A stretch of DNA of 64,000 nucleotides from Marinobacter sp. S6332. GTDB taxonomy: Bacteria > Pseudomonadota > Gammaproteobacteria > Pseudomonadales > Oleiphilaceae. Below the pieces are notes generated by a model. That model was not told the origin of the DNA. It saw only the letters and a program-made list of their open reading frames with translations, and did not search any database. The position numbers were made by a program, and so were the translations under genes. Shown here piece after piece: positions 1-64,000 of the stretch. The stretch lies in the NCBI RefSeq assembly GCF_023016045.1, contig NZ_JALKAP010000006.1:191909-255908 (forward strand). The letters run 5' to 3'. Numbering within the stretch: position 1 is the stretch's first letter; each line of letters begins with the position of its first letter.

Positions 1-1520
1 CGCTCAATCTTCAGGGCGGGAATATCGAATGCCCGGGCCATGGCAACAAAATCCGGGTTGTCATCGAGGTTAATTTGGCTTTCCCGATTGTTGTAGAATA
101 GCTCCTGTTGTTGACGAACCATGCCCAAACATTGGTTGTCCATAATGATCAATTTAACGGGCAGGTTATATCGGCGAATAGTGGCTAGCTCCTGTGCGTT
201 CATCATGAAGGAGCCATCGCCGGTAACATTGATAACCGTGCTATCGCGATTGGCAAACTGTGCGCCTATAGCCGCTGGCAATCCAAAACCCATAGTTCCG
301 AGGCCCCCACTGGTAAGGTGGTGCCGTGGGTGATCAAACTGGTAATGCTGGGCAACCCACATCTGGTGCTGGCCAACATCACAGGCAATGATGGTGTCGT
401 CTGGTGCGGTGCGAGAAAGCTGGCTGATAAAAGCTGGGCCGGTAATAGGCGCCAAGGGCTCTTCGTTATCTGCTGCCTGAAACCCACCCGTTGTACGCCA
501 GGCTTGGCACTGCTTGCGCCAATCGTTGATTGCCAGAGGGGTTTCCCTAAGAGCGCGGGTCAGTTCACCTAGAATGGTGTTTAGATCCCCGCGAAGCGCA
601 ATGTCAGCACTTCGGAGTTTATTGAATTCTGCTGCATCGGCATCGATGTGAATTGTTCGGGCATTGGGTGCGAAGCCATCGAGCTTGCCGGTAGCGCGGT
701 CATCCAAACGCGCACCAATAACCAGTAATAGGTCGCATTCGTCTACCGCTCTGTTGGCAGCGCGGGAACCGTGCATTCCCAACATGCCGAGGTTGTGGGC
801 ACTGTGTTTGCCGGAGTTTCCTATACCTTTAAGGGTTACTACTGCGGGCATCTCGGAACACTCGGTAAACGCCCGAAAGCTTTCCTCTGCGTGGGCCAAG
901 CTAATCCCGCCACCGCTATAAAGCAGCGGCTTACGAGCGGCGCGCAACAAAGCTATCGCGCTTTCGAGATCGGGGCAGGTGGCATTTGGCTGTGCCTGTG
1001 TATTCATCCGTGCAGCGGTTACGTCCTCGAGTAATATGTCTTTAGGAATATCGATCCAAACCGGCCCTGGCCGACCGCTTTGTGCGAGGTCCATGGCTTC
1101 TTCAAGAATTCCGGGTAGCTCGGCTGCGTTATCAATCAAATAACTGTGCTTTACGATGCCAAGCGTCATACCCAAAACATCGGTTTCCTGAAAGGCATCG
1201 GTGCCAATAAGCGCCGATGGAACCTGACCGGTAATAACCAACATAGGGATAGAATCCCGGTGCGCATTGGCAACACCGGTAATCAGGTTGGTGGCACCCG
1301 GGCCGGATGTGGTAATACAAACCCCCAGCTTGCCGCTGGCCCGGGCGTAGCCATCGGCGGCCAGAGCGCAGCCTTGCTCGTGGCGACAGAGCACATGCTC
1401 CACACGCACATCGTCCACCAGCGCATCGTACAGCGGCATGATGCAGCCACCGGGATAACCGAAAACCGTTTGGATGTTGTGGCGATGGAATGCGTCGAGA
1501 ATGTGCTGTGCGCCGTTCAT
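1..1520 (-). CDS. ilvG: Acetolactate synthase large subunit, isozyme II type (3' end outside window)
   Basis: Catalytic subunit of acetohydroxyacid synthase, a ThDP- and FAD-dependent cytoplasmic enzyme that condenses pyruvate with pyruvate or 2-oxobutyrate in isoleucine, valine and leucine synthesis. The minus-strand frame opens with MNGAQHILDAF and shows the ThDP glutamate context VFGYPGG...CRHEQG, the motif TSGPGATNLITG, and near the window edge the Mg/ThDP motif GDGSFMMN followed by DNQCLGMVRQQQ, which is the IlvG (AHAS II) version. About 506 codons are present against roughly 550 in the family, so the C-terminus lies outside the window. It sits behind a leader peptide and attenuator (1547-1704). 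The regulatory small subunit ilvM would be expected just beyond position 1. Confidence 0.93.
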   Translation of the reverse strand, partial: MNGAQHILDAFHRHNIQTVFGYPGGCIMPLYDALVDDVRVEHVLCRHEQGCALAADGYARASGKLGVCITTSGPGATNLITGVANAHRDSIPMLVITGQVPSALIGTDAFQETDVLGMTLGIVKHSYLIDNAAELPGILEEAMDLAQSGRPGPVWIDIPKDILLEDVTAARMNTQAQPNATCPDLESAIALLRAARKPLLYSGGGISLAHAEESFRAFTECSEMPAVVTLKGIGNSGKHSAHNLGMLGMHGSRAANRAVDECDLLLVIGARLDDRATGKLDGFAPNARTIHIDADAAEFNKLRSADIALRGDLNTILGELTRALRETPLAINDWRKQCQAWRTTGGFQAADNEEPLAPITGPAFISQLSRTAPDDTIIACDVGQHQMWVAQHYQFDHPRHHLTSGGLGTMGFGLPAAIGAQFANRDSTVINVTGDGSFMMNAQELATIRRYNLPVKLIIMDNQCLGMVRQQQELFYNNRESQINLDDNPDFVAMARAFDIPALKIE

Positions 1521-1546
1521 TATCGTGTTCCCTATTTTTTTCTTTC

Positions 1547-1590
1547 GCAAAAAAGAAACCCCCGGGACCTTTCGGTGCCGGGGGTTTCTG
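1547..1590 (-). terminator. Attenuator terminator of the ilvG operon
   Basis: On the minus strand a 12-bp perfect stem (AGAAACCCCCGG at 1578-1589, pairing with 1554-1565) closes a 12-base loop and is followed by a T run, giving a textbook intrinsic terminator. It lies between the leader peptide stop (1612) and the ilvG start (1520), so it must be read through for ilvG to be expressed. That position is what branched-chain amino acid attenuation requires. I did not fold the competing antiterminator. Confidence 0.85.
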
Positions 1591-1611
1591 GTGTTTGTGT
1601 CAGGTTTGTCG

Positions 1612-1704
1612 CTATCTCACCCGATTATCCACGCAAAATCCCCCGGAAGGTATCACTACCACGAGGACTAGGACTGCAAGGATAATTACTGAGTTAAGGT
1701 TCAT
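1612..1704 (-). CDS. ilvL: ilv operon leader peptide (30 aa)
   Basis: A 30-codon minus-strand reading frame starts at ATG 1704 and stops at TAG 1612. Its middle is a run of branched-chain codons (VIILAVLVLVVVI, residues 6-18): 12 of 13 residues are Ile, Leu or Val. It then has Pro-Ser-Gly-Gly and a short polar tail, much like the E. coli IlvL pattern VVVIIIPPCG. A strong terminator and then ilvG follow within 100 bases. Ribosome stalling at these codons when charged Ile/Leu/Val tRNA is scarce would favour read-through. The ribosome site is weak (AGAGCAG about 10 bases upstream). The composition and position make the call secure; no similarity search was possible. Confidence 0.85.
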   Translation of the reverse strand: MNLNSVIILAVLVLVVVIPSGGFCVDNRVR

Positions 1705-1748
1705 AAAACGGACAATCTGCTCTGAATTCGATCAATGATTCTGTGTAG

Positions 1749-1778
1749 AATCTACCCCACGATTTAAACCGGTTGCAA
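1749..1778 (-). promoter_or_regulatory. Possible promoter of the ilvL-ilvG operon
   Basis: On the minus strand, TTGCAA (1773-1778) is separated by 18 bases from TAGATT (1749-1754), each matching 4 of 6 consensus bases. Transcription would start about 38 bases before the leader peptide. The placement fits well but the match is modest. Confidence 0.4.
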
Positions 1779-1856
1779 CCGTTTAATCGTTTTATTTTTC
1801 AAACAACGCCGCTTTCTGAGCTGTTGTTCACCAAATTCAGGCTGTGTAGGTACTTA

Positions 1857-2939
1857 ATGAGCAAAGTAAAATGGAGTTCGCTGGGTCTGTCCGTGGTCGT
1901 TGTGATCGCGTTGATTATCTGGATGGCAACCGGCGAACTCAAAGAGGCCAGTACTGAAGCACCTGCAGAACCCGAGGTTATAGAGCAGGAGCGAACACGG
2001 GTTCAGGTGACCACTCTCAATGCACAGCTATACGAGCCGGGCTTGTTGTTGCAGGGCCAACTGGAACCCTGGAGTGCGGTTACCCTGAGCGCACGGGTTG
2101 CAGGTACGGTGGAGTCCATTGCTGCAGAACTTGGCGATACAGTAAACGCTGGAGACGTGCTTTTAACCTTGTCTGAAGATGGCCGGGGCGCTGGGGTTCA
2201 GCGTTGGCAGGCGCGGGTTAAAAAGCTGGAAGCGGATTTGTCAGCAGCGCAAAAGCTTGGTTCTAGAAACTTGGCTTCCCAGTCGGAAATTCTTAATGTT
2301 GAAAGCGAATTAGCGGCGGCGCGCGCGGAATTGAAAAGCGCGCAGCTCGCCGTTTCCCACCTTAGACCCACAGCACCCTTTGAGGGTGTGATCAATCGTA
2401 AACACGTTGACGCTGGCAGTCTGGTTCAGGTGGGTTCGTCCTTGTATGAACTGGTGCGCATAGATCGTCTCAAGGCCAGAGGGCAGGTGCCCCAGCAGTC
2501 TGTTGCACAAGTCGCACCGGGCCAAAGCGTGCGGGTGCGACCACTGGATGGAGAGGCGCTAGATGGGGTGGTTACCTTTGTGGCGAGTGCTGCAAATCCT
2601 GAAACCCGGAGTTTTGCGGTTGAGATTGCCGTGGAGAACCCGGAGCGGAAACGTATCGCTGGCGGTAGCGCTAACCTTAGGGTTGCCCTGGCTGATGTGC
2701 AAGCCACGTTTATTTCTCCGGCGTATCTCTCACTTGGCGACGATGGTCGTCCGGGTGTGAAGTATGTGGATGAGCAAAACCGAGTCGTTTTCCGCAACGT
2801 GAGGTTGCTCAGTGTGTCTACCGAAGGCGCCTGGGTGACAGGCTTGCCAGACGAGACTCGCCTGATTACCCGGGGTGCCGGTTTTGTTAGTGAGGGCGAG
2901 CAAGTAGAAGCTGTAGACGCCTCCGAAGAGCGGGGCTAG
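1857..2939 (+). CDS. RND efflux periplasmic adaptor (membrane fusion protein)
   Basis: Periplasmic adaptor that links an inner-membrane RND pump to an outer-membrane channel. The start MSKVKWSSLG at 1857 is preferred to an upstream ATG at 1773 because an AGG-containing ribosome site precedes it and a single N-terminal membrane anchor follows (about residues 8-24, SLGLSVVVVIALIIWM). The order is lipoyl half-motif (LSARVAGTVESI), helical hairpin (about residues 105-150, rich in Ala/Glu/Leu), second lipoyl half (LRPTAPFEGVI) and beta-barrel. About 360 aa is normal for the family. The RND pump starts 5 bases downstream, so both are co-transcribed. No outer-membrane factor is adjacent, so a TolC encoded elsewhere is presumably shared. 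Confidence 0.88.
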   Translation: MSKVKWSSLGLSVVVVIALIIWMATGELKEASTEAPAEPEVIEQERTRVQVTTLNAQLYEPGLLLQGQLEPWSAVTLSARVAGTVESIAAELGDTVNAGDVLLTLSEDGRGAGVQRWQARVKKLEADLSAAQKLGSRNLASQSEILNVESELAAARAELKSAQLAVSHLRPTAPFEGVINRKHVDAGSLVQVGSSLYELVRIDRLKARGQVPQQSVAQVAPGQSVRVRPLDGEALDGVVTFVASAANPETRSFAVEIAVENPERKRIAGGSANLRVALADVQATFISPAYLSLGDDGRPGVKYVDEQNRVVFRNVRLLSVSTEGAWVTGLPDETRLITRGAGFVSEGEQVEAVDASEERG

Positions 2940-2944
2940 ACACT

Positions 2945-5900
2945 ATGCGCGCACTTATTTTTGCGGCCATAGACCGCAGCCGAACCACGTTGCTGACACT
3001 GTTTTTCCTAACGCTTGGCGGTATTGCTGCATTTCAGGCTATCCCGCGAGAGGCTAACCCAGACGTTACCATTCCCATGATTTATATCTCCATGACACTG
3101 GAAGGTATAAGCCCGGAAGATGCGGAGCGGTTGCTAGTGCGCCCCATGGAACAGGAGCTGCGCTCTCTTGAGGGCGTAAAAGAAATGCGTGGTACAGCAT
3201 CTGAAGGACATGCTTCTGTGATGCTGGAATTCGATGCTGGCTTTGATCCGGACACCGCTTTGCAAGACGTTCGGGAAAAAGTGGATACCGCCCGCAGCAA
3301 GCTACCTCGGGAAGCTGACGAACCACGGGTGAATGAAATCAACGTTTCTTTGTTTCCGGTGCTCTCCATTGGCTTGTCCGGGCCTTTGTCTGAACGCGAG
3401 CTGATCACGGTTGCCCGTGGGCTTCAGGATGCTATAGAAGCGATTCCTGAAGTTCTGGAGGTGGAGATCGGCGGCGACCGGGAAGATCTGCTGGAAATTA
3501 TTGTGGATCCTCAGGTATTGGAAGGCTACGGCATAGATTTTGACCAGCTCGGCAGCCTAGTGACCCGCAATAATCAGCTAGTGGCAGCTGGGTCACTGGA
3601 TACCGGCAATGGTCGTATGACGCTTAAAGTACCCGGTGTTATTGAGAATATTGAAGACGTTATGTCCATGCCTATAAAAGTTGATGGCGATACCGTGGTC
3701 ACCTTCGGCGATGTCGCCATGCTACAGCGTACCTTCAAAGACCCGACCGGGTTTGCACGTATTAATGGTGAGCCAGCCGTAGTGCTGGAAGTATCCAAAC
3801 GCAGCGGGGCTAACATCATTGAAACCGTGGCTGAGGTGCGGGAGTTAATCGCCCGCGCGCAGCCGCAACTGCCAGAGGCTTTGGATGTACGGTACATCAT
3901 GGATCAATCCGATGAGGTTCGCGACCTGCTGAGCGATCTGCTCAACAACGTATTGACTGCCATAGTGTTGGTTATCATCGTAATTATTGCCACCATGGGG
4001 CCACGCTCTGCCTTGCTGGTGGGGCTTACCATTCCGGGCGCCTTCCTAACCGGCATTCTGGTTATCTGGACCATGGGTCTTACCCTCAACATAGTGGTAC
4101 TTTTCAGCCTTATTCTTGTTGCCGGAATGCTGGTGGACGGAGCCATTGTGGTATCGGAACTTGCAGACCGGAACCTGTCTGAAGGGCATACCGTAAAAGG
4201 CGCTTGGGCGGAAGCCGCAAGCCGAATGGCTTGGCCGATAATTGCGTCTACCGCAACCACCCTTGCGGTGTTTGTACCGCTTCTGTTTTGGCCTGGGGTG
4301 GTTGGCGAGTTCATGAAATTCCTACCCATCACCGTAATCATCTGCTTGATAGCTTCTCTCGCCATGGCTCTGGTGTTTTTACCGGTACTAGGCGGCGTAA
4401 GCGGCGGACGCCGTGCACGCACCGTCAGTGAAAATGGCCGTGTGATGCAGGGCTATCGCAAGGTGCTTTCCACACTGCTCTCATATCCCGGCTTTACACT
4501 GGTGGGCGTTTTGGGCGTGGTTGTGTTGGTGTACGTCGCCTACGGAAAATTCAACCATGGCATCGAATTTTTCCCCAGCGTAGAGCCAGATTCTGCTCAG
4601 GTGCAGATTCGCGCCCGGGGTGACCTCTCTGTGATAGAACGGGACGCCATTGTGCGTAAGGTTGAGGGGCGTTTGCAGGGCATGCCGGAGGTGAAAGCGG
4701 TTTATGCGCGTTCCATGCTGAGCACCAGCACGCAAATGGCACCGGATGTGATTGGTGTGCTCCAGTTCCAGTTTACCGACTGGTTTACCCGTCGCCCGGC
4801 AAGCGCCATTCTCGATGATTTTCTGGCGCGCACGAAGGATATTCCGGGCATTGAGTTGGAGTTTCGCGAACAGGAAAACGGCCCGGCTGGCGGTAAACCG
4901 ATAGAACTTCAAATAAGCAGCCGGGACAGCACCAAACTCAACGGTTATGTGGATCAAATCGAAGATCAAATGCGCGCCCAAGGCGGCTTTGTGGATATTG
5001 AAGATGACCGAAGCTTGCCGGGCATTGAGTGGCGACTGGAAGTGGATAGGGAAGCGGCTGCCCGTTTCGGAACCGATGTGCTTAGCATTGGCAGCGCCGT
5101 TCGTTTGGTTACCAACGGTTTGGTTTTAGCTACGTTCCGACCGGAAGATGTACGTGATGAGGTAGACATTGCCGTGCGGGTTCCCAACAACTGGCGTGAG
5201 TTGGATCATTTACAGCGTCAAACGATTAACACAGCCCGGGGGCAGGTGCCTCTATCGCAATTTCTCGATCTGCAACCGGGACATAAAACCGGCAGCATTG
5301 CCCGGGTAGATGGTCAGCGAACCATCACCATCAAATCCGATATTCAGCCGGGCGAACAGGTAGATAGCTTGCTGAAAGGGTTGCAAGCCAAACTTCCTGA
5401 GACTCCGGAGGGGGTGTCGGTAAAGTTTGCGGGTGAAAACGAAGACCAGCAGCAGGCTTCTAATTTCTTGATCAGTGCATTTTTGATCGCGATTGCCATG
5501 ATGCTTCTTATTCTGGTGACCCAATTCAACTCGCTCTATCAGAGCTTTCTCATTCTTTCGGCGATTGTTCTCTCCACGGCGGGTGTGCTTCTGGGGTTAC
5601 TGCTGAACGGCCAGTCTTTTGGGATCGTAATGGTGGGTATGGGCATTATCGCGTTGGCGGGTATTGTTGTGAACAACAACATCATTCTTATCGATACTTA
5701 CAATCAGATGAAGGAAGACGGTATGGAGGCCTATGAGGCAGCGCTTGAAACCAGCTGCCTGCGTTTGCGCCCCGTATTACTAACCGCTGTTACCACGGTG
5801 CTTGGGTTGATGCCAATGGTGCTAAGTGTGAACGTGGACCTGCTCACTCCCTCTCTAGGGCTGGGCGCACCATCAACTCAATGGTGGGCCCAGCTTTCCA

Positions 5901-6031
5901 GCGCTATCGCCGGAGGCCTGGCATTTGCCACCATTCTGACACTGCTGTTAACACCGGCGATGCTGGTGTTGGGTGAGCGAGTGGGGCAGGCTGTTCGTAA
6001 GATGTTTCGTCGCACACAATCAGTGCAGTGA
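2945..6031 (+). CDS. RND efflux transporter permease (HAE/AcrB superfamily)
   Basis: Inner-membrane proton-driven export pump of 1028 aa, the normal size for a 12-helix RND protein with two large periplasmic loops. The N-terminus IDRSRTTLLTLFFLTLGG is the first membrane helix. The loop region contains the porter motifs (PEDAERLLVRPMEQEL, DTALQDVREKV). Transmembrane helix 4 carries GMLVDGAIVVSE where AcrB has the proton-relay pair DD, so the second Asp is Gly here. Helix 10 reads GIVVNNNIILID, with Asn in place of the AcrB Lys. It follows its adaptor by 5 bases and ends before a terminator-like hairpin. Substrate cannot be read from sequence; drug or solvent export is the family default. Confidence 0.9.
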   Translation: MRALIFAAIDRSRTTLLTLFFLTLGGIAAFQAIPREANPDVTIPMIYISMTLEGISPEDAERLLVRPMEQELRSLEGVKEMRGTASEGHASVMLEFDAGFDPDTALQDVREKVDTARSKLPREADEPRVNEINVSLFPVLSIGLSGPLSERELITVARGLQDAIEAIPEVLEVEIGGDREDLLEIIVDPQVLEGYGIDFDQLGSLVTRNNQLVAAGSLDTGNGRMTLKVPGVIENIEDVMSMPIKVDGDTVVTFGDVAMLQRTFKDPTGFARINGEPAVVLEVSKRSGANIIETVAEVRELIARAQPQLPEALDVRYIMDQSDEVRDLLSDLLNNVLTAIVLVIIVIIATMGPRSALLVGLTIPGAFLTGILVIWTMGLTLNIVVLFSLILVAGMLVDGAIVVSELADRNLSEGHTVKGAWAEAASRMAWPIIASTATTLAVFVPLLFWPGVVGEFMKFLPITVIICLIASLAMALVFLPVLGGVSGGRRARTVSENGRVMQGYRKVLSTLLSYPGFTLVGVLGVVVLVYVAYGKFNHGIEFFPSVEPDSAQVQIRARGDLSVIERDAIVRKVEGRLQGMPEVKAVYARSMLSTSTQMAPDVIGVLQFQFTDWFTRRPASAILDDFLARTKDIPGIELEFREQENGPAGGKPIELQISSRDSTKLNGYVDQIEDQMRAQGGFVDIEDDRSLPGIEWRLEVDREAAARFGTDVLSIGSAVRLVTNGLVLATFRPEDVRDEVDIAVRVPNNWRELDHLQRQTINTARGQVPLSQFLDLQPGHKTGSIARVDGQRTITIKSDIQPGEQVDSLLKGLQAKLPETPEGVSVKFAGENEDQQQASNFLISAFLIAIAMMLLILVTQFNSLYQSFLILSAIVLSTAGVLLGLLLNGQSFGIVMVGMGIIALAGIVVNNNIILIDTYNQMKEDGMEAYEAALETSCLRLRPVLLTAVTTVLGLMPMVLSVNVDLLTPSLGLGAPSTQWWAQLSSAIAGGLAFATILTLLLTPAMLVLGERVGQAVRKMFRRTQSVQ

Positions 6032-6039
6032 TGTAGATC

Positions 6040-6073
6040 AACCGCATTATGAGTGCGGTTTGTAGCTTTTTTT
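6040..6073 (+). terminator. Rho-independent terminator after the RND pair
   Basis: A 7-bp perfect stem AACCGCA/TGCGGTT (6040-6046 with 6054-6060) is followed, after a few bases, by a run of seven T. It sits 9 bases after the pump stop codon. Confidence 0.6.
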
Positions 6074-6182
6074 GTTGATTTGCGCCAATTAGTACGATCA
6101 GAAGGTAAAAACCTGAACCTTAGGTCATACTTCTAGCACAACGTTAAGTTACATATAGGTCTGCGTAAAATCGGAGCTGGTT

Positions 6183-8075
6183 TTGCAAAAACATTTTGGG
6201 CTGTTGTGCATATTCATTTTACTGTTTATGTCCGTGTCGGCATTCTCTGCTGATCAGGAGGCCATGTGGGGAAAACACTCTACGCGCATGGAATTGGCCA
6301 GCTACGTCGACTATTGGCAAGAGCCAGCAGTAGGGCGCGCAGGTATTTCCGAAATTACTCGTTTGGGTAGCGATGTCTGGACTCGTAATGGCAGTGATAG
6401 CGTCAATCTCGGCTATGGTCAGCACGTTTACTGGTTTCGGATGGGGCTGGAGAATGTCACTGGCAGCGAAGCCAATACGTTTCTTGAGATAGGTTATCCG
6501 GTCCTCGACCACATCGAAGTATATATCAACCCGAGCCAACAGTTAGAAGAGCCGCTGATTTTGGGCGATAAACAGCCCTTTTATGACAGACCAATTTTGC
6601 ATCGCAATTTTGTTGTACCCATCACTCTTGCTCCCAAAGAGAAAACTACGATTTACCTTCGTGTAAAAACCACCAGCTCTATGCAGGTTCCACTGACGCT
6701 GTGGAATCAAAATGCATTCTATTCAGTAGAGCAGGCTCGGAGCATGTTTGAAGGGCTTTATTACGGCATTGTTCTGGTCATGATTCTGTATAACCTGTTT
6801 GTGTTTCTAGCAGTCGGGGAGCGTAGTTTCCTTCATTATGTTGGGTTCATGGTTGCTATGCCGCTATTCCTCTCCAGCTTCCACGGAGTGGCGTTTCAGT
6901 ATCTTTGGCCGGAAGCAACCTGGTGGAATGACCAATCTATTATCGTTTTTCTCAGCTTAGTGGTGCTGTTCGGAGGAATCTTCACGATCAAATTTATCAA
7001 CGTTACCCGAGAAAACCACCCTGTGCTAAACCCGTGGACGCAGGGTATTGTAATAGCCGCAGGGTTGATGGCTGTCAGTGGCTTTTTGATACCTTATAAA
7101 TACCTAATTCTACCAACAATATTAGTGGCCTCTGTCGGCTGCTCAACCTTGTTGTTACTGAGTATTGTCCGGTGGGTTAAAAAAGATCCGGCCGCCCGGT
7201 ACTACACGCTGGCTTGGGTGTTCGTGCTGTCTGGCGGGCTTGTACTGGCGCTCAGCAAGTTTACGCTGCTGCCCAGCAACCTGCTGACGGAGAATGCTAC
7301 TCAGGTTGGCTCTGCCCTTGGTGTTATCTTGCTGTCCATTGCCCTGGCAGATCGTCTAAACAAAGACAAGAAGCGAGTTTTTGAGGCCCAACAAGGGCTT
7401 TTGCGCGAGGAGCGCAAGGCTCGGGTTGCTCAGGCGAAAACTTTGGAAATACAACGAGAAGCCAACGCGTTGCTTGAAGAGAGAGTGCAAGAGCGTACTC
7501 GCGATCTTGAGCGGTTGAACTCGCAACTGTTGGAGTTGAGCTCAACTGACGCGTTAACAGAGCTTAAAAATCGCGGTCACTTTGACAGAGAGTTTCAGTC
7601 TGCGGTGGTGCATGCCTACCGGCACCAAGAGCCCCTTTCACTTTTGTTACTCGACATTGATTACTTCAAACAATTTAACGATAACCATGGCCACTTGGTG
7701 GGAGATGATTGCCTGAAGATGGTCGCTCAATGTGTGCGGCAGCTGGTAACGCGGCCTCAGGATCTGGCTGCACGTTATGGTGGTGAAGAGTTTGTTGTAC
7801 TGCTGCCCAACACGCCACATAAAGGCGCCGTTGACGTTGCGGAGCGAATTCGTAAAGCCGTTGAAAAGATGGCTTTTCCGCTGTCGGGGCAAACACTTCA
7901 TCTTACGATCAGTGTGGGTGTGTGTTCAGAGCTACCTGCCAGCGCAGACGCCACTGAAGCGCTTTTCAGCAAAGCAGATGAAGCTTTGTATCAGGCCAAA
8001 GCCAACGGGCGTAATTGTGTGGTGGCTTGGTCCGCGTCCAGCGAGGACGCAGCCACAGCTAACGTTCAGGCCTAG
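6183..8075 (+). CDS. Diguanylate cyclase with 7TMR-DISM sensor module
   Basis: Membrane protein of 630 aa that makes cyclic di-GMP. A TTG start at 6183 follows GGAG at a 6-7 base distance and gives a clean signal peptide (FGLLCIFILLFMSVSAFSA). The periplasmic part (about residues 30-160) has the look of 7TMR-DISMED2, a predicted carbohydrate-binding-like sensor. Seven hydrophobic segments follow at about 185-400, then a coiled coil (about 400-455, EERKARVAQAKTLEIQREAN) and a GGDEF domain. The active-site motif is GGEEF at 533-537, and the product-inhibition site RxxD (RPQD) lies exactly five residues before it, so the enzyme should be feedback regulated. It is monocistronic, tail to tail with the amidase gene (the two stop codons overlap). 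Confidence 0.92.
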   Translation: MQKHFGLLCIFILLFMSVSAFSADQEAMWGKHSTRMELASYVDYWQEPAVGRAGISEITRLGSDVWTRNGSDSVNLGYGQHVYWFRMGLENVTGSEANTFLEIGYPVLDHIEVYINPSQQLEEPLILGDKQPFYDRPILHRNFVVPITLAPKEKTTIYLRVKTTSSMQVPLTLWNQNAFYSVEQARSMFEGLYYGIVLVMILYNLFVFLAVGERSFLHYVGFMVAMPLFLSSFHGVAFQYLWPEATWWNDQSIIVFLSLVVLFGGIFTIKFINVTRENHPVLNPWTQGIVIAAGLMAVSGFLIPYKYLILPTILVASVGCSTLLLLSIVRWVKKDPAARYYTLAWVFVLSGGLVLALSKFTLLPSNLLTENATQVGSALGVILLSIALADRLNKDKKRVFEAQQGLLREERKARVAQAKTLEIQREANALLEERVQERTRDLERLNSQLLELSSTDALTELKNRGHFDREFQSAVVHAYRHQEPLSLLLLDIDYFKQFNDNHGHLVGDDCLKMVAQCVRQLVTRPQDLAARYGGEEFVVLLPNTPHKGAVDVAERIRKAVEKMAFPLSGQTLHLTISVGVCSELPASADATEALFSKADEALYQAKANGRNCVVAWSASSEDAATANVQA

Positions 8076-9520
8076 CCCATCGGTGCGGCCCAAGGTGAGT
8101 ATTCAGACTCTAGAGCAAACGCCAGTTCCAGTAGTGTGCGCTCATCGCCGTGTTTGCCCATGAGCTGTACTGAAATTGGCAGATTGTCGGGCGTCATGGC
8201 CATGGGAATGGACAGAGCGGGCGAGCCGGTAACATTGGCTAGCGGTGTAAAATTCGCGTATCGGGTAAGGCGATCAAACAGTACATCGAAAGGTACTTTA
8301 GGGGTGAGATGACCCAGCTTAGGAGTGGTGTGCCCCAATGTTGGTGTCAGCACCGCATCAAAGTCTGTTATGGCATTGGCGTATTCGAATCTGGCACGGC
8401 GCAAACGCCATAGAACCGCAGGCATCCGATAAAAGCCTCGCTTGAACATTTTGTCTAGGCCCTGAGTGAGGCCGTCTACCCGTCGCTTGTCGAAATCCGG
8501 GTGAATCATCTTGCGACCGTTCATCTTCATTCCGAAGGCCAGCAATCCCCAGTACAGGGCAAAATCATCAGGGAAGCTTGAATTCACCGGAGTATCAACA
8601 GACTCCACAACGTGCCCCTGAGCTTCCAGTTTGCGGGCAGTCGCTTCTACGGTGCGTCGCGTCATGTCATCGGTCTTGTGGCCGTTGATGGAATCGATGA
8701 CCAGGCCAATTTTCAGCCGTTTGTCCGATGAGCCTTCCACTCTGCCAATGGCTGGCAGCTTGGGGTTGCGTAAATACCGCTCTGCTTGATAGAAAAAGTT
8801 CGCGGTATCCCTAACTGAACGGGAAACCACACCGTCACTAAGAATATCGACGGGTAGTGAATGTGAGGCATCGTTCAAAATAAGCCGGCCACGAGTTGGC
8901 TTCAGGCCTATCAGTCCGCAGACAGCCGCTGGAATTCGAATGGAACCGCCACCATCGTTAGCATGGGCAATAGGAACAGCTCCGCTCGCTACCAATGCAG
9001 CCGCGCCGCCCGAAGAGGCGCCGCTGGAGTAGGCCAGATTCCATGGGTTGCGGGTAGGTGCGTCATGAACCGGCTCGGTAGAAGCATTGAACCCGAACTC
9101 CGGCATGGTGGATTTGCCAAGACACAAAAAGCCCTGAGCCAGCATCTGTTGTGCGAAAGGGCTCGTGTGATCTACCGGGCGCCCCTCAGGCACCGAGGCT
9201 GAACCCTGACGTGTTGGCATGCCCTCGACATTCGTGTTGTCCTTAATAAAAGTAGGCACACCAGTGAAAAATGGTGCATCTGCTAGGCTTTTCTCTTTAT
9301 CCAGCTTTGCCGCAGCCTCAAGCATCTGCTGATAGCGCTCTGCAGCAACCCCGTGAACCAGTGGTTCGGCTTTTTGCAATCGGTCAATGGCTGCCTGGGT
9401 TACCTCGGTAACGGACACCTCCCGGTTGCGGATGCGCCCTGCGAGGGCGGTCGCATCGTCGTTGCCAAGGGCATCGTTGGTGAACGTATTGGCAGTTTGC
9501 GGGGAATCAGAAACTGGCAT
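8072..9520 (-). CDS. Amidase, amidase-signature family
   Basis: Hydrolase of carboxamides using a Ser-cisSer-Lys triad. All three elements are visible: Lys in FIKDNTNVEG (about residue 93), the cis-Ser stretch SSGASSGGAAALVASG, and the nucleophile in NDGGGSIRIPA. About 482 aa is the family's usual length. I chose ATG 9520 (MPVSDSPQ) because GGAGAAG lies about 6 bases before it; an in-frame TTG at 9565 has no ribosome site. The closest recognisable relatives are 6-aminohexanoate-cyclic-dimer hydrolase-like amidases, but the substrate is not deducible. No GatB or GatC neighbour is present, which argues against the GatCAB amidotransferase. Confidence 0.88.
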   Translation of the reverse strand: MPVSDSPQTANTFTNDALGNDDATALAGRIRNREVSVTEVTQAAIDRLQKAEPLVHGVAAERYQQMLEAAAKLDKEKSLADAPFFTGVPTFIKDNTNVEGMPTRQGSASVPEGRPVDHTSPFAQQMLAQGFLCLGKSTMPEFGFNASTEPVHDAPTRNPWNLAYSSGASSGGAAALVASGAVPIAHANDGGGSIRIPAAVCGLIGLKPTRGRLILNDASHSLPVDILSDGVVSRSVRDTANFFYQAERYLRNPKLPAIGRVEGSSDKRLKIGLVIDSINGHKTDDMTRRTVEATARKLEAQGHVVESVDTPVNSSFPDDFALYWGLLAFGMKMNGRKMIHPDFDKRRVDGLTQGLDKMFKRGFYRMPAVLWRLRRARFEYANAITDFDAVLTPTLGHTTPKLGHLTPKVPFDVLFDRLTRYANFTPLANVTGSPALSIPMAMTPDNLPISVQLMGKHGDERTLLELAFALESEYSPWAAPMG

Positions 9521-9627
9521 TCGAGGCTTCTCCGTTATGGTTTGCGGCAGCTCAATTTCAAGCAACTTAATGGAGTGTCACTTTACTCGAACGCAAAACC
9601 TGAGGACATGTCATTTCAGGTATGAGT

Positions 9628-10404
9628 TCACAAGCTATTTCCCCGTGATTCCTTGATCACATCATAAGCATGGGTGATTTCCTGTGTACGTTCTTCTGCC
9701 ATTTCACGCATGCTTTCCGGAAGACCCCGCCCGGCAAGCTTATCTGGATGGTTCTCGCTCATTAGCTTGCGGTACACCTTTTTCAGCTCTGCATCGCTGA
9801 TTGATGGAGAAACTCCAAGAACTTTATAGGCATCGTCGGTTTGTTGTGCGGTAGATCGTTGGCCGCCAGTCTGGCCCGCGTGCGCGCCACGTAACATGGC
9901 TTCCAGCTGATCTACTTGGCTTTCAGGTAGGCCAAGGCCGCGAGCAACACGAACAAGCATCTCATGCTCTGCTGGATGAACAACACCGTCGGCCGCAACT
10001 GCGGAAACTTGCACCTGTAGAAACATCTGTAGGAAAGCAGGCTGGCCACCGCTGATGGTCAAAAAGTGGTTCAGTTCGGCATCCAGATCAAAACCATCGG
10101 CTTTACCACGGCTGAAGGCAGCTTTCGCCGTCGCCCGCTGAGCTTCGTTTAACCGAAAGCGCACGAACATGGCTTCTGCCATTTGGATTTCGTCTTTCGA
10201 AACAACGCCATCGGCTTTGCACAGGGCGCCCATAACCGCAAACACAGATTCAATAAAGCCCGATTGAATGTTCTGGAGTTTTCCAATCAGGCGGGTTTTC
10301 AGCCGGTTAAGCAAAAATGCGCCAAGAGCGGCCCCCACAAGAAAGCCGGGGAATTTGCCAAAGGCGTAACCAATCAAACCACCAATGATCATTGCAAACA
10401 GCAT
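9628..10404 (-). CDS. djlA: Membrane-anchored J-domain co-chaperone DjlA
   Basis: DnaK co-chaperone anchored in the inner membrane. The N-terminal hydrophobic segment (about residues 2-30) contains Gly-rich helices (IIGGLIGYAFGKFPGFLVG), as in DjlA. A TerB-like acidic helical region follows (about 55-165, CKADGVVSKDEIQMAEAMF). The C-terminal J domain (about 190-255, DAYKVLGVSPSISDAELKK) contains the HPD tripeptide needed to stimulate DnaK ATPase. At 258 aa it is close to E. coli DjlA (271 aa). AAGGAC precedes the ATG by 6 bases. It is single-gene in this context. Confidence 0.93.
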   Translation of the reverse strand: MLFAMIIGGLIGYAFGKFPGFLVGAALGAFLLNRLKTRLIGKLQNIQSGFIESVFAVMGALCKADGVVSKDEIQMAEAMFVRFRLNEAQRATAKAAFSRGKADGFDLDAELNHFLTISGGQPAFLQMFLQVQVSAVAADGVVHPAEHEMLVRVARGLGLPESQVDQLEAMLRGAHAGQTGGQRSTAQQTDDAYKVLGVSPSISDAELKKVYRKLMSENHPDKLAGRGLPESMREMAEERTQEITHAYDVIKESRGNSL

Positions 10405-10547
10405 TAAAGCGTCCTTTAGGAATTATGGATAAGGCTACAGAATATACGTGTTTTTCGGCGGATCTTCATGAACAGGCTTTCATTCAGGCCATCTGTTTTT
10501 ATTAGGGCTTGTATGCGGGCCTGTTTTTTGTGATAAACATACCATTT

Positions 10548-11198
10548 ATGACGCTTGACCTGTTCGCAGACCTACCTATTGAAGCCTTCACCGAGCACCT
10601 CTCGGAAGGTGCACTTGTGCTTAGGCAGTTTGCCACGACACAGGCGCATGATCTGCTGAATGAAATTAGCCAGATAATAGCCTTAGCGCCTTTTCGACAC
10701 ATGACTACACCCGGCGGACACAGTATGTCTGCGGCCATGAGTTGTTGTGGAAGTTACGGCTGGGTGACCGATGCGCGAGGGTATCGCTATCAGCGGGAAG
10801 ACCCCAGTTCTGGCAAACCTTGGCCGGTAATGCCCTCTGCCTTTGCCAATTTGGCCCAATCAGCTGCCCAGAAAGCGGGCTACGCCGATTTCATCCCGGA
10901 TTCCTGCCTTATCAATCGGTATAAGCCCGGTGCAAAAATGGGGCTGCATCAGGACAAAAACGAGCGCGATTTCACCCAGCCGATTGTGTCTGTGTCGCTT
11001 GGCTTGCCTCAAGTGTTTCATTTCGGAGGGCTGGTGCGCAGTGAGCGGCCAAGAAGTATTCCGCTCAGCCATGGCGATGTGGTGGTCTGGGGTGGGCCGT
11101 CACGATTGCGTTATCACGGTGTGCTCACGCTCAAGGCAGGAGAACACCCGTTGACTGGCTCTTACCGATATAATCTCACGTTCCGCTGTGCCGGTTAA
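10548..11198 (+). CDS. alkB: Alpha-ketoglutarate-dependent DNA repair dioxygenase AlkB
   Basis: Fe(II)/2-oxoglutarate dioxygenase that removes 1-methyladenine and 3-methylcytosine from DNA. The start MTLDLFADLP at 10548 matches the E. coli AlkB N-terminus, so upstream in-frame codons are ignored although no clear ribosome site is seen. Iron ligands are visible as HQD (H134, D136) and H190 (YHG), with the 2-oxoglutarate-binding Arg in NLTFR at the C-terminus and the substrate-loop motif MTTPGG. The 216-aa length equals the family norm. There is no ada neighbour and I see no Ada or LexA box, so its induction mode is unclear. Confidence 0.95.
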   Translation: MTLDLFADLPIEAFTEHLSEGALVLRQFATTQAHDLLNEISQIIALAPFRHMTTPGGHSMSAAMSCCGSYGWVTDARGYRYQREDPSSGKPWPVMPSAFANLAQSAAQKAGYADFIPDSCLINRYKPGAKMGLHQDKNERDFTQPIVSVSLGLPQVFHFGGLVRSERPRSIPLSHGDVVVWGGPSRLRYHGVLTLKAGEHPLTGSYRYNLTFRCAG

Positions 11199-11223
11199 CA
11201 ATTTGTGATTCAGGCAACTTTGG

Positions 11224-12504
11224 TTATTGAAACCCTGCTACCAAAAGCCCCGCTGCCAGTGATAGCAGCATAGGTCCGGCGACATAAAACCCGATTTTGC
11301 GGTTGCCGATCACCCAAGCCATGCCAGACTTAACCAGATTGTTGGTGGCCGCAGCAATAACAATACCGATAACAGCTGCATCCATTGCTAGACCGTTGTT
11401 CGACATGCGGGTGAGCGATAAGGTGATGGCGTCTACATCAGCAATGCCTGAGGTGGCCGCCAACATATAGATACCGGTATCTCCCAGCCAGTTCTTCAAG
11501 AAATCGCCCAATAGCAGAATAGCCGTTAGCAACATGCCGAAAACCAAAGCGGACTTCAGGTCTAAAGGATTCTGGTTAAGTGTTGGCTGGCTAACCTGAG
11601 CTGTGCCGGAGTTTCTGCGCCATATAATGATTGCCGGTATATAGAGCAGCATTGTCATAACGGCTACAGGCCCGACCAGACTTGGCAACAACTCCCGGTT
11701 GATAATGAAACAGTACACCAGAATGCGGGGGAACATGGTGCCGCAGGCAATCAGAATGCCTGTAGCAAATTGGGCATTCAGTTCCGGGTGTCTGTCAGCC
11801 TGACGGGCAAAGTGCAGGGTGAGGGCAGTGGAAGAACTCAAGCCCGCAAACAGGCTGGTAAAAAGGATACCTTTGCTGGTGCCTGCCATTCGCATGGCAA
11901 AATAACCCACGAAAGAGATGGATGCGATCATTACCACCATCCACCAAATCTCACGGGGGTTTAGCACGCCACCAGGGCCCAATTGTTCGTTGGGCAGTAA
12001 GGGCAGCATTACAACCGAAATAACCAGAAGTTTGAGTGCTGCATCTAATTCGTGGGCTTGAAGCTTGTGCACCCAGCCGTGAATTTCATTTTTGTTATCG
12101 AGAATAATGGCTGTTATTACTGCAGCGGATGTTGCCATCACCGGGTCGACGGCCACCGCTATGGCACCAAAGCAGAAGGTGAGCACCATGCTCACCATGC
12201 CGGTGATGCTGAAGTTACGAATATGATCGAGTCGCTCGCTGTAAGCCACAATCGCCATTGCGACCACGCTGAGTAGAAGAACAGGAAATGCCCATACAGT
12301 AACCTCCTGCGCCAGCACTGCAGAAATGCCGCCCAGAAGACCAATAAGAGAGAAGGTGCGAATACCGGCTATGCGCTCGCCGGATTTTTGTTCGCGCGAT
12401 CCCCAGCCCCGCTCCAAACCTATGATCGCGCCCAGTAGAAGGGCTACGGCAAGGTTAAATGTGGTCTGGTTTGCGATAAGAAACTGGGATGCAACATCGT
12501 CCAT
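11224..12504 (-). CDS. MgtC/SapB-type membrane protein with DUF4010 domain
   Basis: Integral membrane protein of 426 aa with about 12 hydrophobic segments. The N-terminal part (about 15-145) has the MgtC/SapB pattern LAVALLLGAIIGLERGWGSR...AGIRTFSLIGLLGG. The C-terminal two thirds match the DUF4010 type, with the motif ADVDAITLSLTRM near the end. Family members of this fused form have no established biochemical role. MgtC itself modulates the F-ATPase and Mg homeostasis in Salmonella, but that role should not be transferred automatically. An AAAGGAG ribosome site lies about 12 bases before the ATG, a slightly long spacing. It is divergent from the SulP gene. Confidence 0.82.
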   Translation of the reverse strand: MDDVASQFLIANQTTFNLAVALLLGAIIGLERGWGSREQKSGERIAGIRTFSLIGLLGGISAVLAQEVTVWAFPVLLLSVVAMAIVAYSERLDHIRNFSITGMVSMVLTFCFGAIAVAVDPVMATSAAVITAIILDNKNEIHGWVHKLQAHELDAALKLLVISVVMLPLLPNEQLGPGGVLNPREIWWMVVMIASISFVGYFAMRMAGTSKGILFTSLFAGLSSSTALTLHFARQADRHPELNAQFATGILIACGTMFPRILVYCFIINRELLPSLVGPVAVMTMLLYIPAIIIWRRNSGTAQVSQPTLNQNPLDLKSALVFGMLLTAILLLGDFLKNWLGDTGIYMLAATSGIADVDAITLSLTRMSNNGLAMDAAVIGIVIAAATNNLVKSGMAWVIGNRKIGFYVAGPMLLSLAAGLLVAGFQ

Positions 12505-12698
12505 GAACGAATGAAACTCCTTTCGGGTGTAGGTGTTGCCGGGATAATAACAGCCAGCAAGGCTTGGAGGACAGGCGCCCTTACGCCGGAACCCGTATTT
12601 TGATAGAATTCGCGCCCTTTATTTTGCCGTAATCCGCAATTCAAGCAACGGCAATCCTATCCCCATTAAACAGTGCAGTTACCCGGGTACCCAGAGCT

Positions 12699-14186
12699 AT
12701 GTTAAATACAATGAAAGCCGAATGGTTTTCCAATATTAAGGGCGATTTGCTCGCCGGGATCGTGGTTGCCCTTGCGTTGATTCCGGAAGCAATTGCTTTT
12801 TCGATCATCGCAGGCGTCGATCCCAAAGTAGGGCTATATGCCTCGTTTTGTATTGCCGTGATCATTGCTTTTGTGGGTGGTCGCCCGGGCATGATCTCAG
12901 CGGCAACCGGTGCTATGGCGTTGCTGATGGTAACGCTGGTTAAGGAGCATGGCCTCGAATACCTGATGGCGGCAACCCTGTTAACCGGTGTAATCCAAAT
13001 TCTGGCCGGTTGGCTGAAGCTCGGTAGCCTAATGCGATTTGTATCGCGCTCGGTGGTAACTGGTTTTGTGAATGCTCTGGCTATCCTAATCTTTATGGCG
13101 CAGCTGCCCGAACTAACGAACGTAACCTGGCATGTTTACGCCATGACAGCGGCCGGGCTGGGTATTATTTACCTGTTCCCCCATGTGCCGATGCTGGGCA
13201 AATTGCTGCCCTCGCCACTGATTTGCATTGTGGCGCTGACTATTGTTGCGGTGTTGTTCAATATAGACGTGCGCACGGTGGGTGATATGGGCGAACTGCC
13301 CGATACACTGCCCATATTCCTCTGGCCTGACGTGCCGCTGAACCTTGAAACCCTGATGATTATCCTGCCGTACTCTATTCCACTGGCCGTGGTGGGCTTA
13401 CTGGAATCTATGATGACTGCCACCATTGTGGATGATTTGACCGACACGGAGAGTGACCGCAACCGCGAATGCCGGGGGCAGGGCATTGCCAACATCGGGT
13501 CTGGCCTGTTCGGTGGTATGGCTGGCTGCGCGATGATTGGGCAATCGGTTATCAACGTAAAATCTGGTGGGCGCGGTCGGCTTTCTACGTTCACCGCAGG
13601 TGTGTTCCTGATGGTGATGATTGTGGTGTTGGACGACATATTGGTGCAGATTCCCATGGCTGCTTTGGTTGCAGTTATGATCATGGTGTCTATCGGTACC
13701 TTCTCTTGGGAGTCTATCCGCAATCTGAAAACCCACCCTCTCTCCACCAATATCGTTATGCTGGTCACCGTGTGCGTGGTGGTTGTAACTCACAATCTCG
13801 CGCTTGGTGTGTTTGCCGGTGTTCTACTCGCCGCGCTGTTTTTCGCCAACAAAATCGGGCACTTTATGGAAGTGCAGTCCACTTTGGATGAAGAATCGGG
13901 CACCCGCACCTATAAGGTTATGGGTCAGGTATTTTTTAGCTCATCGGAAAAATTTCTTGCGGCCTTTGATTTCCGCGAAGTGGTCGATAAAGTGGTTATA
14001 GATGTGAGTCGTGCCCATTTTTGGGACATTACTGCTGTGGGCGCGCTCGACAAAGTAGTCATCAAGTTCCGTCGAGACGGTGCAGAGGTGGAGGTGATAG
14101 GTATGAATCAGGCCAGCGCTACCATCGTCGACCGTTTTGGTGTGCACGATAAGCCGGAAGGCATTGATCAGCTGATGGGCCATTAA
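12699..14186 (+). CDS. SulP family anion transporter with C-terminal STAS domain
   Basis: Inner-membrane anion transporter of 495 aa. The N-terminal signature ([21 protein letters not shown], then [12 protein letters not shown]) is typical of SulP, with about 12 to 14 helices up to residue 390. A STAS domain (about 400-490, [23 protein letters not shown]) follows in the cytoplasm. SulP proteins carry sulfate, bicarbonate or C4-dicarboxylates; sequence alone does not decide among them. A tandem Usp gene starts 2 bases after the stop, so the two proteins probably function together. A second in-frame ATG at residue 5 is an equally good start. Confidence 0.9.
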
Positions 14187-14187
14187 T

Positions 14188-15081
14188 ATGCAAGATACAA
14201 ACGTAAATTCCCAAGCAACCGAGCAGGATGCGTTGCACGTTGTGGCTTGTGTGGATGGCTCCCGCGCAGCGCCAGCGGTATGTGATTATGCGGCCTGGGC
14301 AAGCAAGCATATGGGGTCACCGCTAACGCTCCTGCATGTACTCGATGAAGAACGTTATCCGTCAGAGCCAGACCTTGCTGGCAACATTGGCTTGGGTAGT
14401 CGTGAACATCTGCTGGATGAATTGGCGCAGCTGGATCGTAAACGCGCCAAATTGGCGCTGGAGCACGGGAACCATTTGTTGGATGAGGCCGCCCATAGGT
14501 TGCAGAATGCCGGTGTTAGCGCGATCAAAAAGCGCCAGCGCCACGGTGATTTAACCGAATCCCTACTCGCCATTGAAGATGAAACACGATTAGTTGTGAT
14601 GGGCTTACACGGCGAAAGCAGTTCGGATCGGGAGACTCGCGTTGGCAGCCAACTCGAAACCGTAATCCGCAGTGTACATAGGCCGATTTTACTAGTGCCA
14701 GACGAATTTTCAACGCCGCGCACGGCCATGCTCGCGTTCGACGGCAGTGCCACAGCGTTTAGAGGCGTAGAACTCTTGGCTGGCAGCCCGGTACTCAAAG
14801 GCATGCCCTTGCACCTAGTGATGGTCGGGTCAGACACTAAAGAGCATTGGGGCCAGCTGGAGAAGGCGAAGCTGATGCTGGCAACGATTGATGCTGATAT
14901 CACGCTTACCATACTGGCTGGCGATGTGGAGCAGGCTCTGCACAGGTATCAGGAAAAGCACGGTATCGACATCACCGTTATGGGTGCCTACGGCCACTCC
15001 CGTATTCGCCAGTTCTTTGTTGGCAGCACTACTACAAATATGCTGAGAACAGCAGAAAAACCGCTGGTTATTCTTCGTTAG
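14188..15081 (+). CDS. Tandem universal stress protein (UspA x2)
   Basis: Cytoplasmic protein of 297 aa built of two Usp domains (about 10-145 and 160-297). The second domain holds the complete ATP-binding signature GxxG-9x-GS (GAYG then VGST). The first has a degenerate version with ten residues between (GLHG to GSQ), suggesting only one functional nucleotide site. It is separated from the SulP gene by a single base pair, so it is translationally coupled and probably modulates the transporter in response to energy state. That link is inferred from gene order only. Confidence 0.88.
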   Translation: MQDTNVNSQATEQDALHVVACVDGSRAAPAVCDYAAWASKHMGSPLTLLHVLDEERYPSEPDLAGNIGLGSREHLLDELAQLDRKRAKLALEHGNHLLDEAAHRLQNAGVSAIKKRQRHGDLTESLLAIEDETRLVVMGLHGESSSDRETRVGSQLETVIRSVHRPILLVPDEFSTPRTAMLAFDGSATAFRGVELLAGSPVLKGMPLHLVMVGSDTKEHWGQLEKAKLMLATIDADITLTILAGDVEQALHRYQEKHGIDITVMGAYGHSRIRQFFVGSTTTNMLRTAEKPLVILR

Positions 15082-15428
15082 TTCACCTTGATGGTTTTGA
15101 GCTTGTTAAGGCTCGATGAGGATTGGCGTGCCATCACTTACTGCGCGCCAAATCTCCTCAACTATTCAACTGCGAGCAAAGCAAAACCTCTAAGCCTAAA
15201 AGGATTGTCTGACAATTAATTTTCCCATTAAAACAGCAGGTTGCGTGAGTTTTGTGATAAGCGTCATGCTTGTCGAGTAAACTGGCTGCGCAAGTTCACA
15301 GTTTCCACTAATAACTCTCCGTTAATTCGTAACAGCATGTAACTTGGGTTCTGTCTGCAGGTAAGGCTCTATCGATAGGTCGGTATTTATAGTGTTACCG
15401 GCCGAGTACTTTCGCAAGGAGAATTCAG
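15082..15428. other. Intergenic region with a 13-bp palindrome
   Basis: No reading frame with coding character is visible in these 347 bases. The one notable element is the perfect palindrome ATTGTC-T-GACAAT at 15204-15216, of the kind bound by FadR-type GntR regulators. The region probably carries the promoter of the DUF2156 gene downstream. I could not pick a convincing -35/-10 pair. Confidence 0.5.
15204..15216. promoter_or_regulatory. Perfect 13-bp palindrome, possible GntR-type operator
   Basis: ATTGTCTGACAAT is an exact inverted repeat around a central T. The half-site TTGTC resembles operators of FadR-subfamily GntR repressors. No GntR repressor of that subfamily is encoded nearby. 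Confidence 0.35.
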
Positions 15429-16520
15429 ATGGCCCATGCACCCTCCCCGGATGCCGGGATTCGATATCGAGAACATTTGGCCCAAGGCTCCAGTCAGGAG
15501 CTGATGAAGCGTTATGGGCGCCAGTCCAGCGCCTATTTTACGCTACAGTCAGGCGCTGAACGGTTTGGTATTGAGGGTGTAGGGTTTGTGGCTTATGCAC
15601 CGGTCAGAACACTTCTGGGCAGAGTGAATGTGGTGTTTGCCAACCCTGTGTGTGCCGATCAGAGCCGGCGCGGGCTCTTGCGAGAATTCTTGAACAATGT
15701 ACCAGGGCGTGCTCTTTTTGTGGGTATTGACGGTGGCGCAGCAGAGGATCTTCGGGCGTTGGGGCACACCATCAATGAAATGGGTACAGAATTTTCATTT
15801 CGCATTCCCAGTTTCAGTGTAGCGGGCAAGAACAAGAAACAACTGCGGCATGCGGCCAACCTTGGGAAACGTCAAAACCTAACAGTTATTGAACAGACCG
15901 AAGATGAAGCCGACCTGACTAGCGCCTTGCGCATCTCTGAGGCTTGGCGGCGGAACAAAGTGGTGAAGCAGCGGGAGCTTCGGTTACTGACACGCCCGCC
16001 GGAGTTTGGCGATGAGTGGGGCGTGCGCAAGTTCTACTGCTATCAGGAAGGTCGTTTGTTGGGGTATGTGTTTTTTGACCCGTTCTTTCAGGATGGCAAG
16101 GTTATTGGTTATACCGCCAATGTTTTGCGGCAAGATACCGGCAACAGCCCCAGCGGATTATTGGATTACATTATTCTGGAAGCTATGAAGGTTTTTGAGA
16201 CGGAAGGCGTTGAGCAAATCTCTCTCGGTATTTCTCCGGTTTATAACGTTCAACCTTGCCCGGGTGATAGCAAATTGGTGCGTAGTGTTTGCCGTTTGTT
16301 GTACGAGAAAGGCAACAGATTTTATGCTTTCAAGGCATTGAGTTATCACAAATCTCGTTACCGTGCGAACGAAACTAAGTGGTTTATGGCTTATAAGGAT
16401 ACACCGGTACTGACCATGCTTTGGACGGTTCTCCGGGGTACCGGCATTCTGGGGCGCCCACCTCTGATTACTGGCGGTACCGAACGGCACCCCAATGTTC
16501 CTGTTTCGGTAACACTCTGA
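15429..16520 (+). CDS. DUF2156 protein, MprF C-terminal (lysyltransferase) fold
   Basis: Soluble 363-aa protein of the phosphatidylglycerol lysyltransferase C-terminal family (DUF2156), two GNAT-like halves. Recognisable stretches are YFTLQSGAERFGIEG, VNVVFANPVC, a basic KKQLRHAANLGKRQNL stretch and, near the C-terminus, the conserved DYIILEAM...GISPV followed by KSRYRANETKWFMAY. It has no flippase membrane region, unlike full MprF, so any aminoacyl-lipid role is uncertain. AAGGAG precedes ATG 15429 at an ideal distance. It stands alone, followed by the B12 riboswitch region. Confidence 0.75.
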   Translation: MAHAPSPDAGIRYREHLAQGSSQELMKRYGRQSSAYFTLQSGAERFGIEGVGFVAYAPVRTLLGRVNVVFANPVCADQSRRGLLREFLNNVPGRALFVGIDGGAAEDLRALGHTINEMGTEFSFRIPSFSVAGKNKKQLRHAANLGKRQNLTVIEQTEDEADLTSALRISEAWRRNKVVKQRELRLLTRPPEFGDEWGVRKFYCYQEGRLLGYVFFDPFFQDGKVIGYTANVLRQDTGNSPSGLLDYIILEAMKVFETEGVEQISLGISPVYNVQPCPGDSKLVRSVCRLLYEKGNRFYAFKALSYHKSRYRANETKWFMAYKDTPVLTMLWTVLRGTGILGRPPLITGGTERHPNVPVSVTL

Positions 16521-16571
16521 CTGCTGAAACAAGCCCAAGAGCTACCTTAAGGTGTTAATCATATATTTCTA

Positions 16572-16600
16572 TTGCGACTTATTTTTTTGGCGTATATAGT
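16572..16600 (+). promoter_or_regulatory. Promoter of the riboswitch-nrdD operon
   Basis: TTGCGA (16572-16577), a 17-base spacer and TATAGT (16595-16600) match sigma-70 consensus at 4/6 and 5/6. The predicted start falls at the 5' base of the riboswitch P1 helix (16605), which supports the call. I see no clear FNR/Anr box (TTGAT-N4-ATCAA) here. Confidence 0.65.
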
Positions 16601-16604
16601 GATC

Positions 16605-16788
16605 GTGTCTTGGCTTTCCACTATATGTTGTGTTTTGTGGTGGGGAATCCGGTGAGACTCCGGAGCTGACGCGCAGCGGTATTGGGGAACAAACGTGGCA
16701 ATGAAGACACTGGTGAAAACCGGGAAGTCGCCACGTAAGGCAGAGCTGAAAGGTTCACGCCCCTGAGTCCGAAGACCAGCCAAGACAC
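16605..16788 (+). ncRNA. Cobalamin (B12) riboswitch aptamer
   Basis: The conserved core is readable: GGGAATCCGGTGAGACTCCG with GAGCTGACGCGCAGCGGTA (the P4 and B12-box side), GAAGACACTG and later GAGTCCGAAGACC. The closing helix P1 is an exact 11-bp pairing of GTGTCTTGGCT (16605-16615) with AGCCAAGACAC (16778-16788), which fixes both ends. It lies upstream of nrdD, a B12-independent ribonucleotide reductase. In known cases such riboswitches shut off the B12-independent enzyme when coenzyme B12 is available for the class II enzyme (NrdJ). Confidence 0.93.
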
Positions 16789-16873
16789 TCAACACTGCAC
16801 CTTCGCGACTCAGGGTAAACAGTTGGCAAGTTACACGGGGCAACTATCCGTTGGATAACCCTATGTGAACGGC

Positions 16874-16917
16874 CTCCTGTGTATGCGAAGGGAATATACC
16901 TGACGCGATACCAGGAG
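16874..16917 (+). promoter_or_regulatory. Ribosome-site sequestering stem of the B12 riboswitch
   Basis: The nrdD ribosome-binding site AGGAG (16913-16917, 7 bases before ATG) can pair as CAGGAG (16912-16917) with an exact complement CTCCTG at 16874-16879. This suggests a translational expression platform. No terminator with a T run lies between the aptamer and nrdD, which agrees with control at translation. Confidence 0.6.
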
Positions 16918-16924
16918 TCGTAAC

Positions 16925-18676
16925 ATGCCAGCTTTCCCCGCAACCCCCGAGCCAGTTGAACCTTCGTTACTGGATATCTCGGCAACCGTCAGCGAATATC
17001 TCCAACGAAGCGATTGGCGAGTCAATGCCAATGCCAATCAGGGCTACTCTCTGGGTGGCCTGATTCTGAACACTGCCGGAAAAGTCATCGCCAACTATTG
17101 GCTTAATGATGTCTATACACAAGCCATCGGTCAGGCGCACCGTGAGGCAGACCTTCATATACACGATCTAGATATGTTGAGTGGCTACTGTGCTGGCTGG
17201 TCGCTGCGTACCTTATTGCATGAAGGCCTTAACGGCGTGCCCGGTAAGGTGGAGTCAGCACCCCCGAAGCACTTATCGAGCGCCATCGGCCAGATGGTAA
17301 ACTTCTTGGGTACGCTGCAAAACGAATGGGCCGGAGCTCAAGCCTTCAGCTCTTTCGATACCTACTTGGCACCTTTTATCCGCAAGGATAATCTGGATTA
17401 CGAAACAGTACGCCAGTGCATTCAAGAGTTTGTTTACAACCTCAACGTGCCTTCACGCTGGGGCACCCAAACGCCCTTTACCAACATCACCTTTGATTGG
17501 GTTTGCCCGGAGGATCTACGAGAGCAGATACCGGTCATTGCCGGTGAAGAGATGCCTTTTAGCTACGGTGATCTGCAGTTAGAAATGGATCTGATCAACC
17601 GAGCCTACATTGAGGTGATGGCTGCTGGAGACAGTAAAAATCGGGTATTCACTTTCCCGATTCCTACCTACAACATTACTCGGGATTTTGACTGGGAATC
17701 TGAAAATGCCCAGCGCCTGTTTGAAATGACAGCCCGATACGGTCTGCCGTACTTTCAAAATTTCCTCAACTCAGATCTTGAACCCAGCATGGTTCGCTCT
17801 ATGTGTTGCCGCCTGCAACTGGACCTGAGAGAACTTCTAAAGCGTGGCAACGGTTTGTTTGGTTCAGCAGAACAAACGGGATCTCTCGGCGTGGTAACGA
17901 TTAACTGTGCCCGGCTGGGGTATTTATACAAAGGCCGCAAGCAGGCGCTATATGCCCGGTTAGATGAACTGATGGCGTTGGCACGGGATAGTCTGGAAAC
18001 AAAGCGCGAGACTATCAGTCAGCATATGGCCGAGGGGTTACTGCCCTATAGTCAACGTTATTTGGGTACTTTACGGAATCATTTTTCTACCATTGGAGTG
18101 AATGGTCTAAACGAAATGATTCGAAATTATTCGGGCGACCGCGAGGACATTGCTACCGAGTGGGGCAGAGAGTTTGCGCTGGAATTGTTGGATCACGTTC
18201 GGGATCGAATGAAGGAGTTTCAAGAACAGACCGGCAACCTTTACAACCTTGAAGCAACCCCGGCAGAAGGCACCACCTATCGCTTTGCCAAGGAAGACCA
18301 AAAACGCTTTCCGAACATTCTGCAGGCGGGAACGCATGATGCACCTTATTACACCAATTCCAGTCAACTGCCCGTAGGTTTTACTGATGACCCGTTTGAA
18401 GCGCTGAACCTGCAGGATGAGCTGCAAACACGCTACACCGGCGGCACGGTTTTACACCTCTATATGCGCGAACGTATCAGTGATGCGGCCACCTGTGGCC
18501 GGTTTGTTCGGCGTGTCTTGGAAAATTATCGACTGCCGTATATCACGGTAACGCCCACATTCTCCATTTGCCCTGTGCATGGCTATCTCAACGGCGAGCA
18601 CGAGTTCTGTCCCAAATGTGATGAGTTGCTGATGGCGGGCAAGAATACGCAAATGGCTGCTGCAGCTATTGCCTGA
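16925..18676 (+). CDS. nrdD: Anaerobic ribonucleoside-triphosphate reductase core, lacking the glycyl-radical tail
   Basis: Class III (oxygen-sensitive) ribonucleotide reductase catalytic chain, 583 aa. It contains the HIHDLDMLSGYCAGWSLRTL stretch, the substrate-site region with the conserved Cys pair in MCCRLQLDL (C294/C295), and the zinc-site segment SICPVHGYLNGEHEFCPKC near the end. There is no N-terminal ATP-cone, so allosteric dATP shut-off through that domain is not expected. The chain stops at ...NTQMAAAAIA right after the zinc motif and has no RVxGY glycyl-radical loop. That loop is encoded in a separate small gene at 18769-18915 in a different frame. The start has AGGAG at 7 bases and lies under the B12 riboswitch. 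nrdG follows in the same operon. Confidence 0.9.
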   Translation: MPAFPATPEPVEPSLLDISATVSEYLQRSDWRVNANANQGYSLGGLILNTAGKVIANYWLNDVYTQAIGQAHREADLHIHDLDMLSGYCAGWSLRTLLHEGLNGVPGKVESAPPKHLSSAIGQMVNFLGTLQNEWAGAQAFSSFDTYLAPFIRKDNLDYETVRQCIQEFVYNLNVPSRWGTQTPFTNITFDWVCPEDLREQIPVIAGEEMPFSYGDLQLEMDLINRAYIEVMAAGDSKNRVFTFPIPTYNITRDFDWESENAQRLFEMTARYGLPYFQNFLNSDLEPSMVRSMCCRLQLDLRELLKRGNGLFGSAEQTGSLGVVTINCARLGYLYKGRKQALYARLDELMALARDSLETKRETISQHMAEGLLPYSQRYLGTLRNHFSTIGVNGLNEMIRNYSGDREDIATEWGREFALELLDHVRDRMKEFQEQTGNLYNLEATPAEGTTYRFAKEDQKRFPNILQAGTHDAPYYTNSSQLPVGFTDDPFEALNLQDELQTRYTGGTVLHLYMRERISDAATCGRFVRRVLENYRLPYITVTPTFSICPVHGYLNGEHEFCPKCDELLMAGKNTQMAAAAIA

Positions 18677-18680
18677 ATTT

Positions 18681-18734
18681 CGGAGCACCGCTCCGGTATA
18701 GACGGTGGGTCGCTACGAGCAAAGCAACCTACCG
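18681..18734 (+). other. Two hairpins between nrdD and the glycyl-radical gene
   Basis: The 92-base spacer contains CGGAGC-ACC-GCTCCG (18681-18695, perfect 6-bp stem with a 3-base loop) and an 8-bp stem with one G-U pair between 18703-18710 and 18727-18734. Neither is followed by a T run, so neither looks like a terminator. They could stabilise or process the mRNA, or position ribosomes. Confidence 0.55.
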
Positions 18735-18768
18735 AATTTCCCAGAGAAGTAAATGTAAAGGAGATGTT

Positions 18769-18915
18769 ATGGAAAACCAGAAGCTACCCAACGAGAATCA
18801 ACGCCAACGCTGTGAAGTATGGACGCGGGTTATGGGCTACCACCGCCCTGTTTCTGCCTTTAACAAAGGCAAGCAATCAGAACACCACGAACGTACTCAT
18901 TTTAGGGAGCGTTGA
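18769..18915 (+). CDS. Free-standing glycyl-radical domain of NrdD (48 aa)
   Basis: A 48-codon gene whose product is almost nothing but the class III RNR glycyl-radical region: CEVWTRVMGYHRPVSAFNKG, with the candidate radical glycine G23 in RVMGYHRP. In ordinary NrdD this segment is the C-terminal tail of the large chain; here the large chain (16925-18676) ends before it. The gene has a near-ideal ribosome site (AAAGGAG, 6 bases before ATG 18769), better than that of nrdD. Its stop is 1 base from the start of nrdG, so the order is core, radical peptide, activase. The peptide frame is -1 relative to nrdD and is open back to 18625, so a -1 frameshift fusion is a formal alternative, but I see no slippery heptamer. 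The idea that it works in trans like GrcA (YfiD) does for pyruvate formate-lyase is inference. Confidence 0.88.
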   Translation: MENQKLPNENQRQRCEVWTRVMGYHRPVSAFNKGKQSEHHERTHFRER

Positions 18916-18916
18916 T

Positions 18917-19621
18917 ATGCTTGCGGATAACTTGGTAATAGGCGGTATGACAGCCTTTTCTACCGTTGATTATCCGCAACATCTGGCGACAACCCTGTTT
19001 CTACAGGGTTGTCCCTGGCGTTGCCATTATTGCCACAATCCGCACTTCATTCCGTTAAAACCGGTGGATGGCGCACCTACATGGCAAAGGGTTTGTAGCC
19101 ACCTTAAGCGGCGCAAAGGGTTGCTAGATGCCGTGGTATTCAGCGGGGGAGAGCCCACGATTCAGAAAGCACTGTTACCCGCTCTGCAGCAAACCCGGGA
19201 TATGGGGTTTCGGAACGGGCTTCACACGGGGGCGCCCAGTGTAAAATCGCTCCGCCCGTTATTGCCATGGCTGGATTGGGTAGGCTTGGATATCAAAGCA
19301 CTGCCTTCAGGGTACCAACCCGTAACTACTTGTAGCCGCTCAGGTATAGATAGCTGGGCCGCCATTGATGCGTTGATGGACTCAGAGGTTAGTTTTGAAT
19401 GCCGAATGACGTGGCATAGCGCTCTGCACAGTATTGAGCAGGTGTTGGAAATCAGCGAACAATTGGCAAACAGGGGGGTAAGGCGGTTCTCAGTACAAGT
19501 GGCCCGTACCGCACAAATGCTGAATCCAACGTTGGGGGAGAGCTATATCGCGACACCTGACATCGAAAAACTCCGGTATGCGTTAGCGGCCATATCAGAG
19601 GAGTTTGATGTGCGGGCTTGA
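18917..19621 (+). CDS. nrdG: Anaerobic RNR-activating radical SAM protein
   Basis: Radical SAM activase that installs the glycyl radical of class III ribonucleotide reductase. The cluster-binding motif CxxxCxxC is seen as GCPWRCHYCHNP, about 30 residues from the chosen start, and the SAM-contact motif GGEPT in VVFSGGEPTIQ follows. I place the start at ATG 18917 (MLADNLVIGGMTAFSTVDYP), preceded by AGGGAG at 7 bases. A longer frame starting at 18764 overlaps the glycyl-radical gene entirely and has no family similarity there. 234 aa fits the Pseudomonas-type NrdG. Confidence 0.92.
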   Translation: MLADNLVIGGMTAFSTVDYPQHLATTLFLQGCPWRCHYCHNPHFIPLKPVDGAPTWQRVCSHLKRRKGLLDAVVFSGGEPTIQKALLPALQQTRDMGFRNGLHTGAPSVKSLRPLLPWLDWVGLDIKALPSGYQPVTTCSRSGIDSWAAIDALMDSEVSFECRMTWHSALHSIEQVLEISEQLANRGVRRFSVQVARTAQMLNPTLGESYIATPDIEKLRYALAAISEEFDVRA

Positions 19622-19624
19622 TTC

Positions 19625-19649
19625 AGGGCTCCAGCTTTCGGAGCCCTTT
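19625..19649 (+). terminator. Terminator hairpin after nrdG
   Basis: AGGGCTCC (19625-19632) pairs perfectly with GGAGCCCT (19640-19647) across a 7-base loop, followed by a short T run. It lies between the convergent nrdG and TonB-receptor genes and may serve the plus strand only. Confidence 0.6.
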
Positions 19650-19662
19650 GGCGTTGTCTGAG

Positions 19663-21729
19663 TTAAAAATTACTCTCAAGTCTTGCAACAAGACCTCTGC
19701 CAGGTGACAGAATGTCACCGTCAGTAAGGTGAGCTCGATACTGTTTGTCCAGCAGGTTGTTGCCTTCTAAGGTGACTTTGAGGTTGTTCAAATTGCCTAT
19801 TGAATCAAAGTTCCACCCTAGCGTTATATCCACGGTCGCGTAGCCGGGCGTGGTGGTTTCTGTATTGTTAGAGAAGGTATCTGCAGTTCTATCCTGTTCT
19901 GCTACCGCACGAACCTGGCCGTGCCAATTGAATCCCGGGCGGGATTGCTGGCCTACGCCAAGGGTCAATTCTGGAGCGGGCATCTGGTATAACGGCTCAT
20001 TGTCCTGTTTGTTTTCACCTCGAAGCCAGGTGAGGCTGCCGTCGATATCGATAGATGGTGCTGTGCTGACCATTGCCTCTAGAGGCATGATGAAACCAGC
20101 TTCCGCCCCGTAAATTGTTACTTCATCCAGATTTTCCGTTTGTTTTATCGGCAGGTTGTTGGCCGGGTTGTTGGTACCCGTTACTCGGCCCGCGATGTAG
20201 TCATCAATTCGGGTATAAAATACCGCAAGCTGATACTCACCAAAGCGACCACGGCCCTTGAGGCCAATCTCTGCACTGGTGGATTTTTCCGGGTCGAGTT
20301 GGGGGTTCCCTTTGTGGAAATAGCCGTCGCCACGGGATGCGTCTTCAAAACGCTCCCGCATATCTGGGGCTCGGTAGGCTGTCCCTACTGAGATGAAGGG
20401 GTTGACCATAGCGCTCAGGTTGTAGATGGCGCCGGTTGACCAGGAAAGGGTTTCGGCACTGCTTTCCAAGCCGGTCGTTCGCGCGCCCGGGCCGTTGCCC
20501 ACTATTCGGGCATCGCCAGTAACTTTGTCATATCGGGCACCGAATTGAATGTTCCAGTTGCCTATCGCTATATCGTCTTGAACAAACACGCCTTGGCTTT
20601 GTATTTCCCCATCTCGAAATGGTGAGTTGGACATGGCTGTGTTCGACATCGGTGGGTTGTAGGTAAAACGTGCAGGGTCTGCCGTCATCTCCCAGACCTC
20701 CAGCCCAACAGTAACCAGATGGGCATTGCCAAGGGGCATTCTATACTGCGCTTTTGCACCATCGGTATCAAAGCTGACGTCGTTCCACACCTGATTTCTA
20801 TCTTTAAAATCCCAAAATGCTCTTATCTGCCGCTCAACATTCTGTTGATAAATACTGGCTTCCAGTGTTCCTGGCCCGATTGAGCCTTCGTAGCCTAGCT
20901 CAGTCAGGGTTCTGGTCTGTTTGGGGGAGTGAATTATGAGTGTGCCATTACCGCCAGGACCCGCTTTTGCCGAGCCGGGGTACCAGACATCACGATCCTC
21001 GTGTTTTTGCAGGTTCAGGGTCAGCTTTTGATCATCGCTGAGCCTATAGGCGTACTTGGCGAGAAAGGACTCCGAGCGGTAACCGCTTTTATCGACATTA
21101 CCGGCTGGGGTTTCGTAGTCGTCTACATCTTTAACGGCTGCTCCGAGAACCAGACCATGATCTTTGCTTGAGAGTTTAACTAGGGCTCCGCCAGCAAGGC
21201 TGCTGTCTACCGTTCCCGTGCTACCAGAGAGTCGGCCGTGAACCTCTTCAGTCTCTGAGAATGTCGCTTCCGGAGTGCGCAGGTTTATAGCGCCACCAAG
21301 GGCCCCTGTACCATGCTGAACAGAGCCAGGCCCTTTAACTACCTCAACACTATCCAACAGACTCATGGCCGCAAGAGACGCAATGGCACCTTGAGGTTGG
21401 GCTGAATTAAGTCGTACGCCGTCTATCAGCATAACAACGCTTTCTTTTTTTAACCCACGAATGACCGGATTACCGCCCCAGGCGCCACCGTCGCCCTGAA
21501 CGGCAAGGCCAGGTTTTCCTCTAAACAAATCACCAGCGGTTTTCGCTGCGGCTACTTCATCAGTCGCCAGTTTTTCTACAGTGCTGGCCGTTTCGAGAGT
21601 GTCAGACTCGTATCCTTTCGCCGTGACGACGAGTTCATTTAGTTGTGCTGGCTGTGAGAATGCTGGTACCGCGAAGGTTGTAGTGGATGACACTAAAGCA
21701 ATGGCAATGCTCAATCGGCTGGGGGTCAT
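19663..21729 (-). CDS. TonB-dependent outer-membrane receptor, haem/haemoprotein type
   Basis: Outer-membrane gated channel of about 688 aa. ATG 21729 (MTPSRLSIAIALV) follows GGAG at 6 bases and begins a signal peptide cleaved near AFSQP. The TonB box/plug region is LNELVVTAKG then GGAWGGNPVIRGLKKESVVMLIDGVRLN. The barrel ends in Phe (ARLESNF), as usual for Omp85-assembled proteins. Around residue 450 the sequence runs YRAP...GYFHKGNPQLDPE, close to the FRAP-His-NPNL signature of haem and haemoglobin receptors (HmuR/HemR type). It is divergent from an ABC importer plus nnrS, and Fur-like palindromes lie between them. A B12 role is less likely since no BtuCD or B12 switch governs it. Confidence 0.85.
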   Translation of the reverse strand: MTPSRLSIAIALVSSTTTFAVPAFSQPAQLNELVVTAKGYESDTLETASTVEKLATDEVAAAKTAGDLFRGKPGLAVQGDGGAWGGNPVIRGLKKESVVMLIDGVRLNSAQPQGAIASLAAMSLLDSVEVVKGPGSVQHGTGALGGAINLRTPEATFSETEEVHGRLSGSTGTVDSSLAGGALVKLSSKDHGLVLGAAVKDVDDYETPAGNVDKSGYRSESFLAKYAYRLSDDQKLTLNLQKHEDRDVWYPGSAKAGPGGNGTLIIHSPKQTRTLTELGYEGSIGPGTLEASIYQQNVERQIRAFWDFKDRNQVWNDVSFDTDGAKAQYRMPLGNAHLVTVGLEVWEMTADPARFTYNPPMSNTAMSNSPFRDGEIQSQGVFVQDDIAIGNWNIQFGARYDKVTGDARIVGNGPGARTTGLESSAETLSWSTGAIYNLSAMVNPFISVGTAYRAPDMRERFEDASRGDGYFHKGNPQLDPEKSTSAEIGLKGRGRFGEYQLAVFYTRIDDYIAGRVTGTNNPANNLPIKQTENLDEVTIYGAEAGFIMPLEAMVSTAPSIDIDGSLTWLRGENKQDNEPLYQMPAPELTLGVGQQSRPGFNWHGQVRAVAEQDRTADTFSNNTETTTPGYATVDITLGWNFDSIGNLNNLKVTLEGNNLLDKQYRAHLTDGDILSPGRGLVARLESNF

Positions 21730-21770
21730 GAAAGCTCCGAGGATGATGTGTGTAATACGCAAATAAAAAC

Positions 21771-21810
21771 CATTATCAATAATAATCTAAGTGCAAATGA
21801 ATATCATTTG
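21771..21810. promoter_or_regulatory. Fur-like palindromes in the divergent control region
   Basis: CAAATGA-ATA-TCATTTG (21794-21810) is a perfect 7-3-7 inverted repeat similar to the Fur core TGATAAT-N-ATTATCA. Next to it, CATTATCAATAATAATC (21771-21787) resembles tandem Fur hexamers. They lie 42-82 bases upstream of the TonB-receptor start and 67-107 bases upstream of the ABC permease start, so one Fur or Fur-like repressor could control both sides. Confidence 0.5.
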
Positions 21811-21876
21811 AGTTTTATCAAGTAATCATGGGAAAGTAACGTTTACCCTAATCTCTTGATCAAAGAGCGTTGAACT

Positions 21877-22659
21877 ATGAGTCGTCTGATCCGAACCGGT
21901 ATGAGTTGGGGTGGCAGCCTTACCGGTATGTTGTTGTTTGTGGCTTTATGGGAGTGGGGGAGCTTGAAGTACGGTAGCTTTTTACTACCGGGGCCGAGAG
22001 ATGCTCTTCTTTCTATACAGGGTTTTTGGCGACAGGGTGAGCTTTTGACTGCGGTCTGGGCCACAACCTGGCGGGCAATGACCGGGTTTGCTTTGGCATC
22101 TTTGGCCGGTTTGATACTAGGCTTGCTGGCCGGCCTGTCTCACACGCTTGGGAGAGCGCTGGAGCCGGTATCAACCGTTCTATTGGGGATTCCTCCGATC
22201 GCCTGGATTGTGCTAGCTATTTTGTGGTTTGGGAGCGGGTCGATGGCAGCTATCTACACAGTTGCCGCAACAACCTTGCCCGTCACGTTTGCGGGTGCCC
22301 AGATAGGTGCGCGCACGCTTGATAAACGGTTGCAGGAGATGGGCGATGTTTACCGTGTTCCGGTTTGGATGCGTTTGTGGGATTTCTATCTGCCTCATAT
22401 CGTTTCATATGTGTTTCCGGCGTTGATTACGGCTCTGGGCGTGGCTTGGAAGGTGACAGTCATGGCGGAATTGTTTGCCACAGAAAACGGTGTGGGCGCT
22501 GGTCTGGCGATGGCCCGAGTGAATCTCGATACAGCTGGCGCCATGGGGTGGATTTTGGTTGTAGTGGCACTCTTGTTGATTGCTGAACATGGCTTTTTGC
22601 GACCGCTACAAAAGAAAATGGAACCATGGCGCCAGAGCATATCGCAGGCAAAATCATGA
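21877..22659 (+). CDS. ABC transporter permease, SsuC/TauC type
   Basis: Inner-membrane permease of 260 aa with about six helices. It shows the cytoplasmic coupling loop of BPD-type importers (EMGDVYRVPVWMRLWDFYLP) and the first-helix pattern GMLLFVALWEWGSL. The closest classes are nitrate/sulfonate/taurine permeases. Its stop overlaps the ATPase start by 4 bases (ATGA). Operon order is permease, ATPase, binding protein, NnrS. It is divergent from the TonB receptor, and its promoter shares the Fur-like region. Confidence 0.87.
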   Translation: MSRLIRTGMSWGGSLTGMLLFVALWEWGSLKYGSFLLPGPRDALLSIQGFWRQGELLTAVWATTWRAMTGFALASLAGLILGLLAGLSHTLGRALEPVSTVLLGIPPIAWIVLAILWFGSGSMAAIYTVAATTLPVTFAGAQIGARTLDKRLQEMGDVYRVPVWMRLWDFYLPHIVSYVFPALITALGVAWKVTVMAELFATENGVGAGLAMARVNLDTAGAMGWILVVVALLLIAEHGFLRPLQKKMEPWRQSISQAKS

Positions 22660-23396
22660 TGGAACTTCGCAATGCTTCATTGCAGCTTGGGCCGAATAGA
22701 ATCCTTGAGGGCATCAACTTTAGTGTCCAGCCAGGTGAGTCAGTTTGTCTTGTCGGCCCGTCGGGGTGCGGCAAAACCAGTTTACTGAGGCTGGCAGCCG
22801 GGCTAGTCGATATTTCCGGTGGCGCAGTGGAAAACCGTTTTGCCTGCACGGCGGCAGTATTTCAGGAACCGCGGCTGCTACCCTGGCGGCGCATGTTGGA
22901 CAATATTGCGCTGGGCCTGAAAGCCAGAGGTGTCCCACGAAAAGAGCGTCTGGAGATAGCACGAGAGTTGGCAGATTCAGTCGGTCTTGAAGATAAATAC
23001 ACATTATTCCCTCACGAACTCTCCGGCGGTATGCAGCAGAGGGTGGCTTTAGCACGGGCACTGGCTGTAGGGGCTGATCTGCTACTGCTGGATGAGCCGT
23101 TCAGTGCTTTGGATGTCGGGCTGCGAAATGAAGCTCAGGAGTTAGTGCAGCGTCTCGTGGTTGATCGTGGGATTGCCAGTTTGTTGGTGACGCATGATTT
23201 AACCGAAGCCTTGCGATTGGCTCACCGTGTTGTCGTTATCTCGGGTTCCCCTGGTCATATAGTTTACGAGCATCGAGTAGATGAGCCATTTGCGAGCAGG
23301 ACTCAGTCCTGGCTCTATGAAGCTGCAGCTCATTTGTTGAGGCAGCCTGTGGTTAATGAGAGTTTCCTTTATAAACCCCAATCGGAGGTAGCATGA
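22656..23396 (+). CDS. ABC transporter ATP-binding protein, SsuB/TauB type
   Basis: Cytoplasmic ATPase of 246 aa that drives the adjacent permease. It has Walker A GPSGCGKTS, signature LSGGMQQR, Walker B LLLLDEPFSALD and the switch His in LLVTHDLTEAL. The start at ATG 22656 forms an ATGA overlap with the permease stop. An in-frame ATG at 22626 lies inside the permease and is less likely, and ATG 22659 is a near alternative. It has the usual size for the taurine/nitrate subfamily, with no extra C-terminal regulatory domain. Confidence 0.92.
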   Translation: MMELRNASLQLGPNRILEGINFSVQPGESVCLVGPSGCGKTSLLRLAAGLVDISGGAVENRFACTAAVFQEPRLLPWRRMLDNIALGLKARGVPRKERLEIARELADSVGLEDKYTLFPHELSGGMQQRVALARALAVGADLLLLDEPFSALDVGLRNEAQELVQRLVVDRGIASLLVTHDLTEALRLAHRVVVISGSPGHIVYEHRVDEPFASRTQSWLYEAAAHLLRQPVVNESFLYKPQSEVA

Positions 23397-24418
23397 ACCC
23401 GTTAAATCGTCGTGATTTACTGAAATTGGCTGCCAGCGCGACGCTATTAACGGCTTTGCCTTTCCAGCGTGCCATTGCGCAGACATCCGGTCAGCTTGTC
23501 GCAGCAACACCCTACGGCATTCCACAGGTGATTTTGGCGAGAGCGCTGGAAGACCCCGCCGTGCAAGAGCTGATTCCAAAACGGGAGTTGAAAGCGTGGA
23601 AGGACCCCGACCAACTTCGTGCCTGGTTAGCCAGAGCAGAGGTGATGCTTACCGCGACACCCACGAATGTGGCCGCTAACCTCTATAACCGTGGTGTTCC
23701 CCTTGTACTAATGAATGTAAATGTATGGGGTACTCTCGGTATGCTCGGGTTGAAAGAAAAGGGCCCCTTGCAATCCGTGAAGGATCTTGCCGGTCGCCAT
23801 GTGGGTGTGCCTTGGCGTGGCGATATGCCAGATCTGGTATTTCGGTATCTTCTCGGGAAAGCGGGTTTGGAAGTAGGTCGGGATCTTAAAGTAAGCTACC
23901 AGTCGAGCCCTTTCGAAACCGTACAAATGTTTGTTGCCCAACGCCTCGATGCAGCCGTTTTACCTGAACCCATGCGCACAGCTACTCGATTGCAGGCTGC
24001 ACAGTTTGGCCAGTTACCGACTGAGCTGGATTTACAAGAAGAGTGGGCGCGACTTACTGGTGAAATAAAGGGGCTGCCGCAAGCCGGAGTTGTTTGTCGC
24101 CGAGAGCTTCTGGGTCAATATCCTGAGCAGGTTGCGGTAATACAAGGTGCCATCAGACGCGCAGTGGACTGGGTGGCAGCTAAGCCTAATGACGCGGCGG
24201 TGGTTGGGAGCCAAAACTCTCCTTTAGCTACCAAGGTGTTTGAAGGGGCAATACCTCGAACTCAAATTAGGATGGCCTCTGCTGCAGAGTCTCGACCACA
24301 GCTTGAGTCCTTCTTTACTGCGCTTACAGACCTCTCCAGCGGATTTATCGGCGGCAAACTGCCCGACAATGATTTCTATCTTCCGGAGACAGCTACAAAA
24401 GCTGAAGGCAAAGCATGA
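23393..24418 (+). CDS. ABC substrate-binding protein (NMT1/SsuA-like) with Tat signal
   Basis: Periplasmic binding protein of 341 aa. The N-terminus NRRDLLKLAASATLLTALPF is a twin-arginine signal (RRDLLK), cleaved near AIAQT, so the protein is exported folded. The body is an NMT1/THI5-like two-lobe fold: TPYGIPQVILARALEDP, the hinge-region LAGRHVGVPWRGDMPDLVFRYLLGKAGL, and FVAQRLDAAVLPEPM. The start overlaps the ATPase stop by 4 bases. Sulfonates, nitrate and thiamine precursors are substrates of relatives. The haem-type receptor opposite suggests a different, iron-linked ligand here, which is inference. Confidence 0.85.
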   Translation: MNPLNRRDLLKLAASATLLTALPFQRAIAQTSGQLVAATPYGIPQVILARALEDPAVQELIPKRELKAWKDPDQLRAWLARAEVMLTATPTNVAANLYNRGVPLVLMNVNVWGTLGMLGLKEKGPLQSVKDLAGRHVGVPWRGDMPDLVFRYLLGKAGLEVGRDLKVSYQSSPFETVQMFVAQRLDAAVLPEPMRTATRLQAAQFGQLPTELDLQEEWARLTGEIKGLPQAGVVCRRELLGQYPEQVAVIQGAIRRAVDWVAAKPNDAAVVGSQNSPLATKVFEGAIPRTQIRMASAAESRPQLESFFTALTDLSSGFIGGKLPDNDFYLPETATKAEGKA

Positions 24419-25617
24419 AAACTGGAATAGCAGGCTTTCAAAGCCCTTGGCTTGCCTATGGGTTTCGGCCATTCTTTTTGTTGGCGGCTCTTTACGCTCC
24501 GTTTGCATTGGTTCCGTGGGTAGGTACGCTGCTTCAACAATTTACCTTGCCCATGGCGATGATGCCTATCCTTTGGCATGGCCATGAAATGCTGTTCGGG
24601 TTTGCCAGCGCTGCGTTGGTGGGCTTTTTATTAACCTCTATTCCATCCTGGGCGGGCGTACCCCATGTTCAAGGTAAAGCGCTTGCTGCTCTGGTTGTTT
24701 TATGGCTTCTGGGCAGGCTGGCATTTTGGTTGTCAGCAAGCCTACCGGGAGTCTTGATTGCAGCATTAAATATTGCATTTCCACTTTCCGTAATTTTCTG
24801 GGCAATGCCAGCTTTGCTATCTGCAACAGGGCGTAAACACCTAAGTATAGGTGTTGTATTACTGGCATTTGTCCTAATTCAGGGGCTGTTCTATTTAGGC
24901 TGGCTTTGGCCAGAATTAGCGTTGTTATCGCCTCAAGCTGCTCTTAACACTGCGGTAAATGTATTGCTTGTTTTGATCGCGCTGACAGCGTCACGCATAG
25001 TGCGGGTGGTTGCGATGGCCGCAAGAAATGAGGTTGGGGAAACTGGCCCAGTGCGTTTGACACCTGCCCGTGAGTATCTAGCAATTGTTTCCCTTATCTT
25101 TTACGTTGTGGCCGATATGCTTGCATCAGGGCACCCAGTTACCGGCTGGATTGCGCTGGCAGCCGCAGCCGCTCAGGCAGACAGGTTGAGCGAGTGGCCA
25201 TGGGGTAAGGCCATGGGCAAATTATATTTGTTACTACTGACAACGGCTTACCTATGGATGATTGCTGGCTTGTTTCTAGTGGGTATCAGCGCATTGGTGG
25301 ATAGCTTGCCTGGCTACGCCGGCCGTCACGCACTTTCTGTTGGCGCGGCTGGCACCGCTATTCTGGCTGTATTCTGCATTGCCGGGCTAAGGCATACGGG
25401 GCGTTCGCTGACTATGCCAAGTCTTATCTGGCCAGCACTGGGTGCGCTTTTTCTTACCGCATTGCTGCGCACCCTCGTGCCGATCTGGTGGCCAGAGATG
25501 TATTTGTTGGCTGGCGTTGGCTTGCCGTTTTTGCTGTGGTTGATTGCGTACTTACTGTACGTGATCGCTTATGCACGGTTTTTAGTTAGTGTGCGTGCAG
25601 ATGGGCTACCCGGTTGA
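24415..25617 (+). CDS. nnrS: NnrS family haem-copper membrane protein
   Basis: Polytopic 400-aa membrane protein with about 12 helices. NnrS in denitrifiers binds haem and copper and protects against nitric oxide. Typical features are the opening WLAYGFRPFFLLAALYA, the His-rich segment ILWHGHEMLFGF and the conserved GFLLTSIPSW. It is the last gene of the ABC operon (ATGA overlap with the binding-protein stop). It ends 5 bases from the convergent trpB. No nitrite- or NO-reductase genes are in this window. Confidence 0.9.
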   Translation: MKTGIAGFQSPWLAYGFRPFFLLAALYAPFALVPWVGTLLQQFTLPMAMMPILWHGHEMLFGFASAALVGFLLTSIPSWAGVPHVQGKALAALVVLWLLGRLAFWLSASLPGVLIAALNIAFPLSVIFWAMPALLSATGRKHLSIGVVLLAFVLIQGLFYLGWLWPELALLSPQAALNTAVNVLLVLIALTASRIVRVVAMAARNEVGETGPVRLTPAREYLAIVSLIFYVVADMLASGHPVTGWIALAAAAAQADRLSEWPWGKAMGKLYLLLLTTAYLWMIAGLFLVGISALVDSLPGYAGRHALSVGAAGTAILAVFCIAGLRHTGRSLTMPSLIWPALGALFLTALLRTLVPIWWPEMYLLAGVGLPFLLWLIAYLLYVIAYARFLVSVRADGLPG

Positions 25618-25622
25618 CCGAT

Positions 25623-26831
25623 TTAGTTCAGCCCCAGCTTCTCCGCCACGTAGTCGGCATCTTTGTCCCCACGGCCTGAAAGGTTAACCAGTATCGATTG
25701 TTCCTGCGACAGTTTAGGTGCCTCACGTATAGCCCAAGCTACAGCATGGGCGCTTTCCAACGCAGGAATGATCCCTTCTACTCGTGACAGCATCATGAAA
25801 GCGTCCAAGCACTCCGTGTCATCGGCGCTGGCGTATTCCACTCGGCCCAGATCTTTCAGGTAACTGTGCTGAGGACCGCTCCCCGGGTAGTCTAGCCCGG
25901 AAGCGATGGAATGGACTGGCAGCGGGTTGCCTTCGTCGTCTTCGAGCACATAACAGGCCATGCCGTGTATCTGGCCCGGCTTACCAAGGGTCATGGTGGC
26001 CGCGTGGCGTTTTGTGTCGAGCCCTTCTCCGGCGGGTTCGACGCCTATCAGTTTGACGCTTTCATCGTTCAAGAAAGCCGTAAAAATGCCCATAGCGTTA
26101 GAGCCGCCGCCTACACAGGCTGCTATGTAATTCGGTAGCTTGCTGTAGCGCTCCAGAAACTGCTCGCGGGCTTCGCGACCCACCACGGATTGAAAATCAC
26201 GAACCATACCCGGGAAAGGGTGTGGCCCAACGACTGAGCCAATTGCATAAATAAAGTTGTGTGGGTCTTTAAGGTACTCATCAAATGCGCTATCAACAGC
26301 GTCTTTTAGGGTCGCTGTGCCGCGAGTGACTGGAATTAACGTCGCCCCAAGAATTTTCATCTTGGTTACATTTGGGTGCTCTTTGGCAATATCCACAGTG
26401 CCCATGTGGATCTCGCAAGGAATGCCCACTAGAGCGCAAGCAGTTGCCAAGGCAACGCCATGCTGGCCAGCGCCAGTCTCTGCAATCACCTTGGTTTTGT
26501 TCATGAACTTCGCCAATAAGGCTTCACCCAAACAGTGATTTATTTTATGAGCGCCAGTGTGGTTCAGGTCTTCACGTTTCAGATAGATGCGGGCGCCTCC
26601 GAGTTTTTCGGATAACCGCCGTGCATAAAAAATCGGGCTCGGCCGGCCTACGTAATCTGCCAACAGATAGGCCAACTCTTCCTGAAAATCCTTACGTTGA
26701 CGGATTTCCTGATAGGCGACACTGATTTCGTCCATTACCTGCTTCATTTCCGGCGGCACAAACTGCCCGCCAAATTCACCAAAAAAGCCGTGTGCGTCGG
26801 GTAGGTTATCGTAGGGTGAGGAGGTGCTCAT
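25623..26831 (-). CDS. trpB: Tryptophan synthase beta chain (solitary)
   Basis: PLP enzyme that joins indole and serine to make tryptophan. The PLP lysine is in [11 protein letters not shown] (K96), the phosphate-binding loop is GGGSNAMG, and the substrate loop is [10 protein letters not shown]. 402 aa is normal for TrpB1-type chains that pair with TrpA. No trpA or trpF neighbour exists in the 26 kb on either side visible here, although trpB and trpA are usually adjacent. The gene may be relocated or a second copy. No trp leader or attenuator is visible upstream. Confidence 0.95.
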
Positions 26832-27082
26832 ATAGGGTGTCTCGCGCGAATTTATGAGGCAATCATAGCGCTCTCATGGGAGTCGCTCAAATACTACTCG
26901 GAAAGACTGCGTTTGCTCATTCGATGACAACCTGAATTCAAGTCAAATGATGCAATGTGGAGGATGCATTGAGAAAAGCTCAAAAAATTGATGCATGTCA
27001 AAATGATGGCCATATGTATATATGACTATTAAAAGAATATAAATAAATAACGAAAAAAACTATCCAGGTAGCGGGGCTTGCA

Positions 27083-29980
27083 ATGGACCGTGAGTACCTA
27101 CTCAAGAGGCAAGAGTTTACGTCTCCTTCCTTTGAGCAGCGCAGTCAAGGCGTGTTTCGGTTAACTCTGGGCCGCAAGCTGGCGTTGGTGGCGCTGGTTT
27201 TTTTGGTTCTGTGGAGTGTTCATGCCGGTGTCGGTTATTTTGGAACGAGTCAGGTCGCATCCTTTAGCGGGCTTGTGAACGAGGCTGGTAAGCTGCGAAT
27301 GCATAGTCAGCGTATCGCGTTGCTATCGATCGTTTGTGTGGCTAATGACGCAAGGGAACGTGCTACCGGCCCATCTTGTGCTGATGCTATCAAGCAGAGT
27401 ATCGATGGCTATGAGACGAGCCTTCAAGTCTTGAAGGCTGCCCCCTTTTCATTGTTGTTCGAAAGCGATCGTCAGCAGATTAAAATGAACGTTGAAGAGT
27501 TACAGGCTGCTTGGGCCAAGTATCGCGTTGCTGCTGAACTCGTGCTCAAACGCTTGCCTACGGGCGGATTTTCTGCTCAACAACAGTATCTTGAATCGAA
27601 TAACGAGCAGTTGTTGGCCCGGGCGCAAACTCTGACCGAACTGTTGGTTGCAAGCCAGCGTCGTGCTCAGGGTCTGCAGCACAAGGTATTAAACGCATTG
27701 CAGTTTTCAGGATTACTTCTGTTAATTGGAATTACATTTACAGGTTACCGGCAGGGCGTGCGCCCCTTGCGTAACCTGGCGCTTCTAGCGCGCCAATCCG
27801 AACTGGGTGATTACGGATGGCACCTCGAGTATCAGGCTGGAGATGAAGTAGGCGAACTGGTTGACGCCTTTAACAAGAGTAACCATAGAACCCGGCATCT
27901 TCTCGATCAGTTGCGGGAGGAGGCGGAGGTCGCGCGGTGTGCTGAAATAGAAACCGACAGCATCTTGGAGTCTGCTGCAGATGGGATAATCATCAGTTCG
28001 GGTGATGGAAACATTGTTCGGATGAATCGGGAGGCCGAGCGAATTTTCGGATACCCGCGAGAAGAGCTGTTGGGGCGAAATATTGATGACTTGGTTCCGC
28101 ATCGTTATCGAAAGGCTCACAGTGCCAATCACAGTCACTATATCAGCCAGCCAAAAGCTCGAGCGATGGGGGGCACCATCGCTGCTTTGCGCAAGGATGG
28201 CAAAGAGGTACCGGTAGAGATTAGCCTCAGCCCGGTAAGCGATAGTAGTCAGCACCGAGTGATCGCGGTGGTTCGGGATGCTACCCAGCGGTTGAAAATG
28301 GAGGCAGACCGGCAGCGCCTTTTGTCGATCCTTGATGCAACGCCAGACATCACTGCCATGTTTACGAAAGATCGGAAGCTGATATACCTCAACCCGGCAG
28401 GGCGGAGACTGCTTAGAGGAATTCACACTGAAGACGTCGCGAATCAAAAGCTGGATGATTTGTTAACCTCTGCTTCACTGCGACTGATACGCGAACAGGC
28501 CTTGCCCAAGGCTTTGTCTGATGGTCTTTGGAGTGGAGAACTTAAGCTATGGAGCGAGTCGGCAGGAGAAATTCCTGTTTTGTTACTACTGATTGCCCAC
28601 AGCAGCGGCGACGAAAATGAACGTCATTTGTCGGCAATTGCTAGAAACATTAGCGAGCGCAAGCGGTTTGAAGCAGAGCTGTTGCAGCGAGCCACCCATG
28701 ATGAGTTGACCGGTCTGGCTAACCGAACATTGTTTGAGGATCGTCTTGAGCAAGCTCTTAATCAGTCGCAGCGGAATAACCTGATGGTAGCTGTAGTGTT
28801 CATTGATCTCGATAACTTTAAGTTGGTTAACGATACGATGGGGCATGCAGTTGGTGACATGTTGCTACGTGAAATTGGGCGCCGACTAGAGACGCACTTG
28901 CGTAAGCATGACACCAAAGCCCGTCTGGGGGGAGATGAATTTACGGTTATTCTGGAACGTCTATCTAAGCCTGAAGATGCCATTACCATTGTAAGAAACC
29001 TGGGCGAGGTCCTGCGGCAGCCGATGCTGCTGATGGGACGGGAGTTTACTGTGACCACCAGCATGGGGGTTAGCATGTCTCCTTCTGATGGAAGTGATCC
29101 TGAAACCTTATTAATGCATGCCGATACAGCAATGTATCAGGCTAAATCAGCAGGGCGAAATAGGCATTGCTTTTTTGTGCCTGAGATGAATATAGAGGTC
29201 TCAGAGCGCCTGAATATTGAAAATGACTTACGACATGCTCTAGCTCACGATGAATTGAGGTTGCACTATCAGCCAGTGGTCGATGCTAAAAACAAAATGA
29301 TTGTTGGTTGTGAGGCGCTGTTGAGATGGCAGCATCCCAAGCACGGGTTTATGCAGCCAGACCGGTTCATTCCCATAGCCGAGGAAAGTGACCTCATTAT
29401 CGACATTGGGCAGTGGGTGTTAGAGCAAGCATGCCAGCAAGCTAGAAAGTGGCAGGATTTGGGGATTATGTCTGGTTTCGTGGCTGTTAATGTCTCTGCG
29501 CGCCAGTTGCGTGAGCCAGCATTAACACAGACGGTAGAGAAGGCTTTAGAGCTTAGTGGCCTGTCGCCACAGAAGCTTGAACTAGAGTTGACTGAAGGGA
29601 GTGTTTTGCAGGAAACGATCATGGCTCGCCAGATACTTGATGAAATTCAGGGGCTTGGGGTGAGGTTGGTGGCAGATGACTTTGGCACGGGGTATTCGAG
29701 TCTGAGTTTTTTGAAACTGTTCCGGTTCGATAAGGTGAAAATCGATCGCGAGTTCGTGCGCGATATGCTCTCTGATCGGGGTGATGCCGCCATCGTCAAG
29801 GCAACCATAGCCATGGCGCATGCGTTTGGCGCAACGGCTGTTGGGGAAGGGGTGGAAGAGATTTCTCAGATAGACACTCTGCGTAACATCGGCTGCGATC
29901 AATTGCAGGGATATTTTTTGGGGAAACCCATGCCAGTACAAGTACTAAATGACTTTTTGCAATCAAATTTGTCGGAATAA
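27083..29980 (+). CDS. GGDEF-EAL c-di-GMP protein with PilJ-like sensor, HAMP and two PAS domains
   Basis: Inner-membrane signalling protein of 965 aa. The N-terminal helix (about 38-55) is followed by a periplasmic PilJ/NarX-like four-helix sensor (LVNEAGKLRMHSQRIALLS), a second helix (about 205-225) and a HAMP linker. PAS domains follow at about 290-405 and 410-530. The GGDEF motif (GGDEF) is intact at 616-620, with an I-site RKHD five residues before it. The EAL motif sits at 744-746 (CEALLRWQHP) and DDFGTGYSSLS further on. Both enzymatic halves look intact, so the net direction (synthesis or breakdown of c-di-GMP) is not predictable. It is monocistronic after an AT-rich leader region. Confidence 0.93.
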   Translation: MDREYLLKRQEFTSPSFEQRSQGVFRLTLGRKLALVALVFLVLWSVHAGVGYFGTSQVASFSGLVNEAGKLRMHSQRIALLSIVCVANDARERATGPSCADAIKQSIDGYETSLQVLKAAPFSLLFESDRQQIKMNVEELQAAWAKYRVAAELVLKRLPTGGFSAQQQYLESNNEQLLARAQTLTELLVASQRRAQGLQHKVLNALQFSGLLLLIGITFTGYRQGVRPLRNLALLARQSELGDYGWHLEYQAGDEVGELVDAFNKSNHRTRHLLDQLREEAEVARCAEIETDSILESAADGIIISSGDGNIVRMNREAERIFGYPREELLGRNIDDLVPHRYRKAHSANHSHYISQPKARAMGGTIAALRKDGKEVPVEISLSPVSDSSQHRVIAVVRDATQRLKMEADRQRLLSILDATPDITAMFTKDRKLIYLNPAGRRLLRGIHTEDVANQKLDDLLTSASLRLIREQALPKALSDGLWSGELKLWSESAGEIPVLLLLIAHSSGDENERHLSAIARNISERKRFEAELLQRATHDELTGLANRTLFEDRLEQALNQSQRNNLMVAVVFIDLDNFKLVNDTMGHAVGDMLLREIGRRLETHLRKHDTKARLGGDEFTVILERLSKPEDAITIVRNLGEVLRQPMLLMGREFTVTTSMGVSMSPSDGSDPETLLMHADTAMYQAKSAGRNRHCFFVPEMNIEVSERLNIENDLRHALAHDELRLHYQPVVDAKNKMIVGCEALLRWQHPKHGFMQPDRFIPIAEESDLIIDIGQWVLEQACQQARKWQDLGIMSGFVAVNVSARQLREPALTQTVEKALELSGLSPQKLELELTEGSVLQETIMARQILDEIQGLGVRLVADDFGTGYSSLSFLKLFRFDKVKIDREFVRDMLSDRGDAAIVKATIAMAHAFGATAVGEGVEEISQIDTLRNIGCDQLQGYFLGKPMPVQVLNDFLQSNLSE

Positions 29981-29998
29981 ATAGACAGTGCTTACCCC

Positions 29999-31192
29999 TT
30001 AAACGGCTAGCCCCGCCGCCACCCCCGAAGCCCAGGCCCATTGAAAATTGTGCCCACCCAAGTGCCCCGTCACATCCACAACCTCGCCGATAAAATACAA
30101 GTTCGGATGCTCCAGTACGGCCATGGTTTTCGACGAAAGCTGGCGGGTGTCGACGCCGCCTAAGGTAACTTCTGCCGTTCGGTATCCCTCTGTGCCTGCC
30201 GGCTTAACGTTCCACTGGCCCAGCGTTTCCGAGATCTTTTCAAGATCGCTGTTCTTATAGTTCTGCATAGGGCCTTCCCACCGGTGTAGCTCGCTAAAGG
30301 TCTGTGCGAATCGCTTAGGCAAATGTTGGATAAGATATTGGGCGATGGTTGATTGTGGCTTTTGTTTGCGCAGAGATTCTAAATCTTCGCGAATGTTGCG
30401 TTCAGGCAGCAGATTGATGGTTAGCGGGTCGCCGGGTTGCCAGAAACTAGAGATTTGCAGCATTGATGGCCCGCTTAACCCACGATGTGTTACCAGCATG
30501 GGTTCACGGAAATGGTGGTTGTTGCAGGACGCTTCCACGGGGCAGCTAACACCAGAGAGCGGGGCCAGTTGTTGCTTCAATTCGGGATGCAGGGTGAAAG
30601 GCACAAGCCCAGCCCGGGTGGGCAGAATAGTAAGCCCGAATTGCCGTGCGACTTCGTAGCCAAAACCTGTGGCGCCCATGGTGGGTATGGAAAGGCCGCC
30701 ACAGGCGATAACCAGAGATTCGCAGGTGAGGGTGCCTGAACTGCTGTTAACGCGGTAGTTTCCAGCGCTCTGGGTAATGTTTTTTACGCTGGTTTTCATG
30801 CGAATTTCAGCTCCGGCCCATTCGCATTCCGTCAGCAGCATGGCCAGTATTTCTTTCGCGCTGTCTTTGCAGAACAGTTGGCCAGCGGCTTTTTCTTCGT
30901 GCTCAATGCCGTGGCGCTCAACAAGATCCAGAAAATTCTGAGGGGTATAGCGCTTAAGGGCGGAAATACAAAAGCGCGGATTATCCGATAGAAAATTGCT
31001 AGGCGTACTGTTCAGGTTGGTGAAGTTGCAACGCCCGCCACCAGACATGAGAATTTTTTTCCCCGGCTTGTTGGCGTGATCAATTACCAACACCTTGCGC
31101 CCGCGATAACCTGCTGTGGCGGCGCACATGAGGCCAGCGGCTCCGGCGCCGATAATGATCACATCGTACTGGTTGCTGGAACTTGCCGTCAT
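29999..31192 (-). CDS. FAD/NAD(P)-binding oxidoreductase, HI0933/YhiN family
   Basis: Flavoprotein of about 397 aa with an N-terminal dinucleotide-binding motif GAGAAGLMCAATAG directly after the start, and the family motif MSGGGRCNFTN. The C-terminus has FIGEVVDVTGHLGGHNFQWAWASG, the FAD-binding signature of this family. I chose ATG 31192 (MTASSSNQYDVIIIG). A longer frame to 31309 would overlap phzF and adds no family-like sequence. The biochemical role of the family is unknown. It lies 61 bases after phzF and may be co-transcribed with it. Confidence 0.88.
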   Translation of the reverse strand: MTASSSNQYDVIIIGAGAAGLMCAATAGYRGRKVLVIDHANKPGKKILMSGGGRCNFTNLNSTPSNFLSDNPRFCISALKRYTPQNFLDLVERHGIEHEEKAAGQLFCKDSAKEILAMLLTECEWAGAEIRMKTSVKNITQSAGNYRVNSSSGTLTCESLVIACGGLSIPTMGATGFGYEVARQFGLTILPTRAGLVPFTLHPELKQQLAPLSGVSCPVEASCNNHHFREPMLVTHRGLSGPSMLQISSFWQPGDPLTINLLPERNIREDLESLRKQKPQSTIAQYLIQHLPKRFAQTFSELHRWEGPMQNYKNSDLEKISETLGQWNVKPAGTEGYRTAEVTLGGVDTRQLSSKTMAVLEHPNLYFIGEVVDVTGHLGGHNFQWAWASGVAAGLAV

Positions 31193-31253
31193 TGCTGCTC
31201 GCCGGTTGGTTTGTGTGGCGCGCAGTATACCAGCCTCATAGCTTTGGTTCGGC

Positions 31254-32060
31254 TCATTCCAGATGAACCGCTCCTTCCATATAAAACGCAGCCTGCCCGG
31301 CGATTGCAACTCGGTCGCCTTTGAGCTCGCAGCGCAACACTCCGCCCCGTTCAGACAACTGCCTAGCTTCCAGTTTGGTTTTTCCGAGCTTTTCGGCCCA
31401 GTAGGGCACTAAAGCGCTGTGAATCGAGCCGGTAACAGGGTCTTCATCAATGCCGGAGCCAGGTACGAAATATCGGCTCACGAAATCAACCTGATCGCCG
31501 GGCGCAGTGATAATCAGGCCCTTATTGCCTAGCTGCTTGAGTATTCGCATATCTGGTTGCGCTGCTATTACAGCAGCCTCGTTTTCCAGAACGACCATAT
31601 AATTGGTGTCGTTCGTTACGTGGAACGCTGCTTCGGGCGCAGTGCCAAGAGCTTCAATGATAATCTTCGGCGTTTTCTGTTCTTCAATCCGGAGGTTTGG
31701 AAAGTCCAAAACCAGCCAGTTGTCTGTGGTCATGTGAACGCCCAAAGGGCCACTTTTGGAATGAAAGCGAATCAGGCTTTCGCCCCAACCTAACTTGTTA
31801 AAAATGACCCAAGCGCTAGCCTGAGTAGCGTGCCCGCAAAGCGGTACTTCTACGCGCGGAGTGAACCAGCGTATATGAAAATCTGCGCCCTCACGGTCAG
31901 CCTCACGCACAAAAAACGCCGTTTCCGCCAAATTATTTTCGGCGGCCAGTGCCTGCAAGGTTTCGTCCGGAAGCCAGCTTTCTAGAGGCATAACGGCGGC
32001 GGGGTTACCCTTGAAAATGTCGCTGGTAAACGCGTCTACCTGATAAATAGGGTAAGTCAT
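31254..32060 (-). CDS. PhzF family isomerase/epimerase
   Basis: Protein of 268 aa with the diaminopimelate-epimerase-like PhzF fold. The catalytic acid is expected in AENNLAETAFFV, and the cap motif CGHATQASAWVIF and the conserved FVPGSGIDEDPVTGSIHSALVPYW are present. PhzF of phenazine synthesis is one member, but no other phenazine gene is here, so phenazine production is not implied. The start overlaps the preceding 93-aa gene by 4 bases (ATGA), which fixes the frame. Confidence 0.9.
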   Translation of the reverse strand: MTYPIYQVDAFTSDIFKGNPAAVMPLESWLPDETLQALAAENNLAETAFFVREADREGADFHIRWFTPRVEVPLCGHATQASAWVIFNKLGWGESLIRFHSKSGPLGVHMTTDNWLVLDFPNLRIEEQKTPKIIIEALGTAPEAAFHVTNDTNYMVVLENEAAVIAAQPDMRILKQLGNKGLIITAPGDQVDFVSRYFVPGSGIDEDPVTGSIHSALVPYWAEKLGKTKLEARQLSERGGVLRCELKGDRVAIAGQAAFYMEGAVHLE

Positions 32061-32338
32061 GTTCTATTCTCCGGAAGCAAACGCTTAGCGTAGTGGTGAG
32101 CTTTGTAGCTGGCAAACTGAGCAAGTTCACGGGCACTGTAAAAATGGAGTTCGGGCAGGGCGGTGTGGTGTGTTGCCACCCAGTGTTCCTGATCCACTTT
32201 ATTCACAGAAAACCCTAAATGTTCCAGCCATTGGTGGCTAGTTTTCCCTCCGTCCTCAAATAATGACGGAACGTTTGGCTGAAACCCGAAAAGATTGTTA
32301 CGTGTTGCCGCCTGTGCGTGATTATTTGCTATGCCCAT
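32057..32338 (-). CDS. Unknown 93-aa protein coupled to phzF
   Basis: A small basic protein with two cysteine-free halves. It starts at ATG 32338 with a strong AAGGAG ribosome site (7 bases) and its stop overlaps the phzF ATG by 4 bases, so translation is real and coupled. Its sequence has several His and Trp residues (HQWLEHLGF, HHTALPELHFYS, KAHHYAKRL). No signal peptide or membrane segment is seen. I do not recognise the family. Its divergence from a MocR regulator suggests it is part of that regulator's target operon. Confidence 0.72.
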   Translation of the reverse strand: MGIANNHAQAATRNNLFGFQPNVPSLFEDGGKTSHQWLEHLGFSVNKVDQEHWVATHHTALPELHFYSARELAQFASYKAHHYAKRLLPENRT

Positions 32339-32421
32339 GATGAAACTCCTTCTTTTGTTTGCGATGTAGTCATTGTCCTCCTGTGCATACAGCCATAACA
32401 GATTCAGATAATATGATTTTG

Positions 32422-32480
32422 AACCGGTACAGAATGGTTGTTGCGCAATCTGTACCGGTTATTTTTGCCGGTATCTGTAC
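32422..32480. promoter_or_regulatory. Perfect 12-bp inverted repeat, likely MocR operator
   Basis: AACCGGTACAGA (32422-32433) and TCTGTACCGGTT (32449-32460) are exact inverted copies separated by 15 bases. A third half-site-like copy, CCGGTATCTGTAC, follows at 32468-32480. The region lies between the divergent 93-aa/phzF operon and the MocR gene. The long spacing between two large half-sites is usual for MocR dimers. Confidence 0.6.
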
Positions 32481-32566
32481 TCTTCTCGTTGGATGCCGAT
32501 CTGCTGCAATGGCAGCTCGCGAGCCGCTAAAGGCAAGTGAATGAGTGATTAAGCGAGGCAAATCGA

Positions 32567-33982
32567 ATGGGTGTTCTCTATAACCAAGTAGCAGATAGGC
32601 TGCAGGCGCTGATACAAGACGGCGTATACCGTGATGGCGACCGCCTGCCGGGTGTACGGATATTAAGCAAACAGATGGAAGTAAGTATTTCAACGGTACT
32701 GCAGGCGCACCAAACCCTAGAGGCCCGAGGTTACCTCCAAGCCCGGGAGCGCAGCGGGTATTTTGTGCGCTTACCTCTCGTTGATGTGCCAGAGCCGGTT
32801 ATGCGTAAGCATAGGGGCAAGCCTGTCCCTGTTAGTGCGCGCGAGATGACTTTGGACTTGTGTGCAGATGAGCAGAAGCGCATGGTGCCGCTGGCGACCG
32901 CCGTTCCCCATGCTGACTTTCTGCCGTTGCGGCAGATTCAGCAGAGCACGATGTGGGCGGCACGGCATGGCCTTGAGACGCTGGACTATGCGTTCCCCGG
33001 CAAAGAGTCACTGCGCCGACAGATTGCGCAGCGTATGGCTTCTGTGGGTGTTCCGGTTACGCCAGATGATGTTCTTGTCACCAACGGTGCTCAGGAAGCT
33101 ATTATCTTGGGTCTGCGTGCCGTTACCCAGCCCGGGGACATTGTTGCCGTTGAGTCGCCATCGTTTCCGGGTATTCTTCAGGCTCTTGAAGTGGTCGGGC
33201 TGCGAGCGATAGAAATACCCACTCACCCATCCGATGGCCTTAGCCTTGAAGGTTTGCAGCTCGCTTTGGAGCAGTGGCCCCTGAAAGCCTGTGTGGTGGT
33301 GAGCAATCACAGCAACCCTATGGGAGCCAGAATGCCGGACGAGCGCAAGAAGCAGCTTGTGTCCATGCTGGCCGCCGCTGATGTGCCTTTGATTGAAGAC
33401 GACATATACGGGGACCTTTATCACACAGGAGAAAGGCCAAGACCTGCCAAGGCCTTTGATTGCGCCGATAACGTGATTTACTGCAACTCTTTTTCAAAGA
33501 CCATTTCACCCGGGCTTAGGCTGGGTTGGATGTTGCCCGGTCGCCACATGGCAGGTGCCCGGCAGCAAAAATACTTTTCCAACCTGGCGACATCGTCTAT
33601 TCCGCAAATGGCGGTTGCGAACTTTCTTGAACAAGGCGGATACGATCGCTATCTACGCTCAGCCCGACAGAACTACCGCGAGGCGATAGAGCGCATGAGG
33701 GCTGCTGTGGCACGTTCATTTCCAGTAGGTACGGCAGTCAGCAGGCCTCAGGGTGGCTTTGTACTCTGGGTGCAATTGCCTGCTGGCGTTTCCGGCACAC
33801 GGGTTTATCACCGTGCTCGTGCAGAGAATATCAATGTGGCGCCGGGCCTGATGTTCTCGATTTCAGGGAAGTTTGAATCATGCCTCCGGCTAAACGGCGG
33901 TAATCCCTGGTGCGAGAGAATTGATCAAGCCATTGCGAGACTTGGTGCATTGACCCATGAAGAGCTGGCGCTGAATGCCTAA
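32567..33982 (+). CDS. MocR-type regulator: GntR DNA-binding domain fused to aminotransferase-like domain
   Basis: 471-aa transcription regulator with an N-terminal winged helix (about residues 5-70, LPGVRILSKQMEVSISTVLQAHQTLEARGYL) joined to a class I aminotransferase fold. The PLP-binding lysine is K311 in SFSKTISPGLRLGW, so it senses PLP or an amino compound. A GAGG ribosome site lies about 8 bases before ATG 32567. It is divergent from the 93-aa/phzF/HI0933 cluster and convergent with the FixJ-type regulator (4-base overlap at the stops). A perfect inverted repeat in the divergent gap is the probable operator. Confidence 0.92.
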   Translation: MGVLYNQVADRLQALIQDGVYRDGDRLPGVRILSKQMEVSISTVLQAHQTLEARGYLQARERSGYFVRLPLVDVPEPVMRKHRGKPVPVSAREMTLDLCADEQKRMVPLATAVPHADFLPLRQIQQSTMWAARHGLETLDYAFPGKESLRRQIAQRMASVGVPVTPDDVLVTNGAQEAIILGLRAVTQPGDIVAVESPSFPGILQALEVVGLRAIEIPTHPSDGLSLEGLQLALEQWPLKACVVVSNHSNPMGARMPDERKKQLVSMLAAADVPLIEDDIYGDLYHTGERPRPAKAFDCADNVIYCNSFSKTISPGLRLGWMLPGRHMAGARQQKYFSNLATSSIPQMAVANFLEQGGYDRYLRSARQNYREAIERMRAAVARSFPVGTAVSRPQGGFVLWVQLPAGVSGTRVYHRARAENINVAPGLMFSISGKFESCLRLNGGNPWCERIDQAIARLGALTHEELALNA

Positions 33983-34626
33983 GGGCGCAGGTTCAATGGG
34001 TCAATCAACCCAGCGGTCACTGCTATCCCTGTAACATCGGGCAGTCGTTCCGCACCCAGTCGCTTCATGACGCGCGCCCGGTAAAGATCAATCGTTTTGA
34101 CGCTCACTCCCAGTTGCTCAGCAATTTCCCTGCTGATATAGCCTTGCGCCATAGGTAGAAAAACATCTCGTTCGCGGCGCGTAAGTGCTGAGATGAGCGC
34201 ATCAGTTTGTTCGTCGCCCTGCTGCAGATTGTTGGAGTGCTGATGAGCTTCCAGCGCCTGTTGCACGCTGTCTAGCAATAGCTGCTCATTGAATGGCTTT
34301 TCAATGAAATCAAAGGCACCGGATTTAAAGGCCCGGACCACAATGGGCACATCGGCATGGCCAGAAACAAAAATAATCGGTAACTCAATACCACGCTTTT
34401 GCAGCTCCTCTTGAACATTTAGCCCGCCGAGGCCAGGCATTCTTACATCGAGCACTACGCAGCCTCCCTTGCTATGTTCCAGTGCATCAAGGAACTTTCG
34501 CCCGTCGCTATAAGCTCTTACGTTTAAACCGACAGACTCTAGTAGCCACTGAGTTGACTCCAGCATGCCAGCATCGTCATCAACAACGTAAACAGTGGGG
34601 GTGCCGGGTGTTGGTTGGTTACTCAT
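33979..34626 (-). CDS. FixJ/LuxR-type response regulator
   Basis: 215-aa transcription activator: receiver domain (about 10-125) with phosphoacceptor D60 in CVVLDVRMPG, acidic pocket DDD (16-18) and Lys in EKPFNE, then a LuxR-type helix-turn-helix (about 145-205, LTRRERDVFLPMAQGYISREIAEQLGVS). Its start overlaps the stop of the histidine kinase gene by 8 bases, so it is the kinase's partner. The pair is divergent from the acyl-CoA ligase gene, its probable target. Confidence 0.93.
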   Translation of the reverse strand: MSNQPTPGTPTVYVVDDDAGMLESTQWLLESVGLNVRAYSDGRKFLDALEHSKGGCVVLDVRMPGLGGLNVQEELQKRGIELPIIFVSGHADVPIVVRAFKSGAFDFIEKPFNEQLLLDSVQQALEAHQHSNNLQQGDEQTDALISALTRRERDVFLPMAQGYISREIAEQLGVSVKTIDLYRARVMKRLGAERLPDVTGIAVTAGLIDPLNLRP

Positions 34627-36097
34627 TAGGAGCAGTCTCCATGCTTTGTATACGTTTGTTTGCGGGTGCTGCCGGGAAACGACAGGTTAAGGTAAGGCCA
34701 CCTGTTGGAGCTGCCTGAGCGTCCAAAAAACCACCAAAGCCTTCAATAATCGAGCGGCTCATGGAAAGGCCGAGCCCCAGCCCCTGAGGTTTACTGGTGT
34801 AAAAAGGCTGGAACATTTGCCTGATTCCCTGCTCATCAAGGCCGGGGCCTTCGTCTGTTACATCAATCAGCGTTTCGCCTTCGCTGTTTATCGACGTTGA
34901 GATGATCAGACGGGAACCTTCGTTATCCCGTTGATTGGTATGCGCTTCGGCATTTGCTTCCATACCATTACGGATCAAATTGATCAGTACCTGCTCCAGC
35001 AACACCGGGTCAGCGATAATTGTTGGTTCGCACTTAGCAGGTGTGCAGATAATATCGACGTTGTTTTTGTCAGCCTCCCATTGGCAAAGGCGGGTGACAT
35101 TCATGATCGTTTCGTTTAGTTGGACAGCCGCTGTCCGCTTCTGACCTTTGCGCAGGAACGCGCGTAAGTGCTTGATGACTTCTGAAGCGCGATTGGCATG
35201 GTGGATAATTTTCTCAAGTCCGTCACCAACACGCTCAAGGTGTTCCGGGTGTGTGTCGGCATTTTTCAGATAGCGTTGGCTGGCGCTGGCAAAGTTGACG
35301 ATGGTTGCCAGAGGCTGGTTCATCTCGTGGGCAATGCTGGACGCTAACTCCCCAAGTGCAGCAAGCCGGGCAGTGCGGGCAAGCTCGTCGGCCAAACGGC
35401 GGTTGTTGTCTTCCGACGCTACCCTTGCCGTGATGTCTCTGGATACGCTGACCACCTCAACCACTGCGCCGGTATAGGTTTCTCTAATAGCCCGGCTTGC
35501 GATTTCGAACCAACGTTTACTCCCATCACGGTGGGTTAAGTCCAACGTCATGGTGGCATAGCCATCATCTCTCAAACGGTTGCGCGTCTCCGTTAGCTGT
35601 CGGGTGGCGCTGTCACTCTGAAAAATGTCCTCTAGTAACTTGCCCCTAAGCTCCTCTGGCCAATACCCAAGCAAGCGCCATGACGCCTGTGTTGCGTCGA
35701 TAAAGCGCCCATCCGGAGCATGCCGTGAAATTAGATCGGTGGTGTTTTCGGTGATTACCCGGTAGAGACGATTCGATCGGACGGCTTGCTCGTGGGTCAG
35801 AACGTCCGCGGTGGCATCCCGCCCCCGGGCGAGCACCTGGCCAGTTTGCAGGCAGGGAATAAACGTCCATTTCAGGATGGTGTGGTTGATTCGGGTTTCG
35901 ACATCTTCAATAGCTCGGGCTTGTTCCAGCGCGGCCTTAACCAAAGCCTGAACATTTGTTGGCAGCAGGCCAGAGGCGTTTGTCAGATCATGTTCTATCC
36001 ACAATTCCTTTGCCGCCAGATTGCCTTGTAAGACGTTCCCGAGCTTATCCAGCCTCAGCCCGGGTTGCGGGTCTGCATCTGACAAACTAATACTCAT
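34619..36097 (-). CDS. PAS-containing sensor histidine kinase
   Basis: 492-aa soluble-looking kinase without membrane segments. The N-terminal about 100 residues are of unknown fold, a PAS domain lies at about 115-235 (RLYRVITENTTDLISRHAPD...SWRLLGYWPEEL), HisKA holds H257 (SSIAHEMNQPLATIVNFASA), and HATPase_c spans about 360-485 (N box LINLIRNGMEA, GLGLGLSMSRSI). The architecture resembles FixL/DctS/TodS-type kinases. The cytoplasmic PAS would sense a small ligand or redox state. It is paired with the FixJ-type regulator downstream and divergent from the acyl-CoA ligase. Confidence 0.92.
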   Translation of the reverse strand: MSISLSDADPQPGLRLDKLGNVLQGNLAAKELWIEHDLTNASGLLPTNVQALVKAALEQARAIEDVETRINHTILKWTFIPCLQTGQVLARGRDATADVLTHEQAVRSNRLYRVITENTTDLISRHAPDGRFIDATQASWRLLGYWPEELRGKLLEDIFQSDSATRQLTETRNRLRDDGYATMTLDLTHRDGSKRWFEIASRAIRETYTGAVVEVVSVSRDITARVASEDNNRRLADELARTARLAALGELASSIAHEMNQPLATIVNFASASQRYLKNADTHPEHLERVGDGLEKIIHHANRASEVIKHLRAFLRKGQKRTAAVQLNETIMNVTRLCQWEADKNNVDIICTPAKCEPTIIADPVLLEQVLINLIRNGMEANAEAHTNQRDNEGSRLIISTSINSEGETLIDVTDEGPGLDEQGIRQMFQPFYTSKPQGLGLGLSMSRSIIEGFGGFLDAQAAPTGGLTLTCRFPAAPANKRIQSMETAPNE

Positions 36098-36129
36098 AGT
36101 GGCAACCGTATGTTTCGAAAAATGAGAGG

Positions 36130-36219
36130 TATAGTATTTGCACTATAATACGTTGGTGTAATTTCTAGTTTTCGTTCGATTTTATATTATTCTGACTATA
36201 AAAAGACTATGAGTAGTCT
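36130..36219. promoter_or_regulatory. Repeated ACTAT elements and inverted repeats between kinase and ligase genes
   Basis: TATAGT-ATTTGC-ACTATA (36130-36147) overlaps a perfect -10 box TATAAT (36144-36149). AGACTA-TGAG-TAGTCT (36204-36219) is a second inverted repeat, and GACTAT recurs at 36194 and 36205, 11 bases apart. No consensus -35 is seen before the -10, as expected for an activator-dependent promoter. The adjacent FixJ-type regulator is the natural candidate to bind here. Confidence 0.5.
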
Positions 36220-36289
36220 AACGATTTTGCTGAATACGCCACAAGAACAACAGTCTCACAGACGGCAGACTCACCGAGAGGAATACCCC

Positions 36290-37918
36290 ATGACCTCAAT
36301 CTTCGATCAGGGCCTTACGCCCCTTGATGCTAATTACGCAGTTCAATCGCCGATTGATTTTATCGAGCGCACAGCCAGCGTTTACCCGGACTATCCCGCT
36401 ATTATTCATGGGGCTATCCGCTATAACTGGGCCCAAACTTACGATCGCTCCCGGCGGCTTGCTTCGGCGCTGAAAGGCCGTGGTATTGATCGTGGGGACA
36501 CCGTGGCTGCCATGTTGCCAAATATTCCAGCCATGGTGGAGTGCCACTTCGGTGTGCCGATGATCGGCGCTGTTCTGAACACTCTGAATGTGCGCCTGGA
36601 TGCAGAGGCCATTGCATTTATGCTGGAGCACGGCGAAGCAAAAGCTGTTATTGCCGATCGCGAGTTTGGTGATGTGGTGCGCGATGCCGTCAGCCGCTTG
36701 GAAAACAAACCGCTGGTTATTGATGTGGACGATCCCGAATACGGTGAGGGTGTTCAGGTCAGTGACTTGGACTACGAAGCGTTTTTGCAGGAAGGTGATC
36801 CAAACTTCCAGTGGAGCTTTCCGGACAATGAGTGGGACGCCATATCGTTGAACTATACGTCCGGCACCACAGGCAACCCGAAAGGGGTGGTTTATCACCA
36901 TCGTGGCGCTTACATCAATGCCTTGGGTAATCAGGCTGTGTGGTCGATGGGAATGCACCCGGTGTACCTGTGGACTCTACCAATGTTCCACTGCAACGGT
37001 TGGTGCTTTCCATGGACAATTACTGCTATGGCAGGAACTCATGTTTGCTTGCGCAGAGTTGATCCAGAAAAAATACTACAGTTGATTCGCGACCATCAGG
37101 TTACACACATGTGCGGCGCACCCATCGTGCTGAACGCCTTGCTGAATGTACCTGCAGAATCTAAGGCTGGTATTGATCACGAAGTTCGTTCGATGACAGC
37201 TGGCGCTGCGCCCCCTGCCCAAGTGATAGGTGCGGTGGAGGAAATGGGCATCAAAGTGACTCATGTTTACGGCTTAACGGAAGTTTATGGCCCGGTGACC
37301 GTGTGCGCGTGGAAATCTGAGTGGGATGATCTGCCATTACATGATCGAGCGAAGATAAAAGCCCGCCAAGGCGTGCGCTATCACACCCTCGCGGGCACCA
37401 TGGTGGGCGATCCGAATACCATGGAAGCTGTGCCCAAAGATGGCAAAACCATTGGCGAGATATTCTTGCGCGGCAATACCGTTATGAAGGGTTATCTGAA
37501 AAACCCGAAAGCCACTGAGGAAGCCTTCCGTGGCGGCTGGTTCCATACGGGCGACCTAGCCGTATGGCACGAAGACGGTTATATGGAAATCAAGGATCGC
37601 CTGAAGGACATCATCATTTCTGGCGGTGAGAACATATCGACCATCGAAGTTGAAGATACGTTATATCGACACCCTGCTGTTCTTGAGGCCGCTGTTGTTG
37701 CGCGTCCAGACGAGAAATGGGGCGAGACGCCTTGCGCCTTTGTGACCCTGAAGCCAGAGGCCGGAGATGTGAGCGAGGAGGAGATTATTAACTTCTGCCG
37801 CGAGCATCTGGCTCGTTTTAAAGTACCCAAGACTATCGTTTTCTCGGAGCTGCCCAAAACCTCCACGGGCAAGATCCAGAAGTTCGTACTAAGGGATCAA
37901 GCCAAAGAGCTTCACTAA
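36290..37918 (+). CDS. Acyl-CoA ligase (AMP-forming), medium/short-chain DmdB-like
   Basis: 542-aa adenylate-forming enzyme that activates a carboxylic acid with ATP and CoA. The P-loop motif is YTSGTTGNPKGVVYHHRG, followed by YGLTEVYGP (A5), GWFHTGDLAV (A7) and the C-terminal LPKTSTGKIQKF with the catalytic lysine. The start ATG 36290 follows AGAGGA; an upstream ATG at 36209 adds only a non-homologous tail. Its overall look is that of ligases for medium-chain or branched acids, including the DMSP-pathway DmdB group; the actual acid is unknown. It is divergent from the two-component system and 98 bases upstream of an SLC23-type permease. Confidence 0.9.
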   Translation: MTSIFDQGLTPLDANYAVQSPIDFIERTASVYPDYPAIIHGAIRYNWAQTYDRSRRLASALKGRGIDRGDTVAAMLPNIPAMVECHFGVPMIGAVLNTLNVRLDAEAIAFMLEHGEAKAVIADREFGDVVRDAVSRLENKPLVIDVDDPEYGEGVQVSDLDYEAFLQEGDPNFQWSFPDNEWDAISLNYTSGTTGNPKGVVYHHRGAYINALGNQAVWSMGMHPVYLWTLPMFHCNGWCFPWTITAMAGTHVCLRRVDPEKILQLIRDHQVTHMCGAPIVLNALLNVPAESKAGIDHEVRSMTAGAAPPAQVIGAVEEMGIKVTHVYGLTEVYGPVTVCAWKSEWDDLPLHDRAKIKARQGVRYHTLAGTMVGDPNTMEAVPKDGKTIGEIFLRGNTVMKGYLKNPKATEEAFRGGWFHTGDLAVWHEDGYMEIKDRLKDIIISGGENISTIEVEDTLYRHPAVLEAAVVARPDEKWGETPCAFVTLKPEAGDVSEEEIINFCREHLARFKVPKTIVFSELPKTSTGKIQKFVLRDQAKELH

Positions 37919-37928
37919 CCTCCCAAAG

Positions 37929-37952
37929 GGCAGCGCCAACTCTGGCGCTGCC
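37929..37952 (+). other. Strong 10-bp hairpin between ligase and permease genes
   Basis: GGCAGCGCCA (37929-37938) pairs perfectly with TGGCGCTGCC (37943-37952) over a 4-base loop. No T run follows, so it is more likely an mRNA-stability or attenuating element than a full terminator. It lies 11 bases after the ligase stop. Confidence 0.55.
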
Positions 37953-38015
37953 GGATACCACACCACAATAACCTAATCGGGCACGCGCTGAGCGACTGTG
38001 CCGGGAGACTCTGTT

Positions 38016-39392
38016 ATGCAAATGTTCCATCGAAAAAACGGGGAAGAGCAGCCGTTCTGGTCTGCGGGTCCTTTCAAAATCCGCCTTCCTTTTGTGCATT
38101 ATCGCTGGGAATTTGCGGAAATGGTCCAAGCACTGATCATGTTTGTGGTTAGCTTGGCCATGATCCCTCTGCTGCAAAAATACCTCGGCGTGCCTTATGA
38201 CGTGGCACTTGCCTATGCGGTTATTTGCGGTATTGGCTTTATGCTACCGGCCTTGCTGGGGGTGCCACTGGTGCCGGGCTGGATCACGCCGGGTATTCCC
38301 GTTGTGTTGCTTTTTCTGAGTGACTTCGAGCCGGGCCCCGAGGCTATACAAGCGATGTTCGCCCTGCAGTTTTTGGTGTTTATTATCTTCTTGTTTCTGG
38401 GCGTTACCCGGTTGGGGAGCAAACTGGTTGATCTTATTCCCCGGTCTATGAAGGGCGGCATTATTATTGGTGCGGGTATCGCAGCTCTGATGGGCGAAAT
38501 TGAAGTAGGCGGTCGCGTGGCCAATACGCCTATATCGCTGATTGTTGGCGGCCTGGTTTGTTTGTATCTCATGTTTTCTGTGTCGTTCAAGGGCTTTGTT
38601 GAGAGCAACTCCTTTGCCCGCAAGATAGCCAACTACGGCATGGTGCCCGGTATGGTTGTGGCTATTCTCGTGGGTTTTGCCACAGGCGAATACGAAGTAC
38701 CGAATGTTGAGTGGGGCATCACCAAACCCGCTTTTGACGAGTTGTGGAACTATCTGCCGTTTACTGTCGGGTTCCCCGACCCCAAAGTCTTCCTGTATGC
38801 CATTCCGACCGCGGTCATCGCTTACATTATTGCCTTCGGTGATATTGTAGTGGGCCAGTCCCTGATGAACCGTGTGGATCACCTTCGTAAAGATGAGGAC
38901 ATCGACAACAGCATAGACCGTGTGCATTTGGTAACGGCCATCCGTAACGGCGGTCATGCTTTCTTTGCGCCTTACCCTGGGCTGGCTGGCCCAATTTGGA
39001 CCGCCGTAACCGCCACCATGGCTGAGCGTTACAAGTATGGCCGCAATGCCATGGACTCCATCTACAGTGGTGGCGGCACCTTCTGGATTACCGGCTTTAT
39101 TGCTCTGTTTATCTTACCGTTGGTGAGCTTTTTCCAGCCGGTATTACCCATTGCCTTGTCTTTGACGCTCTTGCTGACCGGCTACATCTGTTTAATGGTG
39201 GGTTTGGAACAGTTGGAAAATAACACTGAGCGGGGCATTGCTGGCACCATGGGTGTGGTATTGGCCGTCTATGGAGCGGGCTGGGGCCTTGGGACCGGAG
39301 TGGTACTCTACTTACTGATAGAGCGAACCAAACTGATTGGCTTTACTCCAGATCCCGAAGCGCCGGGTGTGGAAGAGGCAAGCAAGGATTGA
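38016..39392 (+). CDS. Solute carrier family 23-type (NCS2-like) permease
   Basis: Membrane transporter of about 458 aa with 12 to 14 hydrophobic segments. The N-terminal part (PLVPGWITPGIPVV, IIIGAGIAALMGEIEVGG) and the central acidic helix motif (AFGDIVVGQSLMNRV) are consistent with the NCS2/SLC23 superfamily, though the purine-permease signatures are not obvious. ATG 38016 has GGGAGA at about 8 bases, better than GTG at 37998. It follows the acyl-CoA ligase in the same direction and ends before a perfect terminator. It may import the acid that the ligase activates, which is inference from order only. Confidence 0.75.
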   Translation: MQMFHRKNGEEQPFWSAGPFKIRLPFVHYRWEFAEMVQALIMFVVSLAMIPLLQKYLGVPYDVALAYAVICGIGFMLPALLGVPLVPGWITPGIPVVLLFLSDFEPGPEAIQAMFALQFLVFIIFLFLGVTRLGSKLVDLIPRSMKGGIIIGAGIAALMGEIEVGGRVANTPISLIVGGLVCLYLMFSVSFKGFVESNSFARKIANYGMVPGMVVAILVGFATGEYEVPNVEWGITKPAFDELWNYLPFTVGFPDPKVFLYAIPTAVIAYIIAFGDIVVGQSLMNRVDHLRKDEDIDNSIDRVHLVTAIRNGGHAFFAPYPGLAGPIWTAVTATMAERYKYGRNAMDSIYSGGGTFWITGFIALFILPLVSFFQPVLPIALSLTLLLTGYICLMVGLEQLENNTERGIAGTMGVVLAVYGAGWGLGTGVVLYLLIERTKLIGFTPDPEAPGVEEASKD

Positions 39393-39443
39393 AGTTTTGG
39401 CCTCCGGCTTCAGTTGGAGGCAGTTTAGAGTCTGTGTGTCTTT

Positions 39444-39470
39444 GGGAGGCGAAATGCCTCCCCTTTTTTT
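39444..39470 (+). terminator. Rho-independent terminator after the permease
   Basis: GGGAGGC (39444-39450) pairs perfectly with GCCTCCC (39456-39462) over a 5-base loop, followed by seven T residues (39464-39470). Confidence 0.9.
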
Positions 39471-39623
39471 GCCTGTAACTTTTGAATGACAGTGTGTCAT
39501 TTTGTGACAACCTGTCCGTTTTTCTGGCTTGCCCCTTTCTTCTGCCTTGCTCCCGGTACTAAACTGCCTATATTGATGATTTTTTGCTCACTGCTCAAAA
39601 GACATAATAAAAAGGAGGCAGTT

Positions 39624-40454
39624 ATGACAATAAGCTCTACCCCCGATGGCGTGTCCGTTAAACCACGGCACCTGCACTTTGATGTCAGCGAAGATCTAAA
39701 AACGCTCTGGCATGGCGATGATGCATTCCGTACCGCGTTTTTCAATGCCTTGTCGCTCCAGTTTCCGGATGGCGAACAGCAGTTTATCAATGCAGTTAGG
39801 CTATATCGGGACAAAATTGAGGACCCGAAACTCAAGGCCGAGATTCGTGGGTTTATTGGTCAGGAAGCCTTACATAGCCGGGAGCACAAAGCTTACAACG
39901 AGGCTTTGAAAGCGCGCGGTTATGATATTGATAGGCTCGACCAACGTTTTCGCAAGCACATGGAGTGGGTTGGAAAGCTTCCACCCAGTCGGCAGCTGGC
40001 GGGCACTTGCGGTGCCGAGCATTACACGGCGGTGCTGGCGAATGCCATTCTCAGCCACCCCGAATGGTTAGAGGGTGCAACGCCGGTTATGGCGCAACTC
40101 TGGCGTTGGCATGCCATCGAAGAAACCGAGCACAAGTCGGTGGCGTTTGATGTTTACCGGGTGTGTGTGGGAAATGAGCGCTTAAGGCGGATTATTTTTC
40201 TATTTGTGACTTGGAACTTTTTTAAATACACCTTTCTGAATACCTGCAGCCTACTAAAAACAGACGGCAAGTTTTGGAGCCTTCGTACTTGGGCTGGCGG
40301 GCTGAATTTTCTGTGGGGAAAACCCGGCATTTTACGCCAATGTTTGCCTGAGTTTTTGGCATATTTCCGCAAAGGTTTTCACCCGTGGCAGCAGGACAAC
40401 AGAGCGCTTTTGGAGAAAAATCTGCAGGAGTTGGATACGGGAGGCGTGGCATGA
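39624..40454 (+). CDS. Metal-dependent hydrolase family protein (PF10118)
   Basis: 276-aa soluble protein of the predicted metal-dependent hydrolase family. It has the characteristic His/Glu-rich helices: GQEALHSREHKAYNEAL, CGAEHYTAVLANAIL and WRWHAIEETEHKSVAFDVY, a ferritin-like set of metal ligands (E, H, E, E-x2-H). ATG 39624 follows AAGGAGG at 5-6 bases; the longer frame starting at 39486 has no ribosome site. The function is unproven in the family. Its stop overlaps the DegV start by 4 bases (ATGA), so they form an operon. Confidence 0.85.
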   Translation: MTISSTPDGVSVKPRHLHFDVSEDLKTLWHGDDAFRTAFFNALSLQFPDGEQQFINAVRLYRDKIEDPKLKAEIRGFIGQEALHSREHKAYNEALKARGYDIDRLDQRFRKHMEWVGKLPPSRQLAGTCGAEHYTAVLANAILSHPEWLEGATPVMAQLWRWHAIEETEHKSVAFDVYRVCVGNERLRRIIFLFVTWNFFKYTFLNTCSLLKTDGKFWSLRTWAGGLNFLWGKPGILRQCLPEFLAYFRKGFHPWQQDNRALLEKNLQELDTGGVA

Positions 40455-41401
40455 AGGTAGGGCTGATCATCGATTCTGCTTGCGATTTACCTTACGAGTT
40501 CAGCCGCAAGCATGACTTGTTTATTCTCCCGGTGACGGCCGTTATTGATGGTGAGACATATATCGACGAGCATGACCCTGTAAGAACCCAAGAGTTTTAT
40601 CAGAGCGGGTTGTTGCAAAAAGGCCACCATGCCGAAACCCACGCGTTTTCCACTGAGCAGATCCATGACCTGTTCATGCAAAAAATTGTTCCTCAGTTTG
40701 ATGTCGCCATTTGTGAGACGGTGACCCGCAGCAGAAGTTTGGTTTTTCAGAATGCCTCAGAAGCCATGAATAGCGTGATGGCTAATTACGAGCAGGCGCG
40801 TGCGGCTTCCGGCCGCGAAGGTAAGTTTTCGATGAGAGTGATTGATAGTAAGCAGATCTTTGCGGGGCAGGGGTTGCTGGCGGCTCATACGCTCAAGCTC
40901 ATCGGTCAAAAACTCTCCAAGAATGCATTGCGGAACGAGGTAGAAAGGTTCTCGGACAAAATATTTACCTGCGTAATTCCTCGGGATCTCCATTACATTC
41001 GCGAGCGCGCCAGACGCCGTGGCGACAAGAGCATATCCGGCGTTGTGGCTTTTTTGGGTAAAGCTTTGAACATTACCCCGGTCATTTTTGGTCAGGGCGT
41101 GGAGGGCCAGCCGGTTGCGAAAACCCGCAGTTTCGATATGGCGGTAGAGAAAGTAATGAACTACGCCACTGCAAGAGTTGAAGCCGGGCTACTTACACCC
41201 TACGTAAGCTTGTCTTGCAGTCTGAGCTGGACGGAGATTGAAGATCTGCCCGGCCTTAATCAGCTTAGAAATGCTTGTGAAAAAAGCGGTGTTGAGTTGT
41301 TGCTTTCACAAATGGGCATCACCAGCAGTATTTATGTTGGGCCCGGCAGTCTGTGCTTGGCGCTGGCGGCAGAGCCGCATAATTTCAGTGATTTTCAATA
41401 A
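40451..41401 (+). CDS. DegV family fatty-acid-binding protein
   Basis: 316-aa two-domain DegV protein, which binds a fatty acid and acts as the carrier subunit of fatty-acid kinase in firmicutes. The start MKVGLIIDSACDLPYEF is the family's N-terminus and coincides with the ATGA overlap with the upstream gene. IDSKQIFAGQGLLAAH corresponds to the conserved second-domain motif. No FakA kinase is adjacent. Some proteobacterial members are longer but lack known partners. The partnership with the metal-dependent hydrolase upstream suggests a lipid-related task, which is inference. Confidence 0.88.
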   Translation: MKVGLIIDSACDLPYEFSRKHDLFILPVTAVIDGETYIDEHDPVRTQEFYQSGLLQKGHHAETHAFSTEQIHDLFMQKIVPQFDVAICETVTRSRSLVFQNASEAMNSVMANYEQARAASGREGKFSMRVIDSKQIFAGQGLLAAHTLKLIGQKLSKNALRNEVERFSDKIFTCVIPRDLHYIRERARRRGDKSISGVVAFLGKALNITPVIFGQGVEGQPVAKTRSFDMAVEKVMNYATARVEAGLLTPYVSLSCSLSWTEIEDLPGLNQLRNACEKSGVELLLSQMGITSSIYVGPGSLCLALAAEPHNFSDFQ

Positions 41402-41538
41402 TAGCCTCAACTGCGGCAGGTACTGGCCCGGCCGCAGCAAGTCGACCGCATTTATGGCGAACCCGTCTTTAATCTCTTCGTGTTAGCCTCCCGGTATCCA
41501 GTTCAAGTTAAGCTGAGTTTCATCATAACAACAGGGCC

Positions 41539-42582
41539 GTGAATACCATGAGCAAGGATAAAATCGATCCAGCCAGTCAACTGCTGGAATTGCACGTGAA
41601 GCACGAAGTTGCCTCACTAAAAGGCGCTAAACTCCGCAAGTTTCTCAATCAGGAGGTTAGCGAGATTCTCGACCACGCAGGCACTATCACGCTGAATCGC
41701 ATAGCCTCGAAAAAACAGGTGATGGAGACCATTCAGCGGGTTGTTGTGGACATGGAATTGGATGCTGGCATCCCTGAGCTGGCGGGTGAGATGGCCACCG
41801 AGGTGCTCAATGCACCGGTTCAGGCAAACACGGTATTGAGTGACATTATCACCCGTGAGCAAGCCACGGGCTTTGTGGAAGAAATGCTTGAGTTGCGCCA
41901 GCAGCGCGAACGGATAATCAGCGAAATCATGGCTCACCCGGTCTATCAGGAGCTGGTTTCAAATGTGGTCTATCAGGGCATTGTTAACTATCTCTATGAA
42001 GACAACCTGATCACCAAATCGGTACCCGGTGTTGGGTCCATGATGAAGTTTGGTAAGCGCATGGCTAACAAAGCCGTGCCCGGGCTGGATGAAACCTTTG
42101 AACGCAGACTAAAAGCTTGGCTTTCCGATAGTTTGCCGGGGCTGATTAATCGCAGTGAGCAGTTCCTACAGCGCGCACTTTCCGATGATGAAGTGCGGGA
42201 TACGGTTATGGCAGCTTGGGTTGCTGTAGAGGATCGCACGGTTGGCGAGCTTCGCGAAGGCCTTGGCGATGTTGAGCTGCAAGCATTTGTGGTGCTGGGC
42301 TATGAATTCTGGCTACAGTTCCGGAAAACAGCCTACTTTCAAGGCTGTGCTCAGGCAGTGGTTGCGCACCTGTTTGTGAAATACGGTGATCGACCACTGA
42401 CCGACCTGCTTGGTGATCTGGGTGTTACCCGCGAGGTGATTATTGCTGAGGTGGACGCCTGGGCTATCCCTGTAATTGGCCTGCTGCAAGAAGAAGGTTA
42501 TATTGAAGCGCTCGTGCGCAGGAGACTATCGACTTTTTATAAATCCGCTGCGGCACGCAAAATACTGGAGCCGTCTGCTTAA
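41539..42582 (+). CDS. Conserved-looking unknown protein (347 aa)
   Basis: Mostly helical, charged protein with no signal peptide, no long membrane helix and no motif I recognise. It has an N-terminal region (about 20-110) rich in Glu and Val, a hydrophobic patch at about 145-165 (ELVSNVVYQGIVNYLY) followed by a basic stretch (KFGKRMANKAVPGLDE), and a C-terminal half with several Trp. GTG 41539 and ATG 41548 are both possible starts; the AGGG site fits neither perfectly. It is monocistronic and followed by a bidirectional terminator. The regular codon use and long open frame make it a real gene. Confidence 0.7.
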   Translation: MNTMSKDKIDPASQLLELHVKHEVASLKGAKLRKFLNQEVSEILDHAGTITLNRIASKKQVMETIQRVVVDMELDAGIPELAGEMATEVLNAPVQANTVLSDIITREQATGFVEEMLELRQQRERIISEIMAHPVYQELVSNVVYQGIVNYLYEDNLITKSVPGVGSMMKFGKRMANKAVPGLDETFERRLKAWLSDSLPGLINRSEQFLQRALSDDEVRDTVMAAWVAVEDRTVGELREGLGDVELQAFVVLGYEFWLQFRKTAYFQGCAQAVVAHLFVKYGDRPLTDLLGDLGVTREVIIAEVDAWAIPVIGLLQEEGYIEALVRRRLSTFYKSAAARKILEPSA

Positions 42583-42628
42583 GGCCTGCTGGGTTTTATC
42601 AGTTCTCAGTTAGCTATTTAGAGCGCAC

Positions 42629-42670
42629 AAACAAAAAAGGGAAGCCGTTAACGGCCTCCCTTTTTTGTTT
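42629..42670. terminator. Bidirectional terminator
   Basis: A symmetrical hairpin with AAAAAAGGGA on one side and TCCCTTTTTT on the other (stem interior GCCGT/ACGGC, one mismatch) lies between the 347-aa gene and fdxA, which converge on it. It can terminate transcripts from both sides. Confidence 0.88.
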
Positions 42671-42703
42671 AGACCCTACGGGTACCGCATGGCCTGATTG
42701 TGA

Positions 42704-43027
42704 TCATTTTTCCAGATACTGGAGTTTGTTGGGCTTGCCATCCCACTCTTCGGCTTCTGGAAGCGGATCTTTCTTTTCTGTGATGTTGGGCCACTTGCCC
42801 GCCAGATCGGCGTTAATCTCAACAAACTCAACCTGATCGGCTGGCAACTCATCTTCTGAGAAGATCGCTTCGGCCGGGCACTCGGGTTCACACAGAGCAC
42901 AATCGATACACTCGTCCGGGTCGATTACCAGAAAGTTTGGCCCTTCATAGAAACAATCTACCGGGCATACTTCCACGCAGTCTGTGTATTTGCACTTGAT
43001 GCAGTTATCGGTAACGATAAACGCCAT
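42704..43027 (-). CDS. fdxA: 7Fe ferredoxin FdxA
   Basis: 107-aa 3Fe-4S/4Fe-4S ferredoxin, an electron carrier. The N-terminal cysteines [17 protein letters not shown] and the second set [12 protein letters not shown] match FdxA. The tail [15 protein letters not shown] is also family-typical. AGGGATC precedes the ATG. It lies just downstream of mutS on the same strand (147 bases), a gene order found in several pseudomonads and relatives. Confidence 0.96.
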
Positions 43028-43174
43028 AATCAGATCCCTGGTCCAGTGGTCAATCTCATCCGGAGCATGTTGTCAGGCTCCATGGTTATATTTAATGGGC
43101 GATATTGTAGGGAGCAGCCCGCACTGCCGCAAGCGTCTGGCCGCTATAACCTTATTACTCAGGTCAATTTCCCC

Positions 43175-45793
43175 TCAATTTTTCAATAATTTTTTCAATT
43201 CATAGAGCCGGTTCATGGCTTCTCTGGGGGATAAGTCGTCCAGATCGAGGCTTTTTAAAGCGTCTTCAACAGCGCTGGGCTCTGCACTGGCAAACATATC
43301 ACCTTGGTATACGGTTTGGGTGGGTATTGCTGGCTGTCTTTTGGGTGACTCTGCGACGGATTTAGATGCAATGGTTGCAGGTACAGCGCTGCCCTCTAGC
43401 AATTTTAACTGCGCCTTGGCGTTGCCTATAACACTCTGAGGTACGCCTGCCAGTTTCGCGACTTGCAGGCCATAGCTCTGGCTGGCGGGGCCTTCGTGTA
43501 CATTGTGCAGGAATACGATGCTGTCGTCGTGCTCTGTTGCTGTGAGGTGCACGTTCACTGCGAGCTCAAGATCGTCTGCAAGCTGCGTAAGTTCAAAGTA
43601 GTGAGTAGCAAACAGGGTGTAACAGCGAATTTCTTTTGCCAAATGTTCTGCAGTCGCCCAAGCCAGAGACAAACCATCAAAGGTGCTCGTGCCCCGGCCC
43701 ACTTCGTCCATCAGTACAATGCTGAGTTCAGTGGCATTATGCAGAATGTTCGCGGTTTCGGTCATTTCCACCATAAAGGTCGAACGCCCGCCAGCGATAT
43801 CATCCGATGACCCCATCCGAGTAAAGATTCGATCAACCGGCCCCAGTACGGCGCGATTGGCGGGCACAAAACTCCCGGTGTAAGCCAACAAAGCGATCAG
43901 CGCCGCTTGGCGCATGTAGGTGGACTTACCGCCCATGTTGGGGCCGGTAATAACCAGCATGCGGCGCTGCGTATCCATTAGCAGGTTGTTGGGTACGAAA
44001 GGCTCATCCAGAAGCTGTTCAACCACCGGGTGGCGGGCATCCTCAACATCAAACCCCGGGGCATCACGAAACTCCGGTGCAACAAAGCGTAAGGTGGTGG
44101 CGCGTTCAGCGAAGTTGCTGATCACATCCAGCTCTGACAACGCCTGTGCGGCATCCTGCAGGGGGGCGAGTTGTTCGGCAACGGTTTCTAACACCTCGTC
44201 ATAAAGTGCTTTTTCTCTAGCCAACGCACGGCTCTTGGCACTTAAAGCTTTGTCTTCGAACTCTTTCAGCTCCGGTGTAATAAAACGTTCTGCGTTCTTT
44301 AGAGTCTGACGGCGGATGTAATCCACCGGAGCTTGAGCAGACTGAGCCCGGCTGATTTCGATGTAGTAGCCGTGTACCCGGTTGTAGCCAACCTTCAAGG
44401 TGCTTATACCGGTGCGCTGCCGTTCACGGGTTTCGACATCCAACAGGTACTGACCCGCGTTCTCGCTGATGTTACGCAGCTCGTCCAGTTCTTCATCAAA
44501 GCCCTCTCGAATCACCCCGCCTTCGCGAATTACGACGGGAGGGTTGTCGATAATCGCGCGCTCCAGCATGTCGGCGAGCTCGGGGTATTCGCCTATTACC
44601 GTCGCGAGCTTAACAATGTGGTGGGAGTTAACCGGCTTTAGGGCTTTCTGTAATTCTGGCAGTGCATGAAAGGCGTCCCGCAAGCGCGCAAGGTCTCTCG
44701 GGCGGGCCGAGCGCAGGGCCACACGAGCGAGCACACGTTCAATATCGCCGACGGTTTTGAGCAAGTCGTGTACAGGCTCGTAATGGAAGCCTTCAAGCAG
44801 GGCGGATACGGCTTGCTGGCGTTGCTGAACCACATTTACATCCCGCAGAGGTCGGTTTAGCCAGCGCCGCAACTCGCGGCCGCCCATAGAAGTAGCGGTT
44901 TTATCCATTACCCAGGCCAGTGTGTGCTGATGGCCGCCCATAAGATTAATGTCGATTTCTAGGTTGCGGCGGCTGGTAGCATCGAGAACCACCGCTTCAT
45001 CCCGGCGTTCCCGGGTGAGTTTGCGAATGTGGGGTAGGGCAGTGCGCTGAGTTTCTTTCGCGTATTGCAACAGGCAACCAGCTGCACAAATAGCCAAGCT
45101 TAGATCTTCGCAGCCGAAGCCGGTGAGGTCGCGAACCTGCAGTTGCTGGGTGAGTACCCGGCGCGCAGTATCCGATTCAAAAAGCCAGGGGCCTTGGCGC
45201 CGAATGCCGGTAAGCCCAGCGACAACGTCCGGGTAGGGGAAATCTTCGCTGATAAGAATCTCCGCTGGGCGTAGCCGTTGCAGTTCGCCTTGTAGGGCTT
45301 CCAGACTATCCAGTTCTGAAACAACAAAACGACCGCTGGAGATATCCAGTGAGGCAAAACCGAAGTGCTCGCGCTGATGGTAGATTGCAGCTAGCAAGTT
45401 GTCGCGGCGGTCTTCCAGGTAGGCGTCGTCGCTTAGAGTGCCCGGGGTAACAATTCTAACCACCTGGCGATCTACCGGGCCTTTGCTGGTTGCCGGGTCG
45501 CCAATTTGCTCAACTATGGCAATGGATTGACCGGCGCGGACCAGACGGGCAATGTAGCCTTCAGATGAATGAAACGGGATACCCGCCATGGGAATCGGGT
45601 TACCGCCGGATTGCCCCCTTGCTGTGAGGGTAATATCCATTAACTCTGCGGCTTTCTTGGCGTCGTCATAAAACAGCTCGTAAAAGTCACCCATGCGGTA
45701 GAACACCAACTCATCCGGGTGCTGGCCCTTGATTTTGAGGTATTGCTGCATCATGGGAGTGTGCTGGGGTTTGCTGTTTTGAGCTGCTGACAT
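43175..45793 (-). CDS. mutS: DNA mismatch repair protein MutS
   Basis: Mismatch recognition ATPase of 872 aa. The start [19 protein letters not shown] is chosen at 45793 because it leads straight into the mismatch-binding domain, with the Phe-x-Glu motif in [17 protein letters not shown]. Walker [11 protein letters not shown] and Walker B ([15 protein letters not shown]) are near the end, with the dimerisation tail after. A longer open frame up to 45991 adds no family sequence. It is divergent from cinA. Confidence 0.97.
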
Positions 45794-45875
45794 GGACGAG
45801 TCCGGATAATCTTGCTTTGGATGAAGCCACGGATTGTAAGAAAATAACGCCCGTGATGAAACGAGGGAGACCATT

Positions 45876-46391
45876 ATGCCTGCCACTGACCACGAACTCG
45901 AACACGCAGGAAACCAGTTGGCTGATGAATTGCTAAAAGCTGGGCTCACGGTAGTTACTGCGGAAAGCTGCACTGGTGGCTGGGTGGCCAAGGTGTTGAC
46001 CGATAAAGCGGGATCTTCCGCCTACGTGATAGGCGGTCTGGTTACCTACAGCAATGAGGCGAAGCAAAAACTTCTGAGTGTTACCGGTAGGTCGCTGGAC
46101 AACCACGGAGCCGTAAGCGAACCGGTGGTTCGCGAAATGGTTGCCGGTGCACTGGCAACAACCGGGGCGGATGTTGCAGTTGCGATTAGCGGCGTAGCAG
46201 GGCCCGGTGGTGGTTCTGAGGAAAAGCCGGTAGGAACAGTTTGGTTTGCCTGGGGGAGTGGTATCGAGAGTACCGAAGCGGTTGTTCAGCATTTCGCTGG
46301 CGACCGTGATCAGGTGCGTCGACAGGCGGTTCTCTTTGCCCTGCAAGGTGTTAGGGAGTTTTTGAAACAAACCTGTAGGCTTTCACAATAA
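45876..46391 (+). CDS. pncC: CinA C-terminal family amidase (nicotinamide-nucleotide amidohydrolase)
   Basis: 171-aa stand-alone CinA C-terminal domain, which deamidates NMN in pyridine-nucleotide recycling. The motif TAESCTGG carries the catalytic Ser, followed by [26 protein letters not shown] and [22 protein letters not shown], the family signature. GGGAGA lies about 7 bases before ATG 45876. It lies directly upstream of recA, the order usual in gammaproteobacteria. Confidence 0.93.
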
Positions 46392-46397
46392 CAGGGG

Positions 46398-46443
46398 TTG
46401 GCCTCTTCTTCGGGGTATGTTTTAATACTGTTCAAATATACAG
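46398..46443 (+). promoter_or_regulatory. recA promoter with LexA (SOS) box
   Basis: TTGGCC (46398-46403), a 17-base spacer and TTTAAT (46421-46426) form the promoter. Immediately after it, CTGT-TCAAATAT-ACAG (46428-46443) matches the LexA consensus CTGT-N8-ACAG exactly. It therefore overlaps the expected transcription start, where LexA would block initiation. Confidence 0.85.
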
Positions 46444-46540
46444 GGAATCTGCTGTAACCACTGTACGGCTTCCTGTTTAACTATATCTCCACCGGCTTGA
46501 CTACAGTGCCGTTGGCCAAGGCAACAGAGGGTTTACACTG

Positions 46541-47587
<1,047 letters not shown>

Positions 47588-47604
47588 GACAGCGTGAGGT
47601 GCAT

Positions 47605-48075
47605 ATGGACCGAAAAAAGAAATTACTTATCGTATCCCATGCTCCTTCCCCGAATACTCTCACCCTGCGCGACGCAGTCGCGCGGGGTGCAGGGCACGAA
47701 GATATCGAAAACGTAGAAGTAACCTTGCTGGCGCCATTAGACGCTGGTCCGGATGATGTTCTTGCCTGTGATGCCATTATCCTCGGCACCACTGAAAATC
47801 TAGGTTATATGAGCGGCGCTTTGAAGGACTTCTTTGATCGCAGCTACTACCCATGCCTAGAGAAAACCCAAGCTCTCCCATTTGCTTACTACATACGCGC
47901 TGGCCACGATGGCACCGGTACTCGCAGGGCAATAGAGAGCATTACTACCGGCTTAAAATGGCGCCTAGTTCAAGAGCCTGTTATCTGTCGGGGGGAGTTT
48001 CAGGAGGAGTTTGTTGACCAATGTGAGGAGCTTGGAATGTCGATAGCAGCCAGCTTAGAGGCGGGGATTATCTGA
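47605..48075 (+). CDS. Flavodoxin-fold NAD(P)H-dependent oxidoreductase
   Basis: 156-aa flavodoxin-like protein: phosphate-binding loop SHAPSPNTLTLRD near the start, acidic second strand LLAPLDAGPDD, then the isoalloxazine-contact loop GTTENLGYMSGALKDFFDRSY typical of WrbA/NAD(P)H reductases. ATG 47605 has GAGG at 5 bases, preferable to the GTG at 47599. It starts 17 bases after recA and may be carried on the recA transcript, so it could be SOS-inducible by read-through. Function unknown. Confidence 0.82.
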   Translation: MDRKKKLLIVSHAPSPNTLTLRDAVARGAGHEDIENVEVTLLAPLDAGPDDVLACDAIILGTTENLGYMSGALKDFFDRSYYPCLEKTQALPFAYYIRAGHDGTGTRRAIESITTGLKWRLVQEPVICRGEFQEEFVDQCEELGMSIAASLEAGII

Positions 48076-48271
48076 GGTGCTCTGCCGAGAAAAGCATTAA
48101 GCATCAGCTAACATGTCCTGCTTCTCATATGGCAATAGCCAGCTTGAGCAGGCGTTCCAACGCACTGAACCGGTCTGGCTACATAGGAGGGGCCACCTAC
48201 CACGGCAACAATATGTCAAAATACCGTTCCGATCATCATGTAATCGGACGGCTCTAAATTGAGGGCAATTG

Positions 48272-49573
48272 TTAATTTTCGGGCCGGGTTCCAATTTTAA
48301 CAGTCACGCAATGGAGATTCTCGTGGCGAGTGGCTGTGTAATGCCATCCGATCCTTTGACTGAGGGTTGTTGTCAGTTCCAGGCCCAGACCATAACCCGT
48401 GTTTTCTGACGATGCCGGGGACTGGTTTTGCACATCCGGTTCTGCCGGGTTGCTGATCGCAACCCTGTCTTCCTTCTGATCGATAACAACGATCCCCTCC
48501 CAGCAGTGCTGATAAGCGTTCCGAATCAGATTGCCGAGAATGATGCGTGCCGGCACCAAAGGAACGGTGCAGCTGTACGGGGAGGTACTAATCTCCGTGG
48601 TCACGGGCTTTCCGGCCAAAAGATACGACATTTCAGCAGCCAATTCCCGTACCAACTCTGACAGGTCGACAACCTCGGACTGAAGCGGCGTGTCTGGTTC
48701 ATGATTCAACCAGAGCAGCGTCTCGGTAAGATGCTTCATAGTCAGACTAGCGCGGTCGATACGATCGACGATGCTCTGCTCGTCTTCGAACTTTTCGCGC
48801 TTTTGCGTCAGTTTTCGTTGCAGTTCGATGTTGGAACGAATCGTACTGATGGGTGTCCGGAGTTCATGGCTGGCGTGTCTGAGAAACCGCCGTTCACGCT
48901 CCACCGCTTGCTGCACTGTTGAAAGGCTGTTTCGGATAAGTTCCGCCATTTCATTCAGCTCAGGATAAGAAAAATCCGGCACCGGATCCGAGAGTTTTTC
49001 GTTGTCGAGGGAATGAGTCCAGGCGCGCAGCGCTGTCATGGGGCGAGACACGTGCCACAGAAGCAGCCAGCCAACGATAGAAACGAAACCAATCACCAGA
49101 ATACTGACGGTTAGCGCGAACACTCGGTTTTGCCGAGAGGCTTGAGGTAGCACCTCCGAGGCTTGTCGAGGTGTCACGTTCTGGCTCATGTAAAGTGGGC
49201 CGTGAGCGGTATCGTCGCGCATTGCAAAGACGATTGACTTCGGACGGCTGAACCAGGCGCTATCTGCTTGCTTAAATAACTGGCCAGACTTGCCCGGCCC
49301 ATTCGGAAAAGCACGAAGAGCATAATCCGGCATGTCGCTCCATTGTGTTGCAACATCAAAACCGCTGAACTCTCTGACCTGCTCGCTTTCCACTGCGCCA
49401 AACACCTCACTGAACGTTCGAGCAGCTTTTTCCATATTGCCTGCCATTGCCGCATCCAGCCCCCGAATAAAGTGTTCCTTTGAGACCAGCGAATAGGCGA
49501 GGGCCAGGATGAGGCCCAAAGCCAGAAAGGAGGCTATCAGAACCGCTCTGAGGCTAATCCCCGATCTACGCAT
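48272..49573 (-). CDS. Two-component sensor histidine kinase of the RND operon
   Basis: 433-aa membrane kinase. Start MRRSGISLRAVLIASFLALG (49573) overlaps the response-regulator stop by 8 bases; a longer frame exists but lies inside the regulator gene. Helices at about 9-28 and 163-183 flank a periplasmic sensor of about 130 residues. A HAMP segment follows, then HisKA with H236 (RHASHELRTPISTIRSN) and HATPase_c (NLIRNAYQHCWEG; GYGLGLELTT). It is last in the efflux operon, so kinase, regulator and pump are made from one mRNA. Confidence 0.93.
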   Translation of the reverse strand: MRRSGISLRAVLIASFLALGLILALAYSLVSKEHFIRGLDAAMAGNMEKAARTFSEVFGAVESEQVREFSGFDVATQWSDMPDYALRAFPNGPGKSGQLFKQADSAWFSRPKSIVFAMRDDTAHGPLYMSQNVTPRQASEVLPQASRQNRVFALTVSILVIGFVSIVGWLLLWHVSRPMTALRAWTHSLDNEKLSDPVPDFSYPELNEMAELIRNSLSTVQQAVERERRFLRHASHELRTPISTIRSNIELQRKLTQKREKFEDEQSIVDRIDRASLTMKHLTETLLWLNHEPDTPLQSEVVDLSELVRELAAEMSYLLAGKPVTTEISTSPYSCTVPLVPARIILGNLIRNAYQHCWEGIVVIDQKEDRVAISNPAEPDVQNQSPASSENTGYGLGLELTTTLSQRIGWHYTATRHENLHCVTVKIGTRPEN

Positions 49574-50255
49574 TTGTTTTGCCTGTTCCCGGAGGTTTGA
49601 TGGCAAAGCCGACTCCGCTAATGGTGTGCAGAAGCGGTTCGGCAAAGGGGCCGTCGACGGCCTTGCGGAGGTTATATATGTGAACTTTCAAGCTATTGCT
49701 GTCGGGGTGCTCGTCGCCCCACGCAGCATCCATCAACTCCTCACGAGATACCGGGGACGGTGAGGCACGCATCAGGCGTTCGAGCAGGCGCCAGCTCGTG
49801 GGCGACAGTTTCAGGGCATGACCGTTTCGCTGCACGTTCTTGTCACTGAGGTTCATCTGCAGATCGCCGCAGGTGAGCTTCTGGATCTGACCGCTGCGCC
49901 TGTGTGAAAGCGCCCGGACTCTGGCCAACAGCTCCTCCATTTCGAAGGGTTTGACCAGATAATCGTCGGTGCCGGCGTTAAACCCCTGTAGCTTATCGTC
50001 AAGTTGGTCACGCGCTGTCAGCATCAGTACGGGGGTATCGTTGCCATGCTCCCGCAAACGCTGACAAAGCCCAAGGCCGTCCAGGCGAGGCATATTAATA
50101 TCGAGCAACAGCACGTCGTAGCTGTTTTGTTCGATCAGAGTGAGCGCTGCAATACCGTTACTGACGTGGTCACAGATGAACCCCTCCAGCTCCAGATATT
50201 GCACCAACGTCTGGGCCAGGTCGAGATCGTCTTCGGCCAATAACAACTTCAGCAT
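49566..50255 (-). CDS. OmpR-family response regulator of the RND operon
   Basis: 229-aa regulator: receiver with acidic pair EDD (8-10), phosphoacceptor D52 in VLLLDINMPRLDG, Lys in LVKPFEMEELLAR, then a winged-helix C-terminus (GHALKLSPTSWRLLERLMRASP...LKVHIYNLRKAVDGP). Its start overlaps the pump stop by 7 bases. A CTTAA-N6-GTTAA direct repeat upstream of the operon (56013-56028) resembles binding sites of PmrA/QseB-type members, suggesting autoregulation of the whole operon. Confidence 0.93.
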   Translation of the reverse strand: MLKLLLAEDDLDLAQTLVQYLELEGFICDHVSNGIAALTLIEQNSYDVLLLDINMPRLDGLGLCQRLREHGNDTPVLMLTARDQLDDKLQGFNAGTDDYLVKPFEMEELLARVRALSHRRSGQIQKLTCGDLQMNLSDKNVQRNGHALKLSPTSWRLLERLMRASPSPVSREELMDAAWGDEHPDSNSLKVHIYNLRKAVDGPFAEPLLHTISGVGFAIKPPGTGKTNA

Positions 50256-53200
50256 GGATCGGACTCTTGTTTAACTGGCCTCACAGTAGACCAACGGCGA
50301 ATATCTGTGAACCTTTCGGTCACGTCGTGCTGAATAGCGACCAGTACAGGTATCAGAATGAGGGTGATGACGGTTGCGAACATAATCCCGTATCCCAATG
50401 CCACGGCGGCCGGTATCAGAAACTGTGCCTGTGCTGATGTTTCGAACAGCAGAGGCGCTAGGCCGGCGAAGGTTGTGACTGACGTCAAAAGAACCGCGCG
50501 CAGACGGCTCCTGCAAGCTTTACTGATCGCTTCGATCTGATGGTCTGCATCGGGTTTCAGTTCATTGTAACGGGATACCAATAAAAGGCTGTCATTCACG
50601 ACAACACCACTGAGCGCAATAATACCATTGAGCGACAGAATGCTGATGGAAAGATCGTTCATCCAGTGCCCCAGGATTGCTCCGACAATTCCGAACGGAA
50701 TGGCGGTCATAATGAGGACGGGCTGAATGTAGGATTTCAGAGGGATCGCCAGCAGCATGTAGATGACAAGCATGGCGATCATGAACACGTGCACCATGGA
50801 ATTCTGTGTTTCTGCCTGCTGCTCCGCTTCACCGGCAAAATTGATATCCAGTCCCGGGTATTGCCGCTCCAGTGTTGGAACCAGATCCTGCTGCAGGCTG
50901 GCGACCAGCTCGGACGCCGACAGCATGTCCTTGTCCACCTCGGCGGAGAGATAAAGCGCCCGCTTACCGTTAATGCGAGTGATGATGTCCCGGGAGTAGC
51001 CGTAGGTGACCTTGGCAACACTGGACAGTGGAAGCACGGTGCCGTCGTCTGTGCGGATGTTGGCATTCAGTACGTCAGTCGGATTTTCCCGGGCCCCCTC
51101 CGGGTAGCGGACTTTAACCTCTACTTCGTCGTTGCTGCGCTGGAAGCGTTGAACAACCTGACCACTGAAGGCCTGGAGCACTTGCCGGGCCAGATTATCG
51201 GTACTCAAGCCCAGGGCTTTTCCTTGAGCGTTGAGTTCAAGGAGCAGGCGGGGCTGGCTGGCTTCGATAGTGTCTTCAATACCACTGACCGCCGGGATAG
51301 TTGAGAGCTGTTCCTTTATGTCCCGACCGGCTGCTGTCAGCAATTCATCGTCATTAGCCCTGAGTTCAATCCGAAGCGCGTCTACCGTTTCGCGCCGGCT
51401 CGCGACGCTCAGGGTTCGCACACCCTCAGGCAGACCAGCGCTACGTCTCCATTGGTTGGAAAACGTGTTGAGATCGTATGGGGAATCTTGCGCCAACTCT
51501 ATCGTGACTGTTCCAGACTGGTCACTTTCGGAGAGTAACTGCAGGTTGGCGATGCCGGTTTCTACTTCCACGTTGGCGCGCTTAATGAGTTGCTCATCCA
51601 CTTGATAAGCTTTTTGCTCCAGAGCAAGCAGTGCGGAATGAGTCAGGCCAAAACTGGCGTCGGTTTCCATGCTGACGTTTGCCCGGACTGTGTCACCAGG
51701 TATGTTCGGAAAAAAACTGGTCTTGACGGTACCGTTAAAAGGCATCGCCATAACCAGCACAAATAAAGCAAGGAATAAAACCAGAACGGCATACCGGTAA
51801 GTAAGTGCCCAGTCGATAACCGATTTATAGATCCGGTCGTTGAACCACTGAAGCCCGGAATCGGCTCCCTGCTGGATGCGTCGCCAGACTTCAAGGAACG
51901 GGTTGCCACCGGCTCTACGGTGGGTGTTCAGGTGTGCCAGGTGAGCCGGCAGAATGAGCTTCGACTCAACAATCGACAACAAAAGACAAATAGTGACAAC
52001 GGTAGCGAACTGGGCGTAGATCTGTCCAAGCCTGCCGCTGAGATTCGACAGAGAATAGAAAGCCACTACGGTTGTAAACACGCCAAAGAGTGTAGGCACT
52101 GCCACTCGCAGGGTGCCTCGAATGGTATTGCGAAGGGTATCGCCTTCCTGTTTGCGCACGGTGTAAATGCTTTCGCCCACAACCACGGCATCATCCACCA
52201 CAATTCCCAACGCCATGATGAAACCAAAGGTGGTGAACTCGTTCAGTGAAAGACCGGCAAACCGGTCGCCCATGAAATACAGGGTTCCGAAGAAGATAAA
52301 TGGCAAACCCATGGATACCCAGAAAGCCACCGTCAGGTTCAGGAACACCGCCAGCAGAACGAACACCATCAAAATGCCGGTCAGTGCGTTGCTAACGAGC
52401 AGATCCAGCCGCTCACTGATAGAGGTGCTCCTGTCGTACCAGCTGGTAAGCTCTACACCCTGTGGCAGAGCTCCGTTGCCATGCCATTCCTCGGCCACCT
52501 GTTTGGCGGCTTCAACCGTGTCGGTGATGTCATCTAGGCCAGTGGTGATCACTTGCAGCGCAACGCTGTTTTCGCCGGCAAAGCGGGACAACACAGCGGT
52601 ACCATCGTCGTAGGTCTCGTTAATAGAGGCGACATCACCCAAAGCGACAATCACGCCATCGCTGCTGGTGATTAGAGGAATGGCTGCAAATTCTTCTTTA
52701 AGGTAAGCCTGTTGCGAAGCTTTCAGTTGCAGATAGACCTGTTCATTTTTAAGGACCGCCGTCATCGTGCTGGAGGAACCCTGATTGATCGCATCTTCGA
52801 CATCGGACAGGGATAATCCGTAGGCCTGTAGTCGCCCCTCATCGATCTCTATCGACATCATGGGGTCAAGCCAACCCGATTTGCTGACCCGGCTGATTGT
52901 AGGCTTTGCAAGCAAGTCAGATTTCAGCTCTTCGGCCAGTTGTTGCAGAGTGTGGCGGTCTGCTTCGCCATGTAGCTGCAACCAGAGCGAGTGCTCTGCA
53001 CGTTCCGCTTTTTCGATAACCGGGCTTTCAGCGTCGGCCGGAAACGTGGAAATGGCATCCACCTTGTTTTTGACATCTCGTAACAACACATCCAGGTCGT
53101 AATCGCTTTGCTTTTCGACAGTGACTGTCGTGCCGCTGGCAGACGATGTGCTGGTAATGTCATCAATACCGTTAACATCTTCAAGTTGTTCTTCAATCTT

Positions 53201-53416
53201 GATGGCCAGCCCTTCCTCCGACTGCTGGGCTGAGCCACTGTCGTAAGTGACCGAGATGGTCAGGCTGTCCGGCTCGATGCTAGGGAATGCTTCTTTACGA
53301 AGATCTCCCGCCTGGAGAACACCAAGGCCAATGACCAGGACCAGCAAGAGATTGGCCGCGACCGGGTTATTGGCAAACCAGGGTATGATGCCCTTGTTCC
53401 AGCTTTGATCAGTCAT
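50249..53416 (-). CDS. RND efflux transporter permease (second system)
   Basis: 1055-aa 12-helix proton-driven exporter. It starts with GIIPWFANNPVAANLLLVLV (first helix), has porter-domain landmarks (SEEGLAIKIEEQLEDVNGID) and carries the intact proton-relay pair in helix 4 (GIVVDDAVVVGESIYT), unlike the pump at 2945. Helix 10 reads GVVVNDSLLLV. Its start overlaps the adaptor stop by 8 bases and its stop overlaps the regulator start by 7. Part of a complete tripartite pump. Confidence 0.93.
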   Translation of the reverse strand: MTDQSWNKGIIPWFANNPVAANLLLVLVIGLGVLQAGDLRKEAFPSIEPDSLTISVTYDSGSAQQSEEGLAIKIEEQLEDVNGIDDITSTSSASGTTVTVEKQSDYDLDVLLRDVKNKVDAISTFPADAESPVIEKAERAEHSLWLQLHGEADRHTLQQLAEELKSDLLAKPTISRVSKSGWLDPMMSIEIDEGRLQAYGLSLSDVEDAINQGSSSTMTAVLKNEQVYLQLKASQQAYLKEEFAAIPLITSSDGVIVALGDVASINETYDDGTAVLSRFAGENSVALQVITTGLDDITDTVEAAKQVAEEWHGNGALPQGVELTSWYDRSTSISERLDLLVSNALTGILMVFVLLAVFLNLTVAFWVSMGLPFIFFGTLYFMGDRFAGLSLNEFTTFGFIMALGIVVDDAVVVGESIYTVRKQEGDTLRNTIRGTLRVAVPTLFGVFTTVVAFYSLSNLSGRLGQIYAQFATVVTICLLLSIVESKLILPAHLAHLNTHRRAGGNPFLEVWRRIQQGADSGLQWFNDRIYKSVIDWALTYRYAVLVLFLALFVLVMAMPFNGTVKTSFFPNIPGDTVRANVSMETDASFGLTHSALLALEQKAYQVDEQLIKRANVEVETGIANLQLLSESDQSGTVTIELAQDSPYDLNTFSNQWRRSAGLPEGVRTLSVASRRETVDALRIELRANDDELLTAAGRDIKEQLSTIPAVSGIEDTIEASQPRLLLELNAQGKALGLSTDNLARQVLQAFSGQVVQRFQRSNDEVEVKVRYPEGARENPTDVLNANIRTDDGTVLPLSSVAKVTYGYSRDIITRINGKRALYLSAEVDKDMLSASELVASLQQDLVPTLERQYPGLDINFAGEAEQQAETQNSMVHVFMIAMLVIYMLLAIPLKSYIQPVLIMTAIPFGIVGAILGHWMNDLSISILSLNGIIALSGVVVNDSLLLVSRYNELKPDADHQIEAISKACRSRLRAVLLTSVTTFAGLAPLLFETSAQAQFLIPAAVALGYGIMFATVITLILIPVLVAIQHDVTERFTDIRRWSTVRPVKQESDPC

Positions 53417-54575
53417 CGGATGCCTCCACCGGATTAACGGCCATACCTGGCATGTAGGTACTCAATGGATGGGTTAGCACGTTCACGGTTTGGCCATAAA
53501 GCGAAGCCGGTGGGCGGATATAGATAGCCTGCTCGTCACTGGCAACCGGGTCTGCGGAGAACCTGGCCAGAACGCCATTGTTTACGTACCAGACTTCCCC
53601 TCGCTGGCTGAGTGAAGACGAAGGCAAACGCCAGAGGTCGCTCAGTTCACGGCCTTTGATTTCTGCCCGGAGGAAAGCGCCGGGGGCCAGCATGTCGGCC
53701 TGTTCCAGTGGCCGTTCTACAGCCGCGATCACTGACTGCTGCCGGGTTGTATCATCCAGGTGCAGTTCCGTGCGCTGTATATAACCGTGCCATTGCTGCC
53801 CGGTTTCAACGGAAAACAGGCTTACCGGCCACTGGCCTTTGCCCAACACTTCGATATCCGGTAGCTTCTGCCAGCCGAGTTGAGATAGAGGCAAAGAGAT
53901 CTCAATTCGGTCCGCACTGTAGAGTTCGGCTATGTTGTTACCGGCCTGCAAGTAACTGCCCGGTGAGACTGAGCGACTGACAATCAGCGCGTCAAAAGGC
54001 GCTCGAACACGAGTTTGTGCCAGATCTTTTTCGGCACTGATCACCGCAGCCTCGGCGTTAGCGACTGCCGCTTGAGCTTGTTTTACCTGAGGTTCACGCA
54101 GCACCAGTGGAGAGTCCGGCTCGCCGGTCATACCGGAAGCCTTCCACTCCAGAACAGCCTGTTCTGCTTCTCTTTCGGCTTCGAGAAGTTCTACCTGTGC
54201 ACTGGCCAGATCATTTTCTGCGCTGGCAAGCGCCGCACGATAATCGCTGTCTTCCAATGTCAAAAGAAGGTCGCCTTTGCTGACGATACGGCCGGATTCA
54301 AACGTGCTTGCCAGTTCAGATACCTGGCCGGAAACCTGAGCAGTGAGCGCAATTTCATACCTGGACCTGGCCGCACCATAAGCTTCAACGTTGACGATGT
54401 GAGACCCGGTGATTACCGGAATAACACCGACATCCGGTGAAATACCACCACCCTCTTTCGCGGGCAGTGGTCGACTTTCCTGTTCTTGAAGCTTCTGACC
54501 GTTATAGAGGAATACAGTGATCAGCACGCCAACGGCGGCCAACAAAACAAGCCATTTTGCGTATGGTCGGATCAT
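53409..54575 (-). CDS. RND periplasmic adaptor (second system)
   Basis: 388-aa membrane fusion protein. One N-terminal helix (about 8-24, WLVLLAAVGVLITVFLY), lipoyl halves (ALTAQVSGQVSELA...VRAPFDALIVSRSV), an alpha-hairpin of about 80 residues rich in Ala/Glu (SAENDLASAQVELLEAEREA), then beta-barrel and membrane-proximal domains. The ATG overlaps the upstream channel gene by 4 bases and its stop overlaps the pump start by 8. Confidence 0.92.
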   Translation of the reverse strand: MIRPYAKWLVLLAAVGVLITVFLYNGQKLQEQESRPLPAKEGGGISPDVGVIPVITGSHIVNVEAYGAARSRYEIALTAQVSGQVSELASTFESGRIVSKGDLLLTLEDSDYRAALASAENDLASAQVELLEAEREAEQAVLEWKASGMTGEPDSPLVLREPQVKQAQAAVANAEAAVISAEKDLAQTRVRAPFDALIVSRSVSPGSYLQAGNNIAELYSADRIEISLPLSQLGWQKLPDIEVLGKGQWPVSLFSVETGQQWHGYIQRTELHLDDTTRQQSVIAAVERPLEQADMLAPGAFLRAEIKGRELSDLWRLPSSSLSQRGEVWYVNNGVLARFSADPVASDEQAIYIRPPASLYGQTVNVLTHPLSTYMPGMAVNPVEASDD

Positions 54576-55945
54576 GACTGATCGGTCTCCTTGATGCCCA
54601 GCCCCAGTGCAAGCCCGAGTGTGATTCGGTTGCTCAGACGCTCGTAGATTAAGTCGTTAAGTTGTGATTCCAGATCAAAGGTCTGCCGTTGGACTACGAG
54701 TAACTCGAGTACAGAAACCAGGCCATTCCGGTACTTCTGCTGGTACTGTTGATAGTTGCGGCGTGCGCTCAGAAGCGCGCTGTCTATCTGCTGTTGCTGT
54801 TTGGCAAGGCTCGATTCCTGACCGATCGCATTTTCAACTTCCTGGACTGCGTTCAGCAGCGTTTCCCGATAGGCCTGATAGCTCCTGGCGGTGGTCAGTT
54901 CTGCAGCTTCAGCATTGGCTTTAAGCTCACCGCCACGAAACAAAGGCGCCGTTAACTGACCGAGCAATGACCACACCGGATTTCTCAACAGAGCTTCGCT
55001 TGGCGATGTTCCTGTGTCGCTCAGGGCCGCTTCCAGGCTGATCGATGGCAGCATCTCCTTGTAGGCGACAGACTCACGAAAGTCGTTTGCTTCTATGGCC
55101 AGATAGGCCGCTTTCAGGTCTGGCCGGCGCTGTAACGTTTGGTCGGCAAGGTCGGCCAGGGGTAAAAGAACTTGCGGGTAGTCGTCGGCAATGGCCGTGC
55201 TGCCATGACTCCGGCCGAGCAACAGGTTCAAAGCTCTTTGTTGCTGCTGCAGGGATTCCTGAGTTGCATACAGCAAGGCTCTGGCACTGGCTGCGGAGGT
55301 TTGGGCACTGTCGAGGTCCTCAAGGTCACCCAAACCAGAGCGGTAGCGCTGAAGAATCCACTGCTCGTCTTTTTCCAGCAGCTCCACACGTTGCTTCTCG
55401 ATCGCAACGGATCGATTCAGATTCACCAGCTTCAACCAGCCCTGCATGACCTCAGCTGAGAGCGTATCCCGGGCAGCCTGGTAAAGAGCTAGCTGTTCGG
55501 CGACATCGCTCGCGGCCGCAGACGCCTCATCAGAAATCTTCGCCCACAAATCCAGCTCCCAACTGATGCTGATGCTGGTCGTGTAGGCGGCATCAAGATC
55601 TTCCACTTTATTTGCGCCGAAGCCTGCCTCGACGTCAGGGAGCTGGTCTGCCTGAGTCGCCCGGTACTGGGCACGGAGAATTTCGAGAGAAAGCAGTGTT
55701 TGTCCAAGATCCGGGTTGGCGGCACGCGCTTCGGCAATCAGCGCGCTCAGATCATCGCTGCTGACCAAATCATCCAGATAGGCTGTTTCGGATCCAGCGT
55801 CCAGCTCAGACCAGGAGACCAGATTCTGACGATCAGAATCTGCCTGGGCCAGATAGTCCGGGCTTGTGGACAACGAACTGCAGCCGGTCGCAGCCAGGCA
55901 GAACAGCGCCATCGGTATTACTTTCAAGCAGGGGAGGCGAAACAT
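54572..55945 (-). CDS. Outer-membrane efflux lipoprotein (TolC/NodT family)
   Basis: 457-aa outer-membrane channel that completes the tripartite pump. The N-terminus is a lipoprotein signal with lipobox LAATGC (residues about 17-22), then two TolC/OEP repeats with long Gln/Leu/Ala-rich helices (QARDTLSAEVMQGWLKLVNLN; ETLLNAVQEVENAIGQE). I chose ATG 55945 (MFRLPCLK) rather than TTG 55957, four codons earlier; neither has a strong ribosome site. First gene of the operon, with a direct-repeat regulator box about 70 bases upstream. Confidence 0.92.
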   Translation of the reverse strand: MFRLPCLKVIPMALFCLAATGCSSLSTSPDYLAQADSDRQNLVSWSELDAGSETAYLDDLVSSDDLSALIAEARAANPDLGQTLLSLEILRAQYRATQADQLPDVEAGFGANKVEDLDAAYTTSISISWELDLWAKISDEASAAASDVAEQLALYQAARDTLSAEVMQGWLKLVNLNRSVAIEKQRVELLEKDEQWILQRYRSGLGDLEDLDSAQTSAASARALLYATQESLQQQQRALNLLLGRSHGSTAIADDYPQVLLPLADLADQTLQRRPDLKAAYLAIEANDFRESVAYKEMLPSISLEAALSDTGTSPSEALLRNPVWSLLGQLTAPLFRGGELKANAEAAELTTARSYQAYRETLLNAVQEVENAIGQESSLAKQQQQIDSALLSARRNYQQYQQKYRNGLVSVLELLVVQRQTFDLESQLNDLIYERLSNRITLGLALGLGIKETDQS

Positions 55946-56012
55946 AAAAAAATCCAATCGAGCGCAGTTGAACCTGCGGTAAGCAACTGGATTCAGACTA
56001 TCTGTAAGCTGG

Positions 56013-56028
56013 TTAACGGAGGGTTAAG
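56013..56028 (-). promoter_or_regulatory. Direct-repeat box for the operon's OmpR-type regulator
   Basis: Read on the minus strand, CTTAA-CCCTCC-GTTAA lies about 70 bases before the first gene of the efflux operon. TTAA half-sites 11 bases apart in direct repeat are the usual recognition pattern of PmrA/QseB-type regulators, and such a regulator is encoded in the same operon. Confidence 0.5.
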
Positions 56029-56251
56029 GTCTTCATGGATTTACTTTAAATTCATCACGCGAAATCGCAGCTTGATTCCTCCGTCTATGCCACATCACTC
56101 GATGAGGCGCAGAAAACCAATGTTGATGTTTAAATAAAAGCGAATATGCGCCTCGTATTCAAACCACGCTCTTTTCCCAGCTTAAACTCAGGAAATTCAT
56201 TCTTTCTTGCTTTTTTCCTACTAGCGGGTCGCCATTCAAGATTTTGCTAAT

Positions 56252-56263
56252 AGAATCGATTCT
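56252..56263. promoter_or_regulatory. 12-bp palindrome near the permease promoter
   Basis: AGAATCGATTCT is an exact palindrome. It overlaps TAGAAT (56251-56256), a possible -10 for the transporter gene starting at 56357, so a repressor bound here could block it. No matching regulator is nearby. Confidence 0.3.
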
Positions 56264-56356
56264 GGCCTTGTTTCTGCCCGTAGTGTCGGCAAATTCAAAG
56301 CGGTATCATGCAGCCGCTGTTAAATCCAAAAGCTGATACGCGACGACGGAGGCACA

Positions 56357-57592
56357 TTGACCGAGCGCGCAGAATCCAGAGCGAGCCCTTCCCTGATTGG
56401 CGGGGCAAGTATTATTGCCAGTGTTTGCGTCGGTGCCGGTATGCTGGGCTTGCCCAGTTCGGGTGCAGGTGCCTGGACGATCTGGTCCAGCTTGGCACTG
56501 GTGCTTACCATGGTGGTGATGACACTGTCCGGATGGATGCTGCTGGAAGCCTTCAAGCACTTCGGTTTGCGGGCGTCGTTCAATACCGTTACCAAATCTC
56601 TGCTCGGCTCCCGGGTGAACGCATTCAGTAATCTGACGGTGTACTTTGTTGGCGGCATTCTCCTGTATGCCTATATCACGTCATCTGGCCTGATCCTGCA
56701 GAGCATGACCGGGATCGACAGTAAGCTGGCTTCGGTTGTTTTTGTCCTGTTGTCCTCTCTGGTAGTTTGGCACTCAACCCGTGCAGTGGACCGACTTTCG
56801 GTGGTGCTCATCACTTTCATGTTGGTGAGTTTTGTACTCGGCGTCTCTGGGCTAGCGGTAAGAATTGACCTGGCTATTCTGTTCGATTCCGCAAATGCCG
56901 ACGGTCAATATGCGCCCTATGCGATGGCAATGTTGCCAGTGGCGTTGACGTCTTTCGGCTATCATCATTCGGTGGCATCAATGCGCGCCTATTATGGCGA
57001 GGAGAGGAAGGCTCAGAAAGCCATTCTGGGCGGTACACTGGTAGCTTTAATGTTCTACCTGGTGTGGCTGATCACCATATTCGGCAATCTGCCGAGAGCG
57101 GATTTCGGCCCGGTGGTCGCCCAGGGCGGTGACGTGGATGTTCTGCTCGCCGCCCTTGTTTTTGCCATCAATTCCGAAAGGGTGGCGACCACCATCAGCG
57201 CTTTCTCAACAGCTGCCATTTTGTCGTCTTTTGTCGGCGTTGGCCTGGGCACCTTTGATTACATGGCCGACCTGCTGGGCTTCGATAATGATCGCAAAGG
57301 GCGCTCCAAAACCTGGGCAATTACTTTTATTCCGCCACTGCTGCTGTCGTTGTTTTTTCCGTTTGGCTTCGTTCTTGCCATTGGTTATGCCGGTGCGGCT
57401 GCGGCGGTCTGGGCCTGTATTGTTCCGGCGCTGCTGGCCCGAAAGTCCCGAACACTGAAGGGTGGGCGTCGTGGTTTTATGGCCCCGGGCGGCCAGGTGG
57501 GCATTGCACTGGTTCTGATTTTTGGCGGGCTGACCATCCTGTTCCATTTCATGGGGCTGGCGGGTTGGTTGCCAGAACCTGTGTTGTTCTGA
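56357..57592 (+). CDS. Aromatic amino acid permease (HAAAP family, Tyr/Trp type)
   Basis: 411-aa inner-membrane transporter with 11 helices. The first helix has the family motif GGASIIASVCVGAGMLGLPSS. LTSFGYHHSVASMRAYYGEE is typical of TyrP/Mtr/TnaB. Start TTG 56357 has a strong GGAGG site at 5 bases, so TTG is the true start despite its rarity. The next gene (LpxR-like) also begins at TTG and lies 54 bases away. The exact substrate (Tyr, Trp or Phe) cannot be told. Confidence 0.87.
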   Translation: MTERAESRASPSLIGGASIIASVCVGAGMLGLPSSGAGAWTIWSSLALVLTMVVMTLSGWMLLEAFKHFGLRASFNTVTKSLLGSRVNAFSNLTVYFVGGILLYAYITSSGLILQSMTGIDSKLASVVFVLLSSLVVWHSTRAVDRLSVVLITFMLVSFVLGVSGLAVRIDLAILFDSANADGQYAPYAMAMLPVALTSFGYHHSVASMRAYYGEERKAQKAILGGTLVALMFYLVWLITIFGNLPRADFGPVVAQGGDVDVLLAALVFAINSERVATTISAFSTAAILSSFVGVGLGTFDYMADLLGFDNDRKGRSKTWAITFIPPLLLSLFFPFGFVLAIGYAGAAAAVWACIVPALLARKSRTLKGGRRGFMAPGGQVGIALVLIFGGLTILFHFMGLAGWLPEPVLF

Positions 57593-57646
57593 GGCCCGAC
57601 ATTAGGCCATGCTCGTTGCTCTTAGTACCAACCGGAGAGACTGGAT

Positions 57647-58645
57647 TTGAGTCGTCATTGCGAATGTACCTTCCTACTGTTTTTCGTTATTAGTGTTTTG
57701 CCAACCACCCTGAAGGCAGAAGTTGTGAACCTGTCCTGGGATAACGACCTGCTTACCGGAACCGACCGCGGATATACAAACGGGGTACGCTTGTCGTATC
57801 TGACGGGCGCCGCTGACGAGAACGATGGAAAGTCTGCAAGATTTGCCCGATCTCTGCGTGATGGGCTGCGCTCTCTGCCTGGCATAGGTGCTTCCGGTTC
57901 AGAGCATGCGGTCACACTGAGTTTGCGGCAATTCATGGTTACGCCTGAAGATATCACGGTTGAAAATCCGCAATTCGACGACATTCCCTATGCCGGCCAC
58001 CTGTCGCTCAGCGGCACGCTCTGGAGTTGGGACGCCGATACAATTACCGGTTTTGGCGCTCACATAGGTGTTGTTGGGCCCGAAAGCGGTGCCGAGTCGG
58101 TTCAGAAATGGGTGCATAAAGCCACTGGAAGCGACAAGCCGCAAGGATGGGGCAATCAGCTTGGAACCGATGTGGTGGGTGGCATTCAGGGTGCGCATGG
58201 CCGAAAGCTGTTGCAACTGGGGCAGGGCGGCAACATTGAACAGCGTGTGTCGGTGATTGGGACTGCGCTATTGTCGAGTTTTCGAACCTCCGCAAAAACC
58301 GGGTTAATCTGGCAGCTTGGCAGGCATCTTCCAATAAATTTTGTGCCGGATTACGCTGGCTCCTCTTCAACCATCGCCCTGCCGGGCTCTTTCCAGGATT
58401 CAGGCAGTAGCTGGTCCGTGTATGTAGGTCTGGGCGTGGAGTATGTAGGATATTCCTATATTGACGACAATGCTGGAGCTTATCGTTTTGACGAAGGGCC
58501 GCTGATTGGTCAGCTCGGTCTGGGCGCTACCTGGCAGTGGGATCACCTGCTGGCTTCCGTCACACTGCGAGCCTCGACCAGCGAAAACGAGCGTTATAAA
58601 GACAACTTCAGCTTTGGGACGCTGTCAGTTTCCTGGGCATTATAG
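57647..58645 (+). CDS. lpxR: LpxR-like lipid A deacylase (DUF2219)
   Basis: 332-aa outer-membrane barrel with a signal peptide (FLLFFVISVLPTTLKA). The LpxR active-site region is recognisable: SWDNDLLTGTDRGYTNGVRL contains the Asn-Asp pair, and GFGAHIGVVGPES contains the catalytic His. It ends with aromatic/hydrophobic alternation (GTLSVSWAL) like a barrel strand. Members remove the 3'-linked acyloxyacyl group of lipid A. TTG start with GGAGAG upstream. Probably in one transcript with the permease gene. Confidence 0.85.
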   Translation: MSRHCECTFLLFFVISVLPTTLKAEVVNLSWDNDLLTGTDRGYTNGVRLSYLTGAADENDGKSARFARSLRDGLRSLPGIGASGSEHAVTLSLRQFMVTPEDITVENPQFDDIPYAGHLSLSGTLWSWDADTITGFGAHIGVVGPESGAESVQKWVHKATGSDKPQGWGNQLGTDVVGGIQGAHGRKLLQLGQGGNIEQRVSVIGTALLSSFRTSAKTGLIWQLGRHLPINFVPDYAGSSSTIALPGSFQDSGSSWSVYVGLGVEYVGYSYIDDNAGAYRFDEGPLIGQLGLGATWQWDHLLASVTLRASTSENERYKDNFSFGTLSVSWAL

Positions 58646-58830
58646 AAAGGTCCGTTTCGACTGGTTGTCCAAGGGGCACTTCGTCGTGGTCAGCTAGGCC
58701 CGAAAGGGGTGATGGCTGGATGATTAAAGTGAATCGCTATGACGAGTGATGTTTTTGCCCGATTTCTGCTCTTAAACAAAAGCGAACATTGGTAAGGCGC
58801 ACTCTGGGCTTGGCTTTTCCATGAAACCAC

Positions 58831-60087
58831 CTACTGGGGTGAGAGCTTTGGGAAATAGACTGGTTCAGCATGCTCCGGAACAGACCAAAGAAGTGGCGAG
58901 CGGCTATCCTTTGGGTCTGCATCGACCAGCAAGCCTAGATCGCGAAGCCGTTTAAGCAGTCGCCGGGCAGTCCGCTCCTCACGCTCCCCAGTTAGTGCCA
59001 GAGCGTCAGACCTTGAGATCGATCCTTGAATGAACGCCTGATATAGAACCCACGTAGAGGCGGGTTTTAAGTCATCCCTGCTCGCCACGAAGTCTTCGAT
59101 TCGACGCTTCATAGATTTCAGATTCAGAAGCTCTGAGATGTAGTTGACTTGGTCAACGGAGGTGTCCAAAACGAAATGACAAAATCGGGCCAGGCCAAGC
59201 TCACTGAGCGGGCCTCTGCCATCGGTCTGGCCCTGCTGGACGGCGTCAGCTTGAGCCAAGTTGCTTTTGTACTTCTCGGAGTATATCGCAAGCCCACGGC
59301 TCAAACACCAGACGCCCACGCTTTCCAGTCCAGCTGCCCGGAATGCCGCATCCGTCCAAAGACGAATAACTCGGCCATTGCCATCCAGGAATGGATGGAT
59401 CCAGAGGAATCGATGGTGTGCAGCTGCGATTGCGATCAGACGTCGATCACCTTGGTGTCTGGCGTTTTTATATTCGTTGCAGAACTGCGTCATTAGCTGT
59501 TCCAGATGTTTTGCGTCAGGCGGTATGTGCCGACCAACCTTCACTCCTCGTTCCCTGAACTTTCCACCTTCAACCCAGGCGATTTCCCCAGTTTCATCCA
59601 GCTCGACCTTTTTAAGATCGCTAGGCAAATCCCTGTAAAATCGGCGGTGCAGCTCTTTGATGAAGTCCACGGAAATAACTTCTTCCAGACTCCGATCCTC
59701 AGAAGCTATCCATGCTTGTACGTCGATGTGGGCAAGAGACTCAATCTGTTTGTCCCGAGCAACCGGATTGTCCTCAAAATTTCCCCGCTGGGCCTCGCGG
59801 ATCTGGTGAGGAAGGGTTTTATTGCCTTCAATCAGATTGCTGTAGTACGAGTTGATGACAGCCATGTGCCGGCGCAACGTATCCGCTGTCTCCGGCTCAA
59901 GCTGACCGGCGATCTGAGCGGCTTTCCTGTTCAGGATGCTGGCCAGATCGAGAAGCCCCTCTTTCGTGCAGGAATTCTCGTTTGGCGCAAAAGGCGCGGC
60001 ACTCATCCAAGATGTCATCTGATACCTTAATTCGTGTAGTGATTCTGTGTTTCTGGCTTGCAGTTTGTCCGGGTATTTGTCTGGCAT
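58831..60087 (-). CDS. Fic family protein (class II, autoinhibited AMPylase type)
   Basis: 418-aa protein with the active-site motif HPFLDGNGRVIRLW (H231, matching HPFx(D/E)GNGR), so AMP transfer chemistry is expected. An N-terminal inhibitory helix motif S-x3-E-G is seen at S83-E87-G88 (NSYYSNLIEGN), which makes it class II, inhibited within its own chain. A C-terminal winged-helix region (about 335-405, SRSDALALTGEREERTARRLLKRLRDLG) could bind DNA or RNA. The start at 60087 has no ribosome site; ATG 60018 (MTSWMSAAPF) has AAGG at 6 bases and is a serious alternative. No antitoxin gene adjoins. Confidence 0.87.
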   Translation of the reverse strand: MPDKYPDKLQARNTESLHELRYQMTSWMSAAPFAPNENSCTKEGLLDLASILNRKAAQIAGQLEPETADTLRRHMAVINSYYSNLIEGNKTLPHQIREAQRGNFEDNPVARDKQIESLAHIDVQAWIASEDRSLEEVISVDFIKELHRRFYRDLPSDLKKVELDETGEIAWVEGGKFRERGVKVGRHIPPDAKHLEQLMTQFCNEYKNARHQGDRRLIAIAAAHHRFLWIHPFLDGNGRVIRLWTDAAFRAAGLESVGVWCLSRGLAIYSEKYKSNLAQADAVQQGQTDGRGPLSELGLARFCHFVLDTSVDQVNYISELLNLKSMKRRIEDFVASRDDLKPASTWVLYQAFIQGSISRSDALALTGEREERTARRLLKRLRDLGLLVDADPKDSRSPLLWSVPEHAEPVYFPKLSPQ

Positions 60088-60426
60088 TATGACTGGTTGG
60101 AAGCAGCGGAGCAGAGTTCACGCTGGTGGTACTATACTTGCCTTGTGGCCAGTATAGATAGGCTCTGACACCATTTCCAGTTTTTGGGGTTCGGCTTCAT
60201 CTGTTTATGTTTTCTGCTTTTATGTCCGGCCGGTTGACCGTCAATTTGTCCGGCACAATCTCGTTTGGCTCTCTTAATCATTTATGGAGGGAAATGTGCT
60301 TAACAGTTAAGCCAGAAGGTAGCCGGTCATGCTGGCTCTCCCCAACGTCCACTCCGCGACCTTTGCGATGACTGCGAAATTTCTATCCAAGACGTCGATT
60401 ATTTTCTGGTCGGATTGCACAGTTAA
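60088..60426. other. Intergenic region upstream of the fic gene
   Basis: About 339 bases between the fic start and the pilZ stop. I find no supported gene. It holds the inverted repeat CTATACT-N12-AGTATAG at 60132-60157, 45-70 bases before the longer fic start. Nothing else stands out. Confidence 0.6.
60132..60157. promoter_or_regulatory. 7-bp inverted repeat, possible fic operator
   Basis: CTATACT (60132-60138) and AGTATAG (60151-60157) are exact inverted copies 12 bases apart. The product of fic has a C-terminal winged helix that might bind here. This is suggestive only. Confidence 0.35.
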
Positions 60427-60801
60427 CTAACAAGCAAGGCGATTATAGAACCCCTCAATGCGAGACAACGCGTTATCCACTGCTCTGGAATAGCCTTTTT
60501 TGTTGAGGTAATAGCTGAACTGCACACTTACCCGGTAGCCAGTCTGAAAGGGGCGGCATTCTACAACGCGGGCGCAAACCTTCGATTGATTGATGTACTT
60601 ACCCTCAAAATCCATATGCAAGCGTGTGCCGGGCTCCAGAGGTCGTGGGCATAGCAAAGCCATTCCGTAACGGTTCAGATCAAGGCAGGTAGCTTGAAAA
60701 GGCGGCTTACTTTTGCTGAAAAAGCCGCGCTCCCTAACCTGCACTCTCAGGCAGGAAGCAGGGTAGCGACCTTTGATTCGACGATCTTCGGAAACACTCA
60801 T
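60427..60801 (-). CDS. PilZ domain protein (putative c-di-GMP receptor)
   Basis: 124-aa single-domain PilZ protein. The N-terminal basic motif RRIKGR (R8-x3-R12) and the later LDLNRYGMAL match the c-di-GMP binding pattern RxxxR and (D/N)xSxxG, with Asn in place of Ser in the second. Function depends on an unknown partner. With two c-di-GMP enzymes in this window it could be an effector, which is inference. It is divergent from the Lon-like gene. Confidence 0.82.
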   Translation of the reverse strand: MSVSEDRRIKGRYPASCLRVQVRERGFFSKSKPPFQATCLDLNRYGMALLCPRPLEPGTRLHMDFEGKYINQSKVCARVVECRPFQTGYRVSVQFSYYLNKKGYSRAVDNALSRIEGFYNRLAC

Positions 60802-61021
60802 AATAAGTCGTCATCCGTTGCACATTTTGTAGTTTTTATAGTCGAACTTAAGACTAAAGAATAATAGTCACAAGATGAAGTGTAATGATCGAAAAAAGCT
60901 GTGAACAACAATAAAACAAAAAACGTGAGTTTGGTCACATGGTGGCAGTTCCGAGGTGTTTGCCACAATTCTCTCTCCCGAGCGCGACAGACCGGTCCAC
61001 AGAACCTACAATGACCGGCCA

Positions 61022-63457
61022 ATGAGTCAACTGTTACAGGACCCAACCTTGAAGTCACTGCCTCTGCATCAGCTTTATAAAGCCTGTGTTCTGAAAGAAC
61101 TGCCGTTTAAATCCACCAGACAACTGGAGCCGCTGGCAGAAATTGTGGGCCAAAACCGTGCCCAGGAAGCTGTGCGCTTTGCGCTGGCCATGCCCCATGG
61201 CGGTTATAACGTATATGCCGTGGGCCGAAACGGTCTGGGTAAACGCACCATGATGCTGCGTTATCTTGAGCACCATTTGGATACCGAGCAGCAAAGCCAC
61301 GACTGGTGCTATGTCGCGGATTTTGAGGAGCCGCGTGTTCCCAAGCTTCTCCAGTTGCCTGCGGGAAAGGGCGTACGGCTTAAGCAGGACATGGAAAAGC
61401 TCATGAGCCGGTTGGTGAAAGTTATTCCCCAAACCTTCGACAGCGACAGCTTTCTTGAGCGTTCGGAACAATTGAAAGAAGAATACGGCAAAAAGCAGGA
61501 AGACGAGCTTGAGAAAGTGGCCGCTCAGGCCCGCCGTAAGAAAGTCAGCCTAACCATTACGACACCTGGCGGTTACCGCCTTGTGGCGATGAAGGGCGAC
61601 AAGCCGCACACCGCAGAGACGTTTAAAGAGTTAACGGATGCGCAACGCGATAAGTTTGAAGACTCTATCAATAAGCTTGAGAAAAAACTTCGCCAAGCAC
61701 TGCGTAAGCTGGCGGACTGGGAGCAGGAGTACGCAGATAAACAACAAGCACTAAACAAAGAAACTCTGGAAGGCATATCCGGCCATCAAATTGACGAGCT
61801 GATTGAGAACTACAAAGGCCTTCCGGATGTAGTTGCCTACTTTGAGGCTGTGCGGGCGGATTTGGTTGAGAATCTCGAGATTTTTCTAGACGACAACGAA
61901 GAGCAAGCTGCCATTGCCTATGCGTCGCTGGATAAGAAGATGCCGCGGCGCTATCTGGTGAATGTGTTGGTGCACCAGAAGACCAATGAAGTACCTATGG
62001 TGGTTGAGGATAATCCCACGTATCACAACCTATTCGGATACGTTGAGAATGTGACCTACAAGGGCACCGTATTTACCGATTTCTCTCTGATTCGGGCAGG
62101 CAGTCTGCACCGGGCCAACGGCGGCTACCTTCTGATGGATGCCATCAAAGTGCTGGAGCAGCCCTTCGTGTGGGATGGGCTCAAGCGGGCACTGCGGTCC
62201 AAGTCTATCCAGATTAACTCCCTTGAGCGTGAGCTTACGCTCTCTGGCACTATTTCCATTGAGCCGCAAGCTGTGCCGCTGGATGTGAAGCTTGTGCTGT
62301 TTGGTGACCGTGAAACCTGGATGTTGTTGCAGGACTATGATCCCGAGTTTGCAGAGCTGTTCCGGGTGACGGCTGATTTCGAGAACGAGATGTACCGTTC
62401 CGAAGACAGTCAGGTTACCTATGCAAAGTTTATTGCCAGTGTTGTCAAAGAAAAGAACCTGCTGCACTGCACCAACAAAGCTGTGGCGCGAATTATAGAA
62501 TACAGTGCCCGCATGGCCGAGCATCAAGACAGGCTCTCCCTGCATGCCGCCAACATCGCCAACCTGCTCCGGGAGTCGGACTTCTGGGCTAGACAGGCAG
62601 ATGCCAAGCTCATTCAGGATGTTCATGTGGAAAGGGCTCTGGAGAGCGCCAAATACCGCAGTAGCCGTATTCGTGATCAGTTTTACGATTCGATCCGCGA
62701 TGGCTCTACACTGGTATCCACTCAAGGCTCGGTTGTCGGTCAGGTGAATGCGCTTTCTGTGCTCTCTACTGGAGGGTTCGAATTTGGCTTGTCCAATCGC
62801 GTAACGGCGACCTGCTATTATGGAGACGGTGGCATTATAGACATTGAGCGAGATGTAAAACTGGGCGGCAATATTCACTCCAAGGGTGTGATGATTTTAA
62901 GCTCCTGGCTTGCCTCGCACTTTGCCGTCACTGATCCAATGCACCTGTCTGCCAGTCTTACCTTTGAGCAAAACTACGGCGAGGTAGACGGTGATAGCGC
63001 TTCGTTGGCGGAACTCTGTGCGTTGATATCTTCGCTATCTCGAATCCCTGTCCGTCAGGAACTGGCCATTACCGGCTCCGTCAACCAGTTTGGTGAAGTG
63101 CAACCGATTGGAGGCGTGAATGAAAAGGTCGAGGGCTTTTTTGCGACCTGTCAGCTTAAGGATGGACTGACCGGAAGTCAGGGCGTGATCGTGCCAGCCA
63201 ACAATGTGCAGAACCTGATGTTAGACAGCGAGGTGGTGCAGGCTGTTCGGGACAAGCGCTTTGCTGTTTACTCAGTTTCAAGTGTTGAGGAGGCGGTAAC
63301 GCTGCTGTTGGGCAAGCCAGCTGGTAAGGCAGACAGCAAAGGCAACTATCCGAAACAAAGTGTTTTTGGCATTATCCAGCAACGACTTGAGCAAATGCGC
63401 GAGCATGAGCGTCAGGAACAAGCCCGGGACGATCAAAAAGATCCGTCAATCCATTGA
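61022..63457 (+). CDS. Lon-like ATP-dependent protease (LonB/AAA_32 type)
   Basis: 811-aa protease of the LonB/Lon-C group, distinct from classical LonA by lacking the N-terminal Lon domain. The Walker A-like motif is GRNGLGKRT near residue 75, a coiled coil of about 100 residues (SINKLEKKLRQALRKLADW) is inserted in the ATPase, and the C-terminal peptidase has the Ser-Lys dyad S659 (YGEVDGDSASLAEL) and K702 (GGVNEKVEGFF). ATG 61022 (MSQLLQDPTLK) is chosen over 60956, which lies outside the conserved region. Cytoplasmic quality-control protease; substrates unknown. A response-regulator gene follows 39 bases later. Confidence 0.9.
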   Translation: MSQLLQDPTLKSLPLHQLYKACVLKELPFKSTRQLEPLAEIVGQNRAQEAVRFALAMPHGGYNVYAVGRNGLGKRTMMLRYLEHHLDTEQQSHDWCYVADFEEPRVPKLLQLPAGKGVRLKQDMEKLMSRLVKVIPQTFDSDSFLERSEQLKEEYGKKQEDELEKVAAQARRKKVSLTITTPGGYRLVAMKGDKPHTAETFKELTDAQRDKFEDSINKLEKKLRQALRKLADWEQEYADKQQALNKETLEGISGHQIDELIENYKGLPDVVAYFEAVRADLVENLEIFLDDNEEQAAIAYASLDKKMPRRYLVNVLVHQKTNEVPMVVEDNPTYHNLFGYVENVTYKGTVFTDFSLIRAGSLHRANGGYLLMDAIKVLEQPFVWDGLKRALRSKSIQINSLERELTLSGTISIEPQAVPLDVKLVLFGDRETWMLLQDYDPEFAELFRVTADFENEMYRSEDSQVTYAKFIASVVKEKNLLHCTNKAVARIIEYSARMAEHQDRLSLHAANIANLLRESDFWARQADAKLIQDVHVERALESAKYRSSRIRDQFYDSIRDGSTLVSTQGSVVGQVNALSVLSTGGFEFGLSNRVTATCYYGDGGIIDIERDVKLGGNIHSKGVMILSSWLASHFAVTDPMHLSASLTFEQNYGEVDGDSASLAELCALISSLSRIPVRQELAITGSVNQFGEVQPIGGVNEKVEGFFATCQLKDGLTGSQGVIVPANNVQNLMLDSEVVQAVRDKRFAVYSVSSVEEAVTLLLGKPAGKADSKGNYPKQSVFGIIQQRLEQMREHERQEQARDDQKDPSIH

Positions 63458-63496
63458 CCGGTCGGCATAATAAAATAGACAGGAGAAAACACCCCC

Positions 63497-64000
63497 ATGA
63501 CTGATATCCAGCAAACTGTATACGTGGTCGAGGACGACGAAGCCGTTCGTGATTCACTGGAGCTGTTACTGAAATCCGATGGTAAGCCGGTCAAAACCTA
63601 TGAAAACGCGGCGGTATTCCTCAAGGATTACTCTGAAAAGATGGCAGGCTGCATTGTGTTGGATATTCGCATGCCGGGTATGGACGGCATGGAGCTGCAA
63701 AAAAAGCTGAACGACAAGCACTCCATTCTGCCCATTATTTTTGTGACCGGTCATGGCGATGTGCCCATGGCGGTTGATGCCATGAAAGAAGGCGCAGTGG
63801 ACTTTATCCAGAAGCCTTATCGCGAAGAAGCACTGCTTGAGAAGATTGAAGCGGCTCTGGAGCAAGACCTTGAACAGCGTAAAACGCTGGATGAAAAACA
63901 GGAGATCATCCGTAGGGTTAAAAGCCTAACACCTCGAGAGCATGAGATCATGGATCGTATGATTGAAGGTCAGGCGAACAAGGTGATTGCTATCGAATTA
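63497..64000 (+). CDS. FixJ/LuxR-type response regulator (3' end outside window)
   Basis: The first 168 codons of a response regulator. The receiver domain has the acidic pair ED/DD (12-14), phosphoacceptor D56 (CIVLDIRMPGMDG), TGHGDVPMAV and Lys in IQKPYREEALLEKI. The start of a LuxR-type helix-turn-helix (LTPREHEIMDRMIEGQANKVIAIEL) is cut by the window edge. AGGAG lies 11 bases before the ATG. It is the second FixJ-type regulator in the window; its kinase would be expected outside. Confidence 0.93.
   Translation, partial: MTDIQQTVYVVEDDEAVRDSLELLLKSDGKPVKTYENAAVFLKDYSEKMAGCIVLDIRMPGMDGMELQKKLNDKHSILPIIFVTGHGDVPMAVDAMKEGAVDFIQKPYREEALLEKIEAALEQDLEQRKTLDEKQEIIRRVKSLTPREHEIMDRMIEGQANKVIAIEL

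What the first reader, a model, noticed from the sequence alone, without database searches (positions are those of the whole stretch)
16925..19621. Class III ribonucleotide reductase split: glycyl-radical domain in its own 48-codon gene
Seen: the NrdD chain ends after its zinc-site Cys motif and has no RVxGY loop. The loop (CEVWTRVMGYHRPV, G23) is encoded by a separate gene at 18769-18915 with a very strong ribosome site, placed between nrdD and nrdG. Known: in NrdD the radical glycine is normally in the same chain, and E. coli GrcA (YfiD) is a free glycyl-radical domain that rescues pyruvate formate-lyase. Inference: the radical subunit works in trans with the core and is made in excess, perhaps allowing rapid replacement after oxygen cleavage. 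I do not know whether this split is already described.
Basis: partly seen in the sequence, partly recalled or inferred. Interest (0 to 1): 0.85.

Follow-up and report, generated by a model that had tools for sequence, protein, structure and literature searches.

The report
Two-piece anaerobic ribonucleotide reductase
This bacterium builds its oxygen-free DNA-precursor enzyme from two separate proteins, with the radical-carrying tip made as its own tiny gene; many relatives do the same, and many phages carry that tiny gene alone, perhaps as a spare part.

Summary
NrdD (583 aa, 16925-18676) ends after its zinc motif; its glycyl radical domain (GRD) is a separate 48-aa gene (18769-18915, radical Gly23) before nrdG2 (18917-19621). 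The GRD is a separate ORF in 80 of the 80 best-matching titled loci, in all three frames relative to nrdD, and the split occurs in alpha-, beta- and gammaproteobacteria and on a Campylobacterota plasmid. In some genomes core and GRD lie 9.5 kb apart or on different contigs. Another NrdD subtype appears to have split independently. pN/pS of the GRD is 0.05-0.07.

In 50 records searched whole, the GRD is the only NRDD match (50 of 50) and NrdG2 is absent (0 of 50). This resembles phage T4's spare part for pyruvate formate-lyase.

RefSeq-derived annotation already calls the small gene 'nrdD'. Ten literature searches found no description of the split or of phage GRDs; the 1999 Cupriavidus nrdDG paper was not held. 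Nothing was tested biochemically.

The parts
16925..18676 (+). nrdD core: class III ribonucleotide reductase catalytic barrel without glycyl radical domain, 583 aa; lacks about 100 N-terminal residues that most relatives have (room for an ATP cone)
   Evidence: Pfam NRDD 2-528/562 E 1.7e-174; NCBIfam NF006126 1047.8 bits, profile 97-649 of 684 matched from residue 14; in 73 of 80 loci the open frame has more than 80 codons before the match. The name ATP cone is inference
17801..17812 (+). finger-loop motif M293-C294-C295-R296 (expected thiyl radical site)
   Evidence: sequence, alignment columns; MCCR motif class described in PMC9669993 (passages)
18569..18619 (+). zinc-site motif C-x2-H ... 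C-x2-C near the end of the core chain
   Evidence: sequence; conserved in alignment; the zinc role is recalled, not tested
18680..18734 (+). two predicted RNA hairpins in the nrdD-GRD gap, role unknown
   Evidence: fold -29.9 kcal/mol, z -2.5; of 3 relatives folded one has z -3.7 and two -0.6
18758..18763 (+). Shine-Dalgarno AAGGAG of the GRD gene
   Evidence: -8.7 kcal/mol
18769..18915 (+). stand-alone glycyl radical domain (GRD) gene, 48 aa
   Evidence: Pfam NRDD 530-562 E 1.4e-9; conserved across loci; pN/pS 0.053 over 36 Marinobacter-group pairs
18811..18813 (+). Cys15 of the GRD, 8 residues before the radical glycine, typical of stand-alone GRDs
   Evidence: 16 of 16 rows of A1; 78 of 79 readable viral GRDs; 4 of 78 readable viral single-chain NrdDs. 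Exception: in L300, L307 and L321 the Cys stands two residues later
18835..18837 (+). codon GGC of the radical glycine (Gly23, in RVMGY)
   Evidence: invariant in A1 and in 79 of 79 readable viral GRDs
18917..19621 (+). nrdG2, radical-SAM activase
   Evidence: TIGR02495 NrdG2 161 bits, over its cut-off 131.15

Best explanation
A two-polypeptide class III ribonucleotide reductase. The 583-aa core holds the catalytic barrel, finger-loop cysteines and zinc motif. The 48-aa GRD protein binds it non-covalently, with Gly23 in the place of the C-terminal loop of ordinary NrdD. NrdG2 installs the radical on Gly23, which then oxidises a finger-loop cysteine to start reduction. Shown: two conserved genes under selection, and viral copies of one of them. 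Predicted: the docking. Inferred: activation and radical transfer in trans. Probable benefit (about even odds): cheap renewal, because oxygen cuts a glycyl radical protein at its glycine, so only a small subunit is lost. Viral contigs that carry the GRD alone probably supply a fresh radical subunit to the host's core and use the host's activase (about 0.6). The confidence given here is for the two-chain enzyme.
For: Domain split. GRD in a separate ORF in 80 of 80 best-matching titled loci (80 kept of 531), in frames 0/1/2 in 14/24/42, nrdG2 found in 80. In G653 GRD and nrdG2 lie together 9.5 kb upstream of the core match; core and GRD on different contigs in the draft genomes G851, G976, G998. 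pN/pS 0.053 and 0.071, uncorrected, from non-independent pairs. GRD ribosome site of -5 kcal/mol or lower in 88% of 50 loci against 18% of random positions. Single-chain versions in Acidiphilium and Actinomyces, inside or beside the split group. Apparent independent split in another NrdD subtype. AlphaFold2 of core + read-through gap + GRD of the Halopseudomonas relative (87% identical core): pLDDT 88.7, pTM 0.88; best structural match Prevotella NrdD 8p2s_B, Z 35.8, 555 aligned, rmsd 2.7, first to last aligned model residue 11-663, chain 85-735. Viral GRDs: Gly in 79 of 79 readable; GRD the only NRDD match in 50 of 50 records, NrdG2 in 0 of 50.
Against: No biochemistry. The structure model is one chain joined by a translated non-coding gap, and its alignment holds natural single-chain homologues, so the docking is partly built in; a first model on a shallow alignment was poor (pLDDT 64.3). 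Stoichiometry and excess synthesis are untested, and in the window nrdG's ribosome site equals the GRD's. The renewal benefit is an analogy with GrcA/YfiD. Viral records may be fragments without completeness estimate; other NrdG subfamilies than NrdG2 were not searched in them. Different contigs in draft genomes may reflect assembly or foreign contigs. INPHARED gave no clear stand-alone GRD in two searches.
Confidence: 0.85

Rival explanations
1. Sequencing error or decayed gene: the true protein is one chain, or the operon is dead.
For: In 14 of 80 loci the GRD is in the same frame as the core, interrupted by one or more stop codons, and single-chain NrdD is common elsewhere.
Against: Separate ORF in 80 of 80 loci, three frames, 10-455 nt from core stop to GRD match; low pN/pS; unlinked GRDs; own ribosome sites.
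Confidence: 0.01
2. One chain is still made by recoding (stop read-through or frameshift), with little free GRD.
For: Same-frame stop in 14 of 80 loci.
Against: 66 of 80 have the GRD out of frame with the core and gaps vary widely; the GRD has its own start and ribosome site; GRD genes exist away from, or without, a core.
Confidence: 0.03
3. The split brings no oxygen benefit; it is neutral gene fission, or merely eases NrdG2 access to the glycine.
For: No functional data. Single-chain and split forms coexist in the same groups and the state changed at least 5 times on the tree.
Against: Long conservation, an apparent second origin, the GRD ribosome site across loci, and viral contigs carrying the GRD alone suggest a use for free GRD.
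Confidence: 0.3
4. Viral GRDs are decoys that block or compete with the host enzyme rather than helping it.
For: A free domain could occupy the core or NrdG2, and no viral core is needed.
Against: Radical glycine in 79 of 79 and Cys15 in 78 of 79 readable viral GRDs, as in bacterial GRDs.
Confidence: 0.1

Closest known systems
Single-chain class III RNR (NrdD; NF006126/PRK08270, Pfam NRDD)
   Same: Core and GRD together cover nearly the whole profile; nrdG2 beside it; MCCR finger loop; zinc motif; predicted fold matches solved NrdDs.
   Different: The radical glycine is on a separate polypeptide; Cys15 before the glycine is usual in free GRDs and rare (4 of 78) in viral single-chain NrdDs.
GrcA/YfiD of E. 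coli and Y06I of phage T4 (spare part proteins for pyruvate formate-lyase)
   Same: Free glycyl radical domain, also carried by phages; activated by the partner enzyme's radical-SAM activase (for YfiD/Y06I per PMC8683613 passages; inferred here).
   Different: This GRD matches only NRDD in Pfam at E up to 1. In the bacterial operon the core has no GRD of its own, so the free GRD is a required subunit, not only a repair part.
Split class II RNR NrdJa/NrdJb of Pseudomonas aeruginosa
   Same: RNR made as two polypeptides (PMC4520616, passages).
   Different: Other class, no glycyl radical, different split.
Phage nrdD genes split by introns, inteins, homing endonucleases or unknown causes
   Same: nrdD in pieces (PMC3653736, 12 of 22 places shown).
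   Different: The passages describe interruptions and fragmentation; none is said to isolate the GRD. The last fragment of Aeromonas phage phiAS4 nrdD was not identified there and I did not check it.

Membership tests
Class III ribonucleotide reductase (NrdD) | NRDD catalytic barrel over the curated cut-off | tested here: met
   582 bits against 26.2
Class III ribonucleotide reductase (NrdD) | finger-loop cysteine motif | tested here: met
   MCCR at residues 293-296
Class III ribonucleotide reductase (NrdD) | glycyl radical loop present in the operon | tested here: met
   GRD 37.6 bits against 26.2, Gly23
Class III ribonucleotide reductase (NrdD) | glycyl radical loop on the same chain as the barrel | tested here: not met
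   separate ORF in another frame; hence a two-chain variant, not an ordinary NrdD
Class III ribonucleotide reductase (NrdD) | adjacent radical-SAM activase | tested here: met
   TIGR02495 161 bits
Class III ribonucleotide reductase (NrdD) | reduces ribonucleotides anaerobically with a glycyl radical | not testable with these tools
   no assay; nrdDG of Cupriavidus H16, which is split, is stated to be essential for complete denitrification in PMC2864759 (passage)
Autonomous glycyl radical cofactor (GrcA/YfiD) | free glycyl radical domain | tested here: met
Autonomous glycyl radical cofactor (GrcA/YfiD) | PFL-type glycine radical domain sequence | tested here: not met
   only NRDD found in Pfam-A at E up to 1
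Autonomous glycyl radical cofactor (GrcA/YfiD) | restores an oxygen-cleaved partner enzyme | not testable with these tools
   needs biochemistry

The most novel reading that the evidence does not exclude
Class III ribonucleotide reductase exists widely as a two-chain enzyme with an exchangeable radical subunit, and a large family of unassigned phage genes (the two viral GRDs tried match part of PHROG 4132, 'unknown function') supplies that subunit alone to plug into host cores: it would be the first spare-part system known to me for a glycyl radical enzyme other than pyruvate formate-lyase.
Probability: 0.6. Interest if true: 0.9.

Novelty: new variant of a known kind. Interest (0 to 1): 0.8.

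Why it matters
Glycyl radical enzymes are destroyed by oxygen at the glycine. A detachable radical subunit would let bacteria that meet oxygen replace a chain of 48 residues instead of one of over 600, and gives a clean two-part system to study radical transfer between chains. PMC8683613 (passages) says that only YfiD and Y06I, both for pyruvate formate-lyase, are validated spare parts and that others may exist for other glycyl radical enzymes; these genes make that directly testable for ribonucleotide reductase, in bacteria and in phage infection. It also suggests a function for an unannotated group of phage genes.

Tried and rejected
Rejected: sequencing error, pseudogene and recoding. Cys15 as a strict marker of the split was rejected: 4 of 78 readable viral single-chain NrdDs have it, and in L300, L307 and L321 the cysteine stands two residues later. 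One clade of all split rows of the tree except viral L293, plus the Acidiphilium and Actinomyces fusions, was tested and not rejected at 0.05 (p-AU 0.0925; lnL 47.6 lower; group chosen after seeing the tree), although the free tree puts a single-chain group next to Sulfuricurvum inside it; the root is unsure because the outgroup branch is very long. An FNR/Anr-type box at up to 1 mismatch was not found near nrdD (3 matches in the window, none there, 2.3 expected by chance). The first AlphaFold model was too weak to use. Two searches of INPHARED phages gave no clear stand-alone GRD; unannotated weak hits there (MT835493.1 at 3e-4, six Lak phages at 0.6) were not followed. The independence of the second split rests on the different subtype and a single-chain member of the same genus, not on a tree.

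Counts and what was left out: the 80 titled loci are the best 80 of 531 and the 80 viral loci the best 80 of 210; both lean to close matches. Two viral GRDs (L234, L235) are cut by a contig end. Whole viral records were searched for 50 of the 80. PHROG scans of flanking ORFs covered 32 and 75 chosen ORFs, among them a few from L176 and L197, and searches list families for the set, not per locus; one search gives 10 proteins one by one, of which 3 had no match. One search scanned 10 ORFs near second or unlinked GRDs: 3 matched, all in L304; those tried in L306, L307 and L308 had no match. The tree used 76 of 227 core sequences after removal of near copies and low scorers. Ribosome-site statistics used 50 of those 76 loci (46 for nrdG, whose start codon is uncertain). 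The second AlphaFold alignment left out L341 and L382 (stops) and, without that reason, L376, L384, L399 and L457. A loose pattern gave 77 C, 1 A and one false N; the anchored count is 78 C and 1 A of 79.
Full report
1. What is there. The window holds three genes in a row on the + strand. nrdD is 583 aa (16925-18676) and matches Pfam NRDD from position 2 to 528 of 562; a 48-aa ORF (18769-18915) matches NRDD 530 to 562 and nothing else in Pfam at E up to 1; nrdG2 (18917-19621) passes the NCBIfam cut-off. The core ends after its zinc motif and has no RVMGY loop; the small ORF has it, with Gly23 at 18835-18837. The window's genome has no other NRDD match. The organism is probably a Marinobacter: the closest titled NrdD, 99% identical, is from Marinobacter salexigens.

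2. Not an artefact. Of the 80 best-matching titled loci (kept from 531), 80 have the GRD in an ORF separate from nrdD, in frame 0, 1 or 2 relative to it in 14, 24 and 42 loci; from the core stop to the start of GRD homology is 10 to 455 nt, median 59; nrdG2 follows in 80. In 391 genomes of the window's order, 61 (the window's own included) have an NRDD match; by my reading of the rows 32 are split (28 as two matches, 4 as core and GRD with an in-frame stop between) and 29 single-chain. In 289 genomes of another class, 29 have a match, 21 of them split by the same reading. The split also occurs on Cupriavidus, Sulfuricystis, Bradyrhizobium, Paracoccus and Shinella plasmids and on a Sulfuricurvum plasmid (Campylobacterota). 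The small gene is annotated 'nrdD' in most of these records, and 'hypothetical protein' in the Paracoccus one.

3. A genuine free subunit. In G653 the GRD lies 9.5 kb upstream of the core match, with nrdG2 beside the GRD. In the draft genomes G851, G976 and G998 core and GRD are on different contigs. pN/pS (uncorrected) in a conserved 34-codon stretch is 0.053 over 36 Marinobacter-group pairs and 0.071 over 78 Pseudomonas-group pairs. In 50 loci the nearest ATG of the GRD has a median anti-Shine-Dalgarno energy of -8.0 kcal/mol, against -6.85 for the core (best of several starts), -3.8 for nrdG (46 loci, best start near the match) and -2.2 at 1000 random positions. In the window GRD and nrdG are equal (-8.7 and -8.6).

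4. Fusions and a second origin. Acidiphilium cryptum pACRY03, an Acidithiobacillus plasmid and an Actinomyces oris plasmid carry core and GRD as one chain, with cores scoring 995, 995 and 952 bits against the window's. On a tree of 76 cores the split/single state needs at least 5 changes; a single clade of the main split rows plus these fusions is not rejected (p-AU 0.0925). In a different NrdD subtype (GRD RRITGYL), 5 of 9 genomes of one genus have an NRDD match: 4 are split and 1 is single-chain; in 2 of the 4 the GRD is out of frame with the core, in the other 2 a TAG stop separates them.

5. Structure. AlphaFold2 on the closest in-frame relative (Halopseudomonas pelagia, 87% identical core), read through its single stop so that core, gap and GRD form one chain, gave pLDDT 88.7 and pTM 0.88, with block means of 78-95 over the GRD. 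The model's best structural match is Prevotella copri NrdD 8p2s_B, Z 35.8, rmsd 2.7, 555 residues, first to last aligned residue 11-663 in the model and 85-735 in the chain, so the GRD appears to sit where the GRD of a natural NrdD sits. Against this: natural single-chain homologues in the alignment favour that result, an earlier shallow alignment gave pLDDT 64.3, and I had no coordinates to measure distances.

6. Phages. A scan of IMG/VR with the GRD alignment found 210 relatives; 80 were kept and examined. 79 have a readable GRD in an ORF without core homology, and no core or nrdG2 homology in the flanks held (two are cut by a contig end). The 80th (L281) is open only under genetic code 25 (UGA = Gly): its 12-kb stretch has no ORF of 150 aa or more by the standard code and ten by code 25, and the radical glycine itself is a UGA codon. 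In 50 records searched whole (10-212 kb) the GRD is the only NRDD match in 50, and 0 match NrdG2. Neighbours include portal, terminase, head, tail, holin, endolysin and integrase families. Radical glycine 79 of 79, Cys15 78 of 79, 61 distinct 36-residue stretches. The window GRD and the two viral GRDs tried match positions of about 117-155 of PHROG 4132, 'unknown function'. Second GRDs also occur in the alphaproteobacterial-class genomes G824, G840 and G985, which already have a linked one; the second one of G824 lies beside an endolysin, an integrase and a tail protein, hence probably a prophage. IMG/VR contigs also carry whole single-chain NrdDs, and one 203-kb record carries a core, an NrdG2-like ORF and a separate GRD.

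7. Mechanism. Shown: two conserved genes, and viral copies of one of them. Predicted: docking of the GRD in the barrel. Inferred: NrdG2 charges the free or docked GRD; the radical passes to C294 or C295; oxygen damage costs only the GRD; phages refresh the host enzyme. GrcA/YfiD and T4 Y06I are the working analogy: PMC8683613 (passages) says that only these two spare parts, both for pyruvate formate-lyase, have been validated and that spare parts for other glycyl radical enzymes are possible.

8. Literature. Ten searches and matched passages of 14 papers (PMC4520616, PMC4390871, PMC9531940, PMC2864759, PMC2795772, PMC4860495, PMC12338860, PMC5645315, PMC7789669, PMC11528403, PMC3653736, PMC8683613, PMC9669993, PMC3019208) showed no description of a GRD gene separate from nrdD, nor of stand-alone NrdD GRDs in phages. 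I read no paper in full, and the library lacks most subscription papers. The study of nrdDG on Cupriavidus pHG1 (Siedow et al. 1999, seen only as a citation) could not be read; the pHG1 locus is split, so its authors may have noticed.

9. Verdict. The split is real and widespread; it is a new variant of class III ribonucleotide reductase. The most interesting part lies outside the original finding: viral contigs that carry only the radical subunit.

Noticed in passing
L281 5998-6156 (IMGVR_UViG_3300028581_000001): Phage stretch readable only with genetic code 25; the radical glycine of its stand-alone GRD is encoded by UGA.
   Followed up: partly
L293 4955-9600 (IMGVR_UViG_3300033747_000022, 203 kb): Viral NrdD core with about 340 extra residues inside (possibly an intein, not tested), followed by an NrdG2-like ORF and then a separate GRD ORF.
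   Followed up: partly
L176 9553-9795 (G221:C1): Orphan GRD in a genome whose own NrdD is single-chain; it lies among ORFs that look phage-like by eye, its N-terminal part seems to be in another frame, and an ORF at 5916-6920 resembles a reverse transcriptase by eye.
   Followed up: partly
L197 5001-5210 (Allochromatium vinosum pALVIN01): GRD gene without annotated core or nrdG within 5 kb, next to a CHAP-domain protein; no core or nrdG2 homology in the stretch.
   Followed up: partly
L253 and 10 other viral loci: 11 of 79 viral GRDs have an N-terminal C-x(2,3)-C-x2-Y stretch, perhaps a piece of zinc site brought along; in two of the 50 whole records the NRDD match begins at profile position 513.
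   Followed up: partly
window 16925-18676: This NrdD lacks the N-terminal stretch present in most relatives (73 of 80 have more than 80 codons there); if that is the ATP cone, dATP shut-off may be missing.
   Followed up: partly
L075, L294, L469, L470: Apparent independent split of the GRD in another NrdD subtype within one genus.
   Followed up: yes
window 19663-21762 (-): 699-aa ORF that looks like a TonB-dependent outer-membrane receptor by eye, not tested.
   Followed up: no
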